Virus record (IMG/VR): IMGVR_UViG_3300033148_002771 | Span: 1 to 49,551 of that record | Reading direction: 5' to 3' (one strand) | DNA length: 49,551 nt | Source: a virus | Shown: positions 1 to 49,551 of the stretch, one piece after another | Layout of the letters: each line of letters opens with the position of its first letter | Position numbering within the stretch: the first letter of the stretch is position 1 | The notes under the pieces: model-generated | Told to the model about the DNA's origin: nothing | What the model saw: the letters and a program-made list of their open reading frames with translations, nothing else | Databases searched by the model: none | Program-made: the position numbers and the translations under genes

Positions 1-114
1 TGATATGTCCTATAACCTGTTTTTGCCCATAGTCCCATAATCCCCTAAAAAGTTTAGATTTTCTACTAAAGTATAGCACACAAAAAGCCGAAAACAAAAC
101 CAAAAAGGAAAACA
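1..114. repeat. 114-bp direct terminal repeat, left copy
   Basis: Bases 1-114 are identical to 49438-49551. The copy contains a promoter-like element on the minus strand (61-89), three CCNATA-type repeats (7-19, 25-32, 32-40) and the ribosome binding site of the first gene (ATG at 117). It may be a true short terminal repeat of a linear phage genome or the overlap left by closing a circular assembly. The sequence alone cannot separate these. Confidence 0.97.
61..89 (-). promoter_or_regulatory. Promoter-like TATACTTT element reading toward the minus arm
   Basis: Read on the minus strand this segment has a T-rich stretch followed by GTGTGCTATACTTTAG. The core (68-77) resembles elements at 265-274 (+) and 49213-49222 (-). 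The shared form is a T-rich run, then TGNG(T/C)TATACTTT. It would drive transcription leftward, across the sequence ends, into the gene starting at 49152. The same element recurs in the right repeat copy (core 49505-49514). This is inference from repetition; there is no clear -35 box. Confidence 0.4.
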
Positions 115-116
115 AA

Positions 117-236
117 ATGATTTTTGGTAAAATTACAAAAAATCTTATCCGTGAAATAGCAGATAGTTTACTGTACGAACCGCCCGTCATGAGTATTTTT
201 TCGGACATATTACTTGAAAGCCTGTTGACAAAATAA
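117..236 (+). CDS. Small unknown protein, 39 aa
   Basis: ATG at 117 is preceded by AAAAAGGAAAACAAA, a good ribosome binding site lying inside the terminal repeat. The product is 39 residues, with an amphipathic start (MIFGKITKNLIREIADSLL) and a short, fairly hydrophobic tail. It is the first gene of the plus arm and lies upstream of the TATACTTT element at 265-274, so it would need its own promoter. Family not recognised. Confidence 0.5.
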   Translation: MIFGKITKNLIREIADSLLYEPPVMSIFSDILLESLLTK

Positions 237-257
237 TTTTTTATTTTGCTTTTTGTT

Positions 258-280
258 TTTATGCGTTATACTTTGCTTAG
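258..280 (+). promoter_or_regulatory. Promoter-like TATACTTT element of the plus arm
   Basis: A T-rich run leads into ATGCGTTATACTTTGC. At least 16 bases match the minus-strand element at 49212-49230 apart from one position. It lies 45 bases before the start codon at 319. TATACT (267-272) would be the -10 box; the sequence 16-17 bases upstream (TTTGCT) is a poor -35 box. Confidence 0.45.
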
Positions 281-318
281 AAACAAAAAATTTTTATTAC
301 TTTTTTAGGGGATGTATC

Positions 319-498
319 ATGCAGGTCACGAACAAAGACGGGAAACTCACAATCATTATTGACACTAACAAGAAACCGACGGAATCAAAATCGGGAAAGA
401 GTTTAATTGTGGCGAGTACACACGGAAACATTCCGACAGCCGTCCAAGTTGACGGGAAACCTCTTATCGTTTCCGTCAATGCTTACGTCAAGGCGTAA
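319..498 (+). CDS. Small conserved-type phage protein, 59 aa
   Basis: I start this gene at ATG 319, which has AGGGG seven bases upstream, rather than at an in-frame codon further upstream that lacks a site. The protein is a compact beta-rich polypeptide: a short basic/acidic N-terminus (MQVTNKDGKLTIIID), a central SGKSLIVASTHGN segment and a C-terminal VDGKPLIVSVNAYVKA. From memory, this pattern is common among small phage early proteins of unknown function. It sits just downstream of the promoter-like element at 258-280. Confidence 0.75.
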   Translation: MQVTNKDGKLTIIIDTNKKPTESKSGKSLIVASTHGNIPTAVQVDGKPLIVSVNAYVKA

Positions 499-573
499 AC
501 GGCACAATCCGTTGGCGGGGGCTTCATGGAGTCTCCGTTTATGGGTTTTGCTGTTAGATTAGGGGAAATTAAA

Positions 574-660
574 ATGTTAGTAATTAGTGAATCTGAATAT
601 ATCACTGTACTTTTTGTTGTATCAGTAGTAGTGTATTGGGTGTTGTTTGCAAGGTTATAG
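574..660 (+). CDS. Single-span membrane microprotein, 28 aa
   Basis: ATG at 574 follows AGGGGAAATTAAA, a strong site. The 28 residues are eight polar or acidic ones followed by a single hydrophobic helix (ITVLFVVSVVVYWVLFARL). This predicts a short N-out or N-in membrane peptide in the early region. The function is unknown. Confidence 0.5.
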   Translation: MLVISESEYITVLFVVSVVVYWVLFARL

Positions 661-670
661 GGGGATTATT

Positions 671-817
671 ATGAAATGTCGAGTATATCTAAAACAAGTG
701 TGGCGTTTACGTTTTTACGTTTATAATTGGTGCTTGTGGAAGCCACAACTTCGTTGGCGTAAAACTTATATCGCCATTGACTGGTTATGGTTCAACGTCA
801 CCTATCATAGGGGGTAA
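671..817 (+). CDS. Trp-rich small basic protein, 48 aa
   Basis: ATG at 671 follows the stop of the previous gene by ten bases and has AGGGGGATTATT upstream. The product has seven tryptophans and many Arg/Lys, with recurring WR and WK pairs. Its family is not recognised. Such Trp/Arg-rich short proteins may be membrane- or nucleic-acid-interacting, but that is inference. Confidence 0.5.
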   Translation: MKCRVYLKQVWRLRFYVYNWCLWKPQLRWRKTYIAIDWLWFNVTYHRG

Positions 818-818
818 A

Positions 819-875
819 ATGTTCGACCGCGTAATATGGTACTTGGCAGTATTGGCATATATGACGCTATGCTGA
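819..875 (+). CDS. Possible 18-aa hydrophobic peptide
   Basis: ATG at 819 begins two bases after the preceding stop, with AGGGGGTAAA upstream. The frame encodes 18 residues, mostly hydrophobic (MFDRVIWYLAVLAYMTLC). The ribosome binding site and tight spacing favour translation. The length leaves this unproven. Confidence 0.3.
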   Translation: MFDRVIWYLAVLAYMTLC

Positions 876-888
876 GAAAGATAACGCT

Positions 889-1041
889 ATGACCGATGAA
901 AAGTGTAAGATGCTAAAATTGACATCAGAAGAACGGCGGGTTTACGAGCAAGAATGTCTTGGGCAATGCACGACGTGTATGCTGGATGGGGCGTGCGAAC
1001 TGCAAGACAAACTTAAGGGGATTGATTATGGCAATCAATGA
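889..1041 (+). CDS. Cys-rich microprotein, 50 aa
   Basis: ATG at 889 is preceded by GAGAAAG at a suitable distance. The protein carries five Cys, including CLGQCTTC and a later C, likely a small zinc site. It overlaps the next gene by 14 bases. No family recognised. Confidence 0.5.
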   Translation: MTDEKCKMLKLTSEERRVYEQECLGQCTTCMLDGACELQDKLKGIDYGNQ

Positions 1042-1189
1042 ACACCTAAACCGACTATACAGAATCAGACATAAATTGACTCCGCCGAAACGAGCAATAC
1101 AAACCGATGGGGGGTTTAGGCGGTTTGCGTGCGGCAAAAACAAGTGTAAGGGTTATTGCCATAAATGTCTTGGGACATTAGATGACTGA
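1028..1189 (+). CDS. Zinc-ribbon-like microprotein, 53 aa
   Basis: ATG at 1028 has AAGGGG upstream and lies inside the end of the preceding gene; an in-frame codon further upstream has no site of its own. The N-terminal half is basic (NRLYRIRHKL). The C-terminal half holds CGKNKCKGYCHKC, a compact four-Cys cluster. A DNA- or RNA-binding role is possible but not shown. Confidence 0.55.
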   Translation: MAINEHLNRLYRIRHKLTPPKRAIQTDGGFRRFACGKNKCKGYCHKCLGTLDD

Positions 1190-1193
1190 TATT

Positions 1194-1205
1194 GGGGGAT
1201 CCCCC
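1194..1205. terminator. Short GC palindrome between convergent genes
   Basis: GGGGGATCCCCC can form a four-base-pair hairpin with a GATC loop. It is followed on the plus strand by a T-rich tract. It sits exactly between the end of the plus microgenes (1189) and the end of the minus gene (1222). It may act as a weak bidirectional terminator. Confidence 0.3.
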
Positions 1206-1221
1206 GTTTCTGTGCTGTTTC

Positions 1222-1716
1222 TCATGGCTCATCGATAAATCCCCCACCCTCATTCCGACGACAATCATTCTGTGCATGTCTGTATTTATAATGCTCTATG
1301 CTATATATCCGTGAACACCGTTTACACAATGACGATAGATAGCCGCGTTTTGCTATATACCAAAAAGTTTTGGTCGCTGGCAGTGTTCGACAACACCTCG
1401 GACAGTATTTATCTACTCCAACATAGACATACGGTTTGGGTGGCTTGCCAGTACTTCGACAACGACATTGGTGGCCGTTTTCAGTCCACCTTTTTACTAC
1501 ATCGGCCCTGATTATCCCCGTGCGTTTACAGGCTACACAGAGCCAGAGCCAATATCTGCGTCCACGGTACGCGGGTGATTTATAGACAAACTGGGCCTTG
1601 CCCGATGCTGTGCCGATTTGTTTCACACGATGGGGCTTATATTTGCAGTAATCTTCAAAAGTTGCAAGCCGCTGAATTATTATTGTGCCAATTGTTTTAC
1701 CGGTATAGTCTTGCAT
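1222..1716 (-). CDS. Zinc-binding protein related to HNH/AP2-associated domains, 164 aa
   Basis: This gene lies alone on the minus strand inside the plus arm. Residues about 1-87 (TGKTIGTIIIQRL ... LWLCVACKR ... GHQCRCR) resemble the zinc-binding N-terminal module found in front of HNH or AP2 domains of phage homing endonucleases. Residues about 105-140 form a second ribbon, CPRCCRTLPATKTFW followed by SLCKRC, also typical of such proteins. No HNH or AP2 catalytic part follows. It may be a remnant of a homing endonuclease or an independent DNA-binding protein. The start (ATG 1716) has only a modest site, GAGAAAG. Confidence 0.6.
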   Translation of the reverse strand: MQDYTGKTIGTIIIQRLATFEDYCKYKPHRVKQIGTASGKAQFVYKSPAYRGRRYWLWLCVACKRTGIIRADVVKRWTENGHQCRCRSTGKPPKPYVYVGVDKYCPRCCRTLPATKTFWYIAKRGYLSSLCKRCSRIYSIEHYKYRHAQNDCRRNEGGGFIDEP

Positions 1717-1922
1717 GTTGCTTTCTCACATTTACATATTGTACCGTCCACAATGTAATTCTTTTCGTTTTGCTCGGTGTAATGCCATAATCATTTTATA
1801 ATTCCCAAAAGCATACTGTCTTCTATATAGCCTACAGTTATACCCAATTGCGAAACATTTTATGGCAATCCTTATTATTTATCTAAAAACGCAGACAATT
1901 TTTGATAAACTGCCATATTTCT

Positions 1923-2045
1923 ATTTTTAATGAAAATCAGATTTGTACATGAAGAAACAGTACATAAATCAAGTAATAATAATTATTATTGTAAAGAGTA
2001 ATATGTACCAAAAAAGCCATAGCAAATTTCATTTTCATTAAAAAT
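1923..2045. repeat. Interrupted inverted repeat around a central palindrome
   Basis: The left arm 1923-1945 and right arm 2023-2045 match at 21 of 23 positions, including a perfect 15-base block (ATTTTTAATGAAAAT). Inside, GTACATA at 1960-1966 pairs with TATGTAC at 2002-2008 around the same centre. A perfect 16-base palindrome, AATAATAATTATTATT, occupies 1975-1990. The arms are nearly concentric, so the whole could extrude as a cruciform or fold as an RNA. Confidence 0.8.
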
Positions 2046-2050
2046 GGGTT

Positions 2051-2080
2051 TGTGGCATTTTGTGCCATTGTGCAGCATTG
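2051..2080 (+). repeat. Three tandem 10-base repeats
   Basis: TGTGGCATTT, TGTGCCATTG and TGCAGCATTG follow each other without gaps, beginning five bases after the inverted repeat. One helical turn per unit puts them on the same DNA face, as for binding sites of an initiator. Confidence 0.7.
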
Positions 2081-2130
2081 TACAAACTACTATAGAGCCA
2101 AACTGTGTTCAAACTATAATCCCAATCATA

Positions 2131-2186
2131 AGTACAGGCATAATCAGATATTAGTACAGCTTATACTATTATAAGTACAGCTTATA
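2131..2186 (+). repeat. Three iteron-like AGTACAG repeats, 21-22 base spacing
   Basis: AGTACAGGCATA (2131), AGTACAGCTTATA (2153) and AGTACAGCTTATA (2174) are spaced 22 and 21 bases, about two helical turns. The last two copies are identical over 13 bases. Confidence 0.7.
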
Positions 2187-2500
2187 ATGGCGGCAAACCG
2201 ACAGTTTATTTGCTGATACAGGAAATATGGTCGAAAAAGGGGTATCCCGAAAGGGGTAGATTGTCCAGGCCCCTCTCTCCAGCCACGCCTCAGTCATGCT
2301 CTGAGTCACGCCTCAGCCACACCCACACACCTATACGTACACATGCAACACAACACTTTTTTGGCTGATTCTCGAATCTGCGGGTTATGGGGTCTGTGCG
2401 TGTAGTCTGTAGGGGTTATAGGGATGTGTGAGAGGGCGATAGCTCCGCGAAAACCTCGATTCTGGCCTCTGAGAGAGGGGGCGGGTGATACCTTTGGCTT

Positions 2501-2523
2501 GGGTGAGGGTGGTCGGGCGTGGG
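2501..2523 (+). other. G-quadruplex motif
   Basis: Four GGG runs at 2501, 2507, 2515 and 2521 are separated by loops of 3, 5 and 3 bases, meeting the usual G3N1-7 rule. A further GGGGG and GGG lie at 2477-2485. The motif is on the plus strand of the non-coding region. Confidence 0.6.
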
Positions 2524-2582
2524 TGGCTTCTTGGCAACCCTCGATATGCTAAAAATCCCCTTTTTCCATAAAATCCTACAAT

Positions 2583-2618
2583 CGTTACAATCGTCACAAC
2601 CCGTCATAGTCCGTCACA
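2583..2618 (+). repeat. Four phased CGTYAYA repeats
   Basis: CGTTACA (2583), CGTCACA (2592), CGTCATA (2602) and CGTCACA (2612) are spaced 9, 10 and 10 bases. This looks like a row of protein-binding sites on one face of the helix, about 200 bases before the first gene of the structural operon. Confidence 0.65.
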
Positions 2619-2719
2619 GCCGGTATTTTTCGTGGATTCGGTGTATTTCCTGAATAGGAAAGTCCGTGTGTATGGGAGAATAGGGTCCCCTATCGTGGAT
2701 TTGAAAAAAATATGAGAAA

Positions 2720-2748
2720 ATTTTTGGGGATTTTTGGGATTTTTCGGG
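2720..2748 (+). repeat. AT-rich tandem repeats of about 10 bases
   Basis: ATTTTTGGGG, ATTTTTGGG and ATTTTTCGGG follow one another directly. They lie in an AT-rich stretch about 65 bases before the gene at 2813. They could serve as an unwinding element; simple slippage is an alternative. Confidence 0.5.
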
Positions 2749-2812
2749 AATTATCGGTGAAACCCTGCGTAATTGGGTACATCTGTGGGCTATATGGAAG
2801 GATGTAAGTATT

Positions 2813-3055
2813 ATGGTTTACGACGGTACTCATGAACTTGAACATTCCCTTGGTTCCATGATCTGCGGAATGCACGGGGATATTTGGCATTATACTAAGA
2901 TAACTCCCTTTGAATGTAAGGAATACAGTGCCCGTCTTTATGCGTGGGTTCCCCATAATGAGACAGCCCGCCACATGGATTTTGCTGGACAACGACCGGA
3001 ATATGCCAAAAGTAGGGGGTCTACGCCTCCTACAGAATTGATCCAGGGACTTTAA
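2813..3055 (+). CDS. Unknown protein, 80 aa
   Basis: First gene of the long plus operon. ATG 2813 is preceded by GGAAGGATG at a slightly long distance. The protein is soluble-looking, rich in His and aromatic residues (HELEHSLGSMICGMHGDIWH), with two Cys. The His/Cys content could bind metal, but no known motif is seen. Confidence 0.55.
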   Translation: MVYDGTHELEHSLGSMICGMHGDIWHYTKITPFECKEYSARLYAWVPHNETARHMDFAGQRPEYAKSRGSTPPTELIQGL

Positions 3056-3057
3056 TT

Positions 3058-3270
3058 ATGACCCGACGAGAATTTTTAAGACCGGCACTTGGCATGGTGA
3101 TTGGCATGGACTTTGTGAAGGGTCTTTTCTTTCGGCATGAAGTAAAATGCACGGGAGTTAGTACGATGGATCTCGTTGAGGTATTGGAAATGACATTAAG
3201 GCAATTACCCGCGGGGATGTTGGAAAAGGCATTAAGCGGAACCTGGCATTATGGGCTTAACAGAAATTAG
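3058..3270 (+). CDS. Unknown protein with RREFL N-terminus, 70 aa
   Basis: ATG 3058 follows the previous stop by two bases with AGGGA upstream. The N-terminus, MTRREFLRPALGMVIGM, resembles a twin-arginine signal (RRxFL plus a hydrophobic stretch). However, the hydrophobic part is short and an Asp follows it, so export is doubtful. The rest (MDLVEVLEMTLRQLPAGML) looks helical. A second RRxFL protein is encoded at 39315-39548. Overlaps the next gene by 20 bases. Confidence 0.55.
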   Translation: MTRREFLRPALGMVIGMDFVKGLFFRHEVKCTGVSTMDLVEVLEMTLRQLPAGMLEKALSGTWHYGLNRN

Positions 3271-3454
3271 ACTTGGTCCTCATAACGTAGTTTGCGGTAT
3301 AAAGGGTTGCAAATCATCTGCAAGTATAGGTGAGGATAACCCGGATGGCCGTGAGGATAGAGAGATGGCCGCAAAAATGTTTCGGGGAAAAGGTTGGATT
3401 GGCGATAAGAACCATATGATCTGCCCGAAATGTGCGAAGGCAGGGAAGAAGTGA
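3251..3454 (+). CDS. Zinc-ribbon microprotein, 67 aa
   Basis: A four-Cys ribbon is formed by CGIKGC near residue 15 and CPKC near residue 58. Between them is a charged, Gly-containing segment (NPDGREDREMAAKMF). It is the second of several consecutive small Cys-pair proteins in this operon. The start at 3251 overlaps the upstream gene; no strong ribosome binding site, so coupling is likely. Confidence 0.6.
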   Translation: MGLTEIRLGPHNVVCGIKGCKSSASIGEDNPDGREDREMAAKMFRGKGWIGDKNHMICPKCAKAGKK

Positions 3455-3600
3455 AACCGCCGATATGCGAAGGGTGTCTCGACATCCTGACTTCAGAATA
3501 TCAGGAACCGTGTCGTAGCTGTTTAACGGCTGCTAATAAGACGCTTACGGAAGAATATAAAAAGAAAATGAAACTCGTGTCCGAGGAACAAAAAAGATGA
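3451..3600 (+). CDS. Cys-pair microprotein, 49 aa, GTG start
   Basis: GTG at 3451 overlaps the preceding stop (GTGA) and has AGGGAAGAA upstream. The end, TGA 3598-3600, overlaps the next ATG. The product has CEGC and CRSC pairs in its first half and a lysine-rich helical tail, so it is probably a small zinc-binding protein. Both junctions being four-base overlaps supports it as real. Confidence 0.55.
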   Translation: MKPPICEGCLDILTSEYQEPCRSCLTAANKTLTEEYKKKMKLVSEEQKR

Positions 3601-4091
3601 ACTTACAAGCAACACAAGACAATTTAATTCTTCGCCCTATCAAGGCGGGAAATAAAACAGGGGGTGGTATACTCCTGCCGAATCAAGATGCTTTAGAGGA
3701 TGGGGCGGTGGTAATCTCCATCGGGCCTCAAGTCGAAGACATTGCCGTTGGTGATATTGTCGTCCGCCCAGATCCTCCCCGTTATATTGTAGACGACAAT
3801 AACACAGGGGAAATGTTTTTTATATGTGCTGAAGCGGATATTCTTGCTAAAGTATTACCAGAGGTTTCCGATAAAATTAAGGAGGCGGTGGATATTGTTG
3901 GCGTTGAGAGTCGCAAATTGAGATTAGAGGTGAACGATGCCCCTGGCCAAGCCGAAGAAGCGGAAAAAGAGAAAGAAGTGGCGAACTCCGAAGCGAGAGA
4001 AGTTCAGCCTGACGGGATTTCGGAAAGTCGTGTGGATTCTTTGCTCCCGTTACATCCGGTTGAGGGATTGCATAAAGACGACGGGGACTAA
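3597..4091 (+). CDS. groES-like: GroES-like co-chaperonin with C-terminal extension, 164 aa
   Basis: Residues about 5-88 fit the Cpn10 fold. DNLILRPIKAGNKTGGGILL matches the usual start and mobile-loop region, then GAVVISIGP, IAVGDIVV and a final strand ending EADILAKVL. GroES is normally about 95 residues; here about 70 acidic, Lys/Glu-rich residues are added. The last 155 bases of this gene are also the first 155 of the NinG-like gene in another frame, so the tail may be overprinted. No GroEL is present; the protein would work with the host GroEL, probably to fold capsid protein. Confidence 0.8.
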   Translation: MNLQATQDNLILRPIKAGNKTGGGILLPNQDALEDGAVVISIGPQVEDIAVGDIVVRPDPPRYIVDDNNTGEMFFICAEADILAKVLPEVSDKIKEAVDIVGVESRKLRLEVNDAPGQAEEAEKEKEVANSEAREVQPDGISESRVDSLLPLHPVEGLHKDDGD

Positions 4092-4410
4092 GGAGTGGGG
4101 TTATTGTGTCACGTGCGGAAAGCTATACCACTATAAGAAACTCCAGGCAGGCCATTTTACATCCGGCAGAGTGGATGCCGTCCTGTTTGAGGAATCGGGC
4201 ATCCATGCACAGTGTTACCGATGCAACATTGAACGCTCTGGCGAGTGGCCGATCTATTATAGGTTTATGCAACAGGAATATGGCCAGGATGAGATTGAGC
4301 GGCTTATCGATTGCTCCCTATCTGAAAGAACCCTAACCAATATCGAACTGCGTGACTTATATATCAGGTTCAAACGGGGCATTAAAGAATTAGAGGATTT
4401 GACGCTTTGA
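3937..4410 (+). CDS. ninG: NinG-type recombination nuclease, 157 aa
   Basis: The core matches NinG/Rap: YIRLRDC, then CVTCGK, AGHFTSGR, HAQCYRCN and a final YGQDEIERL helix. Two Cys pairs and a His form the zinc site. NinG-type proteins act on Holliday junctions or recombination intermediates. ATG 3937 has AGAGGTG five bases upstream, inside the GroES-like gene. The first 20 residues are very basic (KPKKRKKRKKWR), likely DNA-binding. Family assignment is from motif pattern. Confidence 0.8.
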   Translation: MPLAKPKKRKKRKKWRTPKREKFSLTGFRKVVWILCSRYIRLRDCIKTTGTKEWGYCVTCGKLYHYKKLQAGHFTSGRVDAVLFEESGIHAQCYRCNIERSGEWPIYYRFMQQEYGQDEIERLIDCSLSERTLTNIELRDLYIRFKRGIKELEDLTL

Positions 4411-4655
4411 AGAAGCGGGATAAAAAATTCAGAAAGAAGGAACGCTTTAGCCACATCAGAAAGATATATGACGCCCTCGCTGTGAAGGACATGAGCTTTG
4501 CTGACTTCGAGCGTGCTTATAAAAGGGAAACATCTGTTCAAAATAATAAGAGGGAGCTTAAAGAGTTGGTGAGATTTAGGTCATACCAAAGAACACAGCG
4601 TATGGTGGCCGCACAATCCAAGAACCAGATAGATCAGAGAATTTCGGAGAACTGA
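4407..4655 (+). CDS. Basic helical protein, 82 aa, TTG start
   Basis: TTG at 4407 overlaps the NinG stop (TTGA), with AGAGGA upstream. The product is strongly basic at its N-terminus (MKKRDKKFRKKERF) and predicted helical throughout. It could bind nucleic acid. Unrecognised family. Confidence 0.6.
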   Translation: MKKRDKKFRKKERFSHIRKIYDALAVKDMSFADFERAYKRETSVQNNKRELKELVRFRSYQRTQRMVAAQSKNQIDQRISEN

Positions 4656-4656
4656 T

Positions 4657-4959
4657 ATGCCATACAACATAGACAAAATTATGCTGACCACCCTGTGTCA
4701 AAAATGTTCTGCCCCACCCACCAAGACCCCATTAGCGAATTTTAGGCTGCCTAATGGCTTACTTTGGGTGCCGGAACTTTTATTCTGCCCGCAATGTGGA
4801 AATTATGTTACTATACATCAAAGGGACATGACAGAGGAAGAGTTGAAGGAAACAGAGGAGCGTAAGAAAGTTCTGATCCAGGGAGCGGTTGACGGAATAA
4901 TCTGGAATAGAGACCAAACGGGGGACAGGGTCAGTGACTCGACTACGCAAGAAAGCTAA
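4657..4959 (+). CDS. Zinc-ribbon protein, 100 aa
   Basis: CQKC near residue 14 and CPQC near residue 44 form a ribbon around a hydrophobic PNGLLWVPELLF segment. The C-terminal half is acidic and helical (MTEEELKETEERKKVL). GGAG lies upstream of ATG 4657. Possibly a regulator; function unknown. Confidence 0.65.
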   Translation: MPYNIDKIMLTTLCQKCSAPPTKTPLANFRLPNGLLWVPELLFCPQCGNYVTIHQRDMTEEELKETEERKKVLIQGAVDGIIWNRDQTGDRVSDSTTQES

Positions 4960-5089
4960 ACTACGCTGTGCTTCCAACGGCAAATTATGCCTGGGGCCGT
5001 GTAGAGAACGAAATTTATACCGTGCTAATCGAGTACATCTCGAACGGTGTCCGTCCGCTTATTCGTTAACGCGGCGGACAAGGAGATAA
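4934..5089 (+). CDS. Possible Cys/Arg-rich microprotein, 51 aa
   Basis: GTG at 4934 has GGGGGACAGGG upstream and the frame closes at 5089, two bases before the next ATG. It encodes a very basic protein with four Cys (RCASNGKLCLGPCRER and a later C). An alternative reading frame over the same bases also lacks a good start. This is included because the spacing fits the operon; treat as tentative. Confidence 0.35.
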   Translation: MTRLRKKAKLRCASNGKLCLGPCRERNLYRANRVHLERCPSAYSLTRRTRR

Positions 5090-5090
5090 C

Positions 5091-5432
5091 ATGGAACATT
5101 CAATAGATAATTACGGTCATGTGGTGCCGCCTGATCCCACGATGGCTCATGTTGTAGCGGCTTCCGGAATAACACTTGCTATGGCTACATCCGGGAATGA
5201 CTATACCCAAACCGTTGAACAGGGGAAGTCATACGCCATTACATACGTAGGTACAGCCGGTAAGAGGATGTTTGTCAGCTTTACGGGCGTGACATCAACG
5301 GCTGCTAACATTGAGTATGTGCTTATGGCTAACCGGGAATATATTATTCATGTACCTATTGGCAAGACCACGCTGTATTGCGAGAGTAACGAAAATTCTA
5401 CAAATGCTTATTTGAGAAAGTTGGCGGAATAA
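5091..5432 (+). CDS. Small beta-rich, probably virion protein, 113 aa
   Basis: A strong AAGGAGATAAC site precedes ATG 5091. The sequence is rich in Thr, Ser, Ala and Val, with alternating hydrophobic strands and few charges, which resembles small capsid-decoration or fibre proteins. It ends in a one-base overlap with the protease gene. The role is inferred from composition only. Confidence 0.55.
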   Translation: MEHSIDNYGHVVPPDPTMAHVVAASGITLAMATSGNDYTQTVEQGKSYAITYVGTAGKRMFVSFTGVTSTAANIEYVLMANREYIIHVPIGKTTLYCESNENSTNAYLRKLAE

Positions 5433-6127
5433 TGATAGAGCTTAGCAAGGATGAGAAAAGAAATCAAAATTTGTATTTCGGTTGTTTGTTTGCCATACTC
5501 TTGGTGTCCTTTATAGCGTGTCAATGGCTTCTGCCCAATCGAGGAAAACTCACGCCGGATGAAATAATGCAATCAGTGGTCCATATCGGCACTGATGCTG
5601 GTTGGCAGGGATCAGGTGTTTATGTAGGTAAAGGCCTGATACTCACAGCGGGTCATGTGATAGAGGGTGGTTGGTCCTTTACGGTAACATTCGAGGACGG
5701 TACCATACGCGAGTCATGCAAGTCTTATCAGGAATCAATGACAGATGTGGGGTTTATTTATCTGGAGGATTATGATGGATACTCCTTGGGGTTTAACAGC
5801 GATGAATGTAACCGAGGGGATGATGTTTATATCTTCGGTAGTCCTTTTGGCTGGGAGTATAATTTTTCTGTTACTAAAGGGATAATTTCCAGTATAAATC
5901 GCGATTGCGGCGGTTTCTTCGGCGACAAGATAATGTTTCAATCTGACGCTGCTTCCTATCCCGGGAATAGTGGTGGGCCGGTGACGGACGACGAGGGAGA
6001 GATTATTGGCATCCTGGTAGGCGGTGTCGGCGGCTCTGACAATATCAGCTTAATTATACCCGCTGATATATGCGAAGCCTCGATGGAAGTATACCTTGCG
6101 ATGCTGAGATTGGCGGAGATGGAGTAA
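5432..6127 (+). CDS. Membrane-anchored trypsin-like serine protease, 231 aa
   Basis: A single membrane helix (YFGCLFAILLVSFIACQWLL, residues about 15-34) is followed by a chymotrypsin-fold domain of the HtrA/DegP type. The catalytic triad is visible: His75 in LTAGH, Asp105 in MTDVG and Ser180 in PGNSGGPV. No PDZ domain is present. Its position just before the packaging genes would suit a prohead protease, but the membrane anchor argues for action at the cell envelope, such as superinfection control or lysis. Both ends overlap neighbours by one base. Confidence 0.85.
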   Translation: MIELSKDEKRNQNLYFGCLFAILLVSFIACQWLLPNRGKLTPDEIMQSVVHIGTDAGWQGSGVYVGKGLILTAGHVIEGGWSFTVTFEDGTIRESCKSYQESMTDVGFIYLEDYDGYSLGFNSDECNRGDDVYIFGSPFGWEYNFSVTKGIISSINRDCGGFFGDKIMFQSDAASYPGNSGGPVTDDEGEIIGILVGGVGGSDNISLIIPADICEASMEVYLAMLRLAEME

Positions 6128-6468
6128 TGAGCAAGGCTAAAGCGGGTAGGCTATTATCACAGTTTATCAGGAAAATAGCAGCAGAAGCCACTGTTCCTGT
6201 AGCGGATGCCGCCGCTAAAGACGGTATACGCATGGAGACAAGGGCTGAAGCCCTGGCACGCAAGATATGGAAGATGGCTGAAGGGTATGTGGACGGTAAG
6301 GGCAAGGTTCATCCCCCTAATAAAGATATGATAGCAATCATACTTGAACGCATGGAAGGTCGCGTTCCTACAATAGATGCAAAGGATCGAACACCCAAGG
6401 CTTCGGTAGCTGAGAGGGTGAGCGAACAGGCAAAGAAAAGAATGAGTGCGAAGGTGGGGGATGGTTAA
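6127..6468 (+). CDS. Small terminase subunit candidate, 113 aa
   Basis: ATG 6127 overlaps the protease stop. The protein is helical with a basic start (MSKAKAGRLLSQFIRKIAAE), a central EALARKIWKMAEGYVDGKG segment and DMIAIILERMEGRVPT. Length and the place directly before the large terminase fit a TerS subunit, which would recognise the packaging site. Sequence alone does not prove it. Confidence 0.55.
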   Translation: MSKAKAGRLLSQFIRKIAAEATVPVADAAAKDGIRMETRAEALARKIWKMAEGYVDGKGKVHPPNKDMIAIILERMEGRVPTIDAKDRTPKASVAERVSEQAKKRMSAKVGDG

Positions 6469-6599
6469 GGGTCACAGGAAGTGTAAACGATGCGGTAAAG
6501 TATATCCGATTTCTGTTGTGCCAAAAATGTAATCAGGCCCTCGGATTGCTTGGTGAGAATCCTGTTATTATAAGAAGTTTAGCAGACTATATAGCATAA
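6461..6599 (+). pseudogene. Remnant of an endonuclease VII-type gene
   Basis: From ATG 6461 a frame of 23 codons gives a zinc-ribbon start (HRKCKRCGKVYPI) and stops at 6532. The overlapping frame ending at 6599 encodes FLLCQKCNQALGLLGENP and IIRSLADYIA, which matches the typical C-terminal part of phage recombination endonuclease VII. The middle of the gene, including the catalytic His residues, is missing, and the two parts are in different frames. It looks like a deletion product between the TerS candidate and TerL. Confidence 0.5.
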
Positions 6600-6630
6600 T
6601 TGGTGGGCGGGACAGGATTGAACGTCCCCG

Positions 6631-8592
6631 CTGAAAGATATAACCACAGCAGTAGCAGATAGAAAAGAAATCCTCAAGCCTACTCTGCGGACTCCCTTCC
6701 CAGATGTTCCCCGCTATTGGACTTGCCCCAAAACCGGTATAGTTGTACCAAAATGGGAGAAAGAGAATCTTGACTGGCGTGCCAGAATTTTGGCCGATGC
6801 CGAAGATGATCCCGGTTATCAAGCTGAGTTGATGTCCCTCTGTAGCCAGTCATTTATTCTGTGGATCAATAGTTTTGTCACCACTTTTCACCAATTTGAT
6901 GAGGAGGGGGATACCGGTAGACGCATCATTTCCGAAAATCAGCATGTTCCCTTCATTACATGGGACATCCAAGATGACCTGTGCAACCGGTTTGAATATC
7001 ACCTCAAGACCGGCAAAGATATACTGATCAACAAGTCCCGAAAGATGGGAGCATCCTGGCTGTGCATCTTATTTATTCATTGGTGCTGGCTATTTGGCAT
7101 TATCGTTGACAAGAACGGCAATGTGCTACGTGGCAAGTCGCCGCAGCTTTTGGAACTTTCCCGTACTGAAGATTATGTAGACAAGGCCGGGAATATGAAG
7201 GCTCTATTCCAGCGTCACGACTATGTAAATGATTGGTTGCCGGAATGGATGGTTCCCCCTGGTTGTCAGCCCGGTGGTCGATACCGGACCAAGATGCACA
7301 TGTTTAATGCAATGAACGGAGCATGTATAGACGGCGAGTCTACTACGAAGCACGCTGCTTCCGGTGATAGGCGTACCATTGCTCTGCTTGACGAGTTTGC
7401 TAAAGTCAGTGATAATGCCAGGATGATGAGATCTGCAACCCGTGATGCGTGCTATATGCGTATCGTCAATTCTACTGTTTCAACTCCGGGTTCGGAATAT
7501 AGTAATTGGAAAAATTCTGGCCTGATTACTGTATTTCCTTTGATGTGGTGGGATCATCCTGAAATGGGCAAGAATCGTTATTGCGTACAGGACCCCGTCA
7601 CCGGCGTTTGGAAGATACGGTCCCCATTTTATGACGCAGAAGAGAAGGTTCGGTCCCCGCAAGAGATGGCACGAGAACTTGATGCCGAAGATCTTGAGGC
7701 TGGGTCTATGGTGTTTACGCCGGGTAATATAGATAGGCATATTGCCCTGTTCGCGACAAAACCCCTGATGAGGTGGAAGATTGGCTTAAACCCGAAGGTA
7801 CCGGACTGCGACGTAAAAGACATTATACACAAAAGGGACAGGTCTAAAGTCCTGACACAGCGTAATAATAAAGGGGATCTTCGTATTTGGACTAAATTAA
7901 AGGGTGGTCGGCCCGATCAAACTAAGGATTATGTTTTCGGTATAGACTTGAGTAAGGGGCAAGGTGCTTCTAATTCTGTCATATCTATAAAGTGTATGCA
8001 GACCGGCGAGAAAGTGATGGAGTGGCGTAATGCGAATACGCCCCCGCATGAGATGGCTCGTATTGTGGTTGCTTTAGCCCTGTGGTGTGGCGGTCGTAGA
8101 AAACTTCCGCTTCTTAAATGGGAAAAGAACGGCCCCGGTTTGGACTTTGGCAGGATGATTGTTAAGGTTTTTTGTTACCCATATTATTATCGCGATATTA
8201 AACCCGGTAATGTACGGGATAAGAGGTCCAAAAAATATGGGTGGCAAGCCTCTAAAGATGCTAAATTGGAAATGCTCACAGAATATGATCGTGCCCTGAC
8301 GCATGGGACATATATAAATCATTCCGCTTGGGCACTGAACGAAGCGAAATTATATATTCATTATGATAATGGCAGTTGCGGTCCGGCTTGCATGATGGAA
8401 GAAAATGAATCCGCTCGTAAGACGCATGGTGACTGCGTGATCGCGGATATGCTTACTGTCAATGAGTGTAAGGGGCGTTTAAGTTGGGAGCAGAAACGTA
8501 AACCCGGACCGGGTACAGTAGGTTATAGATTGGCAAAGAAGAAGAAAGCCCGTAAAAAGCGGCAGGAATATCGCAGGAAATACGGTCTTTAG
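6631..8592 (+). CDS. terL: Terminase large subunit
   Basis: ATPase part: DILINKSRKMGASW (Walker A-like) and IALLDEF (Walker B). Nuclease part: YVFGIDLSKG starts the RNase H-like domain, with a later HGDCVIADM acidic element. It drives genome packaging through the portal encoded next. The start is unclear: the open frame runs from 6622 and the translation from about 6631 looks coding (PTLRTPFPDVPRYWTCPKTG), yet it contains no ATG, GTG or TTG before TTG 6790. I extend it to CTG 6631 (653 aa); from TTG 6790 it would be 600 aa. Confidence 0.85.
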   Translation: MKDITTAVADRKEILKPTLRTPFPDVPRYWTCPKTGIVVPKWEKENLDWRARILADAEDDPGYQAELMSLCSQSFILWINSFVTTFHQFDEEGDTGRRIISENQHVPFITWDIQDDLCNRFEYHLKTGKDILINKSRKMGASWLCILFIHWCWLFGIIVDKNGNVLRGKSPQLLELSRTEDYVDKAGNMKALFQRHDYVNDWLPEWMVPPGCQPGGRYRTKMHMFNAMNGACIDGESTTKHAASGDRRTIALLDEFAKVSDNARMMRSATRDACYMRIVNSTVSTPGSEYSNWKNSGLITVFPLMWWDHPEMGKNRYCVQDPVTGVWKIRSPFYDAEEKVRSPQEMARELDAEDLEAGSMVFTPGNIDRHIALFATKPLMRWKIGLNPKVPDCDVKDIIHKRDRSKVLTQRNNKGDLRIWTKLKGGRPDQTKDYVFGIDLSKGQGASNSVISIKCMQTGEKVMEWRNANTPPHEMARIVVALALWCGGRRKLPLLKWEKNGPGLDFGRMIVKVFCYPYYYRDIKPGNVRDKRSKKYGWQASKDAKLEMLTEYDRALTHGTYINHSAWALNEAKLYIHYDNGSCGPACMMEENESARKTHGDCVIADMLTVNECKGRLSWEQKRKPGPGTVGYRLAKKKKARKKRQEYRRKYGL

Positions 8593-8600
8593 GAGATAGC

Positions 8601-10424
8601 ATGGCAGAAGAAGTTTTCCCAAGAAAATTCGCGTATGTCGTTAAGCAAGGTTTTGACCGTGTAAAACAGTATAGACGGGCACGAGCATTGCTGATAAGGG
8701 CTTATGTGGGTAGGCTGTATAGGAATCAAATGGGCGACCACAGTACTGATATGTTTAGTATGATGGATAGCGAGCCGCTTAATATGATTTTTAATGCCAT
8801 ACGATCTACTGTTCCCAATCTTATACAAAAACCCGGAGCGAACAAGATTATCACAGATAACCTCGAATATCGCGATTATGCTTTCTTGCTTAGTAAAGCT
8901 CTTGATGTCATTGATAGGCGTATCAACCTAAAGGATATACTCCGTAGAAACGTCGTTGACGCTATGTTCGGTTTAGGCGTGATGAAAGGTGGGCTTGCTC
9001 GCGGTGGCAACATCCTGAATTTCGGCGATACTATGATTGAGGAAGGGCAGGTTTTTGTAGATAATGTAGATTTGGATGATCTCACAATAGATCCCCTGTG
9101 TAAGCAGTTGCGTAAAGCCGCATTTGTCGGCGATAGTACCCGTATTCCCCGCCAAATACTGTTAGATGATGACAGTTTCGACCATGACGCCGTATTAGCA
9201 TTGCCAAGATCTTATCATCCTGATTCTAAACGTCGAGCGGACGCTATAACAAGATCAAATCTATCCCAAGTTGAGATGGATGAGTTGCAAGATCATGTTG
9301 ATGTGGTGGAGATATACGTCCCGGAGGCCAATAACAAGATTGTTATGGCCGATCCGCGGTTAAAGATAACGAATAAATTTCTGTCAATAGACGAGTATTA
9401 CGGCCCGAAGAAAGGACCGTATATTTTTACTGCCCTAACGCAACCTGTACCCGGCAACCCGTTTCCAGTTGCCCCGGTCGGAATATGGCTTGAACTCCAC
9501 AATGCAACTAATGAAATAGCAAACAAAGTAATTGATCAAGCAAAAAGACAAAAAGATCTGCTCATTGCCGAACCTACTTATGCAGATGAAGCCGAGGATG
9601 TACGCACTGCACCTGACGGTGACGTGATTATCGGCCTTACCGATTCCTTCAAGCCTATTTCACTTGGTGGCCAGAATGAAAGTAATCAGGTCATGCTTAG
9701 TTCCCTTCACGGCTGGTTCAATTATATGGCCGGGAACCCCGATCAATTGGCGGGACTGAGCAGTAAAAAGGGGTCTGCTACGGAGGCAAGTATCGATCAG
9801 TCCAATCTCAGCGTTGTTCTTGAGGACACGCGGGATTTGGCTGAAAGCTCACAAGCTGAAGCTAATAGGCTGATGGGCTGGTTCCTTCATACCGATCCGT
9901 TAATAGATATGCTACTCACGGTACGAAAACCCGGACAGGGTGATGTTCAGTTGCGGCTTACGCCAGAGGAAAGACGCGGTGACTTTCTGGATTATACGTT
10001 TACTACGAAGCGTAGAACAATGATCAATCTGGCACCCGAGGTTAGATCGCGTCGGATGATGGAGTTTGCTACTAAAGTAGTGGTGTCATTGGCTAATACA
10101 GCCGTTATGTTGTCCCAGATAGGTGTGCCGTTCAATATGCAACGAGCTTTGACAGATTTAGCTGAGGAATGGGGCATACTCGATGAGGTGTACGATTGGT
10201 TGGAAGATCCTGAGTTTATGCAACGTATAATGATGATGGCTGCTCTCGGCCCACAGAATACAAACCAGAGTAAAGCGGGTGGAGGTGGCGGATTTTCAGC
10301 AGGGGTGATACAGAATGGGGGTAGCCCGATGGCACCGAGCATACCGAGTCTTAATAAAGAAATGCGGCAAGGGCAACAGTCCGGTGCCAACGATAGTCAG
10401 AGTGCTAATTTCGGGGTTTTTTGA
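8601..10424 (+). CDS. Portal protein, 607 aa
   Basis: The gene follows terL, and its length and layout fit podovirus-like head-tail connectors: helical N-terminus, a central beta-containing stem region (DNVDLDDLTIDPLCKQLRKA), and a long helical part with ATEASIDQSNLSVVLEDTRD. It ends in a Gly/Ser/Gln-rich tail. The portal forms the ring through which DNA is packaged and ejected. GGAGATAGC precedes ATG 8601. Confidence 0.8.
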   Translation: MAEEVFPRKFAYVVKQGFDRVKQYRRARALLIRAYVGRLYRNQMGDHSTDMFSMMDSEPLNMIFNAIRSTVPNLIQKPGANKIITDNLEYRDYAFLLSKALDVIDRRINLKDILRRNVVDAMFGLGVMKGGLARGGNILNFGDTMIEEGQVFVDNVDLDDLTIDPLCKQLRKAAFVGDSTRIPRQILLDDDSFDHDAVLALPRSYHPDSKRRADAITRSNLSQVEMDELQDHVDVVEIYVPEANNKIVMADPRLKITNKFLSIDEYYGPKKGPYIFTALTQPVPGNPFPVAPVGIWLELHNATNEIANKVIDQAKRQKDLLIAEPTYADEAEDVRTAPDGDVIIGLTDSFKPISLGGQNESNQVMLSSLHGWFNYMAGNPDQLAGLSSKKGSATEASIDQSNLSVVLEDTRDLAESSQAEANRLMGWFLHTDPLIDMLLTVRKPGQGDVQLRLTPEERRGDFLDYTFTTKRRTMINLAPEVRSRRMMEFATKVVVSLANTAVMLSQIGVPFNMQRALTDLAEEWGILDEVYDWLEDPEFMQRIMMMAALGPQNTNQSKAGGGGGFSAGVIQNGGSPMAPSIPSLNKEMRQGQQSGANDSQSANFGVF

Positions 10425-10612
10425 TGCCATTTAGGTCACGAGCACAACGAAGATTATTTTATGCTGCGGCCAGTGGTAAGAAAACAAGGGCCAAGGGGCT
10501 AAGTCCTGAAGAGGCTAAAAAGTTTATTAGGCATAGTCGGCATCAGAAGGGTCTTGTCGAAAAAGTTGAAAAGAAGTTGAAGAAAATTCGGAAACTTGCG
10601 AGGAAAAGATAA
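10424..10612 (+). CDS. Small basic protein after portal, 62 aa
   Basis: ATG 10424 overlaps the portal stop (TGATG). The sequence MPFRSRAQRRLFYAAASGKK matches a short basic protein type frequently encoded beside portal or capsid genes. The rest is Lys-rich helix. It may be packaged or bind DNA; function not known. Confidence 0.65.
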   Translation: MPFRSRAQRRLFYAAASGKKTRAKGLSPEEAKKFIRHSRHQKGLVEKVEKKLKKIRKLARKR

Positions 10613-10812
10613 TGGTAAAGAGAATAGTTAAACCGACAGCAAGGGAAGCTAAGAAAATAAAGGGCAGGTTGATGGGACAATATCCCCAGATGTATGATCC
10701 AAATATATCCGCACAGGAAAAGAAGGCTTATAAGAAGCTAAAAAAGTTAGATCGTGCCAAGCTCTTAAAAATGGTAGGTGCAAAGTTAAAGAAAATTTAC
10801 AGGAGTAAATAA
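10612..10812 (+). CDS. Small lysine-rich protein, 66 aa
   Basis: TAATG overlap with the gene before. Nearly one in three residues is Lys or Arg; helical repeats such as KKAYKKLKKLDRAKLLKMV suggest DNA binding or an internal virion role. No recognised family. Confidence 0.6.
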   Translation: MVKRIVKPTAREAKKIKGRLMGQYPQMYDPNISAQEKKAYKKLKKLDRAKLLKMVGAKLKKIYRSK

Positions 10813-11240
10813 TGCCATTTTTTAATTTCAGATGTGATGTTTGCGGGGCTGAGCGTGATGTACTACGTGTTACTGGACGGCATCAACGTGACCCCGTTTG
10901 CGTAGAATGCGGCGGGTCTACAACTATGGTCGAGGAACTTGGAAACGACATCAGTTTCACATTGGACCCACACGCAGGGGGTAAGTTCTATACGCATGAG
11001 TTTCATTCCGATGCTCTCGGTATAGCCCCGAGTCAAGTCGCTGAACATAAGCGGCGGTTCCCGAACATCCCGATAGATTCAGAATGTAGGCCGGTTTTTA
11101 CTAACTTCAAAGACCATGACAACTATCTGAAAGCAACCGGTTTTACCAAGCAAAAACAAAAAGTAAGGCATGTTGCTACGAGTAGATTTAGATTTTCTAC
11201 AGATAGCAATGGCAAAGTTATTAAGACCAAATTGGCATAA
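10812..11240 (+). CDS. FmdB-like zinc-ribbon protein, 142 aa
   Basis: The N-terminus MPFFNFRCDVCGAERDV with CVECGG some 20 residues on is the FmdB-type zinc ribbon. The remaining 100 residues (DALGIAPSQVAEHKRRFP, DHDNYLKATGF) resemble a phage-specific tail seen with this ribbon next to capsid genes. It may assist assembly or regulate late genes; this is inference. It closes the portal gene block; a short palindrome (11242-11256, TTCTCTTGAAGAGAA) follows. Confidence 0.7.
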   Translation: MPFFNFRCDVCGAERDVLRVTGRHQRDPVCVECGGSTTMVEELGNDISFTLDPHAGGKFYTHEFHSDALGIAPSQVAEHKRRFPNIPIDSECRPVFTNFKDHDNYLKATGFTKQKQKVRHVATSRFRFSTDSNGKVIKTKLA

Positions 11241-11315
11241 GTTCTCTTGAAGAGAAATAAAGCAGCGTTTGCTTTTGACAAACCCTAACCTTTATATTTG
11301 AATTGGAGAAAAAAT

Positions 11316-12506
11316 ATGAGAACCCTAAATGATTCGCTGGAAGAAATGGGGATAAAGGAGCACCCCGCAGGTAGTAAGAAACTTGATATAGACGCGATTG
11401 AAGACCCCGCACTGGTCGGGATGGTGGAGAAGCGACTTGCTAACCTAAACACTCTCACGGGTCGAAAGAAAGGTTACAATCCGGCAGTTTCGGATATTGA
11501 GGACGATGATCCTACCCTTGATGACGATACGGATATTGATGATGAAGTCAATGATGACGATCAGGCAGTTTCAGACACCGATGATGACGATTCTACCCCG
11601 GTAGATGAAGATGGGGAAGAGGATGAAGATACGGATGGGGACAAGGATGTCAAAAAGGACAAGGATGAAGTGGAAATTCCCGAAGCATATATTCGGGCCG
11701 CGAAGGGCAACGGGTGGAGTGATGAAGATATTGAAGATTGCGTTACGAATAATCCGAAAGTAGCGCTTAGGACCTTCGAGAATCTCCATAAAACCTGGAT
11801 CAAGGCATCACAGGAATTTGCCGCTCTTGGTCGGGTAGCACGAAAAGATCAACAGGAAGCTGCACGACCGGAAGTAGAAAAATTGGAATATGGCGGTGTT
11901 GACATAGCATCGTTGAAGAAGGAACTTGACCTTGACCCAGCCCTCGAACGGGCACTTGAAGCGAGTAATGCTCGTGATAAGAAACTTACGGACGCTCTTA
12001 ATAAACTTTTCGAGAGTGGAGTAAGCCAGCAACCGGATACTACGCGAGTAGAACAGGCCGTAAGACGTTATGAAGTATCCGCTGAAGCTGCTGATGAGCG
12101 GCATATCAATGATTTCTTTGCCCGTGATGAAATGAAACCGTACAGTAAGTTCTACGGTAAATTGGAAGTCGGCGAGACATGGAGGGATCTACCGCCTACA
12201 CAAGCCGAGCATCGGTATCAAGTATATGATCAGGCCGATCAAATGCTTGCTGGTGCCGCTATGGCATCAAGGTCTATGTCACTTGACGAAGCTCTTGAAC
12301 GGGCACACCTTGTAGTGACATATGGCATGAGGGAAGAAGCTATTCGATCAGACATCAAGGCGAAGTCTAAGAAGCGTAAAAAGAGCATGGTGTTCAGGCC
12401 GTCCGATGGCAGGCGAACAGCGAGCAACAAAGGCGGAAAACCTAAAACTAAAAATCAGTTAATAAACACAGTAGAAAAAGCTCTGGAAAGGGCGAGAAAC
12501 GCCTAA
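11316..12506 (+). CDS. Scaffolding protein, 396 aa
   Basis: I use ATG 11316 with TTGGAG upstream, not the in-frame TTG at 11298. Residues about 55-115 are almost entirely Asp, Glu, Val and Thr, a highly acidic disordered segment. After that come helical regions and a basic C-terminus (KAKSKKRKKSMVF). An acidic, helical protein directly before the major capsid gene is the usual arrangement for scaffolds, whose basic end binds capsid protein. Confidence 0.75.
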   Translation: MRTLNDSLEEMGIKEHPAGSKKLDIDAIEDPALVGMVEKRLANLNTLTGRKKGYNPAVSDIEDDDPTLDDDTDIDDEVNDDDQAVSDTDDDDSTPVDEDGEEDEDTDGDKDVKKDKDEVEIPEAYIRAAKGNGWSDEDIEDCVTNNPKVALRTFENLHKTWIKASQEFAALGRVARKDQQEAARPEVEKLEYGGVDIASLKKELDLDPALERALEASNARDKKLTDALNKLFESGVSQQPDTTRVEQAVRRYEVSAEAADERHINDFFARDEMKPYSKFYGKLEVGETWRDLPPTQAEHRYQVYDQADQMLAGAAMASRSMSLDEALERAHLVVTYGMREEAIRSDIKAKSKKRKKSMVFRPSDGRRTASNKGGKPKTKNQLINTVEKALERARNA

Positions 12507-12531
12507 TCGTAGAGCTAAAGGAGAAGTGTAA

Positions 12532-13641
12532 ATGGGAGTTAAAAATAGTGCATTAGTAGATTTGTTAGCGACCACCTTACCTAACCTCCCCGATCAGTAT
12601 TTTGAGGTTATGTGGGATGATCCTAAGTTCCATTTTTGCCGAATCTATCAGTCGGAAAGAATGGAAGTTGACGGCGGAACGCGCATTGACCGTAGGGTCA
12701 TGTTTGATTCTAACGGCAATGCTCGTTACCGTAGGCTGTATGATAAGGATACCCCGCATGTTCCCGACGTTATGAAGAAAATCTCTGTCCCCTGGACACA
12801 GATCGGTACTCATTACTCGTGGGACAAACGCGAGATCAAGCGTAATATGAACTCGGCTACGCGCTTCATTCGTCTACTCGAAACCAGGCGTATCGCCGGT
12901 CTCTGGGATCTTGCTAAGCTGATCGAGGAGAGAGCTTGGAAAACACCAACCGATGCGGGATCGGACCCCCTGTATCCGTACGGTGTGCCGTATTATCTTA
13001 ACTGTCTGGATGCGGATTCCACGACTGGTGGCTTTGAGGGTAAGACTATCCGCTATCAGGACGGCACAACAGGAACAACTTGTGCGGATTTAGATGCTGA
13101 CGTAGAGGACAAGTGGAGGAACTACGCTGACGTATATACCCAGGTTGACAATGCCCTGCTCAAGACTTTCCGTAAGGCTATTCTGCTTACGGACTTTACG
13201 GCACCGATCTTTGTTGACGATCCGGCCGAGAAACGAACCGGGGCAAAGCGCATTTATGCAGACTCGGATATAGTGATTAAGCTCCAGGATCTTGCGGACA
13301 AGCGACAGGATAACCATACCGGAAATGACATTCTCGGCAACATCCGCGTTCGTGAAGATGGGGGGGTTACACTTAACCGTTTGCCGGTTGTGTATATCAA
13401 GCAGTTGAACAATGTAACCGATCTCGTGACCGGTACGGCCTACCAGCCGATTTACTGTATTGACTTTACGAAGTTTATTCCGTATGTCCAGGAAGGTGAC
13501 TGGATGGACGAGGGTGAGCCGGAGAGCGGTGGCGTGAATCAGCATACTACGTTTACCGTGTTCCTGGATGGTTCACATAACAACCTGTGTACGAATAGGC
13601 GTGAGGCTGGATTCGTAATCCACAAACCTATCGTTAGCTAA
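12532..13641 (+). CDS. Major capsid protein, 369 aa
   Basis: AAAGGAG lies before ATG 12532. Position after the scaffold, size and mixed alpha/beta pattern fit a major head protein of a podovirus-like phage. Notable parts are the N-terminal ALVDLLATTLPNLPDQYFEV, the helix RIAGLWDLAKLIEERAW, and the C-terminal TFTVFLDGSHNNLCTNRREA. A pair of hairpins follows the stop. The family is inferred by context and general character rather than by a catalytic motif. Confidence 0.75.
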   Translation: MGVKNSALVDLLATTLPNLPDQYFEVMWDDPKFHFCRIYQSERMEVDGGTRIDRRVMFDSNGNARYRRLYDKDTPHVPDVMKKISVPWTQIGTHYSWDKREIKRNMNSATRFIRLLETRRIAGLWDLAKLIEERAWKTPTDAGSDPLYPYGVPYYLNCLDADSTTGGFEGKTIRYQDGTTGTTCADLDADVEDKWRNYADVYTQVDNALLKTFRKAILLTDFTAPIFVDDPAEKRTGAKRIYADSDIVIKLQDLADKRQDNHTGNDILGNIRVREDGGVTLNRLPVVYIKQLNNVTDLVTGTAYQPIYCIDFTKFIPYVQEGDWMDEGEPESGGVNQHTTFTVFLDGSHNNLCTNRREAGFVIHKPIVS

Positions 13642-13643
13642 TA

Positions 13644-13693
13644 GTCTACTTCTATGTAGACGGAATGAATTTTATGTCTATGAAGATATAGAC
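13644..13693 (+). promoter_or_regulatory. Tandem hairpins after the capsid gene
   Basis: GTCTAC (13644-13649) pairs with GTAGAC (13656-13661), and GTCTAT (13676-13681) pairs with ATAGAC (13688-13693). Both have six-base stems and six-base loops, and the two hairpins are near copies. Neither is followed by a U-run, so they are more likely mRNA stability or processing elements than terminators. Confidence 0.5.
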
Positions 13694-13707
13694 TGGAGGT
13701 TTAACAA

Positions 13708-14508
13708 ATGGAAGGAAAAGTTAAAGTAAGTTATATGCACGAGACTGGTGAGGTTGTTCCGGGTTCCATGCCGAATTACGATTTCCTCTATCGAGTTTCT
13801 GCTGTAAGAGACCCTGAGTGGTGGGCCGGTGACAGGGTTGTCCTGGCTGATGGCCGCGAATTTCGCTATGCCCGTTCTACCGGTGACAACGCCCTTTTCG
13901 CTGCTCACGGCTGTGAATTTACATATACTGGCTTGGTGAGCTATACTGCATTTGCAACAAACCATGCAGTTGGTGTCAACGAAATTACCGTCCCCGCCGC
14001 AACTCATGCCGCTTTAACGGCGGATGAATTGCGCGGCGGATATGTGATTATTTTTGACGGCTCAACCGATCTTGCAACTTGTACGCGGCAGATTATCGGT
14101 AATGACGCTTCTGACGCCGACGTGGCATTTAACATTCGCCTTGACGCGAGCATTACTAATGCTATCGTGTCCGGTACAGAAGCGATTGAGGTTTATCGGA
14201 ATCCGTATTATGCCCTTGATGTCGGTGGCACCGCTGCAAACCCCAAAGCCGGAGTTCCTGCGACCTACGTTAGTGCCGCGGCACAATGGTTCTGGGTGCA
14301 GACTAACGGCGTTTGTTGGGTTGCCCCACAATCTACCGTGTCAGGACACGGGGGTGTCGGTGTTATGTGGCGACACGATGGTTCACTTGAGGGTGTAGAA
14401 ACTGCTATCGGCGGGACTGTACCTGCTGCTGACGGTACACAATATGCCGGACACCGGCTTATCGGTGACGCCAGCGGTAATGGCCCATTGTTGGATTTGC
14501 GTAACTAA
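13708..14508 (+). CDS. Beta-rich structural protein, 266 aa
   Basis: Preceded by CTGGAGG. It is rich in Gly, Ala, Thr and Val with repeating short strands and no enzyme motif. Placement immediately after the capsid gene suggests a capsid-associated or decoration protein. A strong hairpin follows the stop, so this gene closes the capsid transcription unit. Confidence 0.6.
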   Translation: MEGKVKVSYMHETGEVVPGSMPNYDFLYRVSAVRDPEWWAGDRVVLADGREFRYARSTGDNALFAAHGCEFTYTGLVSYTAFATNHAVGVNEITVPAATHAALTADELRGGYVIIFDGSTDLATCTRQIIGNDASDADVAFNIRLDASITNAIVSGTEAIEVYRNPYYALDVGGTAANPKAGVPATYVSAAAQWFWVQTNGVCWVAPQSTVSGHGGVGVMWRHDGSLEGVETAIGGTVPAADGTQYAGHRLIGDASGNGPLLDLRN

Positions 14509-14516
14509 ACTACTAT

Positions 14517-14563
14517 GACCCTAACCCGGTCTCTCCATCGGACACGGGGAGGCCGGAAGGGTC
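14517..14563 (+). terminator. Strong hairpin, possible terminator
   Basis: GACCCT at 14517-14522 pairs with AGGGTC at 14558-14563; inside, CCGG pairs with CCGG and CTCC pairs with GGAG, giving a long GC-rich stem with small bulges. It is followed by TTCT only, a weak U-run. It may terminate part of the transcripts after the capsid unit. Confidence 0.55.
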
Positions 14564-14582
14564 TTCTATGATCGGAGACAAT

Positions 14583-14762
14583 ATGAGTTTACCACTATAC
14601 AAAGCAGAGAAAATACTCAAAGCGGGTGGCTTTAATGCCGCGTTAATGGCCGAGGCTCGAGCAGTAGTTGGTGCTGCCGAGGCCGCTGAAGTCACTGATG
14701 ATGTTGAGACCGATGGGGTTGACGTGGTCGATGAAGATCTCGAACTCCCAGAAGTACCATAG
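14583..14762 (+). CDS. Small acidic protein, 59 aa
   Basis: ATG 14583 has GGAG six bases upstream and is preferred to the in-frame ATG at 14568. The first half is an alanine-rich helix (AGGFNAALMAEARAVVGAAE), the second half almost pure Asp, Glu and Val. Such acidic tails occur in head-completion or decoration proteins; not identified. Confidence 0.55.
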   Translation: MSLPLYKAEKILKAGGFNAALMAEARAVVGAAEAAEVTDDVETDGVDVVDEDLELPEVP

Positions 14763-14798
14763 TTAAGAACTTAACCCCGTATCCGAAAAGGAGGTATT

Positions 14799-15044
14799 AT
14801 GACAACTATTGAAGCAGTACAGAATCTTGATAACCTGATCTCGGCATCCCGCATGACCCGACAAGAGCATATTGGGATGTCACAGAGTTTAGATCATTTG
14901 AGGATTAGAGCATCTTTACTTGATGCACAGGAACAAAAAGCTAAGGAGGAAGCTGAGAAAAAGGCTAAGAAAAAGGCTAAGAATGATCCGATTAACCCGG
15001 TTGATTCGGTTGATCCGGTTGACACAAAAGAGGAAAATAACTAA
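14799..15044 (+). CDS. Small helical protein with charged tail, 81 aa
   Basis: A perfect AAAAGGAGG site precedes ATG 14799. The N-terminal 45 residues look helical (AVQNLDNLISASRMTRQEHI). The following Lys/Glu/Ala stretch is a likely coiled coil, and the end carries a short NPVDSVDPVDT repeat. A head or tail assembly factor is possible. Overlaps the adaptor gene by one base. Confidence 0.6.
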   Translation: MTTIEAVQNLDNLISASRMTRQEHIGMSQSLDHLRIRASLLDAQEQKAKEEAEKKAKKKAKNDPINPVDSVDPVDTKEENN

Positions 15045-16327
15045 TGGCTGAACCAACATCTGCTCTATCGTTTGAAGATCTGGTTAAGAGGATAGCTGAA
15101 ACTCTGGAGATTGCGGATTACGACACTACTGATGGCACACTTATTGTGCCAGTGGTGGATAAATACCACTTGCAACTGTGCGTGCGTTATGTTAACAATG
15201 CTATACGCATGTTCATTGCCGATGCCCCGCCTAAAGGTTGGAGGTGGATGAACCGCGTCCATTCCCTTACAATGGCCGTCACTTACACCGGTACAGCTAC
15301 AGGCGGAAGTAGCACTACTCTGGTTGATAGCGGTTTAGCAGCTACCTACGATGACGACTTCTTCAATGGCTATGACATTTACATCACGGCTGGTACGGGT
15401 GTTGGCGAATCCGCTACTGTTACTGATTATACCGGGTCGAGTGGGACATTTACATTTGCTGCTCTTTCCGGCGGAAGTACGCCGGACACTACGAGCAAGT
15501 ACAGTATTGCTAAGTCAACGGATGCTATTGACGGTGACGGGTCGCGATATATGCTGCCGGAAGATTTTGGCGGTACAGTTAACGGCAAGATAACCTATGC
15601 TGCTGGTTCCAATCACGGCACTGAAATAAATTGGTGCGATGAGTCGCAAATCCGAGATTGGAGATCTACTACGGTGCAAACCGGTTATCCAGTGTTAGCT
15701 GCTACACGTCCGTATTCCCCCACCAGTTCTACAATTACTACAAATAGGCGATGGGAAATTGTGTTTGACCCCAGGCCAGCTTCAATCCAAACAGTTAAAT
15801 TCCCATACACTATGCACTTTAACAAATTGCAAATGCGTGGTGGGACAGCTACCAGTGCCAGCGACACGACTATTGCCGATACGTCAAGACACGAGCCGGA
15901 TGATTTCTTCAATGGCTGGGTGGTAAAGATTATCCACGGTACGGGCAAATACAGTTATGCTACCGTGACAGATTACACCGGGGCTACCGGCTCTTTCACA
16001 GTTGCGGATTGGCTTGATGAAGAAGGCGGAGCGGGCGGTACGAACCCCGACACAGGTTCCTTATACATTGTTCAGCCCGCTGCTAACGTTCATCCTGCTG
16101 GTTTCAGGTTTGATAACGTCATTGAGGCTGCTTGTAAAGCACGGGCACAGATGGAAACTCGCGATGCCGGTGACAACTGGATACTGGAATATAGAAAAGC
16201 GGCCCTACCTGAAGCATATCGCCTCGATGCACGATCTGCTCCCCGGAGATTGGGGCCGATGACCAATACGCGAAGATCGCATAGACGCGAATACTTTGAT
16301 GATGTTACTACAGATCACGATGAGTAA
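15044..16327 (+). CDS. Head-tail adaptor with duplicated inserted domain, 427 aa
   Basis: The N-terminal LVKRIAETLEIADY and later HLQLCVRYVNNAIRMFI, INWCDESQIRDW and VIEAACKARAQMETRDAGDN parts resemble head-to-tail connector subunits that sit below the portal. Two copies of a beta domain of about 80 residues are inserted, around residues 80-157 and 265-345, sharing DDFFNG, ATVTDYTG and PDT. Adaptor function is inferred from order and sequence character. Confidence 0.65.
   Translation: MAEPTSALSFEDLVKRIAETLEIADYDTTDGTLIVPVVDKYHLQLCVRYVNNAIRMFIADAPPKGWRWMNRVHSLTMAVTYTGTATGGSSTTLVDSGLAATYDDDFFNGYDIYITAGTGVGESATVTDYTGSSGTFTFAALSGGSTPDTTSKYSIAKSTDAIDGDGSRYMLPEDFGGTVNGKITYAAGSNHGTEINWCDESQIRDWRSTTVQTGYPVLAATRPYSPTSSTITTNRRWEIVFDPRPASIQTVKFPYTMHFNKLQMRGGTATSASDTTIADTSRHEPDDFFNGWVVKIIHGTGKYSYATVTDYTGATGSFTVADWLDEEGGAGGTNPDTGSLYIVQPAANVHPAGFRFDNVIEAACKARAQMETRDAGDNWILEYRKAALPEAYRLDARSAPRRLGPMTNTRRSHRREYFDDVTTDHDE
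15281..16077 (+). repeat. Two copies of an inserted beta domain inside one gene
   Basis: The copies cover about 15281-15515 and 15838-16077 within the adaptor gene. Shared elements in order are GTAT, DDFFNG, ATVTDYTG, a Gly/Ser/Thr-rich turn, PDT and SxYxI. The DNA has diverged more than the protein, so the duplication is not recent. Confidence 0.65.
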
Positions 16328-16360
16328 ATAATCCCGGTTACGGGAGGAAGGAAGTTTTTT

Positions 16361-16921
16361 ATGAACCAAGCTAATTTTCTAAAGAAACTCGAAGGTCTCG
16401 TGACCGGAGATGGTTTCAAACGGGTACGGGAAATCCCTCTTCAAACGTTTTTCTTACATTCGAGCGGTGCCCCGCTAACAACAACCCTCACAACTAATCC
16501 TGGCTTCGATAAGTTTGAGACCAACTTAACAGGTTTAACTTGGGCTGCCGGGAAAGTTGTAAAAGCGGGTTTGACCTTTGTTGTGCCCGACGATTACGAC
16601 GAGACGTCGGATAAGCTAAAACTCAAGCTCAAAGCCTTGAGTGCGGGATCAACTGATACGCCGAAGTTGGATGCTGAAGCGTATATTGACGACACGCCCG
16701 CTACAGACATCGATCCCACTATATCGGCTGCTCTTTCATCTTCTGCGGCTTGGGTCGAAATTGATTTTAGCGGTAATAGTTTAGCCGCGGGGGACATTCT
16801 GACCATAGGGATATTTCCTGAGGCACACGGAACGGACGCTGTTGAGGTATACGGAGCAAAGTGGGAATATGCCAGTGACCTTGTCTTTTATGATGACACT
16901 AATCGCTCATTTTCAGATTAA
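16361..16921 (+). CDS. Beta-sandwich-like structural protein, 186 aa
   Basis: AGGAAGGAAG precedes ATG 16361. After a helical start (NFLKKLEGLVTGDGF) the sequence alternates strands with Thr, Ser, Gly and Asp, and lacks Cys. It looks like a jelly-roll or carbohydrate-binding type virion component. A large palindrome follows the stop. Confidence 0.55.
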   Translation: MNQANFLKKLEGLVTGDGFKRVREIPLQTFFLHSSGAPLTTTLTTNPGFDKFETNLTGLTWAAGKVVKAGLTFVVPDDYDETSDKLKLKLKALSAGSTDTPKLDAEAYIDDTPATDIDPTISAALSSSAAWVEIDFSGNSLAAGDILTIGIFPEAHGTDAVEVYGAKWEYASDLVFYDDTNRSFSD

Positions 16922-16928
16922 AAATTTG

Positions 16929-16964
16929 GCTGTCCTATGTAGTATATATACTACATAGGATAGC
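16929..16964. terminator. 28-base perfect palindrome within a 16-bp stem
   Basis: 16933-16960 is a perfect inverted repeat (TCCTATGTAGTA, TATA loop, TACTACATAGGA). A G-U pair and three more pairs extend it to 16929-16964. There is no U-run, so it could be a stable RNA hairpin, a processing site, or an operator for a dimeric protein. Confidence 0.6.
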
Positions 16965-16978
16965 TCAGGAATAATACT

Positions 16979-17197
16979 ATGGCAGATATAATTTTCCCAA
17001 TTAAGGGTATTCATAAAGGGTTTGGGACAGAAGTCCAACCGCAATTTACAACAAGACGGATGAACAATATGCGGCCCAGGGTTGATATACTGATTGGTAA
17101 ACAGCGTCCTGCTCTTGATAAATGGGGAGCAGGAACACAAGTAGGTGCAGCAGAACAGCCGGTGGTTGCGATGTGCACTGTGAGTGCGATAGCGTAA
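16979..17197 (+). CDS. N-terminal piece of a tail protein, 72 aa
   Basis: The protein reads like the beginning of a much longer tail structural protein: a hydrophobic start (MADIIFPIKGIHKGF), then FTTRRMNNMRPRVDILIG and RPALDKWGAGTQVGAAEQPV. It stops at 17197 and the next gene begins in the same TAATG. It may be a separate small subunit or the first piece of a split gene. Confidence 0.5.
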   Translation: MADIIFPIKGIHKGFGTEVQPQFTTRRMNNMRPRVDILIGKQRPALDKWGAGTQVGAAEQPVVAMCTVSAIA

Positions 17198-18390
17198 TGG
17201 GTAAAGAGTTAGTAGACGCTGATGGTGGCTTTAATTTAGTGACGGTTAAAGCATTTGGTGATGGAACTAAACACTACGCTTTGGCGTATGCACCAAACGA
17301 TCTAAAATCCCTTTTCGTGAATTTTTACGATGCGGATGGGACTTTGCTAAGTCGCTCTGAAATCTGGGCACAATCGGGTGCTGAACTTGTATATCTGCTT
17401 GACGCCGAGACGCTGGACGACGGAAATGTTATCGTGGCATTCTCTGTTTATGATAACGACGATCCATACGAGACGCACATATACTATATAGTGTTATTAT
17501 CTGACGGAACTTATGGGAGTGCAGTATTAGCTAAGACTACGGAAACTGACGATGATGTAGACTATCTGGGTGTGGGGGCTTTCGGCGATGGTACGTCAGC
17601 TATATATTATCGTACGGATGACGCTAATACTGATATACAATATATAGCAATCGACGATTCGTATGAGATCACGACATCTGGTACAGTAATAGCGTCAGAT
17701 GCCAGTGTAGCATCATTGACCGTATTGGCATTAACTAACGGCAAGGTTGCATTGGGCTATGGCGTCGTTTCCGGTACATTAGGTCCGGGGGCAGTTCTTG
17801 GCATATTAAGTGACGCAACCACATTTTCTACTGCATTATTTGCTACTGCGTTGACAGCATATAGATACGTAAACATTGGTGAAACCTCTACAGGCAACAT
17901 TATTATAGCGTCAGGCCAAGGAGATTCCGACAAAGACGGTTACGCAATTTACGAGCAGGACAATACAGAAGTTCTCGGTGCCACGCTTATTGGCGAGAGA
18001 GCTAATTTTGCGGGCTATATAAGCCGGATCAATACCGACGAAATGCTGCTTATGTGGGGTGGGTTCGTGGGCGGGGCATCTCCCAGATCAGTTCGCATGA
18101 CAAAAATGACCGAAGCTGGAGAATTAGTGGGCGACATTATTACAGTTTATACGGGTGATTACGTCGGGATTCAAAATGCGGTTTGTGGGACGCCCGATAA
18201 CGAATATGCCGTAATATGTTGGAATGAACCCGTTAGTCACAGTGAAGGTTTAGCTTATACACAATTTATTGACGGTGTTACGGCATACTGGGGTACTCCA
18301 CCCGGCAAACCGATAAACCCAACACCGGGCGATGTAGCGACAGGTATTAGGCTTGGACTTGCAAAATTATCCTGGGAGAGTGGTTCCTGA
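17197..18390 (+). CDS. Beta-propeller-like tail protein, 397 aa
   Basis: I start at ATG 17197 (TAATG overlap) rather than the in-frame codon at 17122, which overlaps the gene before in a Cys-rich, non-typical stretch. The body is made of repeating four-strand units with GDGT and DDxN turns, as in beta-propellers (FGDGTKHYALAYAP, FGDGTSAIYYRTDD). The last 30 residues (INPTPGDVATGIRLGLAKL) look like the first strands of a fibronectin type III domain that continues in the next gene. Confidence 0.6.
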   Translation: MGKELVDADGGFNLVTVKAFGDGTKHYALAYAPNDLKSLFVNFYDADGTLLSRSEIWAQSGAELVYLLDAETLDDGNVIVAFSVYDNDDPYETHIYYIVLLSDGTYGSAVLAKTTETDDDVDYLGVGAFGDGTSAIYYRTDDANTDIQYIAIDDSYEITTSGTVIASDASVASLTVLALTNGKVALGYGVVSGTLGPGAVLGILSDATTFSTALFATALTAYRYVNIGETSTGNIIIASGQGDSDKDGYAIYEQDNTEVLGATLIGERANFAGYISRINTDEMLLMWGGFVGGASPRSVRMTKMTEAGELVGDIITVYTGDYVGIQNAVCGTPDNEYAVICWNEPVSHSEGLAYTQFIDGVTAYWGTPPGKPINPTPGDVATGIRLGLAKLSWESGS

Positions 18391-18719
18391 TGGCGGAAAC
18401 CTATAGTGTGTATTTCGATGCCGGTGACGGCATGGAGCTTGTGGCGTCTGGTATATCCGATACTGAATTAACTATAGACTTTGGTCCATTCTTGTATAGT
18501 ACCGGTTATAGTTGGCGTGTTGATGCTACAAATGAATGTGGTACGACAACGGGTGATACGTGGACATTTACTTCCCTGGTATACGATCCGCCATTACCTT
18601 CCGGGGTTACTATGGTTGATGGGGAACCGGCAGGCGACCCTACGGGAGAGAATAATATGGTGACAATTAAGCGGCTTGTCGTCGCGGCTGATAATAAAAT
18701 TTGGTATGAGGATATATAA
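18390..18719 (+). CDS. Fibronectin type III-like fragment protein, 109 aa
   Basis: Starts in TGATG overlap. Residues about 1-65 (ETYSVYFDAG, YSWRVDATNECGTTTGDTW) form the later strands of an Fn3 domain whose first strands are at the end of the previous gene. The C-terminus, IKRLVVAADNKIWYEDI, resembles the N-terminal region of the next protein (YKRLIAAGNNEIWYEDL). The gene looks like a product of module shuffling or frame splitting. Confidence 0.55.
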   Translation: MAETYSVYFDAGDGMELVASGISDTELTIDFGPFLYSTGYSWRVDATNECGTTTGDTWTFTSLVYDPPLPSGVTMVDGEPAGDPTGENNMVTIKRLVVAADNKIWYEDI

Positions 18720-20401
18720 TGGCGGTATCCATCACACCTATAGTGGCATATAAAAGATTGATAGCCGCGGGCAATAATGAAATCTGGTATGAGGATTTAG
18801 ACGTGGCAGCAGGAACAATGATAGAATTAGATACAAGCGGCGGGGCTATAGATACATCCGACCAGCTTGAGATGTTTGAGAATGAACAGAGAGTATTCGT
18901 AGTAAATGGATCTAACCTCAAGGTTGCAGACTTTGTGAATACGAAAATAACTGTAACTGCTATGACCGCTCCTCCGGCACACGGGGACATTCTGACACAG
19001 GATCAAACAGGTGGTAAATATGCCTATATGGTTGTTGACTTTGTGAATACGGCAAAAACTCTAATCTATGGTTATGCCTATTATGCGGGTGGGGCTACGG
19101 CATTTACAACTACGCATGATATATCGAGCAATAACGCTACTGCTACTATGCAAGCAAGTGGTGAAGCTGCTGGCGATCCGATCCCGAATGCACAGATCAC
19201 CGCTGTAACAGCAGGGCCGCATTGGTACGATTGGACCGTATATCCTGACGTGGTATTGACACTGGACGGGTCTACTAAATCCTACGGTTCTATGCCGAAT
19301 AAGGCTTATTTAGGTTGGAATTACCGTAATCGTGCTTGCTTGGGGGGTAATCCAGAAGCACCGTTTCAATGGTATATGGCACGGCAGGGCAATCCGTGGG
19401 ATTGGGAATATGTTGCCAATGATTCCGGTACACCGGTTACAGGTGGTAATGCTGATGCCGGAGAGCTTGGGGATATTTTGCGAAGCGGTATACCGTACAA
19501 GGATGATTATTTGGTGTTCGGCTGTGCTACTTCTATATGGTTTATAGAAGGTGACCCCGCAGCAGGAGGGTCCATAAACGAACTTGACTTGTCCATCGGC
19601 ATGTTCGGATCAAGAAGTTGGTGTTTTGGCGATGACGGTTTGTTATACTTCTGGGGAACTAACGGGATTTATGCTACTTCTATTCCAGGTACTCCAGTAT
19701 GCTTGACCCAGGAATCCCTACCCAGCATAGTAGCGGATGAAGCGGTTGACCCGTCAACGCACCGTATATCTCTGGCTTATGACCGCAAACGAGCCGGTAT
19801 CCTGGTAACTATAACCCTGCTTGCTGACGGGACAAATTCAAATTATTGGTATAGTACATTGACAAAAGGGTTTTTTCCTGAATCATATCCTGAGGAATGT
19901 GGGCCATATTCTTTATTTTATTATGACGCCAATGATGATGATTACCGTACTCTACTCGTGGGCTGTAAAGACGGCTATATTCGTTGTTTCGATGACGCGG
20001 AAAAGAGTGATGACATAGGCGGATCTGACGAAGCAATAGACGCTTATGTTTTACTCGGCCCGCAAAAACTTACAAAGGGTAACGGCGATGGCAGCATACA
20101 GTCGCTCAATATAATTTCAGCCGGGGGGAAATCCGCAGGTACGGAAACAGATTCAGACGATATAGATTATACTGTATATACTGGTAGATCCGCGGCTGAA
20201 ATACTCGAAAACGTGGATGCGGCAGCTAATGCACGGTTTACCGGGACATTTACTGCCCCTGGATTACAAAAAAGAAACAAGACACGCCGCAAAGCAAGAG
20301 GTAGGGTAGCGGCTGTCAAACTTAGCAATGATACTGCTGATGAAACTATCAGCTTTGAAAGGCTTCTGGTTGAAACAGCCGATGCCGGGAGGATGATGTA
20401 A
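18719..20401 (+). CDS. Tail nozzle / tubular protein B-like, 560 aa
   Basis: The central region has features of T7 gp12-like tail tubular proteins: ACLGGNPEAPFQWYMARQGN, then DWEYVAND, an ATSIWFIEGD strand and SIGMFGSRSWCFGDDGLLYF. The pattern suggests a WD-like or beta-propeller fold forming the distal tail. The C-terminal 60 residues are basic and may contact the adaptor. Overlaps neighbours by one base on both sides. Confidence 0.65.
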   Translation: MAVSITPIVAYKRLIAAGNNEIWYEDLDVAAGTMIELDTSGGAIDTSDQLEMFENEQRVFVVNGSNLKVADFVNTKITVTAMTAPPAHGDILTQDQTGGKYAYMVVDFVNTAKTLIYGYAYYAGGATAFTTTHDISSNNATATMQASGEAAGDPIPNAQITAVTAGPHWYDWTVYPDVVLTLDGSTKSYGSMPNKAYLGWNYRNRACLGGNPEAPFQWYMARQGNPWDWEYVANDSGTPVTGGNADAGELGDILRSGIPYKDDYLVFGCATSIWFIEGDPAAGGSINELDLSIGMFGSRSWCFGDDGLLYFWGTNGIYATSIPGTPVCLTQESLPSIVADEAVDPSTHRISLAYDRKRAGILVTITLLADGTNSNYWYSTLTKGFFPESYPEECGPYSLFYYDANDDDYRTLLVGCKDGYIRCFDDAEKSDDIGGSDEAIDAYVLLGPQKLTKGNGDGSIQSLNIISAGGKSAGTETDSDDIDYTVYTGRSAAEILENVDAAANARFTGTFTAPGLQKRNKTRRKARGRVAAVKLSNDTADETISFERLLVETADAGRMM

Positions 20402-21240
20402 TGTCTATAGCGGGTCGTTACAGTGTACAAGCCACGGAACACCGGGCAAAATTAGCAGCTTATGAGCAGCGTCAATCTGAATATGCCGCTACAAAAGCAG
20501 CAGAGGAAAGGCAAGCACGGATAATGGCTACTCCTTCTGTAAGTTCTGAAGCCCGATCTGCATTACAATCTGCTATGGCACGGTATGCCCCCGGTGGTGG
20601 TTTTGGCCGAGGGATAGAAGCTGGTCTTGAACGCGGGCGTACTCAAGCTCTGTCATCTGGTATGCAAAATCTTGTTAGTTCTGGTCTTGCCGGTACTACT
20701 ATGGCGGGTGGTCTCGGTAAAAAATATGAAGAAGAAGTAGCTGCCCCCGCACGGGCAAATTTAGAAAGTATACGGGCTGAAAGAATTTCCGCCCTTCAAG
20801 CTATGCTTGCCCAGATGGAACAGGCTGGTTATCAATCTAAATTGGGTATGCGGTTCGGGGCTTCTGAATCTGCTTTGGGGCGTGAATTTTCCGCGAGTCA
20901 GGCTGCTCTGAATCGAGCGATGTCGACCGGGGGGCGTCCAAGCGGCGGGCAACCCATATCTGCAAATCCGTTTGCATTAGCAGAACAAAGATTTCAACAT
21001 GCGAGAGAACTTGCAGAACTTAACGCTCCCAGAGGCCCAGGAGCGGGAATGATTAGCAGAACAAGGATGACGTCATCCTACAATAGGGGTGCTGGTAATT
21101 TTCAAACACCGTTCATGCAATCTGCGACAGAAGTATACACTCCAGCACCCAGTACACCTAAAATACCTGGAAGTTATGTTGGGTCCATGAACGGCCAACG
21201 ATATATATACAGCCAAACTGGTTCTCCTGTGAGGGAATAA
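20401..21240 (+). CDS. Internal virion (ejection) protein candidate, 279 aa
   Basis: Composition is dominated by Ala, Gln, Glu, Arg, Ser and Gly with long predicted helices (RAKLAAYEQRQSEYAATKAA) and Gly-rich linkers. It has no Cys. Podoviruses often encode such helical, low-complexity proteins after tail tube genes; they are ejected with DNA. The function is inferred from context. Confidence 0.5.
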   Translation: MSIAGRYSVQATEHRAKLAAYEQRQSEYAATKAAEERQARIMATPSVSSEARSALQSAMARYAPGGGFGRGIEAGLERGRTQALSSGMQNLVSSGLAGTTMAGGLGKKYEEEVAAPARANLESIRAERISALQAMLAQMEQAGYQSKLGMRFGASESALGREFSASQAALNRAMSTGGRPSGGQPISANPFALAEQRFQHARELAELNAPRGPGAGMISRTRMTSSYNRGAGNFQTPFMQSATEVYTPAPSTPKIPGSYVGSMNGQRYIYSQTGSPVRE

Positions 21241-21241
21241 A

Positions 21242-22846
21242 ATGTCCGGCAAAAACCCTGGGGTAGTTACTCCAAGAAACTGCGATCCTTCAGTACGACG
21301 GGCTATCCAACAGCTTGCTGCTAAGGTTATAGGCTTGGAATCCAAACCTTCATTTGCCGCTCTGACATTATCCGACCTTACGGCATCAAGGCTACTATCT
21401 ACTGATAGTTCTAAGGCCCTAACTTCCGTATCTGATCTCACATCCTGGATAGCAGGTGTAACTAACGAAACGAACGTGACAGATGACGGTGACGGCACGA
21501 TCACAATTGGCATAGCGAATCCCTTAATCGTAGCTAAGGGCGGGACTGGGGCAGAAACATTAACGGATCATGGTATTCTTTTGGGTTCCGGCACCGATGC
21601 TATTACACCCCTTGGTGCTGCTACAAACGGACAATTACCTATAGGCTCTACCGGGGCAGATCCGGTACTTGCCACTCTTACCGGTACGGCTAATCAAGTA
21701 ACTGTTACTAATGATGCGGGTTCGATTACACTTGCTACCCCACAGAATATACATACTGACGCTACACCGGAATTTAATGATATTATCCTCGGTGATTGGC
21801 AATACAATACCCCCACTTATGACAGTGTTCACGACTGGATGAATACCACACAGTCAGCAGGGTTGATTTCTGGGGGCATTATTTCAGACGCTACCGGGGG
21901 AAAAATAAATGTAACTGCGGGTACTGGTTTTGCTAAGTCCACTGATTCTGAGATAGATACTACCCTCTTTGTGGATTGGTCCGGTCGTGATGATATTGCT
22001 ATAGCTCCCGGATCAAAGTATACGGTATATATTGATTATACCGCAGACCCACAAGTAAAGGTTGGCGTTGCCCCAGTCGATGAGCTTGATCATACAACTA
22101 AATTTGCGATAGGTTCTGTTTTTTATGACGGAACTGCCATGCACATTTTGAACGAAGCCGGGACGAGAATTTATAGCCTCGCCAGACGTGTCCATCAAAG
22201 AGCAAGGACGTTACGGAAATTTGAGAGAGCAACAGGTTTAGTAACTGGTAAGGAGGGAACCAGACATATTTCTGTTACTCCCGGTATTGTATATGCCGGT
22301 CTTAACGTGTTAAGTTTGGCAGGGATGAATAGTGCTGATCCTGACGCAGATACTTTTGATACCTGGTATTACGATGGGGATCTGGGGGATGGGGCATGGG
22401 TGAAAATCGCAGATGTTCGTCAATTAGATAACGTCCAATACAACGATGTGGATACAGGATTGGCAAACCTCGGCACAAATAGATATGGGGTTCACTGGAT
22501 ATTCATGGATGTTGACGGTCATTGTAACGTTCTGTATGGACAGGGTAACTATACATTGGCTCTTGCTCAGAGATCAACTATTCCAGCATCTCTGCCCTCA
22601 TTACTGGCAGACTTTGCGATATTGATTGCCAGGGTTATTGTCCAGGAGGGTGAAGCCACAATCATAGAGATTGCTACGGCCTTTCAGACTATTTTCGGCG
22701 GGAATACTGTCGAAAACCATAATGAACTTGCCAATCTCCAGGGTGGAACAAGCAATGAGTATTATCATCTAACTGCCGCACAGCATACGGATAATCTGAT
22801 CGGGAAATACGTCGCAGAGTATAAAGCGTTAGAGGTTGTCAGATAA
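21242..22846 (+). CDS. Tail fibre protein, 534 aa
   Basis: GAGGGAATAAA precedes ATG 21242. Residues 15-30 form a short coiled coil. Residues about 75-175 carry typical fibre elements, including IVAKGGTGAETLTDHGILLG, GATNGQLPIGSTG and DAGSITLATPQ. The C-terminal half is beta-rich with a final ENHNELANLQGG and YHLTAAQH motif, also frequent in phage fibres. It probably takes part in host binding. Confidence 0.75.
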   Translation: MSGKNPGVVTPRNCDPSVRRAIQQLAAKVIGLESKPSFAALTLSDLTASRLLSTDSSKALTSVSDLTSWIAGVTNETNVTDDGDGTITIGIANPLIVAKGGTGAETLTDHGILLGSGTDAITPLGAATNGQLPIGSTGADPVLATLTGTANQVTVTNDAGSITLATPQNIHTDATPEFNDIILGDWQYNTPTYDSVHDWMNTTQSAGLISGGIISDATGGKINVTAGTGFAKSTDSEIDTTLFVDWSGRDDIAIAPGSKYTVYIDYTADPQVKVGVAPVDELDHTTKFAIGSVFYDGTAMHILNEAGTRIYSLARRVHQRARTLRKFERATGLVTGKEGTRHISVTPGIVYAGLNVLSLAGMNSADPDADTFDTWYYDGDLGDGAWVKIADVRQLDNVQYNDVDTGLANLGTNRYGVHWIFMDVDGHCNVLYGQGNYTLALAQRSTIPASLPSLLADFAILIARVIVQEGEATIIEIATAFQTIFGGNTVENHNELANLQGGTSNEYYHLTAAQHTDNLIGKYVAEYKALEVVR

Positions 22847-22859
22847 TAGAGGAACAAAA

Positions 22860-23918
22860 ATGAAGGTAGCCCATTTTGGAAATTTCGCTCCGAATAGAGC
22901 AGGAATACATTCTGCCGCAAGGGACTTAATCTTAGCAGAGAGAAGTGTTGGGATAGAGTCTAATTATATTGATTATGGTTCTGAAGCGGACTGTACCTTT
23001 AGCCGTGTCTGGCTCAAAGACGGGGAGATAGAAACAGTAGCTCCCGATTGGGCAATTCAAGAAGCGGACTTAATCGTACATCATTCTTGTATTCCCCCGA
23101 AAGTTCAGGAAACTGGAAAGCCCATAGTGATGTATTTACATGGGCGACCCGAATATAGTTTTATGCTTGACTGGCAGAAGAAAACTGGATGTTTGAGGGA
23201 GGGGATGCACCGTGTCTCCCTGCCCCAATATAAGAAATTTATTACTTTTTGGGGCGAGCATGTCGACTATTGGAAATACTTATTTCCAAGTAGAGAAATA
23301 GAATTAGCTCCCCCGCCGATAGACCTTAAACGATATTCGGTAAAAGGCAAAATCTATCAATTCAAACCGGAAGAAACGGGTAGTCCTAATATCCTCATTT
23401 GCGATATGTGGAGAGAGGACATTACACCCTTCAATACTGTAATCGCGGCTATGAAATTTGCGGAGTTGCATTGTCCTACTGCCAAGATACATGTTATAGC
23501 AGTACCCGTCCCCGGAAAATCGAATCCCGTGATCGACCCCATGTTCGGCAATTTAAGAAAACAGGGTTGTCTGGGCAAAATTGCTACTATCGTAAGGAAT
23601 CTTGAGGATATAATGAGAGCGTCAGACATCTTAATCTCCCCTGTTGGGATTGAGACAAGAACTATTTTGGAGGCTTCCGCCCTCGGACTTCCGGTTGTGG
23701 CCGGAACAGGGTGTCAGCTTGCTTCGTTTGTTTCTGATCCTCGGAGTATTGACGGAACGGTTAATGCAATTCGGAAATGTTGGGAAAGGTTTAGGTCAAC
23801 AGACAAAACTGTTACCAAAGAGAAAATAAGAGGAAAGATAAAAAGAAATTACGGGTTAAATAAAACAGGTCTCGCAGTTAAAGAGATCTACGAAGGAGTT
23901 TGTGGTGGCAACGTATAG
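22860..23918 (+). CDS. GT-B glycosyltransferase, 352 aa
   Basis: ATG 22860 with AGAGGAA upstream is chosen over an in-frame start at 22836 that has no site. The N-terminal Rossmann-like half opens with MKVAHFGNFAPNRAGIHSAA; the C-terminal half ends the donor-binding region with RTILEASALGLPVVAGTG, the GT4-type glutamate motif. It would transfer a sugar from a nucleotide-sugar to an unknown acceptor. It lies between two fibre genes and overlaps the next by 14 bases, so it could glycosylate a fibre or the host surface. Confidence 0.75.
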   Translation: MKVAHFGNFAPNRAGIHSAARDLILAERSVGIESNYIDYGSEADCTFSRVWLKDGEIETVAPDWAIQEADLIVHHSCIPPKVQETGKPIVMYLHGRPEYSFMLDWQKKTGCLREGMHRVSLPQYKKFITFWGEHVDYWKYLFPSREIELAPPPIDLKRYSVKGKIYQFKPEETGSPNILICDMWREDITPFNTVIAAMKFAELHCPTAKIHVIAVPVPGKSNPVIDPMFGNLRKQGCLGKIATIVRNLEDIMRASDILISPVGIETRTILEASALGLPVVAGTGCQLASFVSDPRSIDGTVNAIRKCWERFRSTDKTVTKEKIRGKIKRNYGLNKTGLAVKEIYEGVCGGNV

Positions 23919-24489
23919 AGTTCCAGTATTAGATGAATTTAGTTGGCAATCCCCAGTTTTAGACAAGGACCTTACCGCCCCTCCTGGCGGTGAATCTAAG
24001 GGTGACAGATACATCGTCGCCAGTGTTGCTTCGGGGGATTGGGAAGGATTGGAAGATCATATTTTAACATATGACGGTGCGGCTTGGTTGGACGCTACCC
24101 CCACCGAAGGTTGGTATGTGTATATTGATGACGAGAACGCCTTCTATAAATACACTGGTGCCGCTTGGGAAATAGAGGATATTTCTGCTCTTGAGAGTGA
24201 CATTACCAGTATAGACACGCGGGTTTCCAATGTAGAATCGAGCGTTGGTAGCATAGATACCCATGTCGACAGTTGTGATTCGAGTATCGTAAGTATCAAT
24301 ACAAGAGCATCTAACATAGAATCCAGTGTTGGAAGTATTGATATTCGCGTCGATAGCTGTGATTCAAGTATTGTGAGTATAGACACGAGGGCGTCTAATA
24401 TAGAGTCAAGTGTCGGGAGTATTAACACAGCTAAACAGGACAAAGGTACTTACGTGTCCGAATATGGGGCGATAGAGTTTACAATTTAG
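23905..24489 (+). CDS. DUF2793-like fibre protein with 14-residue repeats, 194 aa
   Basis: Two GTG codons start this gene; GTG 23905 has AAGGAG at the better distance. Residues 1-90 (DLTAPPGGESKGDRYIV, GWYVYIDDENAFYKY) match a small domain found at the front of phage fibre proteins. Residues about 100-172 are five 14-residue repeats of SIxTRxSNxESSVG and SIxxxVDSCDSSIV. The repeats probably form a trimeric coiled coil; two units carry a Cys. The end (TYVSEYGAIEFTI) may contact the next fibre part. Confidence 0.65.
   Translation: MATYRVPVLDEFSWQSPVLDKDLTAPPGGESKGDRYIVASVASGDWEGLEDHILTYDGAAWLDATPTEGWYVYIDDENAFYKYTGAAWEIEDISALESDITSIDTRVSNVESSVGSIDTHVDSCDSSIVSINTRASNIESSVGSIDIRVDSCDSSIVSIDTRASNIESSVGSINTAKQDKGTYVSEYGAIEFTI
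24208..24417 (+). repeat. Five 42-base coding repeats
   Basis: Five units of exactly 42 bases encode 14-residue repeats alternating between two types, so the higher order unit is 84 bases (two repeats). The units are similar but not identical in DNA, with many silent differences, which suggests selection on protein rather than recent copying. Confidence 0.85.
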
Positions 24490-24497
24490 GGTGAATG

Positions 24498-25670
24498 ATG
24501 ACTAATTATAAGGTTCCTGTGATAACGGGAACATCTTTAACCACTGGTGATCTGCTCCGATGGGACGGTAGTAATTGGGTAAACTACGCGGATAGTAATT
24601 ATGACCTCGCCGCCCATACTCACGATGGGGACATCCTTCAACTTGACGGGGTTAATAGCGACGGCGGGGCGTTTTTGTTCAATACCACCGGGGTGGTGAC
24701 GTTCAATCAGTCCATAGTATCAGCTAACTATACCGCGGCAAATCTTTTGACAGCCTGTGCTACTAACGCCGGAGCTTTGGACTTTAGTGCCGCTTCCAAG
24801 ACTTTAACCGTTGAGAATAATGCCATTGTTAGTCAAGATTATTCTGTTGACGGAACACCGCAGTTTGGTCAAATTCGTGTTGGACATGATTCAGGTAATG
24901 GATTAGTAGATATAGCTAAAGCCGCTGGTGCCGCCACATCGGTTACAAGAACCTTTTCTACAAATACTGGTGCGAGTTCTTATTGGGATTTTGTGAAATC
25001 TCATTCTGATTCATTAGATACTTATGTTGAAACAATAGATGATGATGTTCTCGGAATACTTAGATTTTTTGGTGTAGATGATGTTCCATCATTACAGATG
25101 GGTGCTGCAATTACCGCTAAACAAAATGGGGCAGCAAGCACTGGATTTATTCCTACAGATTTGACTTTTATAACTGCTTCTGCTGCTGCATTTAATTCAG
25201 ATCAGTTAGTGCTACATCACGATGGCGGAGTTGGAATTGGAGAAGATGCTCCTGGCCAAACAGGATATGCAAAATTAGAAATTAAAGGAACTCATGCCTC
25301 TGCCGACGGCCCACATACTATTTGGAAAACAACAGAAGATGAATATCCAGTTCAGCAAGTTATGGCGTGGGCACATAATAATACTGCTATTACTTTTGAC
25401 GCTTATTATGATGGAGCACATAAAAGTTCAAATGCTGGAAGTAATGCACGAATCCATAAAATTACAAATTTATTGAAATTTAGATATGACTCTGGTGTTG
25501 CTCAAGGAGAAACTGTTACTTGGAATGACGCACTAATTATAGATTTAGTTGATGGCGGAATAAGTATGCCAAATATGAAATCCGGTACAGACCAGGCAAA
25601 TGCGGGGGCGGCGGCAAATGAACTATGGGTGGATACCGATGATGACAACACAATCAAGCTGGGAACGTAA
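24498..25670 (+). CDS. Tail fibre protein, 390 aa
   Basis: ATG 24498 is chosen with AGGGTGA upstream; ATG 24495 is in frame too. The start (MTNYKVPVITGTSLTTGDLL) parallels that of the preceding fibre. It contains NYDLAAHTHDGD, a His-rich fibre motif, and ends with a domain (PNMKSGTDQANAGAAANELW, DTDDDNTIKL) common at fibre C-termini. The central part (24940-25560) appears more AT-rich, with Gly and Arg codons unlike the flanks, suggesting it came from another source. Confidence 0.7.
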   Translation: MTNYKVPVITGTSLTTGDLLRWDGSNWVNYADSNYDLAAHTHDGDILQLDGVNSDGGAFLFNTTGVVTFNQSIVSANYTAANLLTACATNAGALDFSAASKTLTVENNAIVSQDYSVDGTPQFGQIRVGHDSGNGLVDIAKAAGAATSVTRTFSTNTGASSYWDFVKSHSDSLDTYVETIDDDVLGILRFFGVDDVPSLQMGAAITAKQNGAASTGFIPTDLTFITASAAAFNSDQLVLHHDGGVGIGEDAPGQTGYAKLEIKGTHASADGPHTIWKTTEDEYPVQQVMAWAHNNTAITFDAYYDGAHKSSNAGSNARIHKITNLLKFRYDSGVAQGETVTWNDALIIDLVDGGISMPNMKSGTDQANAGAAANELWVDTDDDNTIKLGT

Positions 25671-25684
25671 GGAGCAATAATACA

Positions 25685-26590
25685 ATGGCAGGTTTAGATT
25701 TTCCACAAATGGGCGGTAATATAACCCCAGAAGCTATAATGGACGACTGGTATCAGCGCGGCATGGCCGCTATAGATCAACGTTATGAGCAGCAATGGAA
25801 TGAGGTCAATAGGCGGGCCTCAACCCTCGGACCACGTAGACATGCGGAAATGCTTAATGATATACAGGCCAGGTCCAGGGCTGAGTTAGGTGATTTTCAC
25901 CGAGCCGCACAAGCCCGTGCCGCGGAATTTCAGCTTATAGATCGACTTGCTCAACAGGATGGATTTGACCCGTATGAAGTTAAGATGCGTATAGCTCTTG
26001 GGCCGGAAGTTGAAGCTGCTATGTTCCCGAAACAGGTTGCCCCACGATCCTTCGAGCAAAAATTCGCAGAGATACAAGCACATGAGAATAGACTTAGGCG
26101 GCGTCAGGCGGAATTTTTTACCGACCCCGGCGGGCAGCGGATCAGAGATTGGAAAAAATTCTGGTTTGCCGAGGAAAGAACCCGGCCCACAATTTATAGA
26201 CGATCTTATGACCCTACGGATAAGGATGTATATGAATTTGAGGGTAGACGCGGACTGTATAAGATTGCTGGTGCAAAAGATATGCAAGATTTGTTCCAGA
26301 TTCAACGCGAGATGGATGTCCTCGAACAACTCCGCGAAGAATTATTCAATCAGCCAAACATTGCAACCAGAGTCAGGGGTGCGATGCTGCGGCGTAAACG
26401 CGACCCCAAACATGATTCCCTAACAACACGAATACAAAAATCTGCTGGTGCAGATCAACCTAAACCGCGGGCACCAAAAGTCAAACAGCGGACGCCGCAA
26501 CCCCCAACAGAATATCCCGACGCCACTTGGGATGATAAACGAAAGATGTGGACCGTTGTTCGTGACGGTCGCTTGATGGGAGTTAAATAA
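25685..26590 (+). CDS. Helical internal virion protein candidate, 301 aa
   Basis: AAGGAG lies upstream of ATG 25685. Mostly helical, rich in Arg, Gln, Ala and Glu, with a Pro/Lys-rich C-terminus (KPRAPKVKQRTPQPPTEYP) and a short final beta piece (WDDKRKMWTVVRDGRLMGVK). It precedes the giant ejection-type protein and overlaps it by one base. Likely part of the ejected core. Confidence 0.55.
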   Translation: MAGLDFPQMGGNITPEAIMDDWYQRGMAAIDQRYEQQWNEVNRRASTLGPRRHAEMLNDIQARSRAELGDFHRAAQARAAEFQLIDRLAQQDGFDPYEVKMRIALGPEVEAAMFPKQVAPRSFEQKFAEIQAHENRLRRRQAEFFTDPGGQRIRDWKKFWFAEERTRPTIYRRSYDPTDKDVYEFEGRRGLYKIAGAKDMQDLFQIQREMDVLEQLREELFNQPNIATRVRGAMLRRKRDPKHDSLTTRIQKSAGADQPKPRAPKVKQRTPQPPTEYPDATWDDKRKMWTVVRDGRLMGVK

Positions 26591-29500
26591 TGCCACTTAT
26601 TGACTTGGGACCAGCACCAGAAGATTACCTACAACCCGTCCAACCTATTCAGGAAACCGGACTTGTCGACCTCGGTCCCGCTCCGCAAACAGACTTAACT
26701 ACCGGACAGAAAATTGGTGCAGTTAAGCAATTTATAGAACGTACTCAAGAACAGATAAAAGCCGAAGCCAAATCAGTAGATCGTTATAAGATCCAACGAC
26801 TGCTCAGCTTGAATCCTAATCTTACGCCCGAACAAGCTGAACGTGGTGCTATCGGTTTGACTTCTTCCATAATGGATACAGCAACGGAATATGCCAAGAA
26901 AATTACTGCCGGTGAAGCTGCTAAAGCAGTACGGGCTAAACTTGAATTGCAGCTAATTTATGGCGGAGGCGGTACTGGCGAAGAAAAGAAAGAAGCAGCG
27001 GAACAATTCAAGAAACAAGCGGTAAGCGAGGCGGCAAGGGAATTTCAACTACAAGCACAGGATGTAGCAGACGCAGAGTCTATGCTCAAAGATCAAGAAT
27101 CCCTTAAAGGTGAGTTCATCGCTAAGACGGCACGACGATGGGATCGTGGTATCGTCAATACTATAGGTGGGGGTTTATATTTTTTAGATACGCTGACACG
27201 AGCTATGGACATGATAGATATAGATATGGGTGATATGGACGCCCCGGGTGGTTATGCTGCACGAGCAAGAGTTTGGCACGATATGCTACAAGCCCCAGTA
27301 TTTCAGCCGGTAGTAGAAAATGCTTTCGACAAATACTTTGGGGCGGCTGCGGAGACTGCCCCGTTTATGATTACTACCACGATACCGCATGTTCTTTCCG
27401 GTGGGGCAACTATGCCCGCATATGCGGGAAGTTTTCTTGTAGCATTTGGGATAGAAGGCAATAATGCAGCCCAAGCAACATTAGATAGAGGCGGCAGCAC
27501 AAAGGAAGCCAATATGCGGGGTTTTATTGTCGGCCTCTTTAACGGCATTATAGAAATAGCGGGTGGCTCAGGTGGCAAGTTCGTAAAATCAGATATGGCC
27601 CGTAAGGTGACGAGCAAATTGATGAGGGCAAAAGTTATTACCAAAGAATACGCCAAAAATATGCTCAAAGAAGGTTTTTTGGAGGAACTACCCCAGGAGT
27701 TTATCCATATGACCGCGGGGGGTAGCGTGCCCAGGAACTCGGATGGCACAGTAGATTGGAATGCTGCTTTTAACCAAGGTTGGGATGCTGCTCTAACAGG
27801 TACGATACTCGGTGGGGCATTTGGTGTACCCGGCACAATAAGTGCTGCTGTGAAAACGAAGGTACAGAAGAAAGGGGTTCCGCTCGTTAATGTCCCCACA
27901 ACACTTGCCGAGGAAATCCGGGCAAAAGAGGCCGTTAAAGAGGGGGAGACGAAATATATCGACACCGTGGTGGGTAAAGTCCCTGTCTCCGCTGATATTA
28001 AAAACATCCCTAATCCCACACCCATCCAGACTTCCGTCATAGATCGCAATATCAAGCTCAGAATTGCCCACCAAATAGCCAAAAAGATGGGCATGAAGGC
28101 CGAGGAATTTGAGATATACAAGCAAACATACGGCGAGCAGTCCTCTATGGCTGACATGACAGATGAACAGCTTGATGACCTGCTCGGACAATTACAACAA
28201 GATGGTACTGCCGCCGGACTTACAGCGGAAGATGTTATAGTTAAGGCTACTCCAGCAGAAGAGTTGCTGAAACAAGTTAAGTCGTCCAGACATTATAAGC
28301 ATGAGACTGAGGCCCAAAAGAGGGAGCGTGAACCGGGGATTCTACGTATGAAATACGATGCCGCCATAAGTAAGTGGCATGGCTTCTGGGCCAGTCAGGA
28401 TAGGGTACGCAATATAGTCCGTAAATTAGATAACTATATGGATGGTGGCCCAGCTACACGATACATCTGGGACGCTATAAAGAAGGCAAGATCGCGTAAA
28501 GAACAATCCTGGAATATAATGATGCGTGACGTGCAAAAGAAATGGGCTGACGGTGGAGTGGACATCGCTAAGATGCAGGATACAAAGCGTAAGGATGTCA
28601 TAGTAGACAAAAATGGTAAAGGATTTTCAGTCAGTGACACTGAACGTATTGGCCTTTATCTCGTATCCAAGGATAAAGAAGCTAATAAGAAAGTATCTGG
28701 TTGGTTTGAGGATAATAACATTGATAGCAAGAAAGCCTTCGACGCTATTACAAAGTCCGTCGAATCAAACGAGCAGGAAAAGTTGGTCGCTGATACTATA
28801 GCTGAATACTTTGAAACCCGCAGCCCTGCTTTCTTTGCGGCGGCAGAGATTATGGGGATCGAAATCGAGATAATAAAAAACTATTTTCCCCTTTTGTCTG
28901 TAGATCCCGATCTTTCAACCGGTGAGGATGTAGTTGAACTGTTCCTGGAACATTTTGAAAATCAATTACAGGTACCGGGCAAACAGCATACTAAAAAAAG
29001 AACAGGTGGCACGGACAAAGTTGAGTGGGATGCTATCAAGATTTTCACCCGTGTATCCAACAGGATGGAATCTTTAATTGAAGTCGGCCCTGTTGCTCAG
29101 CAGGTATATAAGTTGGTTAAGAGCAAGGGAATGAGGGAAGCTATCAATGACGCCACCTTCGGCAAGGGTGCTGACATCATACAAAAATGGATTCGAGATT
29201 CTGCTCGTGGGACATCCGCGATAAATACTGATGCCCTTGAAAAAATTATAAGCGGGCTGCGGACAAATGCTGTCCAATATACGCTTGGCCTGAAACTCTT
29301 TACGTCGGCACCAAAAGCTATGTTGTCCTTTTTGAACGGTTTGGCGTCAGAACCAGCAATGATCCCATATGCTATGGAAGTCCTGGCTGAATATAGAACT
29401 TTAGGCGGTATAAAACGGATTCAAGATGAAGTATATTCTAAGTCAACAATTATGGAAAATCGTAATGCAGAACGTGACATACGGACTATGTGGAACGACA

Positions 29501-30381
29501 AAACTATCCGTAAGTTCTTTGCCGGTAAGAAGCTATCGCCATTTGGCCTGCGGTATTGGTCACATACAGATGCCGCCACAGCTAATGCAATATGGTTAGC
29601 TGCTTACCGGCTTGCCAGGGGTCGCGGTAAGAATATGAGTGAGGCAGATGCCCGTATCTTCGCGGACAACCGGGCGCAAGAGTCACAACCTATGGCGAGT
29701 GTCGAGGATTTACCGGATGTGTTCAGGGGTAGTGAGCTTAGTAAGGCCGTAACAACCTTCATGGGTATGCTAAATACCACACAACAATACTTGAAGCACG
29801 ATATAATTGGCGAATACAGAGCAGGAAAGATCTCCGGCACGAAAGCGTCCTACCGCTTCATGATGGGCGAAGTATTGCCTGCTATGGTACTCGGGGTCAT
29901 CGTTCGGGGGCGACTACCGGAAACACCGGGGGAAATGGCGGAGGACCTCATATCCTACCTTATATACCCGGCAATTTTCCTGGGCAGGTTTCTTTTTAAT
30001 GTAGCAACGGGAAATTATGACCCCGTCACTACCAGCATATCTATGATGCCGTTACGGGCATTTGAAGAAGCAGTTAGGACAACCGCCGCGGTCAAGAAAG
30101 GCGATGTGCCGGGGATAGTTGAGGGTGCTGCCCGTACATACGGAGCAGCAACAGGACAGATCCCCGAGCAGGCTATCATAACAGCACGTGGAGCTTATGA
30201 TTTGGCTACCGGAGAATCAGATGACTGGCGTCGACTCATGCGTACTGAAAGCAGTCTAAAATATCATGCTTCAAAAAAGGAAACAAGCAGATCAGCGACA
30301 AGAAGAAAGCCGAGTGCGAGGAGAAAACCAAGTGGACAAAGACGTACAAGACAAACTCATAAAAGACGTAGCAGGTCTTAA
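26590..30381 (+). CDS. Giant internal virion / ejection protein, 1263 aa
   Basis: The largest protein of the genome. The N-terminus carries two copies of a short motif (LIDLGPAPEDY and LVDLGPAPQTD). Hydrophobic stretches occur near residues 235-330 and 1100-1140 (VLPAMVLGVIVRG, YLIYPAIFLGRFLFNVATGN), which suits insertion into the host envelope during ejection. The C-terminal third resembles a large helical domain of phage polyvalent proteins. No lysozyme-type motif was found. The basic tail overlaps the next gene. Confidence 0.65.
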   Translation: MPLIDLGPAPEDYLQPVQPIQETGLVDLGPAPQTDLTTGQKIGAVKQFIERTQEQIKAEAKSVDRYKIQRLLSLNPNLTPEQAERGAIGLTSSIMDTATEYAKKITAGEAAKAVRAKLELQLIYGGGGTGEEKKEAAEQFKKQAVSEAAREFQLQAQDVADAESMLKDQESLKGEFIAKTARRWDRGIVNTIGGGLYFLDTLTRAMDMIDIDMGDMDAPGGYAARARVWHDMLQAPVFQPVVENAFDKYFGAAAETAPFMITTTIPHVLSGGATMPAYAGSFLVAFGIEGNNAAQATLDRGGSTKEANMRGFIVGLFNGIIEIAGGSGGKFVKSDMARKVTSKLMRAKVITKEYAKNMLKEGFLEELPQEFIHMTAGGSVPRNSDGTVDWNAAFNQGWDAALTGTILGGAFGVPGTISAAVKTKVQKKGVPLVNVPTTLAEEIRAKEAVKEGETKYIDTVVGKVPVSADIKNIPNPTPIQTSVIDRNIKLRIAHQIAKKMGMKAEEFEIYKQTYGEQSSMADMTDEQLDDLLGQLQQDGTAAGLTAEDVIVKATPAEELLKQVKSSRHYKHETEAQKREREPGILRMKYDAAISKWHGFWASQDRVRNIVRKLDNYMDGGPATRYIWDAIKKARSRKEQSWNIMMRDVQKKWADGGVDIAKMQDTKRKDVIVDKNGKGFSVSDTERIGLYLVSKDKEANKKVSGWFEDNNIDSKKAFDAITKSVESNEQEKLVADTIAEYFETRSPAFFAAAEIMGIEIEIIKNYFPLLSVDPDLSTGEDVVELFLEHFENQLQVPGKQHTKKRTGGTDKVEWDAIKIFTRVSNRMESLIEVGPVAQQVYKLVKSKGMREAINDATFGKGADIIQKWIRDSARGTSAINTDALEKIISGLRTNAVQYTLGLKLFTSAPKAMLSFLNGLASEPAMIPYAMEVLAEYRTLGGIKRIQDEVYSKSTIMENRNAERDIRTMWNDKTIRKFFAGKKLSPFGLRYWSHTDAATANAIWLAAYRLARGRGKNMSEADARIFADNRAQESQPMASVEDLPDVFRGSELSKAVTTFMGMLNTTQQYLKHDIIGEYRAGKISGTKASYRFMMGEVLPAMVLGVIVRGRLPETPGEMAEDLISYLIYPAIFLGRFLFNVATGNYDPVTTSISMMPLRAFEEAVRTTAAVKKGDVPGIVEGAARTYGAATGQIPEQAIITARGAYDLATGESDDWRRLMRTESSLKYHASKKETSRSATRRKPSARRKPSGQRRTRQTHKRRSRS

Positions 30382-30520
30382 AGCCGATATGGACTGGGTG
30401 AAAAAGATGCTGAGTAATCACTATCAGCATCACGAGAAACTAATCTTCTGGCTGATTCTCGGTCTTTCCGGTGCAGTCGGTAGCCTGCTTCTCTTGCTCA
30501 TTCAAATGGGACGAGTGTAA
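30332..30520 (+). CDS. Holin-like (XhlA-type) protein, 62 aa
   Basis: I use GTG 30332, which has GAGGAG eight bases upstream, instead of an earlier in-frame start. A charged helix (DKLIKDVAGLKADMDWVKKM) is followed by one membrane helix (LIFWLILGLSGAVGSLLLLL). This arrangement is that of small XhlA-like phage proteins that aid lysis. It is the last gene of the plus arm and its start overlaps the ejection gene by 50 bases. Its last 81 bases overlap antisense with 30440-30754. Confidence 0.65.
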   Translation: MDKDVQDKLIKDVAGLKADMDWVKKMLSNHYQHHEKLIFWLILGLSGAVGSLLLLLIQMGRV

Positions 30521-30754
30521 AGCAACCAAATAGTCACCAAGCTCTTGCGGGATTTCAGTGCCCTGGTCATGGTATATCCGGTGCTTCCGCTGCATCCCGG
30601 CTGCTCCCGCCGTTTCCCAGTTTTGTGCTACTCGCAATTCATTTTCAACAATCCCCGACTCTACGTAAACAAAGCAACCGTTGATGTCAAAAAGGATAGA
30701 TGTTACTTCCGGTAAATCCTGTATTTTAATTGACACGCCCTTAACTATAATCAT
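30440..30754 (-). CDS. Unknown protein, 104 aa
   Basis: AGGAG lies seven bases before ATG 30754. The first 45 residues form a beta-rich domain (MIIVKGVSIKIQDL, ILFDINGCFVYVESG). The C-terminal 25 residues are polar and lie antisense to the holin-like gene, so this part may be unconstrained. It ends the minus arm. Confidence 0.5.
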   Translation of the reverse strand: MIIVKGVSIKIQDLPEVTSILFDINGCFVYVESGIVENELRVAQNWETAGAAGMQRKHRIYHDQGTEIPQELGDYLVALHSSHLNEQEKQATDCTGKTENQPED

Positions 30755-30756
30755 CT

Positions 30757-30972
30757 CTATCTCCTACTTACTTTTTCAATGAACGCATCAACCCATCCTT
30801 GGCGGGTAAATACCTGATTGTCCCTGGTTCGTTCTGTTTTCAGGCGTACACGCCTACCCCTAACTAAATAACCCTTCGTAGTCCAATATGTTATGGTACG
30901 CCGAGTACGACGGACGCTATACTTCATACGAAGATACTCTGGTACTTGACGTATGAATAGCATGTCAGTCAT
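30757..30972 (-). CDS. Small HTH-like DNA-binding protein, 71 aa
   Basis: The sequence FIRQVPEYLRMKYSVRRTRR followed by TITYWTTKGYLVRG resembles winged or excisionase-type HTH proteins. It is very basic. It begins in an ATGA overlap with the gene upstream. It might regulate the minus arm or late genes. Confidence 0.55.
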   Translation of the reverse strand: MTDMLFIRQVPEYLRMKYSVRRTRRTITYWTTKGYLVRGRRVRLKTERTRDNQVFTRQGWVDAFIEKVSRR

Positions 30973-31457
30973 AGCTGTTCATAACCTTCCTTCGCAAGTC
31001 GGGCACGCAGAGCTTTATTAGACTCGCTCGTTGCTCTACCCCGTTCTCTTGCGATCTCTGCTCTTCGTTCATCTCTCAATCTCGCATATTCTGTTGGGTT
31101 GTCTCCATCATGTAATCCTATTAAAGTATCACTCGCTATCTCATCGGTAGGATCTTCTATGCCGTCCCAATGTTCCCAGGGAACATGCGGCAAGGGAAGC
31201 TCACTATTTGGCGTAATGTAAATACTATACCCGTGCCGTCGTTCGGAAGCGGGCCGTAAGACAACGCATACAATCCACACTTTTCCAATTTCACTTGTTA
31301 CCTTAATGGCCCAACCCGGTTTTCCAAAGGGACCGAGCTTAATGAACGCTCCCAAATTCTCAACTCCTCCCTCATCCATAGCTCGTACTACGGTTTTACG
31401 GGTACAGTTTTCCATAATCCAGTTGACCAGATGCTTGCGTTCTGTAAAATGTTTCAT
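30969..31457 (-). CDS. Unknown protein, 162 aa
   Basis: TTAGGAA lies upstream of ATG 31457. N-terminal helices (LVNWIMENCTRKTVVRAM) are followed by a beta region (WAIKVTSEIGKVWIVCVVLR) and an Arg-rich helical tail. No known motif. Follows a structured intergenic segment. Confidence 0.6.
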   Translation of the reverse strand: MKHFTERKHLVNWIMENCTRKTVVRAMDEGGVENLGAFIKLGPFGKPGWAIKVTSEIGKVWIVCVVLRPASERRHGYSIYITPNSELPLPHVPWEHWDGIEDPTDEIASDTLIGLHDGDNPTEYARLRDERRAEIARERGRATSESNKALRARLAKEGYEQL

Positions 31458-31474
31458 ATTATTATTCCTAATAT

Positions 31475-31535
31475 GGGGCGGGCAGGCTCACCGGTTCGGT
31501 GCCTGATTCCTTATCCGGTGTATAATTCCCGCCCC
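31475..31535 (-). terminator. Structured intergenic segment with GC hairpins
   Basis: GGGGCGGG (31475-31482) pairs with CCCGCCCC (31528-31535). Inside, CACCG (31489-31493) pairs with CGGTG (31497-31501), extended by CAGG/CCTG with a two-base bulge. The segment lies between the 33-aa membrane gene and the 162-aa gene. It probably terminates or slows minus-strand transcription, though a clear U-run is absent. Confidence 0.5.
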
Positions 31536-31542
31536 ACGCTAA

Positions 31543-31644
31543 TTAGCTAATGAGGGCAATCAGCTTTTTGACTCCGATAGTTATGACCGGGCTTAGAACA
31601 TACCCGATCAACACACCAATTAGAATTGCCACAGGGTCCGACAT
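31543..31644 (-). CDS. Small membrane peptide, 33 aa
   Basis: AAAGGAG precedes ATG 31644 at good spacing. The peptide is almost wholly hydrophobic (DPVAILIGVLIGYVLSPVIT) with a Lys pair near the end: a single membrane helix. It overlaps the stop of the 182-aa membrane protein by one base. It belongs to a three-gene membrane or coiled-coil cluster that could serve lysis. Confidence 0.55.
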   Translation of the reverse strand: MSDPVAILIGVLIGYVLSPVITIGVKKLIALIS

Positions 31645-32192
31645 TAGAGTTCTCCTTTCAATCTCAATTCATTCTTAATGTTACTTACTATTTTCTTGGT
31701 AGTATTGGACTGTTCGTTTAGAGCACCCGCTAAGAGCGGAGATTTACATCTAAGATTGTCTTTATAATCCTGCACCCCCTTAATGATCTCAACCAAAGCC
31801 TTACGCCGGGCAAGGATGCTGAATAGAACAGCAGCAAGACTCCCCAAAAGACCGAATACAGCCATCCACATAGCGAACCGAGATACCGCCAAAGTCATAA
31901 AAAGGGAGGTAGACCCTGACGCTATAACCGCACTTCCCAATTTGGCTGAACCGTTGGCCAGTGCAAAAACACCACCCGCAATTCCCAAGATACTGATCGT
32001 CACCAACCAATTGCTCTTTTTCACTGCTTGCCATAATTGTACTCCTGGTGTGGGCGGTTCTGTTATTACAGGTTGCGGCCCTTGGCGGGATAGCATAGAG
32101 CAGCCGGACGCAAGAACGCCTATCATGCCCAAGATTACTATAATTGCCGCGAAGATATACACGGCGGATACATGTTTTTGTAGGTCCGTCAT
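31644..32192 (-). CDS. Multi-span membrane protein with lipobox-like N-terminus, 182 aa
   Basis: Residues 11-31 form a membrane helix ending LASGCSML, a lipobox-like site. Two to three further helices lie around residues 62-125 (WLVTISILGIAGGVFALANG, MWMAVFGLLGSLAAVLF), and the C-terminus is a charged helix. It overlaps the coiled-coil gene by four bases (ATGA). A holin, envelope or lysis role is plausible from context but unproven. Confidence 0.6.
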   Translation of the reverse strand: MTDLQKHVSAVYIFAAIIVILGMIGVLASGCSMLSRQGPQPVITEPPTPGVQLWQAVKKSNWLVTISILGIAGGVFALANGSAKLGSAVIASGSTSLFMTLAVSRFAMWMAVFGLLGSLAAVLFSILARRKALVEIIKGVQDYKDNLRCKSPLLAGALNEQSNTTKKIVSNIKNELRLKGEL

Positions 32193-32413
32193 GCCGTCAC
32201 CCCCTTCAATTTCTTAAGTTCCGCTATTTGCTTATCCCTTTCATCTACCCGTGTTTTTTGATAAGCAATTTCTGTTTTCGCCTCAACTAACTCTTTTTGT
32301 GCTTTTCCTCTTGCCTCGTGTGCTACTTTTAGGCCGTCCTCTAATTTGGATATAACTTGTCTTTGATGCCTTACTTTAGTTTCAAGCCTTTTTTTACTGC
32401 TTCTTGTTCCCAT
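32189..32413 (-). CDS. Coiled-coil protein, 74 aa
   Basis: GGGAG precedes ATG 32413, which overlaps the primase stop. The whole protein is a charged heptad-containing helix (ISKLEDGLKVAHEARGKAQK, DERDKQIAELKKLKG) without a membrane segment. It may partner the downstream membrane protein, in the manner of spanin subunits, but no signal sequence is seen. Confidence 0.6.
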   Translation of the reverse strand: MGTRSSKKRLETKVRHQRQVISKLEDGLKVAHEARGKAQKELVEAKTEIAYQKTRVDERDKQIAELKKLKGVTA

Positions 32414-34683
32414 TAGTTTGGTCTCCCGAGATATTTGTCATAAACCCATGCCTGTAACGCCAATCCCTTATACTTTAACTCCCGCCGTCCCGATTCCCGT
32501 GACGTTTCTTTACTTACTGAAGGACATTCTGCTAAGATATTACGAATAAATACGGTATTGCCTCCCGCTTTACGCCCATTTTCTCCACACCATTTTTGAT
32601 ACGCCTCAAAGACCATTTGTGTGCTGGTTGATACTTCCAATTTACCCAATGAGCAACATTCATCCACAAACGAACAGATAGGTGATGTAATACTGACCAT
32701 GTCGTGCAGGGTAGCATCTGAGGATTCAGGCCTAATAAACCTTCCACGTTTACGAAGGCGCTTTAACCCCTCCAGTGCCCACGGTATTAGCTTACCTTCC
32801 TCTGCTTCCTTTCTTAGCCGCTTCTTTAGAGTAGTATCCTCTTTCCCAACATACGAATTAGGAAACTCAATGACATTCATGCGGGCTGCAAGGGCCTTAG
32901 CATGATCAGTGAAAGACGGAAGTCCGTTCATGGCTACAGTAAATCTTATTGATAAGTAAGCATCGTAACCCTGGTCATACAAGGGCCTTATGAAGATCGG
33001 ATCACAGCCCACAATACGAAGGATAGTCTCAAGGGCGGCATCAGCCTCACCCGCTCGCGGAGTCTTAGCGTCACCGAGAGTAGCAGCCAGTTTACCGACA
33101 AGAGGAACACGCCCAAATTGCGATGCAAGGCTTTGGAAATCCGTAGAAATACACTGCTGTCTGCCGAGCATAGCTATCATGGCTTCTAAAATTGTGCCCT
33201 TGCCCGACCGAGATCTGCCGGTAAACAGCATCATCCTTTCAAACGACATGTCCGGGGTACAAAGGTAGCCGAACCATTCCTGTAGATGGTCTATCACGCT
33301 GTCGTCATCGTTGAATATGTCCCGAAGTGTAGGAAGTAAAAGTTCTGTCTTAGCATCGGGGTTGAAATCGTAGGGGAATACGCTTATAGAAAAATATGCC
33401 GGGTCAGGATCATAAAGGACGACATTGCCCTTTAGGTATTCTTCTACATCTAACAGACCATTACTAAAAGCTATGAGATTGCGAGGGTCAATCATACCGT
33501 CACGTAACCATATTGGGGGATCGTCTTTTACCGGGCACCACGCAGTAAGAGCGTCAAGGAGGTCTCGTATTTTACCCGCTGTTGGCTTATAGGGTGCTAC
33601 TATGGGACCAGTTGGGGTGGTTTTAATATACCGCTTCCCCTCAAGGTAACGATACAATTTTCCTTTTAGCAAATCTTCCATCATTTCAGTATAGTGGTTG
33701 CCCTCCCAGGTGTACCACTTTTTCCTACGCTTACGCAGCGTGAGCGTGTCACTCTGAATAAAGTTTGTATCCAGGAATCGTCTTGCTATAGGAGCAGCAG
33801 TATCGTCATTGAAAACGTTAGGATCAAGTTTAGGGCCGTGTTTGCCGTGCTTCTTTACATAAGCAATCAGTCCCTCTTGTGTCAATCCGCTTGCTACCCA
33901 CTTGCGAAGATCCTTTATTTCTTTTGGCGGCATCACCCGTTCAATGTCTTTAACCATATCCCGTAGGGCAACATGGCATTTATCTAATCCTTCTTTTCCT
34001 GCTCCTGCATCATTCTCTCCGACGATCCAAACCTTCTTCCCGGTGAGCGGCATTTGTCGTAAGATTTTGAAGCCACCCAAAGCCGAAGGCCTGCCAATCG
34101 CCGTAAAACCCAGATCCGCAGCGGCCAATACGTCAGTTGCACCTTCAACGATAAGGAGCGGTAAGTCACTTTGCGGTAATACCGTCGCATTTTTCTGGAC
34201 CGGATTTCTTTTGGGATCGAGGATATGCAAGTAATTATTCGGCGATACAATCTTAGTTGCTCCCTTAGAAATCCTGCTACAAAGTACCGCAGCAGGGTTT
34301 TCTGTGCTGTCAGATGAGATTCTACACCAATCAGGTCGCCCGCAAATAGGACACTTAACTCCCGCATCTGCGATTCGTATCCATCGGGCACGCCCCGGAA
34401 CATATCCTCCGCCGCTTGCTTGCCTGTTGAGTAGGTAAGTAAGCCCCGGCTTAGAACCTTTCTCATAATACTTTCTCCCGCCTAAACAACGATATTTGAG
34501 ACCCGTGATGTCACCTTTGGCGTCACGCTCCGCGAATACCCAGGCTTGATACGCCGGATAGAACCCCACACCGAGGGCTTGGAGGGAAGAAACCTTTACC
34601 CCCAAGTCCTCGGCTAAGAGTTCAAGCATGGCTGGAAAGACGTTGTTCCGGTAAACATCAAATAGTTTTGCAAGGTCAGCCAT
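32413..34683 (-). CDS. Primase-helicase of the D5/P4 type, 756 aa
   Basis: N-terminal region about 1-100 with beta strands, then a zinc site C111, C114, C120, C135 (CPICGRPDWC). A TOPRIM core follows (LPLLIVEGATDVLAAADLG, Glu180). The SF3/D5 helicase part has Walker A at about 489-497 (GRSRSGKGT) and a following ATLGDAKTP segment. It would prime and unwind DNA for the phage PolA. It lies in the replication operon with TAATG overlaps at both ends. Confidence 0.85.
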   Translation of the reverse strand: MADLAKLFDVYRNNVFPAMLELLAEDLGVKVSSLQALGVGFYPAYQAWVFAERDAKGDITGLKYRCLGGRKYYEKGSKPGLTYLLNRQASGGGYVPGRARWIRIADAGVKCPICGRPDWCRISSDSTENPAAVLCSRISKGATKIVSPNNYLHILDPKRNPVQKNATVLPQSDLPLLIVEGATDVLAAADLGFTAIGRPSALGGFKILRQMPLTGKKVWIVGENDAGAGKEGLDKCHVALRDMVKDIERVMPPKEIKDLRKWVASGLTQEGLIAYVKKHGKHGPKLDPNVFNDDTAAPIARRFLDTNFIQSDTLTLRKRRKKWYTWEGNHYTEMMEDLLKGKLYRYLEGKRYIKTTPTGPIVAPYKPTAGKIRDLLDALTAWCPVKDDPPIWLRDGMIDPRNLIAFSNGLLDVEEYLKGNVVLYDPDPAYFSISVFPYDFNPDAKTELLLPTLRDIFNDDDSVIDHLQEWFGYLCTPDMSFERMMLFTGRSRSGKGTILEAMIAMLGRQQCISTDFQSLASQFGRVPLVGKLAATLGDAKTPRAGEADAALETILRIVGCDPIFIRPLYDQGYDAYLSIRFTVAMNGLPSFTDHAKALAARMNVIEFPNSYVGKEDTTLKKRLRKEAEEGKLIPWALEGLKRLRKRGRFIRPESSDATLHDMVSITSPICSFVDECCSLGKLEVSTSTQMVFEAYQKWCGENGRKAGGNTVFIRNILAECPSVSKETSRESGRRELKYKGLALQAWVYDKYLGRPN

Positions 34684-34928
34684 TAGTTTTTATCCCTAAC
34701 TTGTTTAACCCGTGTCTTAGATGCCGTTAACTGCCCCTCAAGATTTCTAAAACTTACCCCCAAGACCCGGCTAACGTCCCTTTTCAGGGCAGAAATATCT
34801 GATTCAACAGCTATCAAGGTTAACCACAGGTCACAAGCCTCACTATCTGTTAGGGTGATTACTTTTTTACCCGCTTCACGAGCCTGGATAATCTTGTCCC
34901 GTACAATGTCGGATTTTTGCTTGCCCAT
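34683..34928 (-). CDS. Unknown helical protein, 81 aa
   Basis: Helical, with mixed charge (DIVRDKIIQAREAGKKVITL) and a central SEACDLWLTLIAVESDISAL segment. It starts three bases after the 323-aa gene and overlaps the primase start. A replication accessory role is suggested only by position. Confidence 0.55.
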   Translation of the reverse strand: MGKQKSDIVRDKIIQAREAGKKVITLTDSEACDLWLTLIAVESDISALKRDVSRVLGVSFRNLEGQLTASKTRVKQVRDKN

Positions 34929-34930
34929 GA

Positions 34931-35902
34931 TTATACTGCCCCAATATCGTTAAGCGTCTCGTGCATGATCTGATACCACTGTTCCCCGGTAATCGTTTTC
35001 TGGTCCAACTCAGCAAATTCTTCATCCGTGACGCCAATAACCTGTTTGATAGCAGCGTGCCATGCTGCATTACGTGCCTCGTCCGTTGTGCCAACAGCTT
35101 GCATCTCAAAGACTTGATTATATGCTTCTTCCTTTGTCATAGGCGTAATGTCAGTAGCGGCATCAGGAGTTTCAGCAGGTACGGTAGGCAGTGTCGGTGG
35201 TGTCGGTGGTGTCGGCGGGGCTTTCGGGGCGGCCTTAGCCTTTTTCTCGGCTGCAATCTTTGCGTTAGCTGCCGCGACCTTATCAGACTTAGCTTTTTTG
35301 GCTGCTCTCTTCTGTGCCGCAGTCTGCTTGGGTGGTCTTGCCTCTGTTCCTGTAGAAGCAGGCACGGCAAGAGGTGCCTTTGGTGCTTTCTTGGCCGACA
35401 CAGGGGGTGCGGCCTTGCCCGCTTTATTCAGTAGGGCACCAAATTGCGATTGAAGATTTGCTATGCCCGCGGCATCCAATTTTTTCAATCCACCGCGAGG
35501 ATCGGCAGTTGCCTCGTCAATCCAGTTTACAACATACGGATTCTTGTCGGCATACTCAGGATCGTTATCCTCTATTCTCACCATAAACATTTCGGGTGCG
35601 GCCATTTCAGTTAAGGTCTGAAAGTCTTTACCATCCCATCCGTAAACTTTCATTAGCTGCTCGTAAGTAAGGGTTGTTTCCGGGCCGTTCTTACCGTTGA
35701 ACACAAGAAGGAAGTATCCAACAGTTTCCATATCAAAATCGGAAAAATCCACCCAGTCACCCGCTCCGCCATTTAGTGCTTCATCGAACCAATGCACCAA
35801 TTTCATTTTAATTACGAGTTGCGGGAGGTTTTGATTCGCTGTTGAGCTTAATGCCCGATCAATTTCCGTCGCTAAAAATGTTCCTTTTCTATCTGCTTTC
35901 AT
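34931..35902 (-). CDS. Possible ssDNA-binding protein, 323 aa
   Basis: Residues 1-165 form a beta-rich domain (QLVIKMKLVHWFDEALNGGA, ETVGYFLLVFNG) that could be an OB-type binding fold. A long Ala/Lys/Pro/Thr linker (residues about 170-245) follows, then a small helical C-terminal domain. Position between the Sak4-like ATPase and the primase matches the place of single-strand binding or annealing proteins in comparable phages. No defining motif, so inference. Confidence 0.5.
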   Translation of the reverse strand: MKADRKGTFLATEIDRALSSTANQNLPQLVIKMKLVHWFDEALNGGAGDWVDFSDFDMETVGYFLLVFNGKNGPETTLTYEQLMKVYGWDGKDFQTLTEMAAPEMFMVRIEDNDPEYADKNPYVVNWIDEATADPRGGLKKLDAAGIANLQSQFGALLNKAGKAAPPVSAKKAPKAPLAVPASTGTEARPPKQTAAQKRAAKKAKSDKVAAANAKIAAEKKAKAAPKAPPTPPTPPTLPTVPAETPDAATDITPMTKEEAYNQVFEMQAVGTTDEARNAAWHAAIKQVIGVTDEEFAELDQKTITGEQWYQIMHETLNDIGAV

Positions 35903-35914
35903 AATTTCAATTCC

Positions 35915-36169
35915 TCATAAAATAAATTGTTCATAGAATTTCAACATTACAAAGTTTGGATTGTCTACTACTTCCTGATACTCCTCATCACTTAACATAT
36001 CACGTTTACATTTCTCAAATGCTATCATTATGATCATAGCCTCGTTAGCAAGGTGCTTAACTATTTCCAGCTTACGAGGATCACCATGACAATGTTTGAA
36101 TTTCAAGCCTGACTCGCAGGAGCAGGGTTCATTACGTTTTTCTTTGTCGCTGGTAAGCTCAAGTCCCAT
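35915..36169 (-). CDS. SEC-C motif protein, 84 aa
   Basis: I start at ATG 36169 (TAATG overlap, GGAGGA upstream), not at the upstream in-frame codon. It has a SEC-C zinc motif, RNEPCSCESGLKFKHCHG, of the type found at the end of SecA. A helical C-terminus follows (EIVKHLANEAMIIMIAFEKC). SEC-C motifs bind zinc and proteins; its role in the phage is unknown. Confidence 0.75.
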   Translation of the reverse strand: MGLELTSDKEKRNEPCSCESGLKFKHCHGDPRKLEIVKHLANEAMIIMIAFEKCKRDMLSDEEYQEVVDNPNFVMLKFYEQFIL

Positions 36170-37110
36170 TATTCCTGCTCCTCCGGGTGGAATAAATACT
36201 GCCACACTGAATCATCGGATGGTTCACTGAAAAGAATTGTAGGCACGGTATGCGGAATGGTTTTTGATTTGGCAACAAAGTGAATCTCGGGGTGGACACG
36301 GACTACTCTCCTGCCACTGCTTGCGGCTTTATCGTCTTTAGCCACTACCCCCTCATACTCAATTTTGAATACATGATCAGCCCACTCACAATAAAGACCC
36401 CAAATAGAGGGACATACCCTACCATATTGATTTTGGAGTTTTGGCACGTCCTTCAAGAAATTCTCACCACCCGGATTAGAAATTTCCGTCTGTTGGAGTT
36501 GACACACCAGAATAACATTCTTATCCTGTCTTATAAGAGAATCAAGATCCGGCAGGATTAAGTGCATAGTATCATAGAGGTGCCGATACCCATGACCCCA
36601 CCCGTAATCAACTAATCGATCTACATAATGTTTATTCTTACCGTCCGTCTTGATAGTCTCAAGAACAAAACGTTCTGCCAAATCTTGCAAGATAGTAGCA
36701 GTATCTATGGCAACGTTTTCATAATCGGTGAATAAATCCGGCTGTGTGAGAGCGTCACGAACGTCCATAAATGTTTCAACACCGGGAACGTATATCAGAT
36801 CTTCACCCGTTACAGGATGCTTATTCTTGCGACCGCCACGATCAAGTCCGATAAAAACCGTTTTAGGGAGTGCAGCTACAAGGGTAGTTTTCCCCATGCC
36901 AGAGTCACCGTATAAGATAATCTTGTGACCCTCTTTAATGCCACTCCAAGGCTCAACGGTAAATGTTTTCTTTGCCTGTGCTTTCTTGGCAGATTGTGCT
37001 TTGGCCTTACCTCCTGCTGGTTTAGGTGGTAAGCCGGGTACTTTGGGTAACGCTTTCTTGCCTACTGTCGCCGCGGGTGGTGGCGGGGGTGGGGGTGTTG
37101 GATTGCTCAT
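36169..37110 (-). CDS. RecA-like ATPase of the Sak4 type, 313 aa
   Basis: After a Pro-rich, Lys/Ala-rich N-terminus of about 50 residues comes a P-loop ATPase. Walker A is GDSGMGKTT (residues 68-76), a Walker B-like strand is NVAIDT, and NVILVCQLQQTE is typical of the sensor region. Phage Sak4-type single-strand annealing recombinases have this architecture. It is in an operon with a RecB-like exonuclease and a possible SSB, the common recombination triad. AAGGAGG precedes ATG 37110. Confidence 0.75.
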   Translation of the reverse strand: MSNPTPPPPPPPAATVGKKALPKVPGLPPKPAGGKAKAQSAKKAQAKKTFTVEPWSGIKEGHKIILYGDSGMGKTTLVAALPKTVFIGLDRGGRKNKHPVTGEDLIYVPGVETFMDVRDALTQPDLFTDYENVAIDTATILQDLAERFVLETIKTDGKNKHYVDRLVDYGWGHGYRHLYDTMHLILPDLDSLIRQDKNVILVCQLQQTEISNPGGENFLKDVPKLQNQYGRVCPSIWGLYCEWADHVFKIEYEGVVAKDDKAASSGRRVVRVHPEIHFVAKSKTIPHTVPTILFSEPSDDSVWQYLFHPEEQE

Positions 37111-37469
37111 TTGCTTTCCTCCTTCAGTACCGCAAGGGCAAATTCCTTTAAGGCCCCGGACGGAATGTTTAGTAACCTATGACCGTCGTCTTGAGCGTAC
37201 GGTTCAATCGCCTCAAATTGTATCGGTCGTGCAGCATACAAACTACGCACACCCTCCTCTTCTACCGACACATCCATAAAAATATCGTAAGATCCGTTTG
37301 GTTGCCTGGTAAAACACAACTTTCCCTGTTTAGCAAGTTTCTCATTCTGTAACATGCTATCCTGGAGAGCACACAATGGGCATTTATCCCCATTATAAAC
37401 CACGATGCACCCCGGAACAGCGTCACGCCCCATACTACTGTGATCACACGTATGTAATTCATTTCCCAT
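37107..37469 (-). CDS. Zinc-binding protein, 120 aa
   Basis: The N-terminus has several Cys and His (CDHSSMGRDAVPGC and CPLC), probably a zinc site. The rest is a small mixed alpha/beta domain (SYDIFMDVSVEEEGVRSLYA). Strong GGAGG upstream. Overlaps the ATPase gene by four bases. Function unknown; likely works with the recombination genes. Confidence 0.6.
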   Translation of the reverse strand: MGNELHTCDHSSMGRDAVPGCIVVYNGDKCPLCALQDSMLQNEKLAKQGKLCFTRQPNGSYDIFMDVSVEEEGVRSLYAARPIQFEAIEPYAQDDGHRLLNIPSGALKEFALAVLKEESK

Positions 37470-37482
37470 TTGTTTTCCTCCC

Positions 37483-37722
37483 TCAATTTCTCGTTACCGT
37501 AACGTAACCATTTTTTGTAGTTTGCAATCCTGGTATTTCATGTTGTGCAAGCTCCACAACTCCTCCTGGTGTGATGGACAACACAACACCGGCCCCGATG
37601 TTCTCCCCATCTTCGTTCACAGCTACCAGTTGGATTCCGTCATAGCCTGCTAAATCCATGAGCCGAAATTGAACTGGTTCTTCTATCACAGGTTTTTTTC
37701 CACTATAAATTTTAGGTCTCAC
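37483..37722 (-). CDS. Small beta-rich protein, 79 aa, GTG start
   Basis: GTG 37722 has AAAGGAG upstream. The protein is beta-rich (FRLMDLAGYDGIQLVAVNED, GAGVVLSITPGGVVELAQ), resembling a small barrel. It overlaps the zinc-finger gene by 11 bases. No family known. Confidence 0.6.
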   Translation of the reverse strand: MRPKIYSGKKPVIEEPVQFRLMDLAGYDGIQLVAVNEDGENIGAGVVLSITPGGVVELAQHEIPGLQTTKNGYVTVTRN

Positions 37723-37933
37723 GATTTTTCTCCTTTATCTTTTTATGTCTGTATAGATATTTCCGCCCATTCGTAAAAGTTATTTCACAATCTTTGTTCC
37801 TATCCCGATGAAACGCACGATGTCTTGCTATTCCGGGATAATGAAAGTCTTTATTACAAGTATGACAGGTGCAATTTTTATTTTCTTCATTTATACACCG
37901 ATTTGAACCCGTCAGGCGGATTGTCAGGATCAA
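37712..37933 (-). CDS. C2H2-type zinc-finger protein, about 55-73 aa
   Basis: CHTCNKDFHYPGIARHRAFH is a C2H2-like finger (C-x2-C-x11-H-x3-H) followed by basic residues, a type that recurs in phages. The longest frame begins with TTG 37933 inside the exonuclease gene, but the conserved part begins near residue 16 (EENKNCTC), where no standard start codon exists. The true start is unclear. Possibly a DNA-binding regulator. Confidence 0.6.
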   Translation of the reverse strand: MILTIRLTGSNRCINEENKNCTCHTCNKDFHYPGIARHRAFHRDRNKDCEITFTNGRKYLYRHKKIKEKNRET

Positions 37934-39098
37934 GCTCTATACCATTATAACACTGAGCAGTGTAATCACACTTAAACGTAGCCTCACACTGTCGTTCGTT
38001 ATGATAGAAACTATCCGACTTTAACTTACCCCTGATGTCACGGTATATACTCAAAACTTCACGGCGAAACCTATTCATCTCATCTTCTGTCTTGCTCAAC
38101 TCTTTGCGAGCAAAGTAGAAGTCAGGACGATCTACTATGTCTTGAAGAAGGCGGGCACCAAACATATCGGGTGTTTCCCGGATGGCAAAAGTACCTTTCT
38201 TAGCACCAGGTTTAGCCTCGGCCATTATGCCATTGACCTTTATCCCCGCATGTAAGATCTCATGCCCGTTATCGCTACACTCATAATTACCAACCTCAAA
38301 TTTCTGCCCCATATACTCCTTGGACTCAGTAAACTTCTTACTGTCACCCTGGGACAGCATCTTCGGTTTAATCCCCGGCTTATGCCAAGCATCATAGAGT
38401 ATAGTATTGATTGGAGGTTCATCATGCTTAACACCATAAGGGGCAAGCTCGTCGGCAGCCTGCATCCTTTGGATGGCTTCGATATAAAGAGTAGTCTGAA
38501 CATCCAGGTTCAAGTGTGCCCAAAAAGACGAGTCCGAATCCACTGATTTACTGGTAGACTTATGCTCCATGATTGCCAATTTACCACGATACCTCACCAA
38601 CTTATCTATCTTACCCTGAACGGTGACATCAGGTAAGACACGCCCTGAAGGACTGATCAAACGATGCTCAAACTCAAGTTCTCGTGCCAGAACTTCAACC
38701 TCGTCATCGCCATAATGCCAGTTGTACCCGGTAAGAGAATAGAGCAAAATCGTCCGCTCGATGTCTGCTTTCTCCTGATCCATGCTTGATGGAAGTGTTA
38801 CGTACGCTTTATTGAGTACACGCATAACGGCTTCCATAAGATTCTCCGGCAAGAATCCGGTACCCTTGCATAGGGGGCATTCTGGATCGGGTGCTGCAAG
38901 ATTAGCACAGGGTACGCACACACTACCTGGCTTATTAGTCACGACATCCTGGATTTCATGCCAGTTAGTACCAACACGCTGGGTATCAGTATCTTCTTCC
39001 TTGCGTATACCCAAGATGTACTTGGCGTAATAGCGATAGGGACATGCTTTAAGCTCTCCAATTGCCGATGCTGATAATTTTATTTTTCTTCTGCTCAT
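37887..39098 (-). CDS. RecB/Cas4-like exonuclease, 403 aa
   Basis: ATG 39098 has AAGGGGGAT upstream and gives MSRRKIKLSASAIGELKACP; a longer start is less likely. The PD-(D/E)XK core is visible: Asp165 in VQGKIDK and Glu178-x-Lys180 in AIMEHK. Cys19 and a C-terminal group (CEATFKCDYTAQC) recall the iron-sulphur cluster of Cas4/AddB-type nucleases. An extra CxxC...CxxC knuckle (residues 61-77) interrupts the N-terminal half. It likely resects DNA ends for the Sak4-like recombinase. Confidence 0.8.
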   Translation of the reverse strand: MSRRKIKLSASAIGELKACPYRYYAKYILGIRKEEDTDTQRVGTNWHEIQDVVTNKPGSVCVPCANLAAPDPECPLCKGTGFLPENLMEAVMRVLNKAYVTLPSSMDQEKADIERTILLYSLTGYNWHYGDDEVEVLARELEFEHRLISPSGRVLPDVTVQGKIDKLVRYRGKLAIMEHKSTSKSVDSDSSFWAHLNLDVQTTLYIEAIQRMQAADELAPYGVKHDEPPINTILYDAWHKPGIKPKMLSQGDSKKFTESKEYMGQKFEVGNYECSDNGHEILHAGIKVNGIMAEAKPGAKKGTFAIRETPDMFGARLLQDIVDRPDFYFARKELSKTEDEMNRFRREVLSIYRDIRGKLKSDSFYHNERQCEATFKCDYTAQCYNGIELDPDNPPDGFKSVYK

Positions 39099-39099
39099 A

Positions 39100-39318
39100 T
39101 TATCCCCCTTTAATAATCCTAATTGGTATTCCATTACTATCCACTTCAACCTTACGGACGCGGTCTGAGCCTATTTTATATCTCCTTGCCTTGGCCCGCG
39201 TAGTATATACCTCTGCATGTTCCAGGGGCACATCGTCGGCGTCCCAATTCTCATCGACAAAACTTCTATCCTCTACATTCCATAGTACCCAACCATGTTT
39301 TATTTTCTTTCTGCTCAT
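39100..39318 (-). CDS. Unknown small protein, 72 aa
   Basis: GGAGGG precedes ATG 39318, and the gene starts in an ATGA overlap. It looks like a small beta/alpha domain (GWVLWNVEDRSFVDENWDAD, AEVYTTRAKARRYKIG) ending KVEVDSNGIPIRIIKGG. Not recognised. Confidence 0.6.
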   Translation of the reverse strand: MSRKKIKHGWVLWNVEDRSFVDENWDADDVPLEHAEVYTTRAKARRYKIGSDRVRKVEVDSNGIPIRIIKGG

Positions 39319-39548
39319 TTAGCCCTCCGATAAATAGGGTGGTTCAGTAAATAAGGTTTATAAACAATAGGGATACCCCTAAAATATAATGTTTCCGAAA
39401 ACACAGTACGATCCTTTGCTTTTCTAAACACCCACAACAATTTAATTTGTGCAGGCCGCGGCTTCAATACTGATTCACTTGCAGTCAGCATTGAGCTTAG
39501 GGCAATAGTGGTAACAGCCATGAGTCTTAGGAAATTACGACGATTCAT
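39315..39548 (-). CDS. Exported microprotein with Tat-type signal, 77 aa
   Basis: The N-terminus MNRRNFLRLMAVTTIALSSM has the RRxFL twin-arginine motif, a hydrophobic segment and a possible cleavage site near LTA-SES. The predicted mature part of about 50 residues is basic, with aromatics (KLLWVFRKAKDR, YFRGIPIVYKPYLL). It is encoded between PolA and the exonuclease with four-base overlaps on both sides. A periplasmic or membrane role during infection is inferred; no family known. Confidence 0.65.
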   Translation of the reverse strand: MNRRNFLRLMAVTTIALSSMLTASESVLKPRPAQIKLLWVFRKAKDRTVFSETLYFRGIPIVYKPYLLNHPIYRRAK

Positions 39549-41557
39549 TTCTTATAATACCTCGATAATTCGCCTTCTACATCCAGCGGTATACCAGCAG
39601 CCCAATCAGGTTTGGTCCTCATTATCTCAAGCATCCTATTGAGGATTTTATTCGCGTCATGCTCCGGGATGCAAGCTACGTTCTCGTCATGAGCATGTAA
39701 TACAATCGGGATACCTTCTTTCTCGAGCTCTAATATCCAATACCCCAACAGATCACGGGACATAGCTTGCACTACATTTTCTGTTAACGCTCCACCCCAG
39801 GTATGTACTGTCTTAGAACCACCCATATATTTTAGGTTATTACTAACATCAATAGTTACATGACGATAGTATAACACGCGGCCGGACGGAAGCCGACAAT
39901 GGACCATAGACCTCTCACGCCATATTTTAATTCTGCCGCTCGCGATCTCAGATGCCTGATTGGGATACTTCACTACCCACTTAAAGGCTTTTTCTATAGC
40001 GGACCAAAAAGCGGTGATCCCAGGGTATGATGCACGATAAACTTTGATGAGCTTTTTGATGAAGTCAAAGCTGTATTCACCGGAATCAAACAAGGGCCGG
40101 AGGGATTCATTTTCTCGGCATCGCATATAAAATTTATTGGCCCCCATTCCGTACCCGCAGCCAAGGATAGCATCCTTGCCAAATCCTCGTCTAATTCCAG
40201 CCACTTTGGTTTCCGGTGAATCGTCATCAACCGAAGGTTTCCATACTTTACTATTGAAAAGTCCAGTAGCGAACTCAGAATAGATGTCCTCTCCATTTGT
40301 AAACCCTTCCAAAAGTATATGACAATCTGCTATCCAAGCCAACATCCTTGCTTCTATCTGAGCAGAGTCCACGATAGCAAGAGTGTGATATTCCGGTGCA
40401 ACCAAGCAATTACGGATCTTAGCTATGAGAGGATGAATCGGTTTGCCCCTACCCTTACCTCCGAAATTCTGTGGATTAACACCACCACCACCAGACCATC
40501 TACCCGTATGACTACCATAAAATTTGAGGAATATGGATAACTTGCCGCCCGTACACTTAGCCCAAGTTATCATCCGACGTACTTTCTTAGCGTGCGTAGG
40601 CCAGGACGTAATCGCCAGCTTAGCTGCTACCAGATCACGAATCGACTGCTTCTTATGAACGAGCAGAGCGGAACATCCTTCATCTGTCTTAGCTAAAGCC
40701 GGAATCATTTCCTTCTTGCCTTGCTTCATGGGTAACTTTTCATTTCCGAGCAGGACTTGGAGCATGGCCGGGAATTTTTTCCGGGTTCGCAAAAATGTCA
40801 TAATGGCGTCGGGATCGGTATCCGGGGGGAAATATCTTGCTACACTACTCAGGATATTCCCGACTTCTGCTTCCATGTCATCCGCAAGCTGCTCCGCCAA
40901 TTCATAATCCAATTCAAGTTTAGGCTTGGTGAATAGGTTGAGGGTATGCCGCATTAGGGGTAACTCAAACTCCGGGTTGTCGATGATCGGGAGCAGTCGC
41001 TTCAGCATATCACCCTCACCCTGTATATCACCCAAACAATACTTTTTCATTGCGGCATGATCCATCTCATGCCAATGTTGCCCCTTGAATTGCTTAGTGT
41101 CCCCCTTGCATGGCAGATTAGCCCGTTTCAACATCTTATCCAAACTTTGTGGCAATCTGGAGTCAATATACCGAGATAAGTCCTCTATGTCCAGCGGGAA
41201 AGCCGGGTGAATCCCAAATTTTTCCGCCAGAATTAGGAAATCAAATTTGGTGTTTTTGGCTACACAAGTACAATTATGCAGGCTCCCACCAAATTGCTTC
41301 TGAAGCCTGCCAATCATCCATTCTACACTCGGACCACCTACAAACATCTTGCCCTTGCTTTCAAGGGGATGATTGAAAACTTGCAGGCCGAGACCCGTAA
41401 ATTCAAAACGGGGATCAGCTATATACTCCGGTATAGAGATCGCTGCCTTATCTTGACCGAGATGATAGTCCTTGCTGAAGAATGTCTCGAAGTCCAGCAG
41501 GAGTATCTCTATCGGCCAGTTAGCTTTTTGCAGATTTGAGTACCAACTGGTATCCAC
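39545..41557 (-). CDS. polA-like: Family A DNA polymerase, 670 aa
   Basis: A 3'-5' exonuclease domain opens at IEILLLDFETFF. The polymerase part shows motif A (IVDSAQIEARMLAW), the O-helix (RRGFGKDAILGCGYG) and motif C (LHAHDENVA). At the site equivalent to E. coli 762 the residue is Leu (codon 40163-40165). No 5'-3' exonuclease domain. GTG 41557 is used, with GGGGA upstream. It would replicate the genome with the primase-helicase encoded downstream. Confidence 0.92.
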   Translation of the reverse strand: MDTSWYSNLQKANWPIEILLLDFETFFSKDYHLGQDKAAISIPEYIADPRFEFTGLGLQVFNHPLESKGKMFVGGPSVEWMIGRLQKQFGGSLHNCTCVAKNTKFDFLILAEKFGIHPAFPLDIEDLSRYIDSRLPQSLDKMLKRANLPCKGDTKQFKGQHWHEMDHAAMKKYCLGDIQGEGDMLKRLLPIIDNPEFELPLMRHTLNLFTKPKLELDYELAEQLADDMEAEVGNILSSVARYFPPDTDPDAIMTFLRTRKKFPAMLQVLLGNEKLPMKQGKKEMIPALAKTDEGCSALLVHKKQSIRDLVAAKLAITSWPTHAKKVRRMITWAKCTGGKLSIFLKFYGSHTGRWSGGGGVNPQNFGGKGRGKPIHPLIAKIRNCLVAPEYHTLAIVDSAQIEARMLAWIADCHILLEGFTNGEDIYSEFATGLFNSKVWKPSVDDDSPETKVAGIRRGFGKDAILGCGYGMGANKFYMRCRENESLRPLFDSGEYSFDFIKKLIKVYRASYPGITAFWSAIEKAFKWVVKYPNQASEIASGRIKIWRERSMVHCRLPSGRVLYYRHVTIDVSNNLKYMGGSKTVHTWGGALTENVVQAMSRDLLGYWILELEKEGIPIVLHAHDENVACIPEHDANKILNRMLEIMRTKPDWAAGIPLDVEGELSRYYKK

Positions 41558-41924
41558 TTTTTAGATCCCCGGTAACCTCAAGATTATCCCAATTATCTCG
41601 CAAGAACTCAAGCCGTTTAATTCCTGCCCGTATTTTCTTTGTGCTTCTGCCGTCACCACTCTTACCATGAAGAAAGATTTGATAGTACCATTTAACGCAA
41701 CACACTTCAGCCAGAATACAGAAAATAGCGTCAGAGCGTTTGGTTCGCATACTCTCCACGGCAACAGGTTCCTTGAGGTTTTCTATATGCCATTGCAATA
41801 GCTCTCGTCCAGCACCGCTATTGAATTTACCCCCCAATGACCTTATCACAGTCGTCAATTGCAAATATAGGGCCTTGCGTACCCGGTCGAATACTAATTC
41901 TTTTCTCTTAGGAAGTCTGTCCAT
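41520..41924 (-). CDS. Unknown helical protein, 134 aa
   Basis: ATG 41924 overlaps the preceding stop (TGATG). The protein is helical with many Lys/Arg and Leu (KALYLQLTTVIRSLGGKFN, VCCVKWYYQIFLHG). It overlaps the polymerase start by 38 bases. Possibly a polymerase accessory factor by position. Confidence 0.6.
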   Translation of the reverse strand: MDRLPKRKELVFDRVRKALYLQLTTVIRSLGGKFNSGAGRELLQWHIENLKEPVAVESMRTKRSDAIFCILAEVCCVKWYYQIFLHGKSGDGRSTKKIRAGIKRLEFLRDNWDNLEVTGDLKSGYQLVLKSAKS

Positions 41925-42088
41925 CAATTTATCCCGATAAGGCGTTCCAGCTTATCTAATCGCTTCACGACAGATTTTATCGTAAACTTTTCTTCAGGGT
42001 TCTTCTTTCTACATTCCCGACGATGTTCATTTGCCCGGAACATTTCCACTTTATTGCCGCAATGAGGGCATTGCCACCATTCCATCAT
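41924..42088 (-). CDS. Zinc-finger microprotein, 54 aa
   Basis: A short gene between two larger ones. MMEWWQCPHCGNKVEMFRAN plus HRREC gives a C-x2-C-x11-H-x3-C finger, followed by a basic helical tail (FTIKSVVKRLDKLERLIG). AAGGA lies somewhat far upstream. The TGATG junction with the next gene supports translation. Confidence 0.6.
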   Translation of the reverse strand: MMEWWQCPHCGNKVEMFRANEHRRECRKKNPEEKFTIKSVVKRLDKLERLIGIN

Positions 42089-42091
42089 ACG

Positions 42092-42286
42092 TTACACATC
42101 CTTATGGAATTTGTACCCCATTAGTTTATTAACCTCGCGTTTGAGATCAGCACGTTCACCTTCGCAATGATCACATTCGCACCATACACCGGGTTCAGCA
42201 GTGCCACAATACGATTTCCGCATTGCAACTTCCGCATTAAGCCTGCCGTAATCACTGAAAGGCTTCTGATATTCGTTAATTGGCAT
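42092..42286 (-). CDS. Small Cys-containing protein, 64 aa
   Basis: I start at ATG 42286 just after the metallophosphatase stop (AAGG upstream) rather than further inside that gene. Residues about 28-44 hold CGTAEPGVWCECDHCEGE, a possible zinc site. The C-terminus is basic. Unknown function. Confidence 0.55.
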   Translation of the reverse strand: MPINEYQKPFSDYGRLNAEVAMRKSYCGTAEPGVWCECDHCEGERADLKREVNKLMGYKFHKDV

Positions 42287-42288
42287 AA

Positions 42289-42981
42289 TCAAAACCTTGA
42301 ATCGTGGTATTTTTCCCCCGGCCCGCATGGCATCATCTCTAAATACGGGTGTCCGTCTATAACTACGCCACACGACAATATGGGACGCTCTACATAATCA
42401 CGACCATAGGCAAATTGCCATGCTTTTTCGTCTATGCCACAGCCAACGTCCATACCAAAAAATCTACGGTCAGGATTAACACTAAACTTGACACCGGCTC
42501 TACTATGGCAGTGCCCCATTACGACGTTCATCTTACTTTTGTTCATAAGGTTCCAAGCAGGATGTATACCGCTAACACCCGTACCATGTCGATACATTAC
42601 GCCGTCAATATAATGGCTAAACTGCCAGTCCCAACCTTTAGTTTTCCAAAGATCAGCATATGGTACTATAAGAAACTCCGGCATTTTTACTGTCTTGGCA
42701 AGTCGGGCGGGCCGCTCGTCATGATTCCCTTTACATAACTTAACTTTCGGAAAAGCAGTAATCCATTTTTGTACTTGCCCAAGAGCGAGTTCATATTCAT
42801 CTGCCGGGCCGGGACATTGTGGTTCGGAAGCATGAAAACTAACGGCGTGCCAATCCACCAAATCACCAATATGTACTATAATGTCACAGTCCCAGGCATA
42901 GAAAACGTCCTGGCAAAATTCAAGATACCCTTTCCGGCCCGCAGGAAGATGTGTATCACCGATAATCCCTACTTTACTCAT
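42289..42981 (-). CDS. Metallophosphoesterase, 230 aa
   Basis: All calcineurin-like motifs are present in order: GIIGDTHLP, HIGDLVDWH, KGNHDE, and MGHCHS with a preceding His. It is of the type that hydrolyses phosphodiesters or nucleotides with two metal ions. Its length (230) fits a stand-alone domain. It follows the deoxyribosyltransferase-like gene with an ATGA overlap, so a nucleotide-related role is likely. Confidence 0.85.
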   Translation of the reverse strand: MSKVGIIGDTHLPAGRKGYLEFCQDVFYAWDCDIIVHIGDLVDWHAVSFHASEPQCPGPADEYELALGQVQKWITAFPKVKLCKGNHDERPARLAKTVKMPEFLIVPYADLWKTKGWDWQFSHYIDGVMYRHGTGVSGIHPAWNLMNKSKMNVVMGHCHSRAGVKFSVNPDRRFFGMDVGCGIDEKAWQFAYGRDYVERPILSCGVVIDGHPYLEMMPCGPGEKYHDSRF

Positions 42982-43403
42982 CTCCCTAATCCTTTCAAAT
43001 ATCTCATTATTGACGAAACAGCAGAACCATCAGTAACTACTAATACTGGTTTCCCAGTCATGTTAGCGTGTGTAATTTCTACCAACATCCCATTAGATAT
43101 ATGCCGTTCCGGGATATATGCTACTACAGCATCACAAGTATCCACAATCTTACAATCAATATGTAAGATGTCGTCCTCATTAAATATACTTTCATCATAC
43201 CCGATCATAACAAATTCATCATGTACGGCGGGGACATAAAAGTCTACATGGGGAAATTGTGCTTGGAGAAACTTACCAAAGCTAATTGCCAACTTATTAT
43301 TGGCCTGCATGTCCTCTTTTGTGGCGTCTGCTCCCTTTATCCCTCGAATGGGGTGAGAGACATATATTCTAATCTTGTTTTTATCGTTATTTCTCTGTTC
43401 CAT
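42978..43403 (-). CDS. Nucleoside deoxyribosyltransferase-like protein, 141 aa
   Basis: IRIYVSHPIRGIKGADATK resembles the start of small deoxyribosyltransferase-like (DUF4406-type) proteins. The later CDAVVAYIPERHISNGMLVE, with its Asp and Glu, matches the active-site segment of that fold. It may exchange or cleave bases on deoxynucleosides. It is coupled to a dNTP diphosphohydrolase-like gene upstream and a phosphatase downstream. Confidence 0.65.
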   Translation of the reverse strand: MEQRNNDKNKIRIYVSHPIRGIKGADATKEDMQANNKLAISFGKFLQAQFPHVDFYVPAVHDEFVMIGYDESIFNEDDILHIDCKIVDTCDAVVAYIPERHISNGMLVEITHANMTGKPVLVVTDGSAVSSIMRYLKGLGR

Positions 43404-43836
43404 TATTCGCCCTCGATTCGATAAAAGGTGTCTCGCATTTGGGGTATTTGTCTATCACGTCTCCCGCTTGTGCGTTTAACTCCTCTGTAATGTTTGCTCC
43501 TGGGTGTCTGATAGGCCTGTCATCCACCCAATTACGCATAAGCATCGAATCTCTTAATACTATCAGGGAGGCTATAGCTTTAGTAATATGCGACAGGCCC
43601 GAATCTTTGTCTATATCCTCCCCTTCCCAAAATTGGAGAAACACATGACGAAACACTGCGTCCACATATACAGAGGCTTTAACCCCTGCATCCCGGTAAT
43701 TATGCCCCCCATACTTACGACCGCCTTCTAACATAGCCAATCCGACCTCGGCTATAACTTGCATGGGCACAAGATGAACCGGAACTTTACGTATTGCCAA
43801 AGCGTCTTTAGGGTTCGTAGGTTTCTTCTTTTCCAT
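43387..43836 (-). CDS. dATP/dGTP diphosphohydrolase-like protein (DUF5664), 149 aa
   Basis: NPKDALAIRKVPVHLVP, then GGRKYGGHNYRDAGVKASVY, HVFLQFWEGEDIDKDSG and HITKAIASLIVL match the DUF5664 family, which includes dATP/dGTP diphosphohydrolases. The Glu, Asp and His pattern on helices is as in MazG-like folds. It would alter the dNTP pool. The GAGGAAATTTTA site precedes ATG 43836. Confidence 0.75.
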   Translation of the reverse strand: MEKKKPTNPKDALAIRKVPVHLVPMQVIAEVGLAMLEGGRKYGGHNYRDAGVKASVYVDAVFRHVFLQFWEGEDIDKDSGLSHITKAIASLIVLRDSMLMRNWVDDRPIRHPGANITEELNAQAGDVIDKYPKCETPFIESRANNGTEK

Positions 43837-44204
43837 TAAAATTTCCTCACAATTCTCGCATCCATATCGGGTTGATATTGTTTATGTTTTTTCCATTTCC
43901 CCGGAGCAGGCATACCCTTTTCAACGGCAGCCCTAATACTCTTTGCTACCGCCGCCCTGGTCCGGCCAGTTAGAAACGCTATTTGCTTTAATGTCAGACC
44001 GCTATCAACCCGTAAAGAATAAGCATGGGCCTGTGTTCTGGTTAATATGGGAAATAATTGGGGAGCTTTTGCCTCAATGCCCGCCAATATCTGCTGTATG
44101 CGTCGGGGGGATAAGCCCATCCGATCCGCCACCTTGGTTACTGGCAAACCTTCAAAGTCATGGTGACAAAGGCGATAAATTTTTACTTCTTGCTCAGAAA
44201 GCAT
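43836..44204 (-). CDS. Helix-turn-helix, sigma-like regulator, 122 aa
   Basis: ATG 44204 has GGAGG five bases upstream and is preferred to an earlier TTG. Residues 1-45 (MLSEQEVKIYRLCHHDFEGL, VADRMGLSPRRIQQIL) and about 70-98 (LTLKQIAFLTGRTRAAVAKS) are two HTH units of the sigma-70 region 4 type. It may direct transcription of phage genes, perhaps from the TATACTTT elements; that link is speculative. Confidence 0.65.
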   Translation of the reverse strand: MLSEQEVKIYRLCHHDFEGLPVTKVADRMGLSPRRIQQILAGIEAKAPQLFPILTRTQAHAYSLRVDSGLTLKQIAFLTGRTRAAVAKSIRAAVEKGMPAPGKWKKHKQYQPDMDARIVRKF

Positions 44205-44247
44205 TTGATCCTCCGTATAGCCGATGGATGTACCCAAAAACGAAATT

Positions 44248-44451
44248 TCAATCAGGATTTTTTGGATTATTTTTAGGAATCCCGGAAAAACCGCCAAGTT
44301 TATCGCCCAGGTGTAAATCCGCTCGCGTTATCGTGTGGTGATAGCCCTTCTTACCTTGCTTAAACGCTGTTCGTTCAGGTGGATGCGGGAGTGTTATAGG
44401 TTCTATATCGCTTGTAACGTCTGTAATTTCTGTATCAGGTAACTTCTCCAT
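44248..44451 (-). CDS. Small polar protein, 67 aa
   Basis: Low-complexity, rich in Pro, Thr, Gly, Asp and Lys, probably disordered. No strong ribosome binding site; it overlaps the 70-aa gene by 17 bases. A 43-base gap to the HTH gene follows. Real but of unknown role. Confidence 0.5.
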   Translation of the reverse strand: MEKLPDTEITDVTSDIEPITLPHPPERTAFKQGKKGYHHTITRADLHLGDKLGGFSGIPKNNPKNPD

Positions 44452-44647
44452 ATTTTTTCTTTAGCCTCTTATAGTTAGTATATACTTTTTCATGCACAAG
44501 TCGCCCGATAACAAAAGCGAGTTTTGACCCGTGGTGGGCGATCAGGTTGTCCGCTACACTTTGGGCAGCCTGCGATACGTCAATTGCATCATGCCCTCTA
44601 AGTTTGACCCGAATTTTTTTGGGCTTCTTCAGTTTATTCCCCGGCAT
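44435..44647 (-). CDS. Small basic protein, 70 aa
   Basis: AGGGGAATTAACT precedes ATG 44647. Very basic start (MPGNKLKKPKKIRVKLRG) and end (YKRLKKKYG) around a helical middle. Possibly binds nucleic acid. Confidence 0.6.
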   Translation of the reverse strand: MPGNKLKKPKKIRVKLRGHDAIDVSQAAQSVADNLIAHHGSKLAFVIGRLVHEKVYTNYKRLKKKYGEVT

Positions 44648-44888
44648 AGTTAATTCCCCTTTCCCCAGGCTTTAGCCCGGGCCAATTAGGTATAGTTTGT
44701 AAGGCTGTTCGTAATTCTATACACCGTGCAAGATATTCCTCATCAGACATAATCCATTCGGATTTCAAAGGCCGTACAGAATTACACAATCTTTCCGTCA
44801 TTTTCCTTATGACAGAAGCGGTTGACCCTGGAAAACTACGTTGTACTTCTGCGTAACATTCCAGAAATAGCTTATATCGTTCACCCAT
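44634..44888 (-). CDS. Unknown helical protein, 84 aa
   Basis: ATG 44888 has GAGGAT upstream; an earlier in-frame start is less likely. Helical with two Cys (FLECYAEVQRSFPGSTASVI). Ends LKPGERGINYAGE. Overlaps the next gene by 14 bases. Unrecognised. Confidence 0.6.
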   Translation of the reverse strand: MGERYKLFLECYAEVQRSFPGSTASVIRKMTERLCNSVRPLKSEWIMSDEEYLARCIELRTALQTIPNWPGLKPGERGINYAGE

Positions 44889-44896
44889 TGTTATCC

Positions 44897-45037
44897 TCAA
44901 TCCACCCAATGCACCAATTCGGGATATTTATTATTCAAAAGGTCACACCACGACTGTGCCATTTTTCTGGTAAGTATTCGTTTGCCATAACCCGTTTCTC
45001 CCGTTATATTTGATCGCCATGCTATTCTAAATTTCAT
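44897..45037 (-). CDS. Small protein, 46 aa
   Basis: GAGG lies seven bases before ATG 45037. The product (MKFRIAWRSNITGETGYGKR and onward) has basic and aromatic residues and a short helical end. It sits in the small-gene cluster of the minus arm. Not recognised. Confidence 0.55.
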   Translation of the reverse strand: MKFRIAWRSNITGETGYGKRILTRKMAQSWCDLLNNKYPELVHWVD

Positions 45038-45052
45038 AATAAGCCTCAGTTC

Positions 45053-45229
45053 TTAACTGCAACATTTGCAACCATACACGTATCTAAATCCGTTTTCATC
45101 CGTTTGGATATCTTCCATCCTGCAACCGTCAAGGTCATAGTCCCTGATATGCACGTCCACCCCATCCGGTTGTTTTATAACGGTAGCTATTCCACCACGA
45201 ACAGCTATAATTACTTCTTTGTTCGACAT
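45053..45229 (-). CDS. Small beta protein with Cys-rich end, 58 aa
   Basis: ATG 45229 overlaps the upstream stop (TGATG). The sequence is beta-rich (NKEVIIAVRGGIATVIKQ, VDVHIRDYDLDGC) and ends YGCKCCS. Many phages carry short proteins of this kind in early regions; role unknown. Confidence 0.65.
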   Translation of the reverse strand: MSNKEVIIAVRGGIATVIKQPDGVDVHIRDYDLDGCRMEDIQTDENGFRYVYGCKCCS

Positions 45230-45504
45230 CACAGTCCCATCCTCTCAAATACTTCAGAAAATTGACCAAGATAATAGTAATTCTTAACCCTTCCGGTATG
45301 TTTGTCCTTACCAATAAGCAAGCGTATAACACAGTCCGGAATACGACTGGGCCTGCCCTTAAATTTTACCGAGCCGGTCCAACGGTTGCTGTCGTTTCCG
45401 AGGCGGATCAGGTTAAGTTCCTGATAATCTATTTGGGTTAACATATAGGCACAATCACTAAGCTCAAAAACAGCACCAGTCTGATAATATCTACGCTTTT
45501 TCAT
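45229..45504 (-). CDS. Unknown beta-rich protein, 91 aa
   Basis: ATG 45504 with GAGG six bases upstream is chosen over two earlier in-frame starts. It is a basic, beta-rich domain (YYQTGAVFELSDCAYMLTQI, NRWTGSVKFKGRPSRI) with a final helix. Unrecognised. Confidence 0.6.
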   Translation of the reverse strand: MKKRRYYQTGAVFELSDCAYMLTQIDYQELNLIRLGNDSNRWTGSVKFKGRPSRIPDCVIRLLIGKDKHTGRVKNYYYLGQFSEVFERMGL

Positions 45505-45619
45505 TCTCATCCTCACTTTCCATAATCTCGGCCAGCGTTGAGCCGGTTTGATTCTTAGCAGTTACGTTACCGTCTTTGTCCTTGTTACATACTTTTGGGT
45601 CGGAATCTACATTTTTCAT
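45491..45619 (-). CDS. Small acidic protein, 42 aa
   Basis: ATG 45619 has GAGGTGACTT upstream, a strong site. The product is polar and acidic (MKNVDSDPKVCNKDKDGNVT, ending ESEDENEKA). Both ends overlap neighbouring genes. Role unknown. Confidence 0.5.
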   Translation of the reverse strand: MKNVDSDPKVCNKDKDGNVTAKNQTGSTLAEIMESEDENEKA

Positions 45620-45782
45620 AAGTCACCTCGTAATAATTCAATATCACTCCCGTACGATCCGTCGTCACAGTATGTTTGTGTTTGTACGCCTCGAACATCC
45701 CTGTACCTGATTCGCTTGTCCATGCGGGACGATCCAAACTTGCCGGATTGTCCCCGATGCCTCGTAATTGATTTACCCTCAT
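45585..45782 (-). CDS. Small protein, 65 aa
   Basis: AAGGGG lies upstream of ATG 45782, which directly follows the preceding stop. Mixed composition, with a Pro/Ser/Gly-rich first half and beta-rich second half (HTVTTDRTGVILNYYEVTYE). Unrecognised. Confidence 0.55.
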   Translation of the reverse strand: MRVNQLRGIGDNPASLDRPAWTSESGTGMFEAYKHKHTVTTDRTGVILNYYEVTYEKCRFRPKSM

Positions 45783-45971
45783 CTAATTGACCCCTTTATT
45801 TACTCTTACTATCTCAGTATCTATTCCATCCTCTGTAGTTGAAACTTGTGAGTCTTCGGGATTCTTGAAGTGAGCTTCCCTCGCTGTTTCCTGTGCGTTA
45901 TCCCCATCCGTGCCCCTCACTCGTCGGTAATATACTGTTGTTTCTATTATTTTAACCAGGTATTCGTTCAT
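45783..45971 (-). CDS. Small protein, 62 aa
   Basis: AGGGGGTGAAAA precedes ATG 45971. A small alpha/beta domain is likely (YLVKIIETTVYYRRVRGTDG, AQETAREAHFKN, DTEIVRVNK). Resembles small DpnD/PcfM-like phage proteins in pattern, without certainty. Confidence 0.6.
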   Translation of the reverse strand: MNEYLVKIIETTVYYRRVRGTDGDNAQETAREAHFKNPEDSQVSTTEDGIDTEIVRVNKGVN

Positions 45972-45974
45972 TTT

Positions 45975-46151
45975 TCACCCCCTAATAAAATTTTGCCACC
46001 AGTCGATCATCCCTATCCAGTTATAGACATAACCATCCCGGTCATCGTTAATTATTATATCTATTCTTTTGTGAACCTCGTAGGGCAAGTCTTTTAGCTC
46101 TAATGCTAAAGCCCGCAAAAGCCGTGAAACTTTTTTGTTACGATTTCTCAT
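45975..46151 (-). CDS. Small basic helical protein, 58 aa
   Basis: The ATG at 46151 overlaps the upstream stop (ATGA) with GGGGGTGACGA before it. N-terminus is basic (MRNRNKKVSRLLRALALELK), C-terminus Trp-rich (WIGMIDWWQNFIRG). Gene inferred from coupling and site. Confidence 0.55.
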   Translation of the reverse strand: MRNRNKKVSRLLRALALELKDLPYEVHKRIDIIINDDRDGYVYNWIGMIDWWQNFIRG

Positions 46152-46342
46152 TCGTCACCCCCAAAACATACTTTCATGAATTTATCACGGTTGAATTTTT
46201 TGTTCGCAGCAAAGTAGTCAGCGAGGTCATTGGCAATTTTAATTACAATATCATTCTGCCTATCCCCGTCCGTTGTGAACGGTTCAGGATCATAATGCTG
46301 CTCTATAATTCTTGCAATCGCCTCATAATGTTTTCTGGTCAT
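46148..46342 (-). CDS. Small helical protein, 64 aa
   Basis: GGGGGTGGCTT lies before ATG 46342, preferred to an earlier in-frame start. Mostly helical with many charged residues (KHYEAIARIIEQHYDPEPFT, NDIVIKIANDLADYF). Unknown function. Confidence 0.6.
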   Translation of the reverse strand: MTRKHYEAIARIIEQHYDPEPFTTDGDRQNDIVIKIANDLADYFAANKKFNRDKFMKVCFGGDE

Positions 46343-46352
46343 AAGCCACCCC

Positions 46353-46676
46353 CTAAATCTTCTTAAACCAAATCCGAATTTTATCTGTTCGTAGCCAGCA
46401 TCCCGCATAACTCGTTTTCACATGTATATAATACCGCCATGTAGTACCGGCGTGTACCTCAGTTTTTACAAAACGAATACCTCTTCGCCACCACAAGCCA
46501 TGCCACCATCTTTTAATCCTTTTAATTGGGCATAATAGTTTTCGTAGTGTCATATCGTGTGCTATAATCTGGAGTTGTAACACACGAGTAGTATAATGTG
46601 ATAATTTCTCATAAGGTACAACTACCGGTAACTTTTGTAAGTAGTATTGATACCAAATATACTGCAATCGATTCAT
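46353..46676 (-). CDS. Basic aromatic-rich protein, 107 aa
   Basis: TTGGAG precedes ATG 46676. Rich in Trp, Tyr, Arg and Lys (NRLQYIWYQYYLQKLPVVVP, KRWWHGLWWRRGIRF). May be membrane- or nucleic-acid-associated, like the Trp-rich 48-aa protein of the other arm. An internal start (MTLRKLL) is possible. Confidence 0.5.
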   Translation of the reverse strand: MNRLQYIWYQYYLQKLPVVVPYEKLSHYTTRVLQLQIIAHDMTLRKLLCPIKRIKRWWHGLWWRRGIRFVKTEVHAGTTWRYYIHVKTSYAGCWLRTDKIRIWFKKI

Positions 46677-46716
46677 AATTTATTCTCCAATTCACGCAAG
46701 CCCACAACCCATGAGT

Positions 46717-46728
46717 TGCAGGCCTGCA
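46717..46728. repeat. 12-base palindrome in intergenic gap
   Basis: TGCAGGCCTGCA lies in the 74-base gap between two minus-strand genes, next to a small CAAC/GTTG hairpin (46704-46717). It could be an operator or processing site. Confidence 0.35.
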
Positions 46729-46750
46729 TGAATTAGGGGATATTATGATA

Positions 46751-47011
46751 TTATTGTATAAATTTTATGTCACTCGGATTTGCGACCACCAATACAAATT
46801 CTTGGTGATTGTTCTTCATAATATCCCAAGCCAGATCATAAACATGTTGTTGACTATCAGTAACAATGTCTATAATTAGGCTATGTTCCGACCCATTTTG
46901 GGTCCAACCTGTTCCATTTATCAGCGTAAAGCCCCCTGGGAAATAGGATTTTATTAGCTTTACAGTCTCTGCATGGTGCACATTTTGCGTGTAAATACGG
47001 TAAAGTTGCAT
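46751..47011 (-). CDS. Small alpha/beta protein, 86 aa
   Basis: AGGGGGTAACAAA precedes ATG 47011. The sequence MQLYRIYTQNVHHAETVKLI, then FPGGFTLINGTGWTQNGSEH and SLIIDIVTDSQQHVYDLAWD fits a ferredoxin-like fold known in several phage early proteins. Function unknown. Confidence 0.65.
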   Translation of the reverse strand: MQLYRIYTQNVHHAETVKLIKSYFPGGFTLINGTGWTQNGSEHSLIIDIVTDSQQHVYDLAWDIMKNNHQEFVLVVANPSDIKFIQ

Positions 47012-47022
47012 TTTGTTACCCC

Positions 47023-47193
47023 CTACGATATTACTTCGTGAATACCCGTAATTCTGAAACGGTCATTTTTGACGCGGCTGAGCATACCTTTAAGCGTGTC
47101 CTTTAATTGTTTCCTGACGACGTTCTCATCCCCGTACTCAAACGGATCATAATTCAATTCAATGTCAATTATTACTTGTGCTTTGTGTTTCAT
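47023..47193 (-). CDS. Small protein, 56 aa
   Basis: AGGGGGGCGACATT precedes ATG 47193, which overlaps the radical SAM stop by four bases. Beta-alpha pattern (KHKAQVIIDIELNYDPFEYG, RKQLKDTLKGMLSRVKN). Unrecognised. Confidence 0.6.
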   Translation of the reverse strand: MKHKAQVIIDIELNYDPFEYGDENVVRKQLKDTLKGMLSRVKNDRFRITGIHEVIS

Positions 47194-48332
47194 AATGTCG
47201 CCCCCCTATTTAAGCATTTCATTCCAAAATTATATATAGCAGCGGCAAACGACTTGTCTAATTCAGTATCACCACCCCTATTCTCATCCACTGTTCCAGA
47301 TTCACTATAGTTGACGTAGGTATAGACGTTTACATGGCTTATAGCCGACATATTTCCGTATAACCAATTTATTGTATCTGCATAAGTATATTGATCCTCA
47401 CCCGGCAACCCAATCATAATGTTTGGTATCACCTTAATACCGAGACGCCTGAGTTTGTCCACCGCCAAATCTATCGTGCCTTCGCGAGCGGGCTTGCTCA
47501 TTGCCCGTAGAATCTCATTGTTATAGGACTCGACACCTAATTCGACATAGCAGATACCGGACTGGAGCAGGAAATCGTCGTCAAGTTTGAGTAGTTGACT
47601 TGCAGTAGTCTGGATTATGAAGCCGTCGAACACTTGACGAGCAGTTTTCATGCCACAGTATATGGCGGGTAACCATTTATGGGTCTCAGCTTGCCCAAAG
47701 GTCTTATCATCAATATAGATTAACGGTGAATTTAAGCGAGCAGACAATATCGCTCCAGCTTGTTGGGATATTTGCCCGTTTGGCAACTCGACAACCTCAT
47801 TCGGCACTACACAAAACTTGCACCGGTTACTGCATCCTGTGGACATTGTGAGACGTGCTATTGTCTTTGCCCCGGTAAAATGTCGATAATCTACGCCGGG
47901 TTTATAGCCAATAGTGAACCAGTTACATAATGCTTTAATACTGTCACACCAATACACATTATCACAATCTGCAAAGTATTCCTCACCGCAATATCCACCG
48001 ACGTAAACTCGACCGCTAAAATGCCGGGCAACATCAACAATCAGATGCTTATTACAGTCCAATGCCGAAAACGCCAAGGTATCGGGGCGTTCACAATTCG
48101 TATCGTCTATTTGGTCATAAATATCGTCCATGCTATTCGCAAACAGTACATCTGCTTCGGGAAAATTATAGGCAACTTCTGCCATCCACTTCGGTATTTC
48201 CCACGTGGGGCCGAAACGATAATAGCCGGGACGAACACCGGAATATAGCTTGTCGTAATAGTCCCTGGCTCGCTGATCTTCATTCTCGTTCAGCATATCA
48301 CTGTTGAATTGTACTAAAAGTAATTTTCTCAT
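47190..48332 (-). CDS. Radical SAM enzyme, 380 aa
   Basis: The CxxxCxxC cluster is Cys167, Cys171, Cys174 in STGCSNRCKFC. Later YVELGVESYNNEILRAMSK and VIPNIMIGLPGEDQYTY match the SAM-binding strands of radical SAM TIM barrels of the B12-type group. Residues 1-140 resemble a cobalamin-binding-type Rossmann domain (VYVGGYCGEEYF), but the His of the binding motif is not evident. Substrate unknown; modification of a nucleic acid, protein or metabolite is possible. GGAG lies before ATG 48332. Confidence 0.85.
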   Translation of the reverse strand: MRKLLLVQFNSDMLNENEDQRARDYYDKLYSGVRPGYYRFGPTWEIPKWMAEVAYNFPEADVLFANSMDDIYDQIDDTNCERPDTLAFSALDCNKHLIVDVARHFSGRVYVGGYCGEEYFADCDNVYWCDSIKALCNWFTIGYKPGVDYRHFTGAKTIARLTMSTGCSNRCKFCVVPNEVVELPNGQISQQAGAILSARLNSPLIYIDDKTFGQAETHKWLPAIYCGMKTARQVFDGFIIQTTASQLLKLDDDFLLQSGICYVELGVESYNNEILRAMSKPAREGTIDLAVDKLRRLGIKVIPNIMIGLPGEDQYTYADTINWLYGNMSAISHVNVYTYVNYSESGTVDENRGGDTELDKSFAAAIYNFGMKCLNRGATL

Positions 48333-48336
48333 AATG

Positions 48337-48945
48337 TTAATACTCCATAGCTTGTTTAGCTATTTCTTTAAGGTTAATACCAGCAGTATCAACATAGGCG
48401 GCATAGGCAGCAGCATGGGCAGCATGAATAGCAGCAGCATCAGCAACGTCAACAGCAGCATTAGTGGCAATCCTGGCGGCAGCATAAGCAGTAGTATAGT
48501 TATCATAGACAACATTAGTAGCAGTATTAGCGGCATAAGTGGAACGATCCTTGCCAGACAGCCAATTATCAGCCCATTTATTCCACTTTTTATCCCTACA
48601 AACGGCCTTACCGCACAGTATCCCAAATGCCACACGTTGGGTAAGCGTAAGTGTCACAGTGCCCAATTCCTTAACTAACTTCATTTTGCGGTATCCTTCT
48701 TTCAAGCCATAGCTTGATATACCCGTACCGGATACCTCGGCTTCAAAAATTCTGGGAGTTACGATGCCCCCATAAATTGGGTTTAGAAACAATCCCAACA
48801 GCGGGTCACTGTAACAATGCAGCCAAGCATCGGAACAGAGTCCCTGTTCAATGTCTCCGGTAGCCTCGCACCATTCCCCAAGTTTCCATTGAAAACCGTT
48901 TCTGGTTTGCATGTTTTGGTCTGTTAGCTTATATCTAAGTTTCAT
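48337..48945 (-). CDS. Phage protein with Ala-rich repeat tail, 202 aa
   Basis: ATG 48945 with GGGG upstream gives MKLRYKLTDQNMQTRNGFQW; earlier in-frame starts have poorer spacing. The first 125 residues form a domain with WLHCYSDPLLGLFLNPIYGG and RIFEAEVSGTG. Residues about 140-190 are alanine-rich with Tyr/Asp/Thr at intervals (AAYAAARIATNAAVDVADAA), seemingly a repeat helix. I recall this architecture in other phages but know no function. Confidence 0.65.
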   Translation of the reverse strand: MKLRYKLTDQNMQTRNGFQWKLGEWCEATGDIEQGLCSDAWLHCYSDPLLGLFLNPIYGGIVTPRIFEAEVSGTGISSYGLKEGYRKMKLVKELGTVTLTLTQRVAFGILCGKAVCRDKKWNKWADNWLSGKDRSTYAANTATNVVYDNYTTAYAAARIATNAAVDVADAAAIHAAHAAAYAAYVDTAGINLKEIAKQAMEY

Positions 48946-48963
48946 CATACACCCCATAGAAAG

Positions 48964-49152
48964 TTAGGCATACCATTTAGGTACACGCTTAAAGTTATTT
49001 AATATCTTGCCCGCCATGCTCGCCTCTGGCCTACCCTTAGCAAGTGTTTCAATTGTCCTCATCAAGAGACTATCGGCATTACCATGCGCAACTTCTTTGT
49101 CAGTATTGTGTATCTCACTTTTCATTGCTGCCAGGATTTCTTTAAGTAACAT
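48964..49152 (-). CDS. First gene of the minus arm, helical protein, 62 aa
   Basis: I start at ATG 49152, which has GGAG six bases upstream; earlier in-frame codons (49185 TTG, 49164 ATG) lack sites. Helical, mixed charge (MLLKEILAAMKSEIHNTDKE). Promoter-like sequence lies at 49201-49230. Unknown function. Confidence 0.6.
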   Translation of the reverse strand: MLLKEILAAMKSEIHNTDKEVAHGNADSLLMRTIETLAKGRPEASMAGKILNNFKRVPKWYA

Positions 49153-49200
49153 CACACGCTCCATAGGAAATTTTTCAGTTTTCAAAAATTTTTCGATTTC

Positions 49201-49230
49201 CGCATTATACCCAAAGTATAACTCATAAAA
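49201..49230 (-). promoter_or_regulatory. Promoter-like element of the minus arm
   Basis: On the minus strand: TTTTATGAGTTATACTTTGG, then GTATAATGCG. It shares GTTATACTTTG (49212-49222) with the plus-arm element at 265-275 and also has a TATAAT (49204-49209). It lies about 50 bases upstream of ATG 49152. It is preceded by a very AT-rich stretch (49225-49270). Confidence 0.5.
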
Positions 49231-49276
49231 AATTTTTTACAAATAAAAAATTAAAATTATTTTTAGACTATTTTAG

Positions 49277-49437
49277 GTCCGATAACCGTCATCAGAGAAT
49301 AAACAATTACGCACCAATGGCCTCAACAAAAACTGCCATCATGTTAGCCCGGTGAAATGGCCTCAGACCCTTAGCATGTCCGATAACCTGCGTCTCATAA
49401 TCCGGGCCCGATAAGTTAGACCGATAGTCCGATAATA
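49277..49437. promoter_or_regulatory. Array of CCGATA-type repeats between the arms
   Basis: GTCCGATAACC (49277), GTCCGATAACCTG (49378), CCCGATAA (49407), ACCGATAG (49420) and GTCCGATAA (49427) recur in this 160-base gene-free stretch. They continue in the terminal repeat as GTCCTATAACCTG (7-19), GCCCATAG (25) and GTCCCATAA (32). The pair at 49420-49435 has the same layout as the pair at 25-40. They look like operators for one protein. The rest of the stretch shows no gene. Confidence 0.6.
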
Positions 49438-49551
49438 TGATATGTCCTATAACCTGTTTTTGCCCATAGTCCCATAATCCCCTAAAAAGTTTAGATTTTC
49501 TACTAAAGTATAGCACACAAAAAGCCGAAAACAAAACCAAAAAGGAAAACA
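49438..49551. repeat. 114-bp direct terminal repeat, right copy
   Basis: Identical to bases 1-114. If the genome is circular, position 49438 equals position 1 and the unit length is 49437. See the left copy for its contents. Confidence 0.97.

Follow-up and report, generated by a model that had tools for sequence, protein, structure and literature searches.

A gene-free strand switch in a group of uncultivated phages combines dispersed promoter-like elements with a conserved core that may be an iteron-type origin

Results

Genome layout and relatives

The window analysed in the present study (the whole IMG/VR record IMGVR_UViG_3300033148_002771, 49,551 nucleotides) carries an exact 114-bp repeat at its termini and therefore represents a closed phage genome of ~49.4 kb. 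Structural genes occupy a rightward block (~2.8 to 30.4 kb), and replication and early genes occupy a leftward block (49 to 30.7 kb). The encoded proteins include a D5/DUF5906 primase-helicase, a family-A DNA polymerase, a Sak4-like annealing protein, a PD-(D/E)XK nuclease, a GroES-like protein, a NinG-like protein, and a small tandem-HTH protein (Table 1). By eye, a sigma70-like promoter is present near 245-275, within the island of very small ORFs.

The first 8 kb of the genome had no DNA match among 50,697 phage records, in which TerL and the primase had only distant homologues (~24-32% identity over part of the protein). The genome belongs to a phage group of ~40-50-kb genomes for which no close cultured relative was found among these records. 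A TerL profile search recovered 78 related loci, many of them with an ORF-free gap of 0.7-1.2 kb at the strand switch; every comparison reported here was made on metagenome contigs. The close relatives L008 and L009 (84-87% TerL) stop short of the control region. Two other family members, L170 and L171, are 46-47-kb contigs within MAGs labelled Pseudomonadota and Planctomycetota, a placement that is possibly a host hint or a binning artefact. Long tandem repeats lie at contig ends in L050 (1-382) and L057 (1-916), 6-7 kb upstream of TerL, and contigs may break there.

Table 1. Coordinates of the features in the window
Feature	Position	Strand	Remarks
TTATNGGAC cluster, over circular junction	1-40	-	continued from 49277-49477; copies at 7 and 32
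Island of very small rightward ORFs	118-1189	+	between circular junction and Zn-ribbon gene
Zn-ribbon ORF, 164 aa	1222-1716	-	downstream of left element copy
Promoter/operator-like element, left copy (CGCAATTGGGTATAACTGTAGGCTATATAGAAG)	1820-1852	-	85% identical, inverted, to 2768-2800
Quasi-palindrome, 155 bp	1907-2061		arms 1907-1945 and 2023-2061; perfect 16-bp palindrome AATAATAATTATTATT at centre, 1975-1990
Three AGTACAG-centred units	2125-2186	+	spacing 22 and 21 bp; window-specific so far
C-rich units, about four, 11-12 bp (AGYCAYGCCTC)	2281-2325	+	repeat search
boxA (GAGGGGGCGGGTGATACCTTTGG; family consensus GGACCCCCCGGGTASTACCCTTCGG)	2477-2499	+	profile from 19 relatives
boxB (GGGCGTGGGTGGCTTCTTGGCAACCC; family consensus ACCCTTCTTGGACACC)	2515-2540	+	boxA-boxB profile match
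Iteron array, 9-10-bp units (AAATCCTACAA TCGTTACAA TCGTCACAA CCCGTCATA GTCCGTCACA)	2570-2621	+	lag-9 p=0.002; starts +87 from core
A/T tract, T-runs spaced 9-10 bp	2701-2757	+	upstream of right element copy
Promoter/operator-like element, right copy	2768-2801	+	upstream of rightward structural-gene operon
Trypsin-like serine peptidase (Trypsin_2, 84 bits)	5432-6127	+	among small genes upstream of TerL
D5/DUF5906-type primase-helicase, candidate initiator	32413-34683	-	DUF5906 36.4 bits, D5_N 23.0 bits, both above cutoff
Tandem-HTH regulator, 122 aa, sigma-70 region-4-like	43839-44204	-	candidate binder of element
Promoter/operator-like element, third copy	44208-44238	-	ends 3-4 nt before HTH gene start codon
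Radical SAM protein gene	47190-48332	-	early region
TTATNGGAC cluster	49277-49477	-	outside the gene-free interval; positions >49437 repeat 1-40 (114-bp terminal overlap)

The gene-free interval and its window-specific repeats

The sequence-only reading had described 1717-2812 as a gene-free region packed with repeats and structure elements. Both statements hold: neither strand has a gene-like ORF of at least 60 aa, and most of the repeats exceed chance in shuffle comparisons. The interval is bordered by the minus-strand Zn-ribbon ORF starting at 1716 and a plus-strand ORF at 2813, and the sole ORF candidates inside it, 2385-2597(-) and 2416-2607(-), overlap the conserved core described below. 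A search for structured RNA gave no Rfam match.

Inverted repeats scoring at least 13 numbered three against 0.2 expected (maximum of two in 60 shuffles), namely 1820-1852/2768-2800, the arms of the quasi-palindrome, and the 16-bp palindrome at its centre; the best single one reached p=0.015. In DNA folding, the segment 1900-2068 surpassed 199 of 200 shuffles (z=-2.9). Among the AGTACAG-centred units, the last is a dyad, TATAAG-N5-CTTATA, and the middle one is a near-copy of it. This set had been read as phased iterons: a 17-nt pair is indeed 94% identical, but the three-copy array does not rise above shuffles and its third unit is shorter. No counterpart of this left half (1900-2330), i.e., of the 155-bp quasi-palindrome, the 21-bp units, or the C-rich units, was identified in relatives.

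A single conserved core

The right half of the interval contains a GC-rich core (2477-2540), which in the family consists of the near-palindrome boxA (GGGTASTACCC), then ~40 bp, then boxB. This core lies between the left and right copies of the promoter/operator-like element. More than 20 related phages (G001, G005-G012, G015-G018, and some ten other loci) carry it in a constant position, 2.9-6 kb upstream of TerL, and always on the TerL-pointing strand. Each genome has one copy, with none at the HTH gene, and the core is conserved far better than the promoter element.

A profile built from 19 relatives, with the window excluded, found its best match in the window genome at 2483-2558(+) (8.2 bits versus 2.9 for the next), the expected place and strand. 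Taken alone, this match is weak (E=0.11), and 4 of 60 whole-genome shuffles score as high, with roughly 1e-3 for the place; the place, the strand, and the downstream parts nevertheless agree. In a first pass with a shorter profile the window was not among the listed matches, and the longer boxA-boxB profile found it. The core was also recovered, at E about 2e-6, in L170 and L171, two contigs that a search with TerL alone brought in after the model had been built. G004 is too divergent for the profile (E=0.57), and its whole module can be seen by eye. In G013 and G014, which are more distant, the primase is present and no core was detectable.

The inner pair of boxA is complementary (A/T or G/C) in 16 of 21 genomes, the window being one of the five exceptions. 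Paired changes of this kind would be expected of a protein site with two-fold symmetry. When 2.9 million viral contigs were scanned with boxA, nine matches resulted, six in the phage family and three that look like chance. The core folds as RNA no better than shuffles (z=-0.06) and therefore probably acts as DNA; it is almost certainly a conserved DNA element. A literature search for the boxA and TTATCGGAC strings returned only unrelated primer or gene sequences among the matches listed.

A G-quadruplex had also been proposed for the interval. One such motif is present at 2501, between boxA and boxB (seen in 7 of 400 shuffles; three in the whole genome). It coincides with the conserved core, and most relatives' cores show no evident G4; the G4 itself is therefore probably incidental.

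Iterons and the A/T tract downstream of the core

The CGTYAYA units reported at 9-10 base spacing are supported (10-bp triple, p=0.0025), with those at 2583, 2592, 2602, and 2612 placing 4 of the 25 genome copies inside 36 bp. They are the window's version of a shared array of about three 9-bp iterons. In nine genomes such arrays begin +76 to +100 from the core, with a unit of roughly YTTASACAA, and G004 and the window have nearly identical iterons at an equal offset (+96/+109 from the core). Over +60 to +230 from the core in 26 genomes, the 9-bp period was the strongest of 17 lags (5-21), with a Fisher p of about 1e-11 that is optimistic, since the genomes share ancestry and some significant lag-9 stretches are plain A-rich runs; its double, lag 18, came second (7e-6). 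The signal was individually significant (p<0.05) in 11 of 26 genomes, so that more than half have no significant array, and the iteron sequence varies. Tandem direct repeats at a fixed place, as in iteron origins, are thus found here.

Further downstream, the T-tracts of 2720-2757 recur at 9-10 bp (triple, p=0.0075). The AT-rich tandem repeats are thus present beyond chance. In G016 and G010, the two relatives that show it most clearly, a second A/T tract accompanies the element upstream of the HTH gene; the tract may therefore be promoter DNA rather than the unwinding element proposed. These repeats probably belong to the promoter/operator-like element.

A dispersed element shared with the gene of a tandem-HTH protein

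The outermost repeats had been taken as the arms of a concentric inverted repeat. The arms are real, but they belong to a dispersed element that recurs a third time at the HTH gene. A matrix built from the two outer arms and a BLAST match found exactly three sites in the genome, 1848(-), 2772(+), and 44238(-), at 41-44 bits versus 13.9 for the next. In relatives, a TATATANRGAGG-like element directly precedes the first plus-strand gene, its usual end being TATATANRGAGGG just ahead of that gene. The right copy lies downstream of the core at a variable distance (+141 to +357). Own-genome BLAST revealed an HTH-side copy in at least six genomes, G008, G009, G010, G015, G016, and the window (E=1e-14 to 4e-3); in G008 two genes follow this copy, and the HTH gene is the second of them. 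A third, inverted copy lies left of the core in the window (-631), G016 (-1515), and G010 (-882). Hence the element occurs three times in these genomes and twice in G008, G009, and G015. Several copies, one of them at the regulator's own gene, are what a regulator-controlled element set would have. In G016, the left copy likewise precedes a Cys-rich Zn-ribbon-like ORF; the Zn-ribbon ORF of the window has a homologue in G001 (tblastn 30%, E 7e-15).

The element co-diverges with its copy at the HTH gene. Specifically, the HTH-upstream region tends to match its own genome's core-side element over those of other genomes (permutation p=5e-5), with own-genome match values of 76 in G016, 57 in G015, 38 in G010, 35 in the window, and 30 in G011. 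An exact search of IMG/VR with the window's 30-bp element found nothing, because the element diverges between genomes.

The HTH protein matches Pfam Sigma70_r4_2 (32.2 bits) and is kept in 12 of 15 relatives. Its AF2 model has two HTH units (pLDDT 87), and the closest fold found for it in the PDB was that of an RpoE-type sigma factor, at an E of only 0.025. An invariant FP-L motif and a YxPxMDxxIKxKF-like tail were also seen in the protein. It is a probable late regulator. We read the element as the putative promoter/operator set of this protein, and it is quite likely that the element and its copy at the HTH gene are under one regulator.

Two other identities were considered for the element. 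Transposon ends, with the outer arms as terminal inverted repeats, were rejected by the third, HTH-upstream copy and the matched pairs in relatives. Promoters of a T7-type polymerase appear improbable; the element has an SP6-like look, but no polymerase was found. The search for PF00940 gave no match in 13 genomes, with the control genomes silent too, and no ORF is of a polymerase-suitable size except a 1263-aa ORF without a Pfam match.

A 9-mer concentrated around the core and the circular junction

In 14 genomes, 52 copies of the 9-mer TTATNGGAC lie within -3000 to +300 of the core and 16 elsewhere, a 43-fold higher density near the core (p=6e-46). G005 has 15 copies near the core and none elsewhere, and in several relatives the 9-mer abuts boxA. 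The sites tend to follow the direction of transcription, and the cluster of the window probably lies in the leader of leftward transcription. Because these sites are enriched near the core and clustered at the junction, the interval is the right half of a larger control region of ~3 kb that includes the circular junction (49277-49437 and 1-40).

Candidate initiators and locators of replication

A D5-type primase-helicase, the candidate initiator, is encoded by the window and by all 14 relatives searched. Its gene is about 17 kb from the core round the circle and hence does not adjoin the putative origin. DnaA boxes (TTWTNCACA) were not enriched near the core in 14 genomes, with none near the core in the window, and without such a cluster a DnaA-dependent origin was rejected. 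GC skew, which had been suggested as a check, gave minima at -2384 to +353 around boxA; these are confounded by gene direction, and skew was rejected as an origin locator.

Discussion

The present study suggests that a gene-free stretch of 1.1 kb is the main control hub of this phage genome. Among relatives, the conservation, order, strand, and spacing of its parts are observed directly, as is the parallel divergence of the element and its HTH-gene copy. The proposal that the whole assembly of repeats is a replication origin has to be divided. The conserved core, the iteron array, and the D5 primase-helicase favor it, but the outer repeat and the A/T tract are duplicated at a regulator gene. 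Likewise, comparison with more than 20 relatives bears out the position, the bipartite core, and the 9-bp iterons, but not the left-half repeats.

The locus is best read as a composite cis-acting hub at which the early (leftward) and late (rightward) gene blocks diverge, with two superimposed layers. In the transcription layer, divergent copies of the ~30-50-bp element would flank the region, one facing leftward (1820-1852) and one rightward (2768-2801), and the third would control the tandem-HTH gene (43839-44204). The HTH protein, being sigma region 4-like, may bind the upstream half of the element and recruit the host's RNA polymerase to the TATATA-like -10; the structural operon on the right, the Zn-ribbon gene on the left, and the HTH gene itself would thereby be turned on. 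In the layer of the unique core, boxA, boxB, about three 9-bp iterons, and the A/T-rich tract would most likely constitute the origin, where the primase-helicase would bind the iterons beside the core, open the neighbouring A/T-rich DNA, and load. The identity of the binding proteins, the promoter role of the element, and the start of replication at this site are thus what we infer from sequence.

The origin-like reading stems from the resemblance of the dyad core, the iterons, the A/T tract, the single copy, and the D5-type initiator to an iteron origin. Since the initiator gene is not adjacent, the A/T tract is possibly promoter DNA, and the function is putative only, we do not file the core as a proven iteron origin; whether it is the replication origin at all we regard as evenly balanced. 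By a slight preference, we view the whole as a late-promoter switch that surrounds a probable origin of the iteron type, on which the D5-type primase-helicase would act.

As a second rival reading, the region could be a transcription switch only. The core, the iterons, and the TTATNGGAC sites would then serve the divergent promoters as operators or enhancers, and replication would start at another place. The promoter-like element and A/T tract common to the HTH gene would fit such a switch, as would the many dispersed TTATNGGAC sites that tend to follow transcription, as in operator systems; regulatory regions also have phased repeats. However, unlike a regulator's operator, the core is single in each genome, is better conserved than the element, has no copy at the HTH gene, and stands upstream of the right copy at a variable distance. 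We therefore consider a switch without an origin rather doubtful.

Some phages of similar layout carry cos at the divergent junction. In the main rival reading, the core might be a packaging site (cos or pac), with boxA cut by terminase, boxB and the repeats bound by terminase, and the junction representing joined genome ends; its GC-rich dyad, its uniqueness in each genome, and its constant association with, and orientation towards, a TerL family would suit this role. Yet the window, G005, G007, G008, G009, and G012 are circular assemblies cut at different map positions, and the contig ends of other long records also miss the core, so that reads cross it. Fixed ends at the core were thus not found, which is indirect, as intracellular DNA would be joined too. 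Furthermore, many genes occupy the 3-6 kb that separate the core from TerL, and 9-bp iterons are no usual cos feature. A packaging site is, on this evidence, unlikely.

It is highly improbable that the region is mere noncoding DNA, decayed after the loss of genes or due to chance, in which repeats arose by accident: G001 has three small minus-strand ORFs in the corresponding interval and the window's 21-bp units and palindrome are without counterpart in relatives, but the core, the iteron period, and the element copies are kept across genomes at only 45-68% TerL identity, and for the core and the element this conservation rejects decay, a rejection that does not cover 1900-2330.

Origins and late-gene switches of uncultivated phages are seldom located. 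The region offers concrete, testable sequences, i.e., the 60-bp core, the 9-bp iteron, the 30-bp promoter-like element with its likely regulator, and the 9-mer. Moreover, the co-divergence of regulator and element within genomes provides naturally matched protein-site pairs with which to examine how a sigma-like DNA-binding protein changes its target. Tentatively, and with less confidence than the origin itself, we suggest an undescribed, family-wide origin/late-promoter module in which a dyad core and 9-bp iterons, a D5 primase-helicase, divergent promoters of a tandem-HTH, sigma-like regulator, and a TTATCGGAC array are combined. If true, this module would link the initiation of replication to the early-to-late switch at a single locus in a large uncultivated phage group.

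The winged helix of P4 alpha binds origin repeats (PMC4234260), and the related SCCmec helicase Cch2 binds an intergenic three-iteron site whose direct repeats are required (PMC7581432). Like the origins of P4 alpha, SaPI Rep, and SCCmec Cch2, the present region has short direct repeats arrayed in tandem between genes (about three copies in SCCmec), and its candidate initiator is a D5-type primase-helicase encoded by the phage. In contrast, SaPI and SCCmec origins adjoin the initiator gene, whereas the phage site is ~17 kb from the helicase gene; moreover, a bipartite dyad core comes before this site, divergent promoter-like elements stand on either side of it, and the binding of the initiator is putative. 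With the cos/pac sites of dsDNA phages, the core shares a GC-rich dyad, a single copy, and a divergent junction upstream of the terminase genes, but it is spanned by circular assemblies cut at many positions, lies far from TerL, and is followed by 9-bp iterons. Late promoters of T4 use a phage-encoded sigma-like or co-activator protein (gp55/gp33, MotA). The element resembles these promoters in its TATATA-like -10 without a standard -35 and in the phage protein resembling sigma region 4; it differs in that two HTH units reside in one small protein and in that the element occurs no more than three times in the genome and diverges together with the copy upstream of the regulator's own gene. Stoperators of mycobacteriophage L5 are short asymmetric sites repeated in noncoding DNA and mostly oriented with transcription. 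The TTATNGGAC sites share these properties; unlike stoperators, they are confined to about 3 kb round the core, in genomes where no repressor or lysogeny gene was identified.
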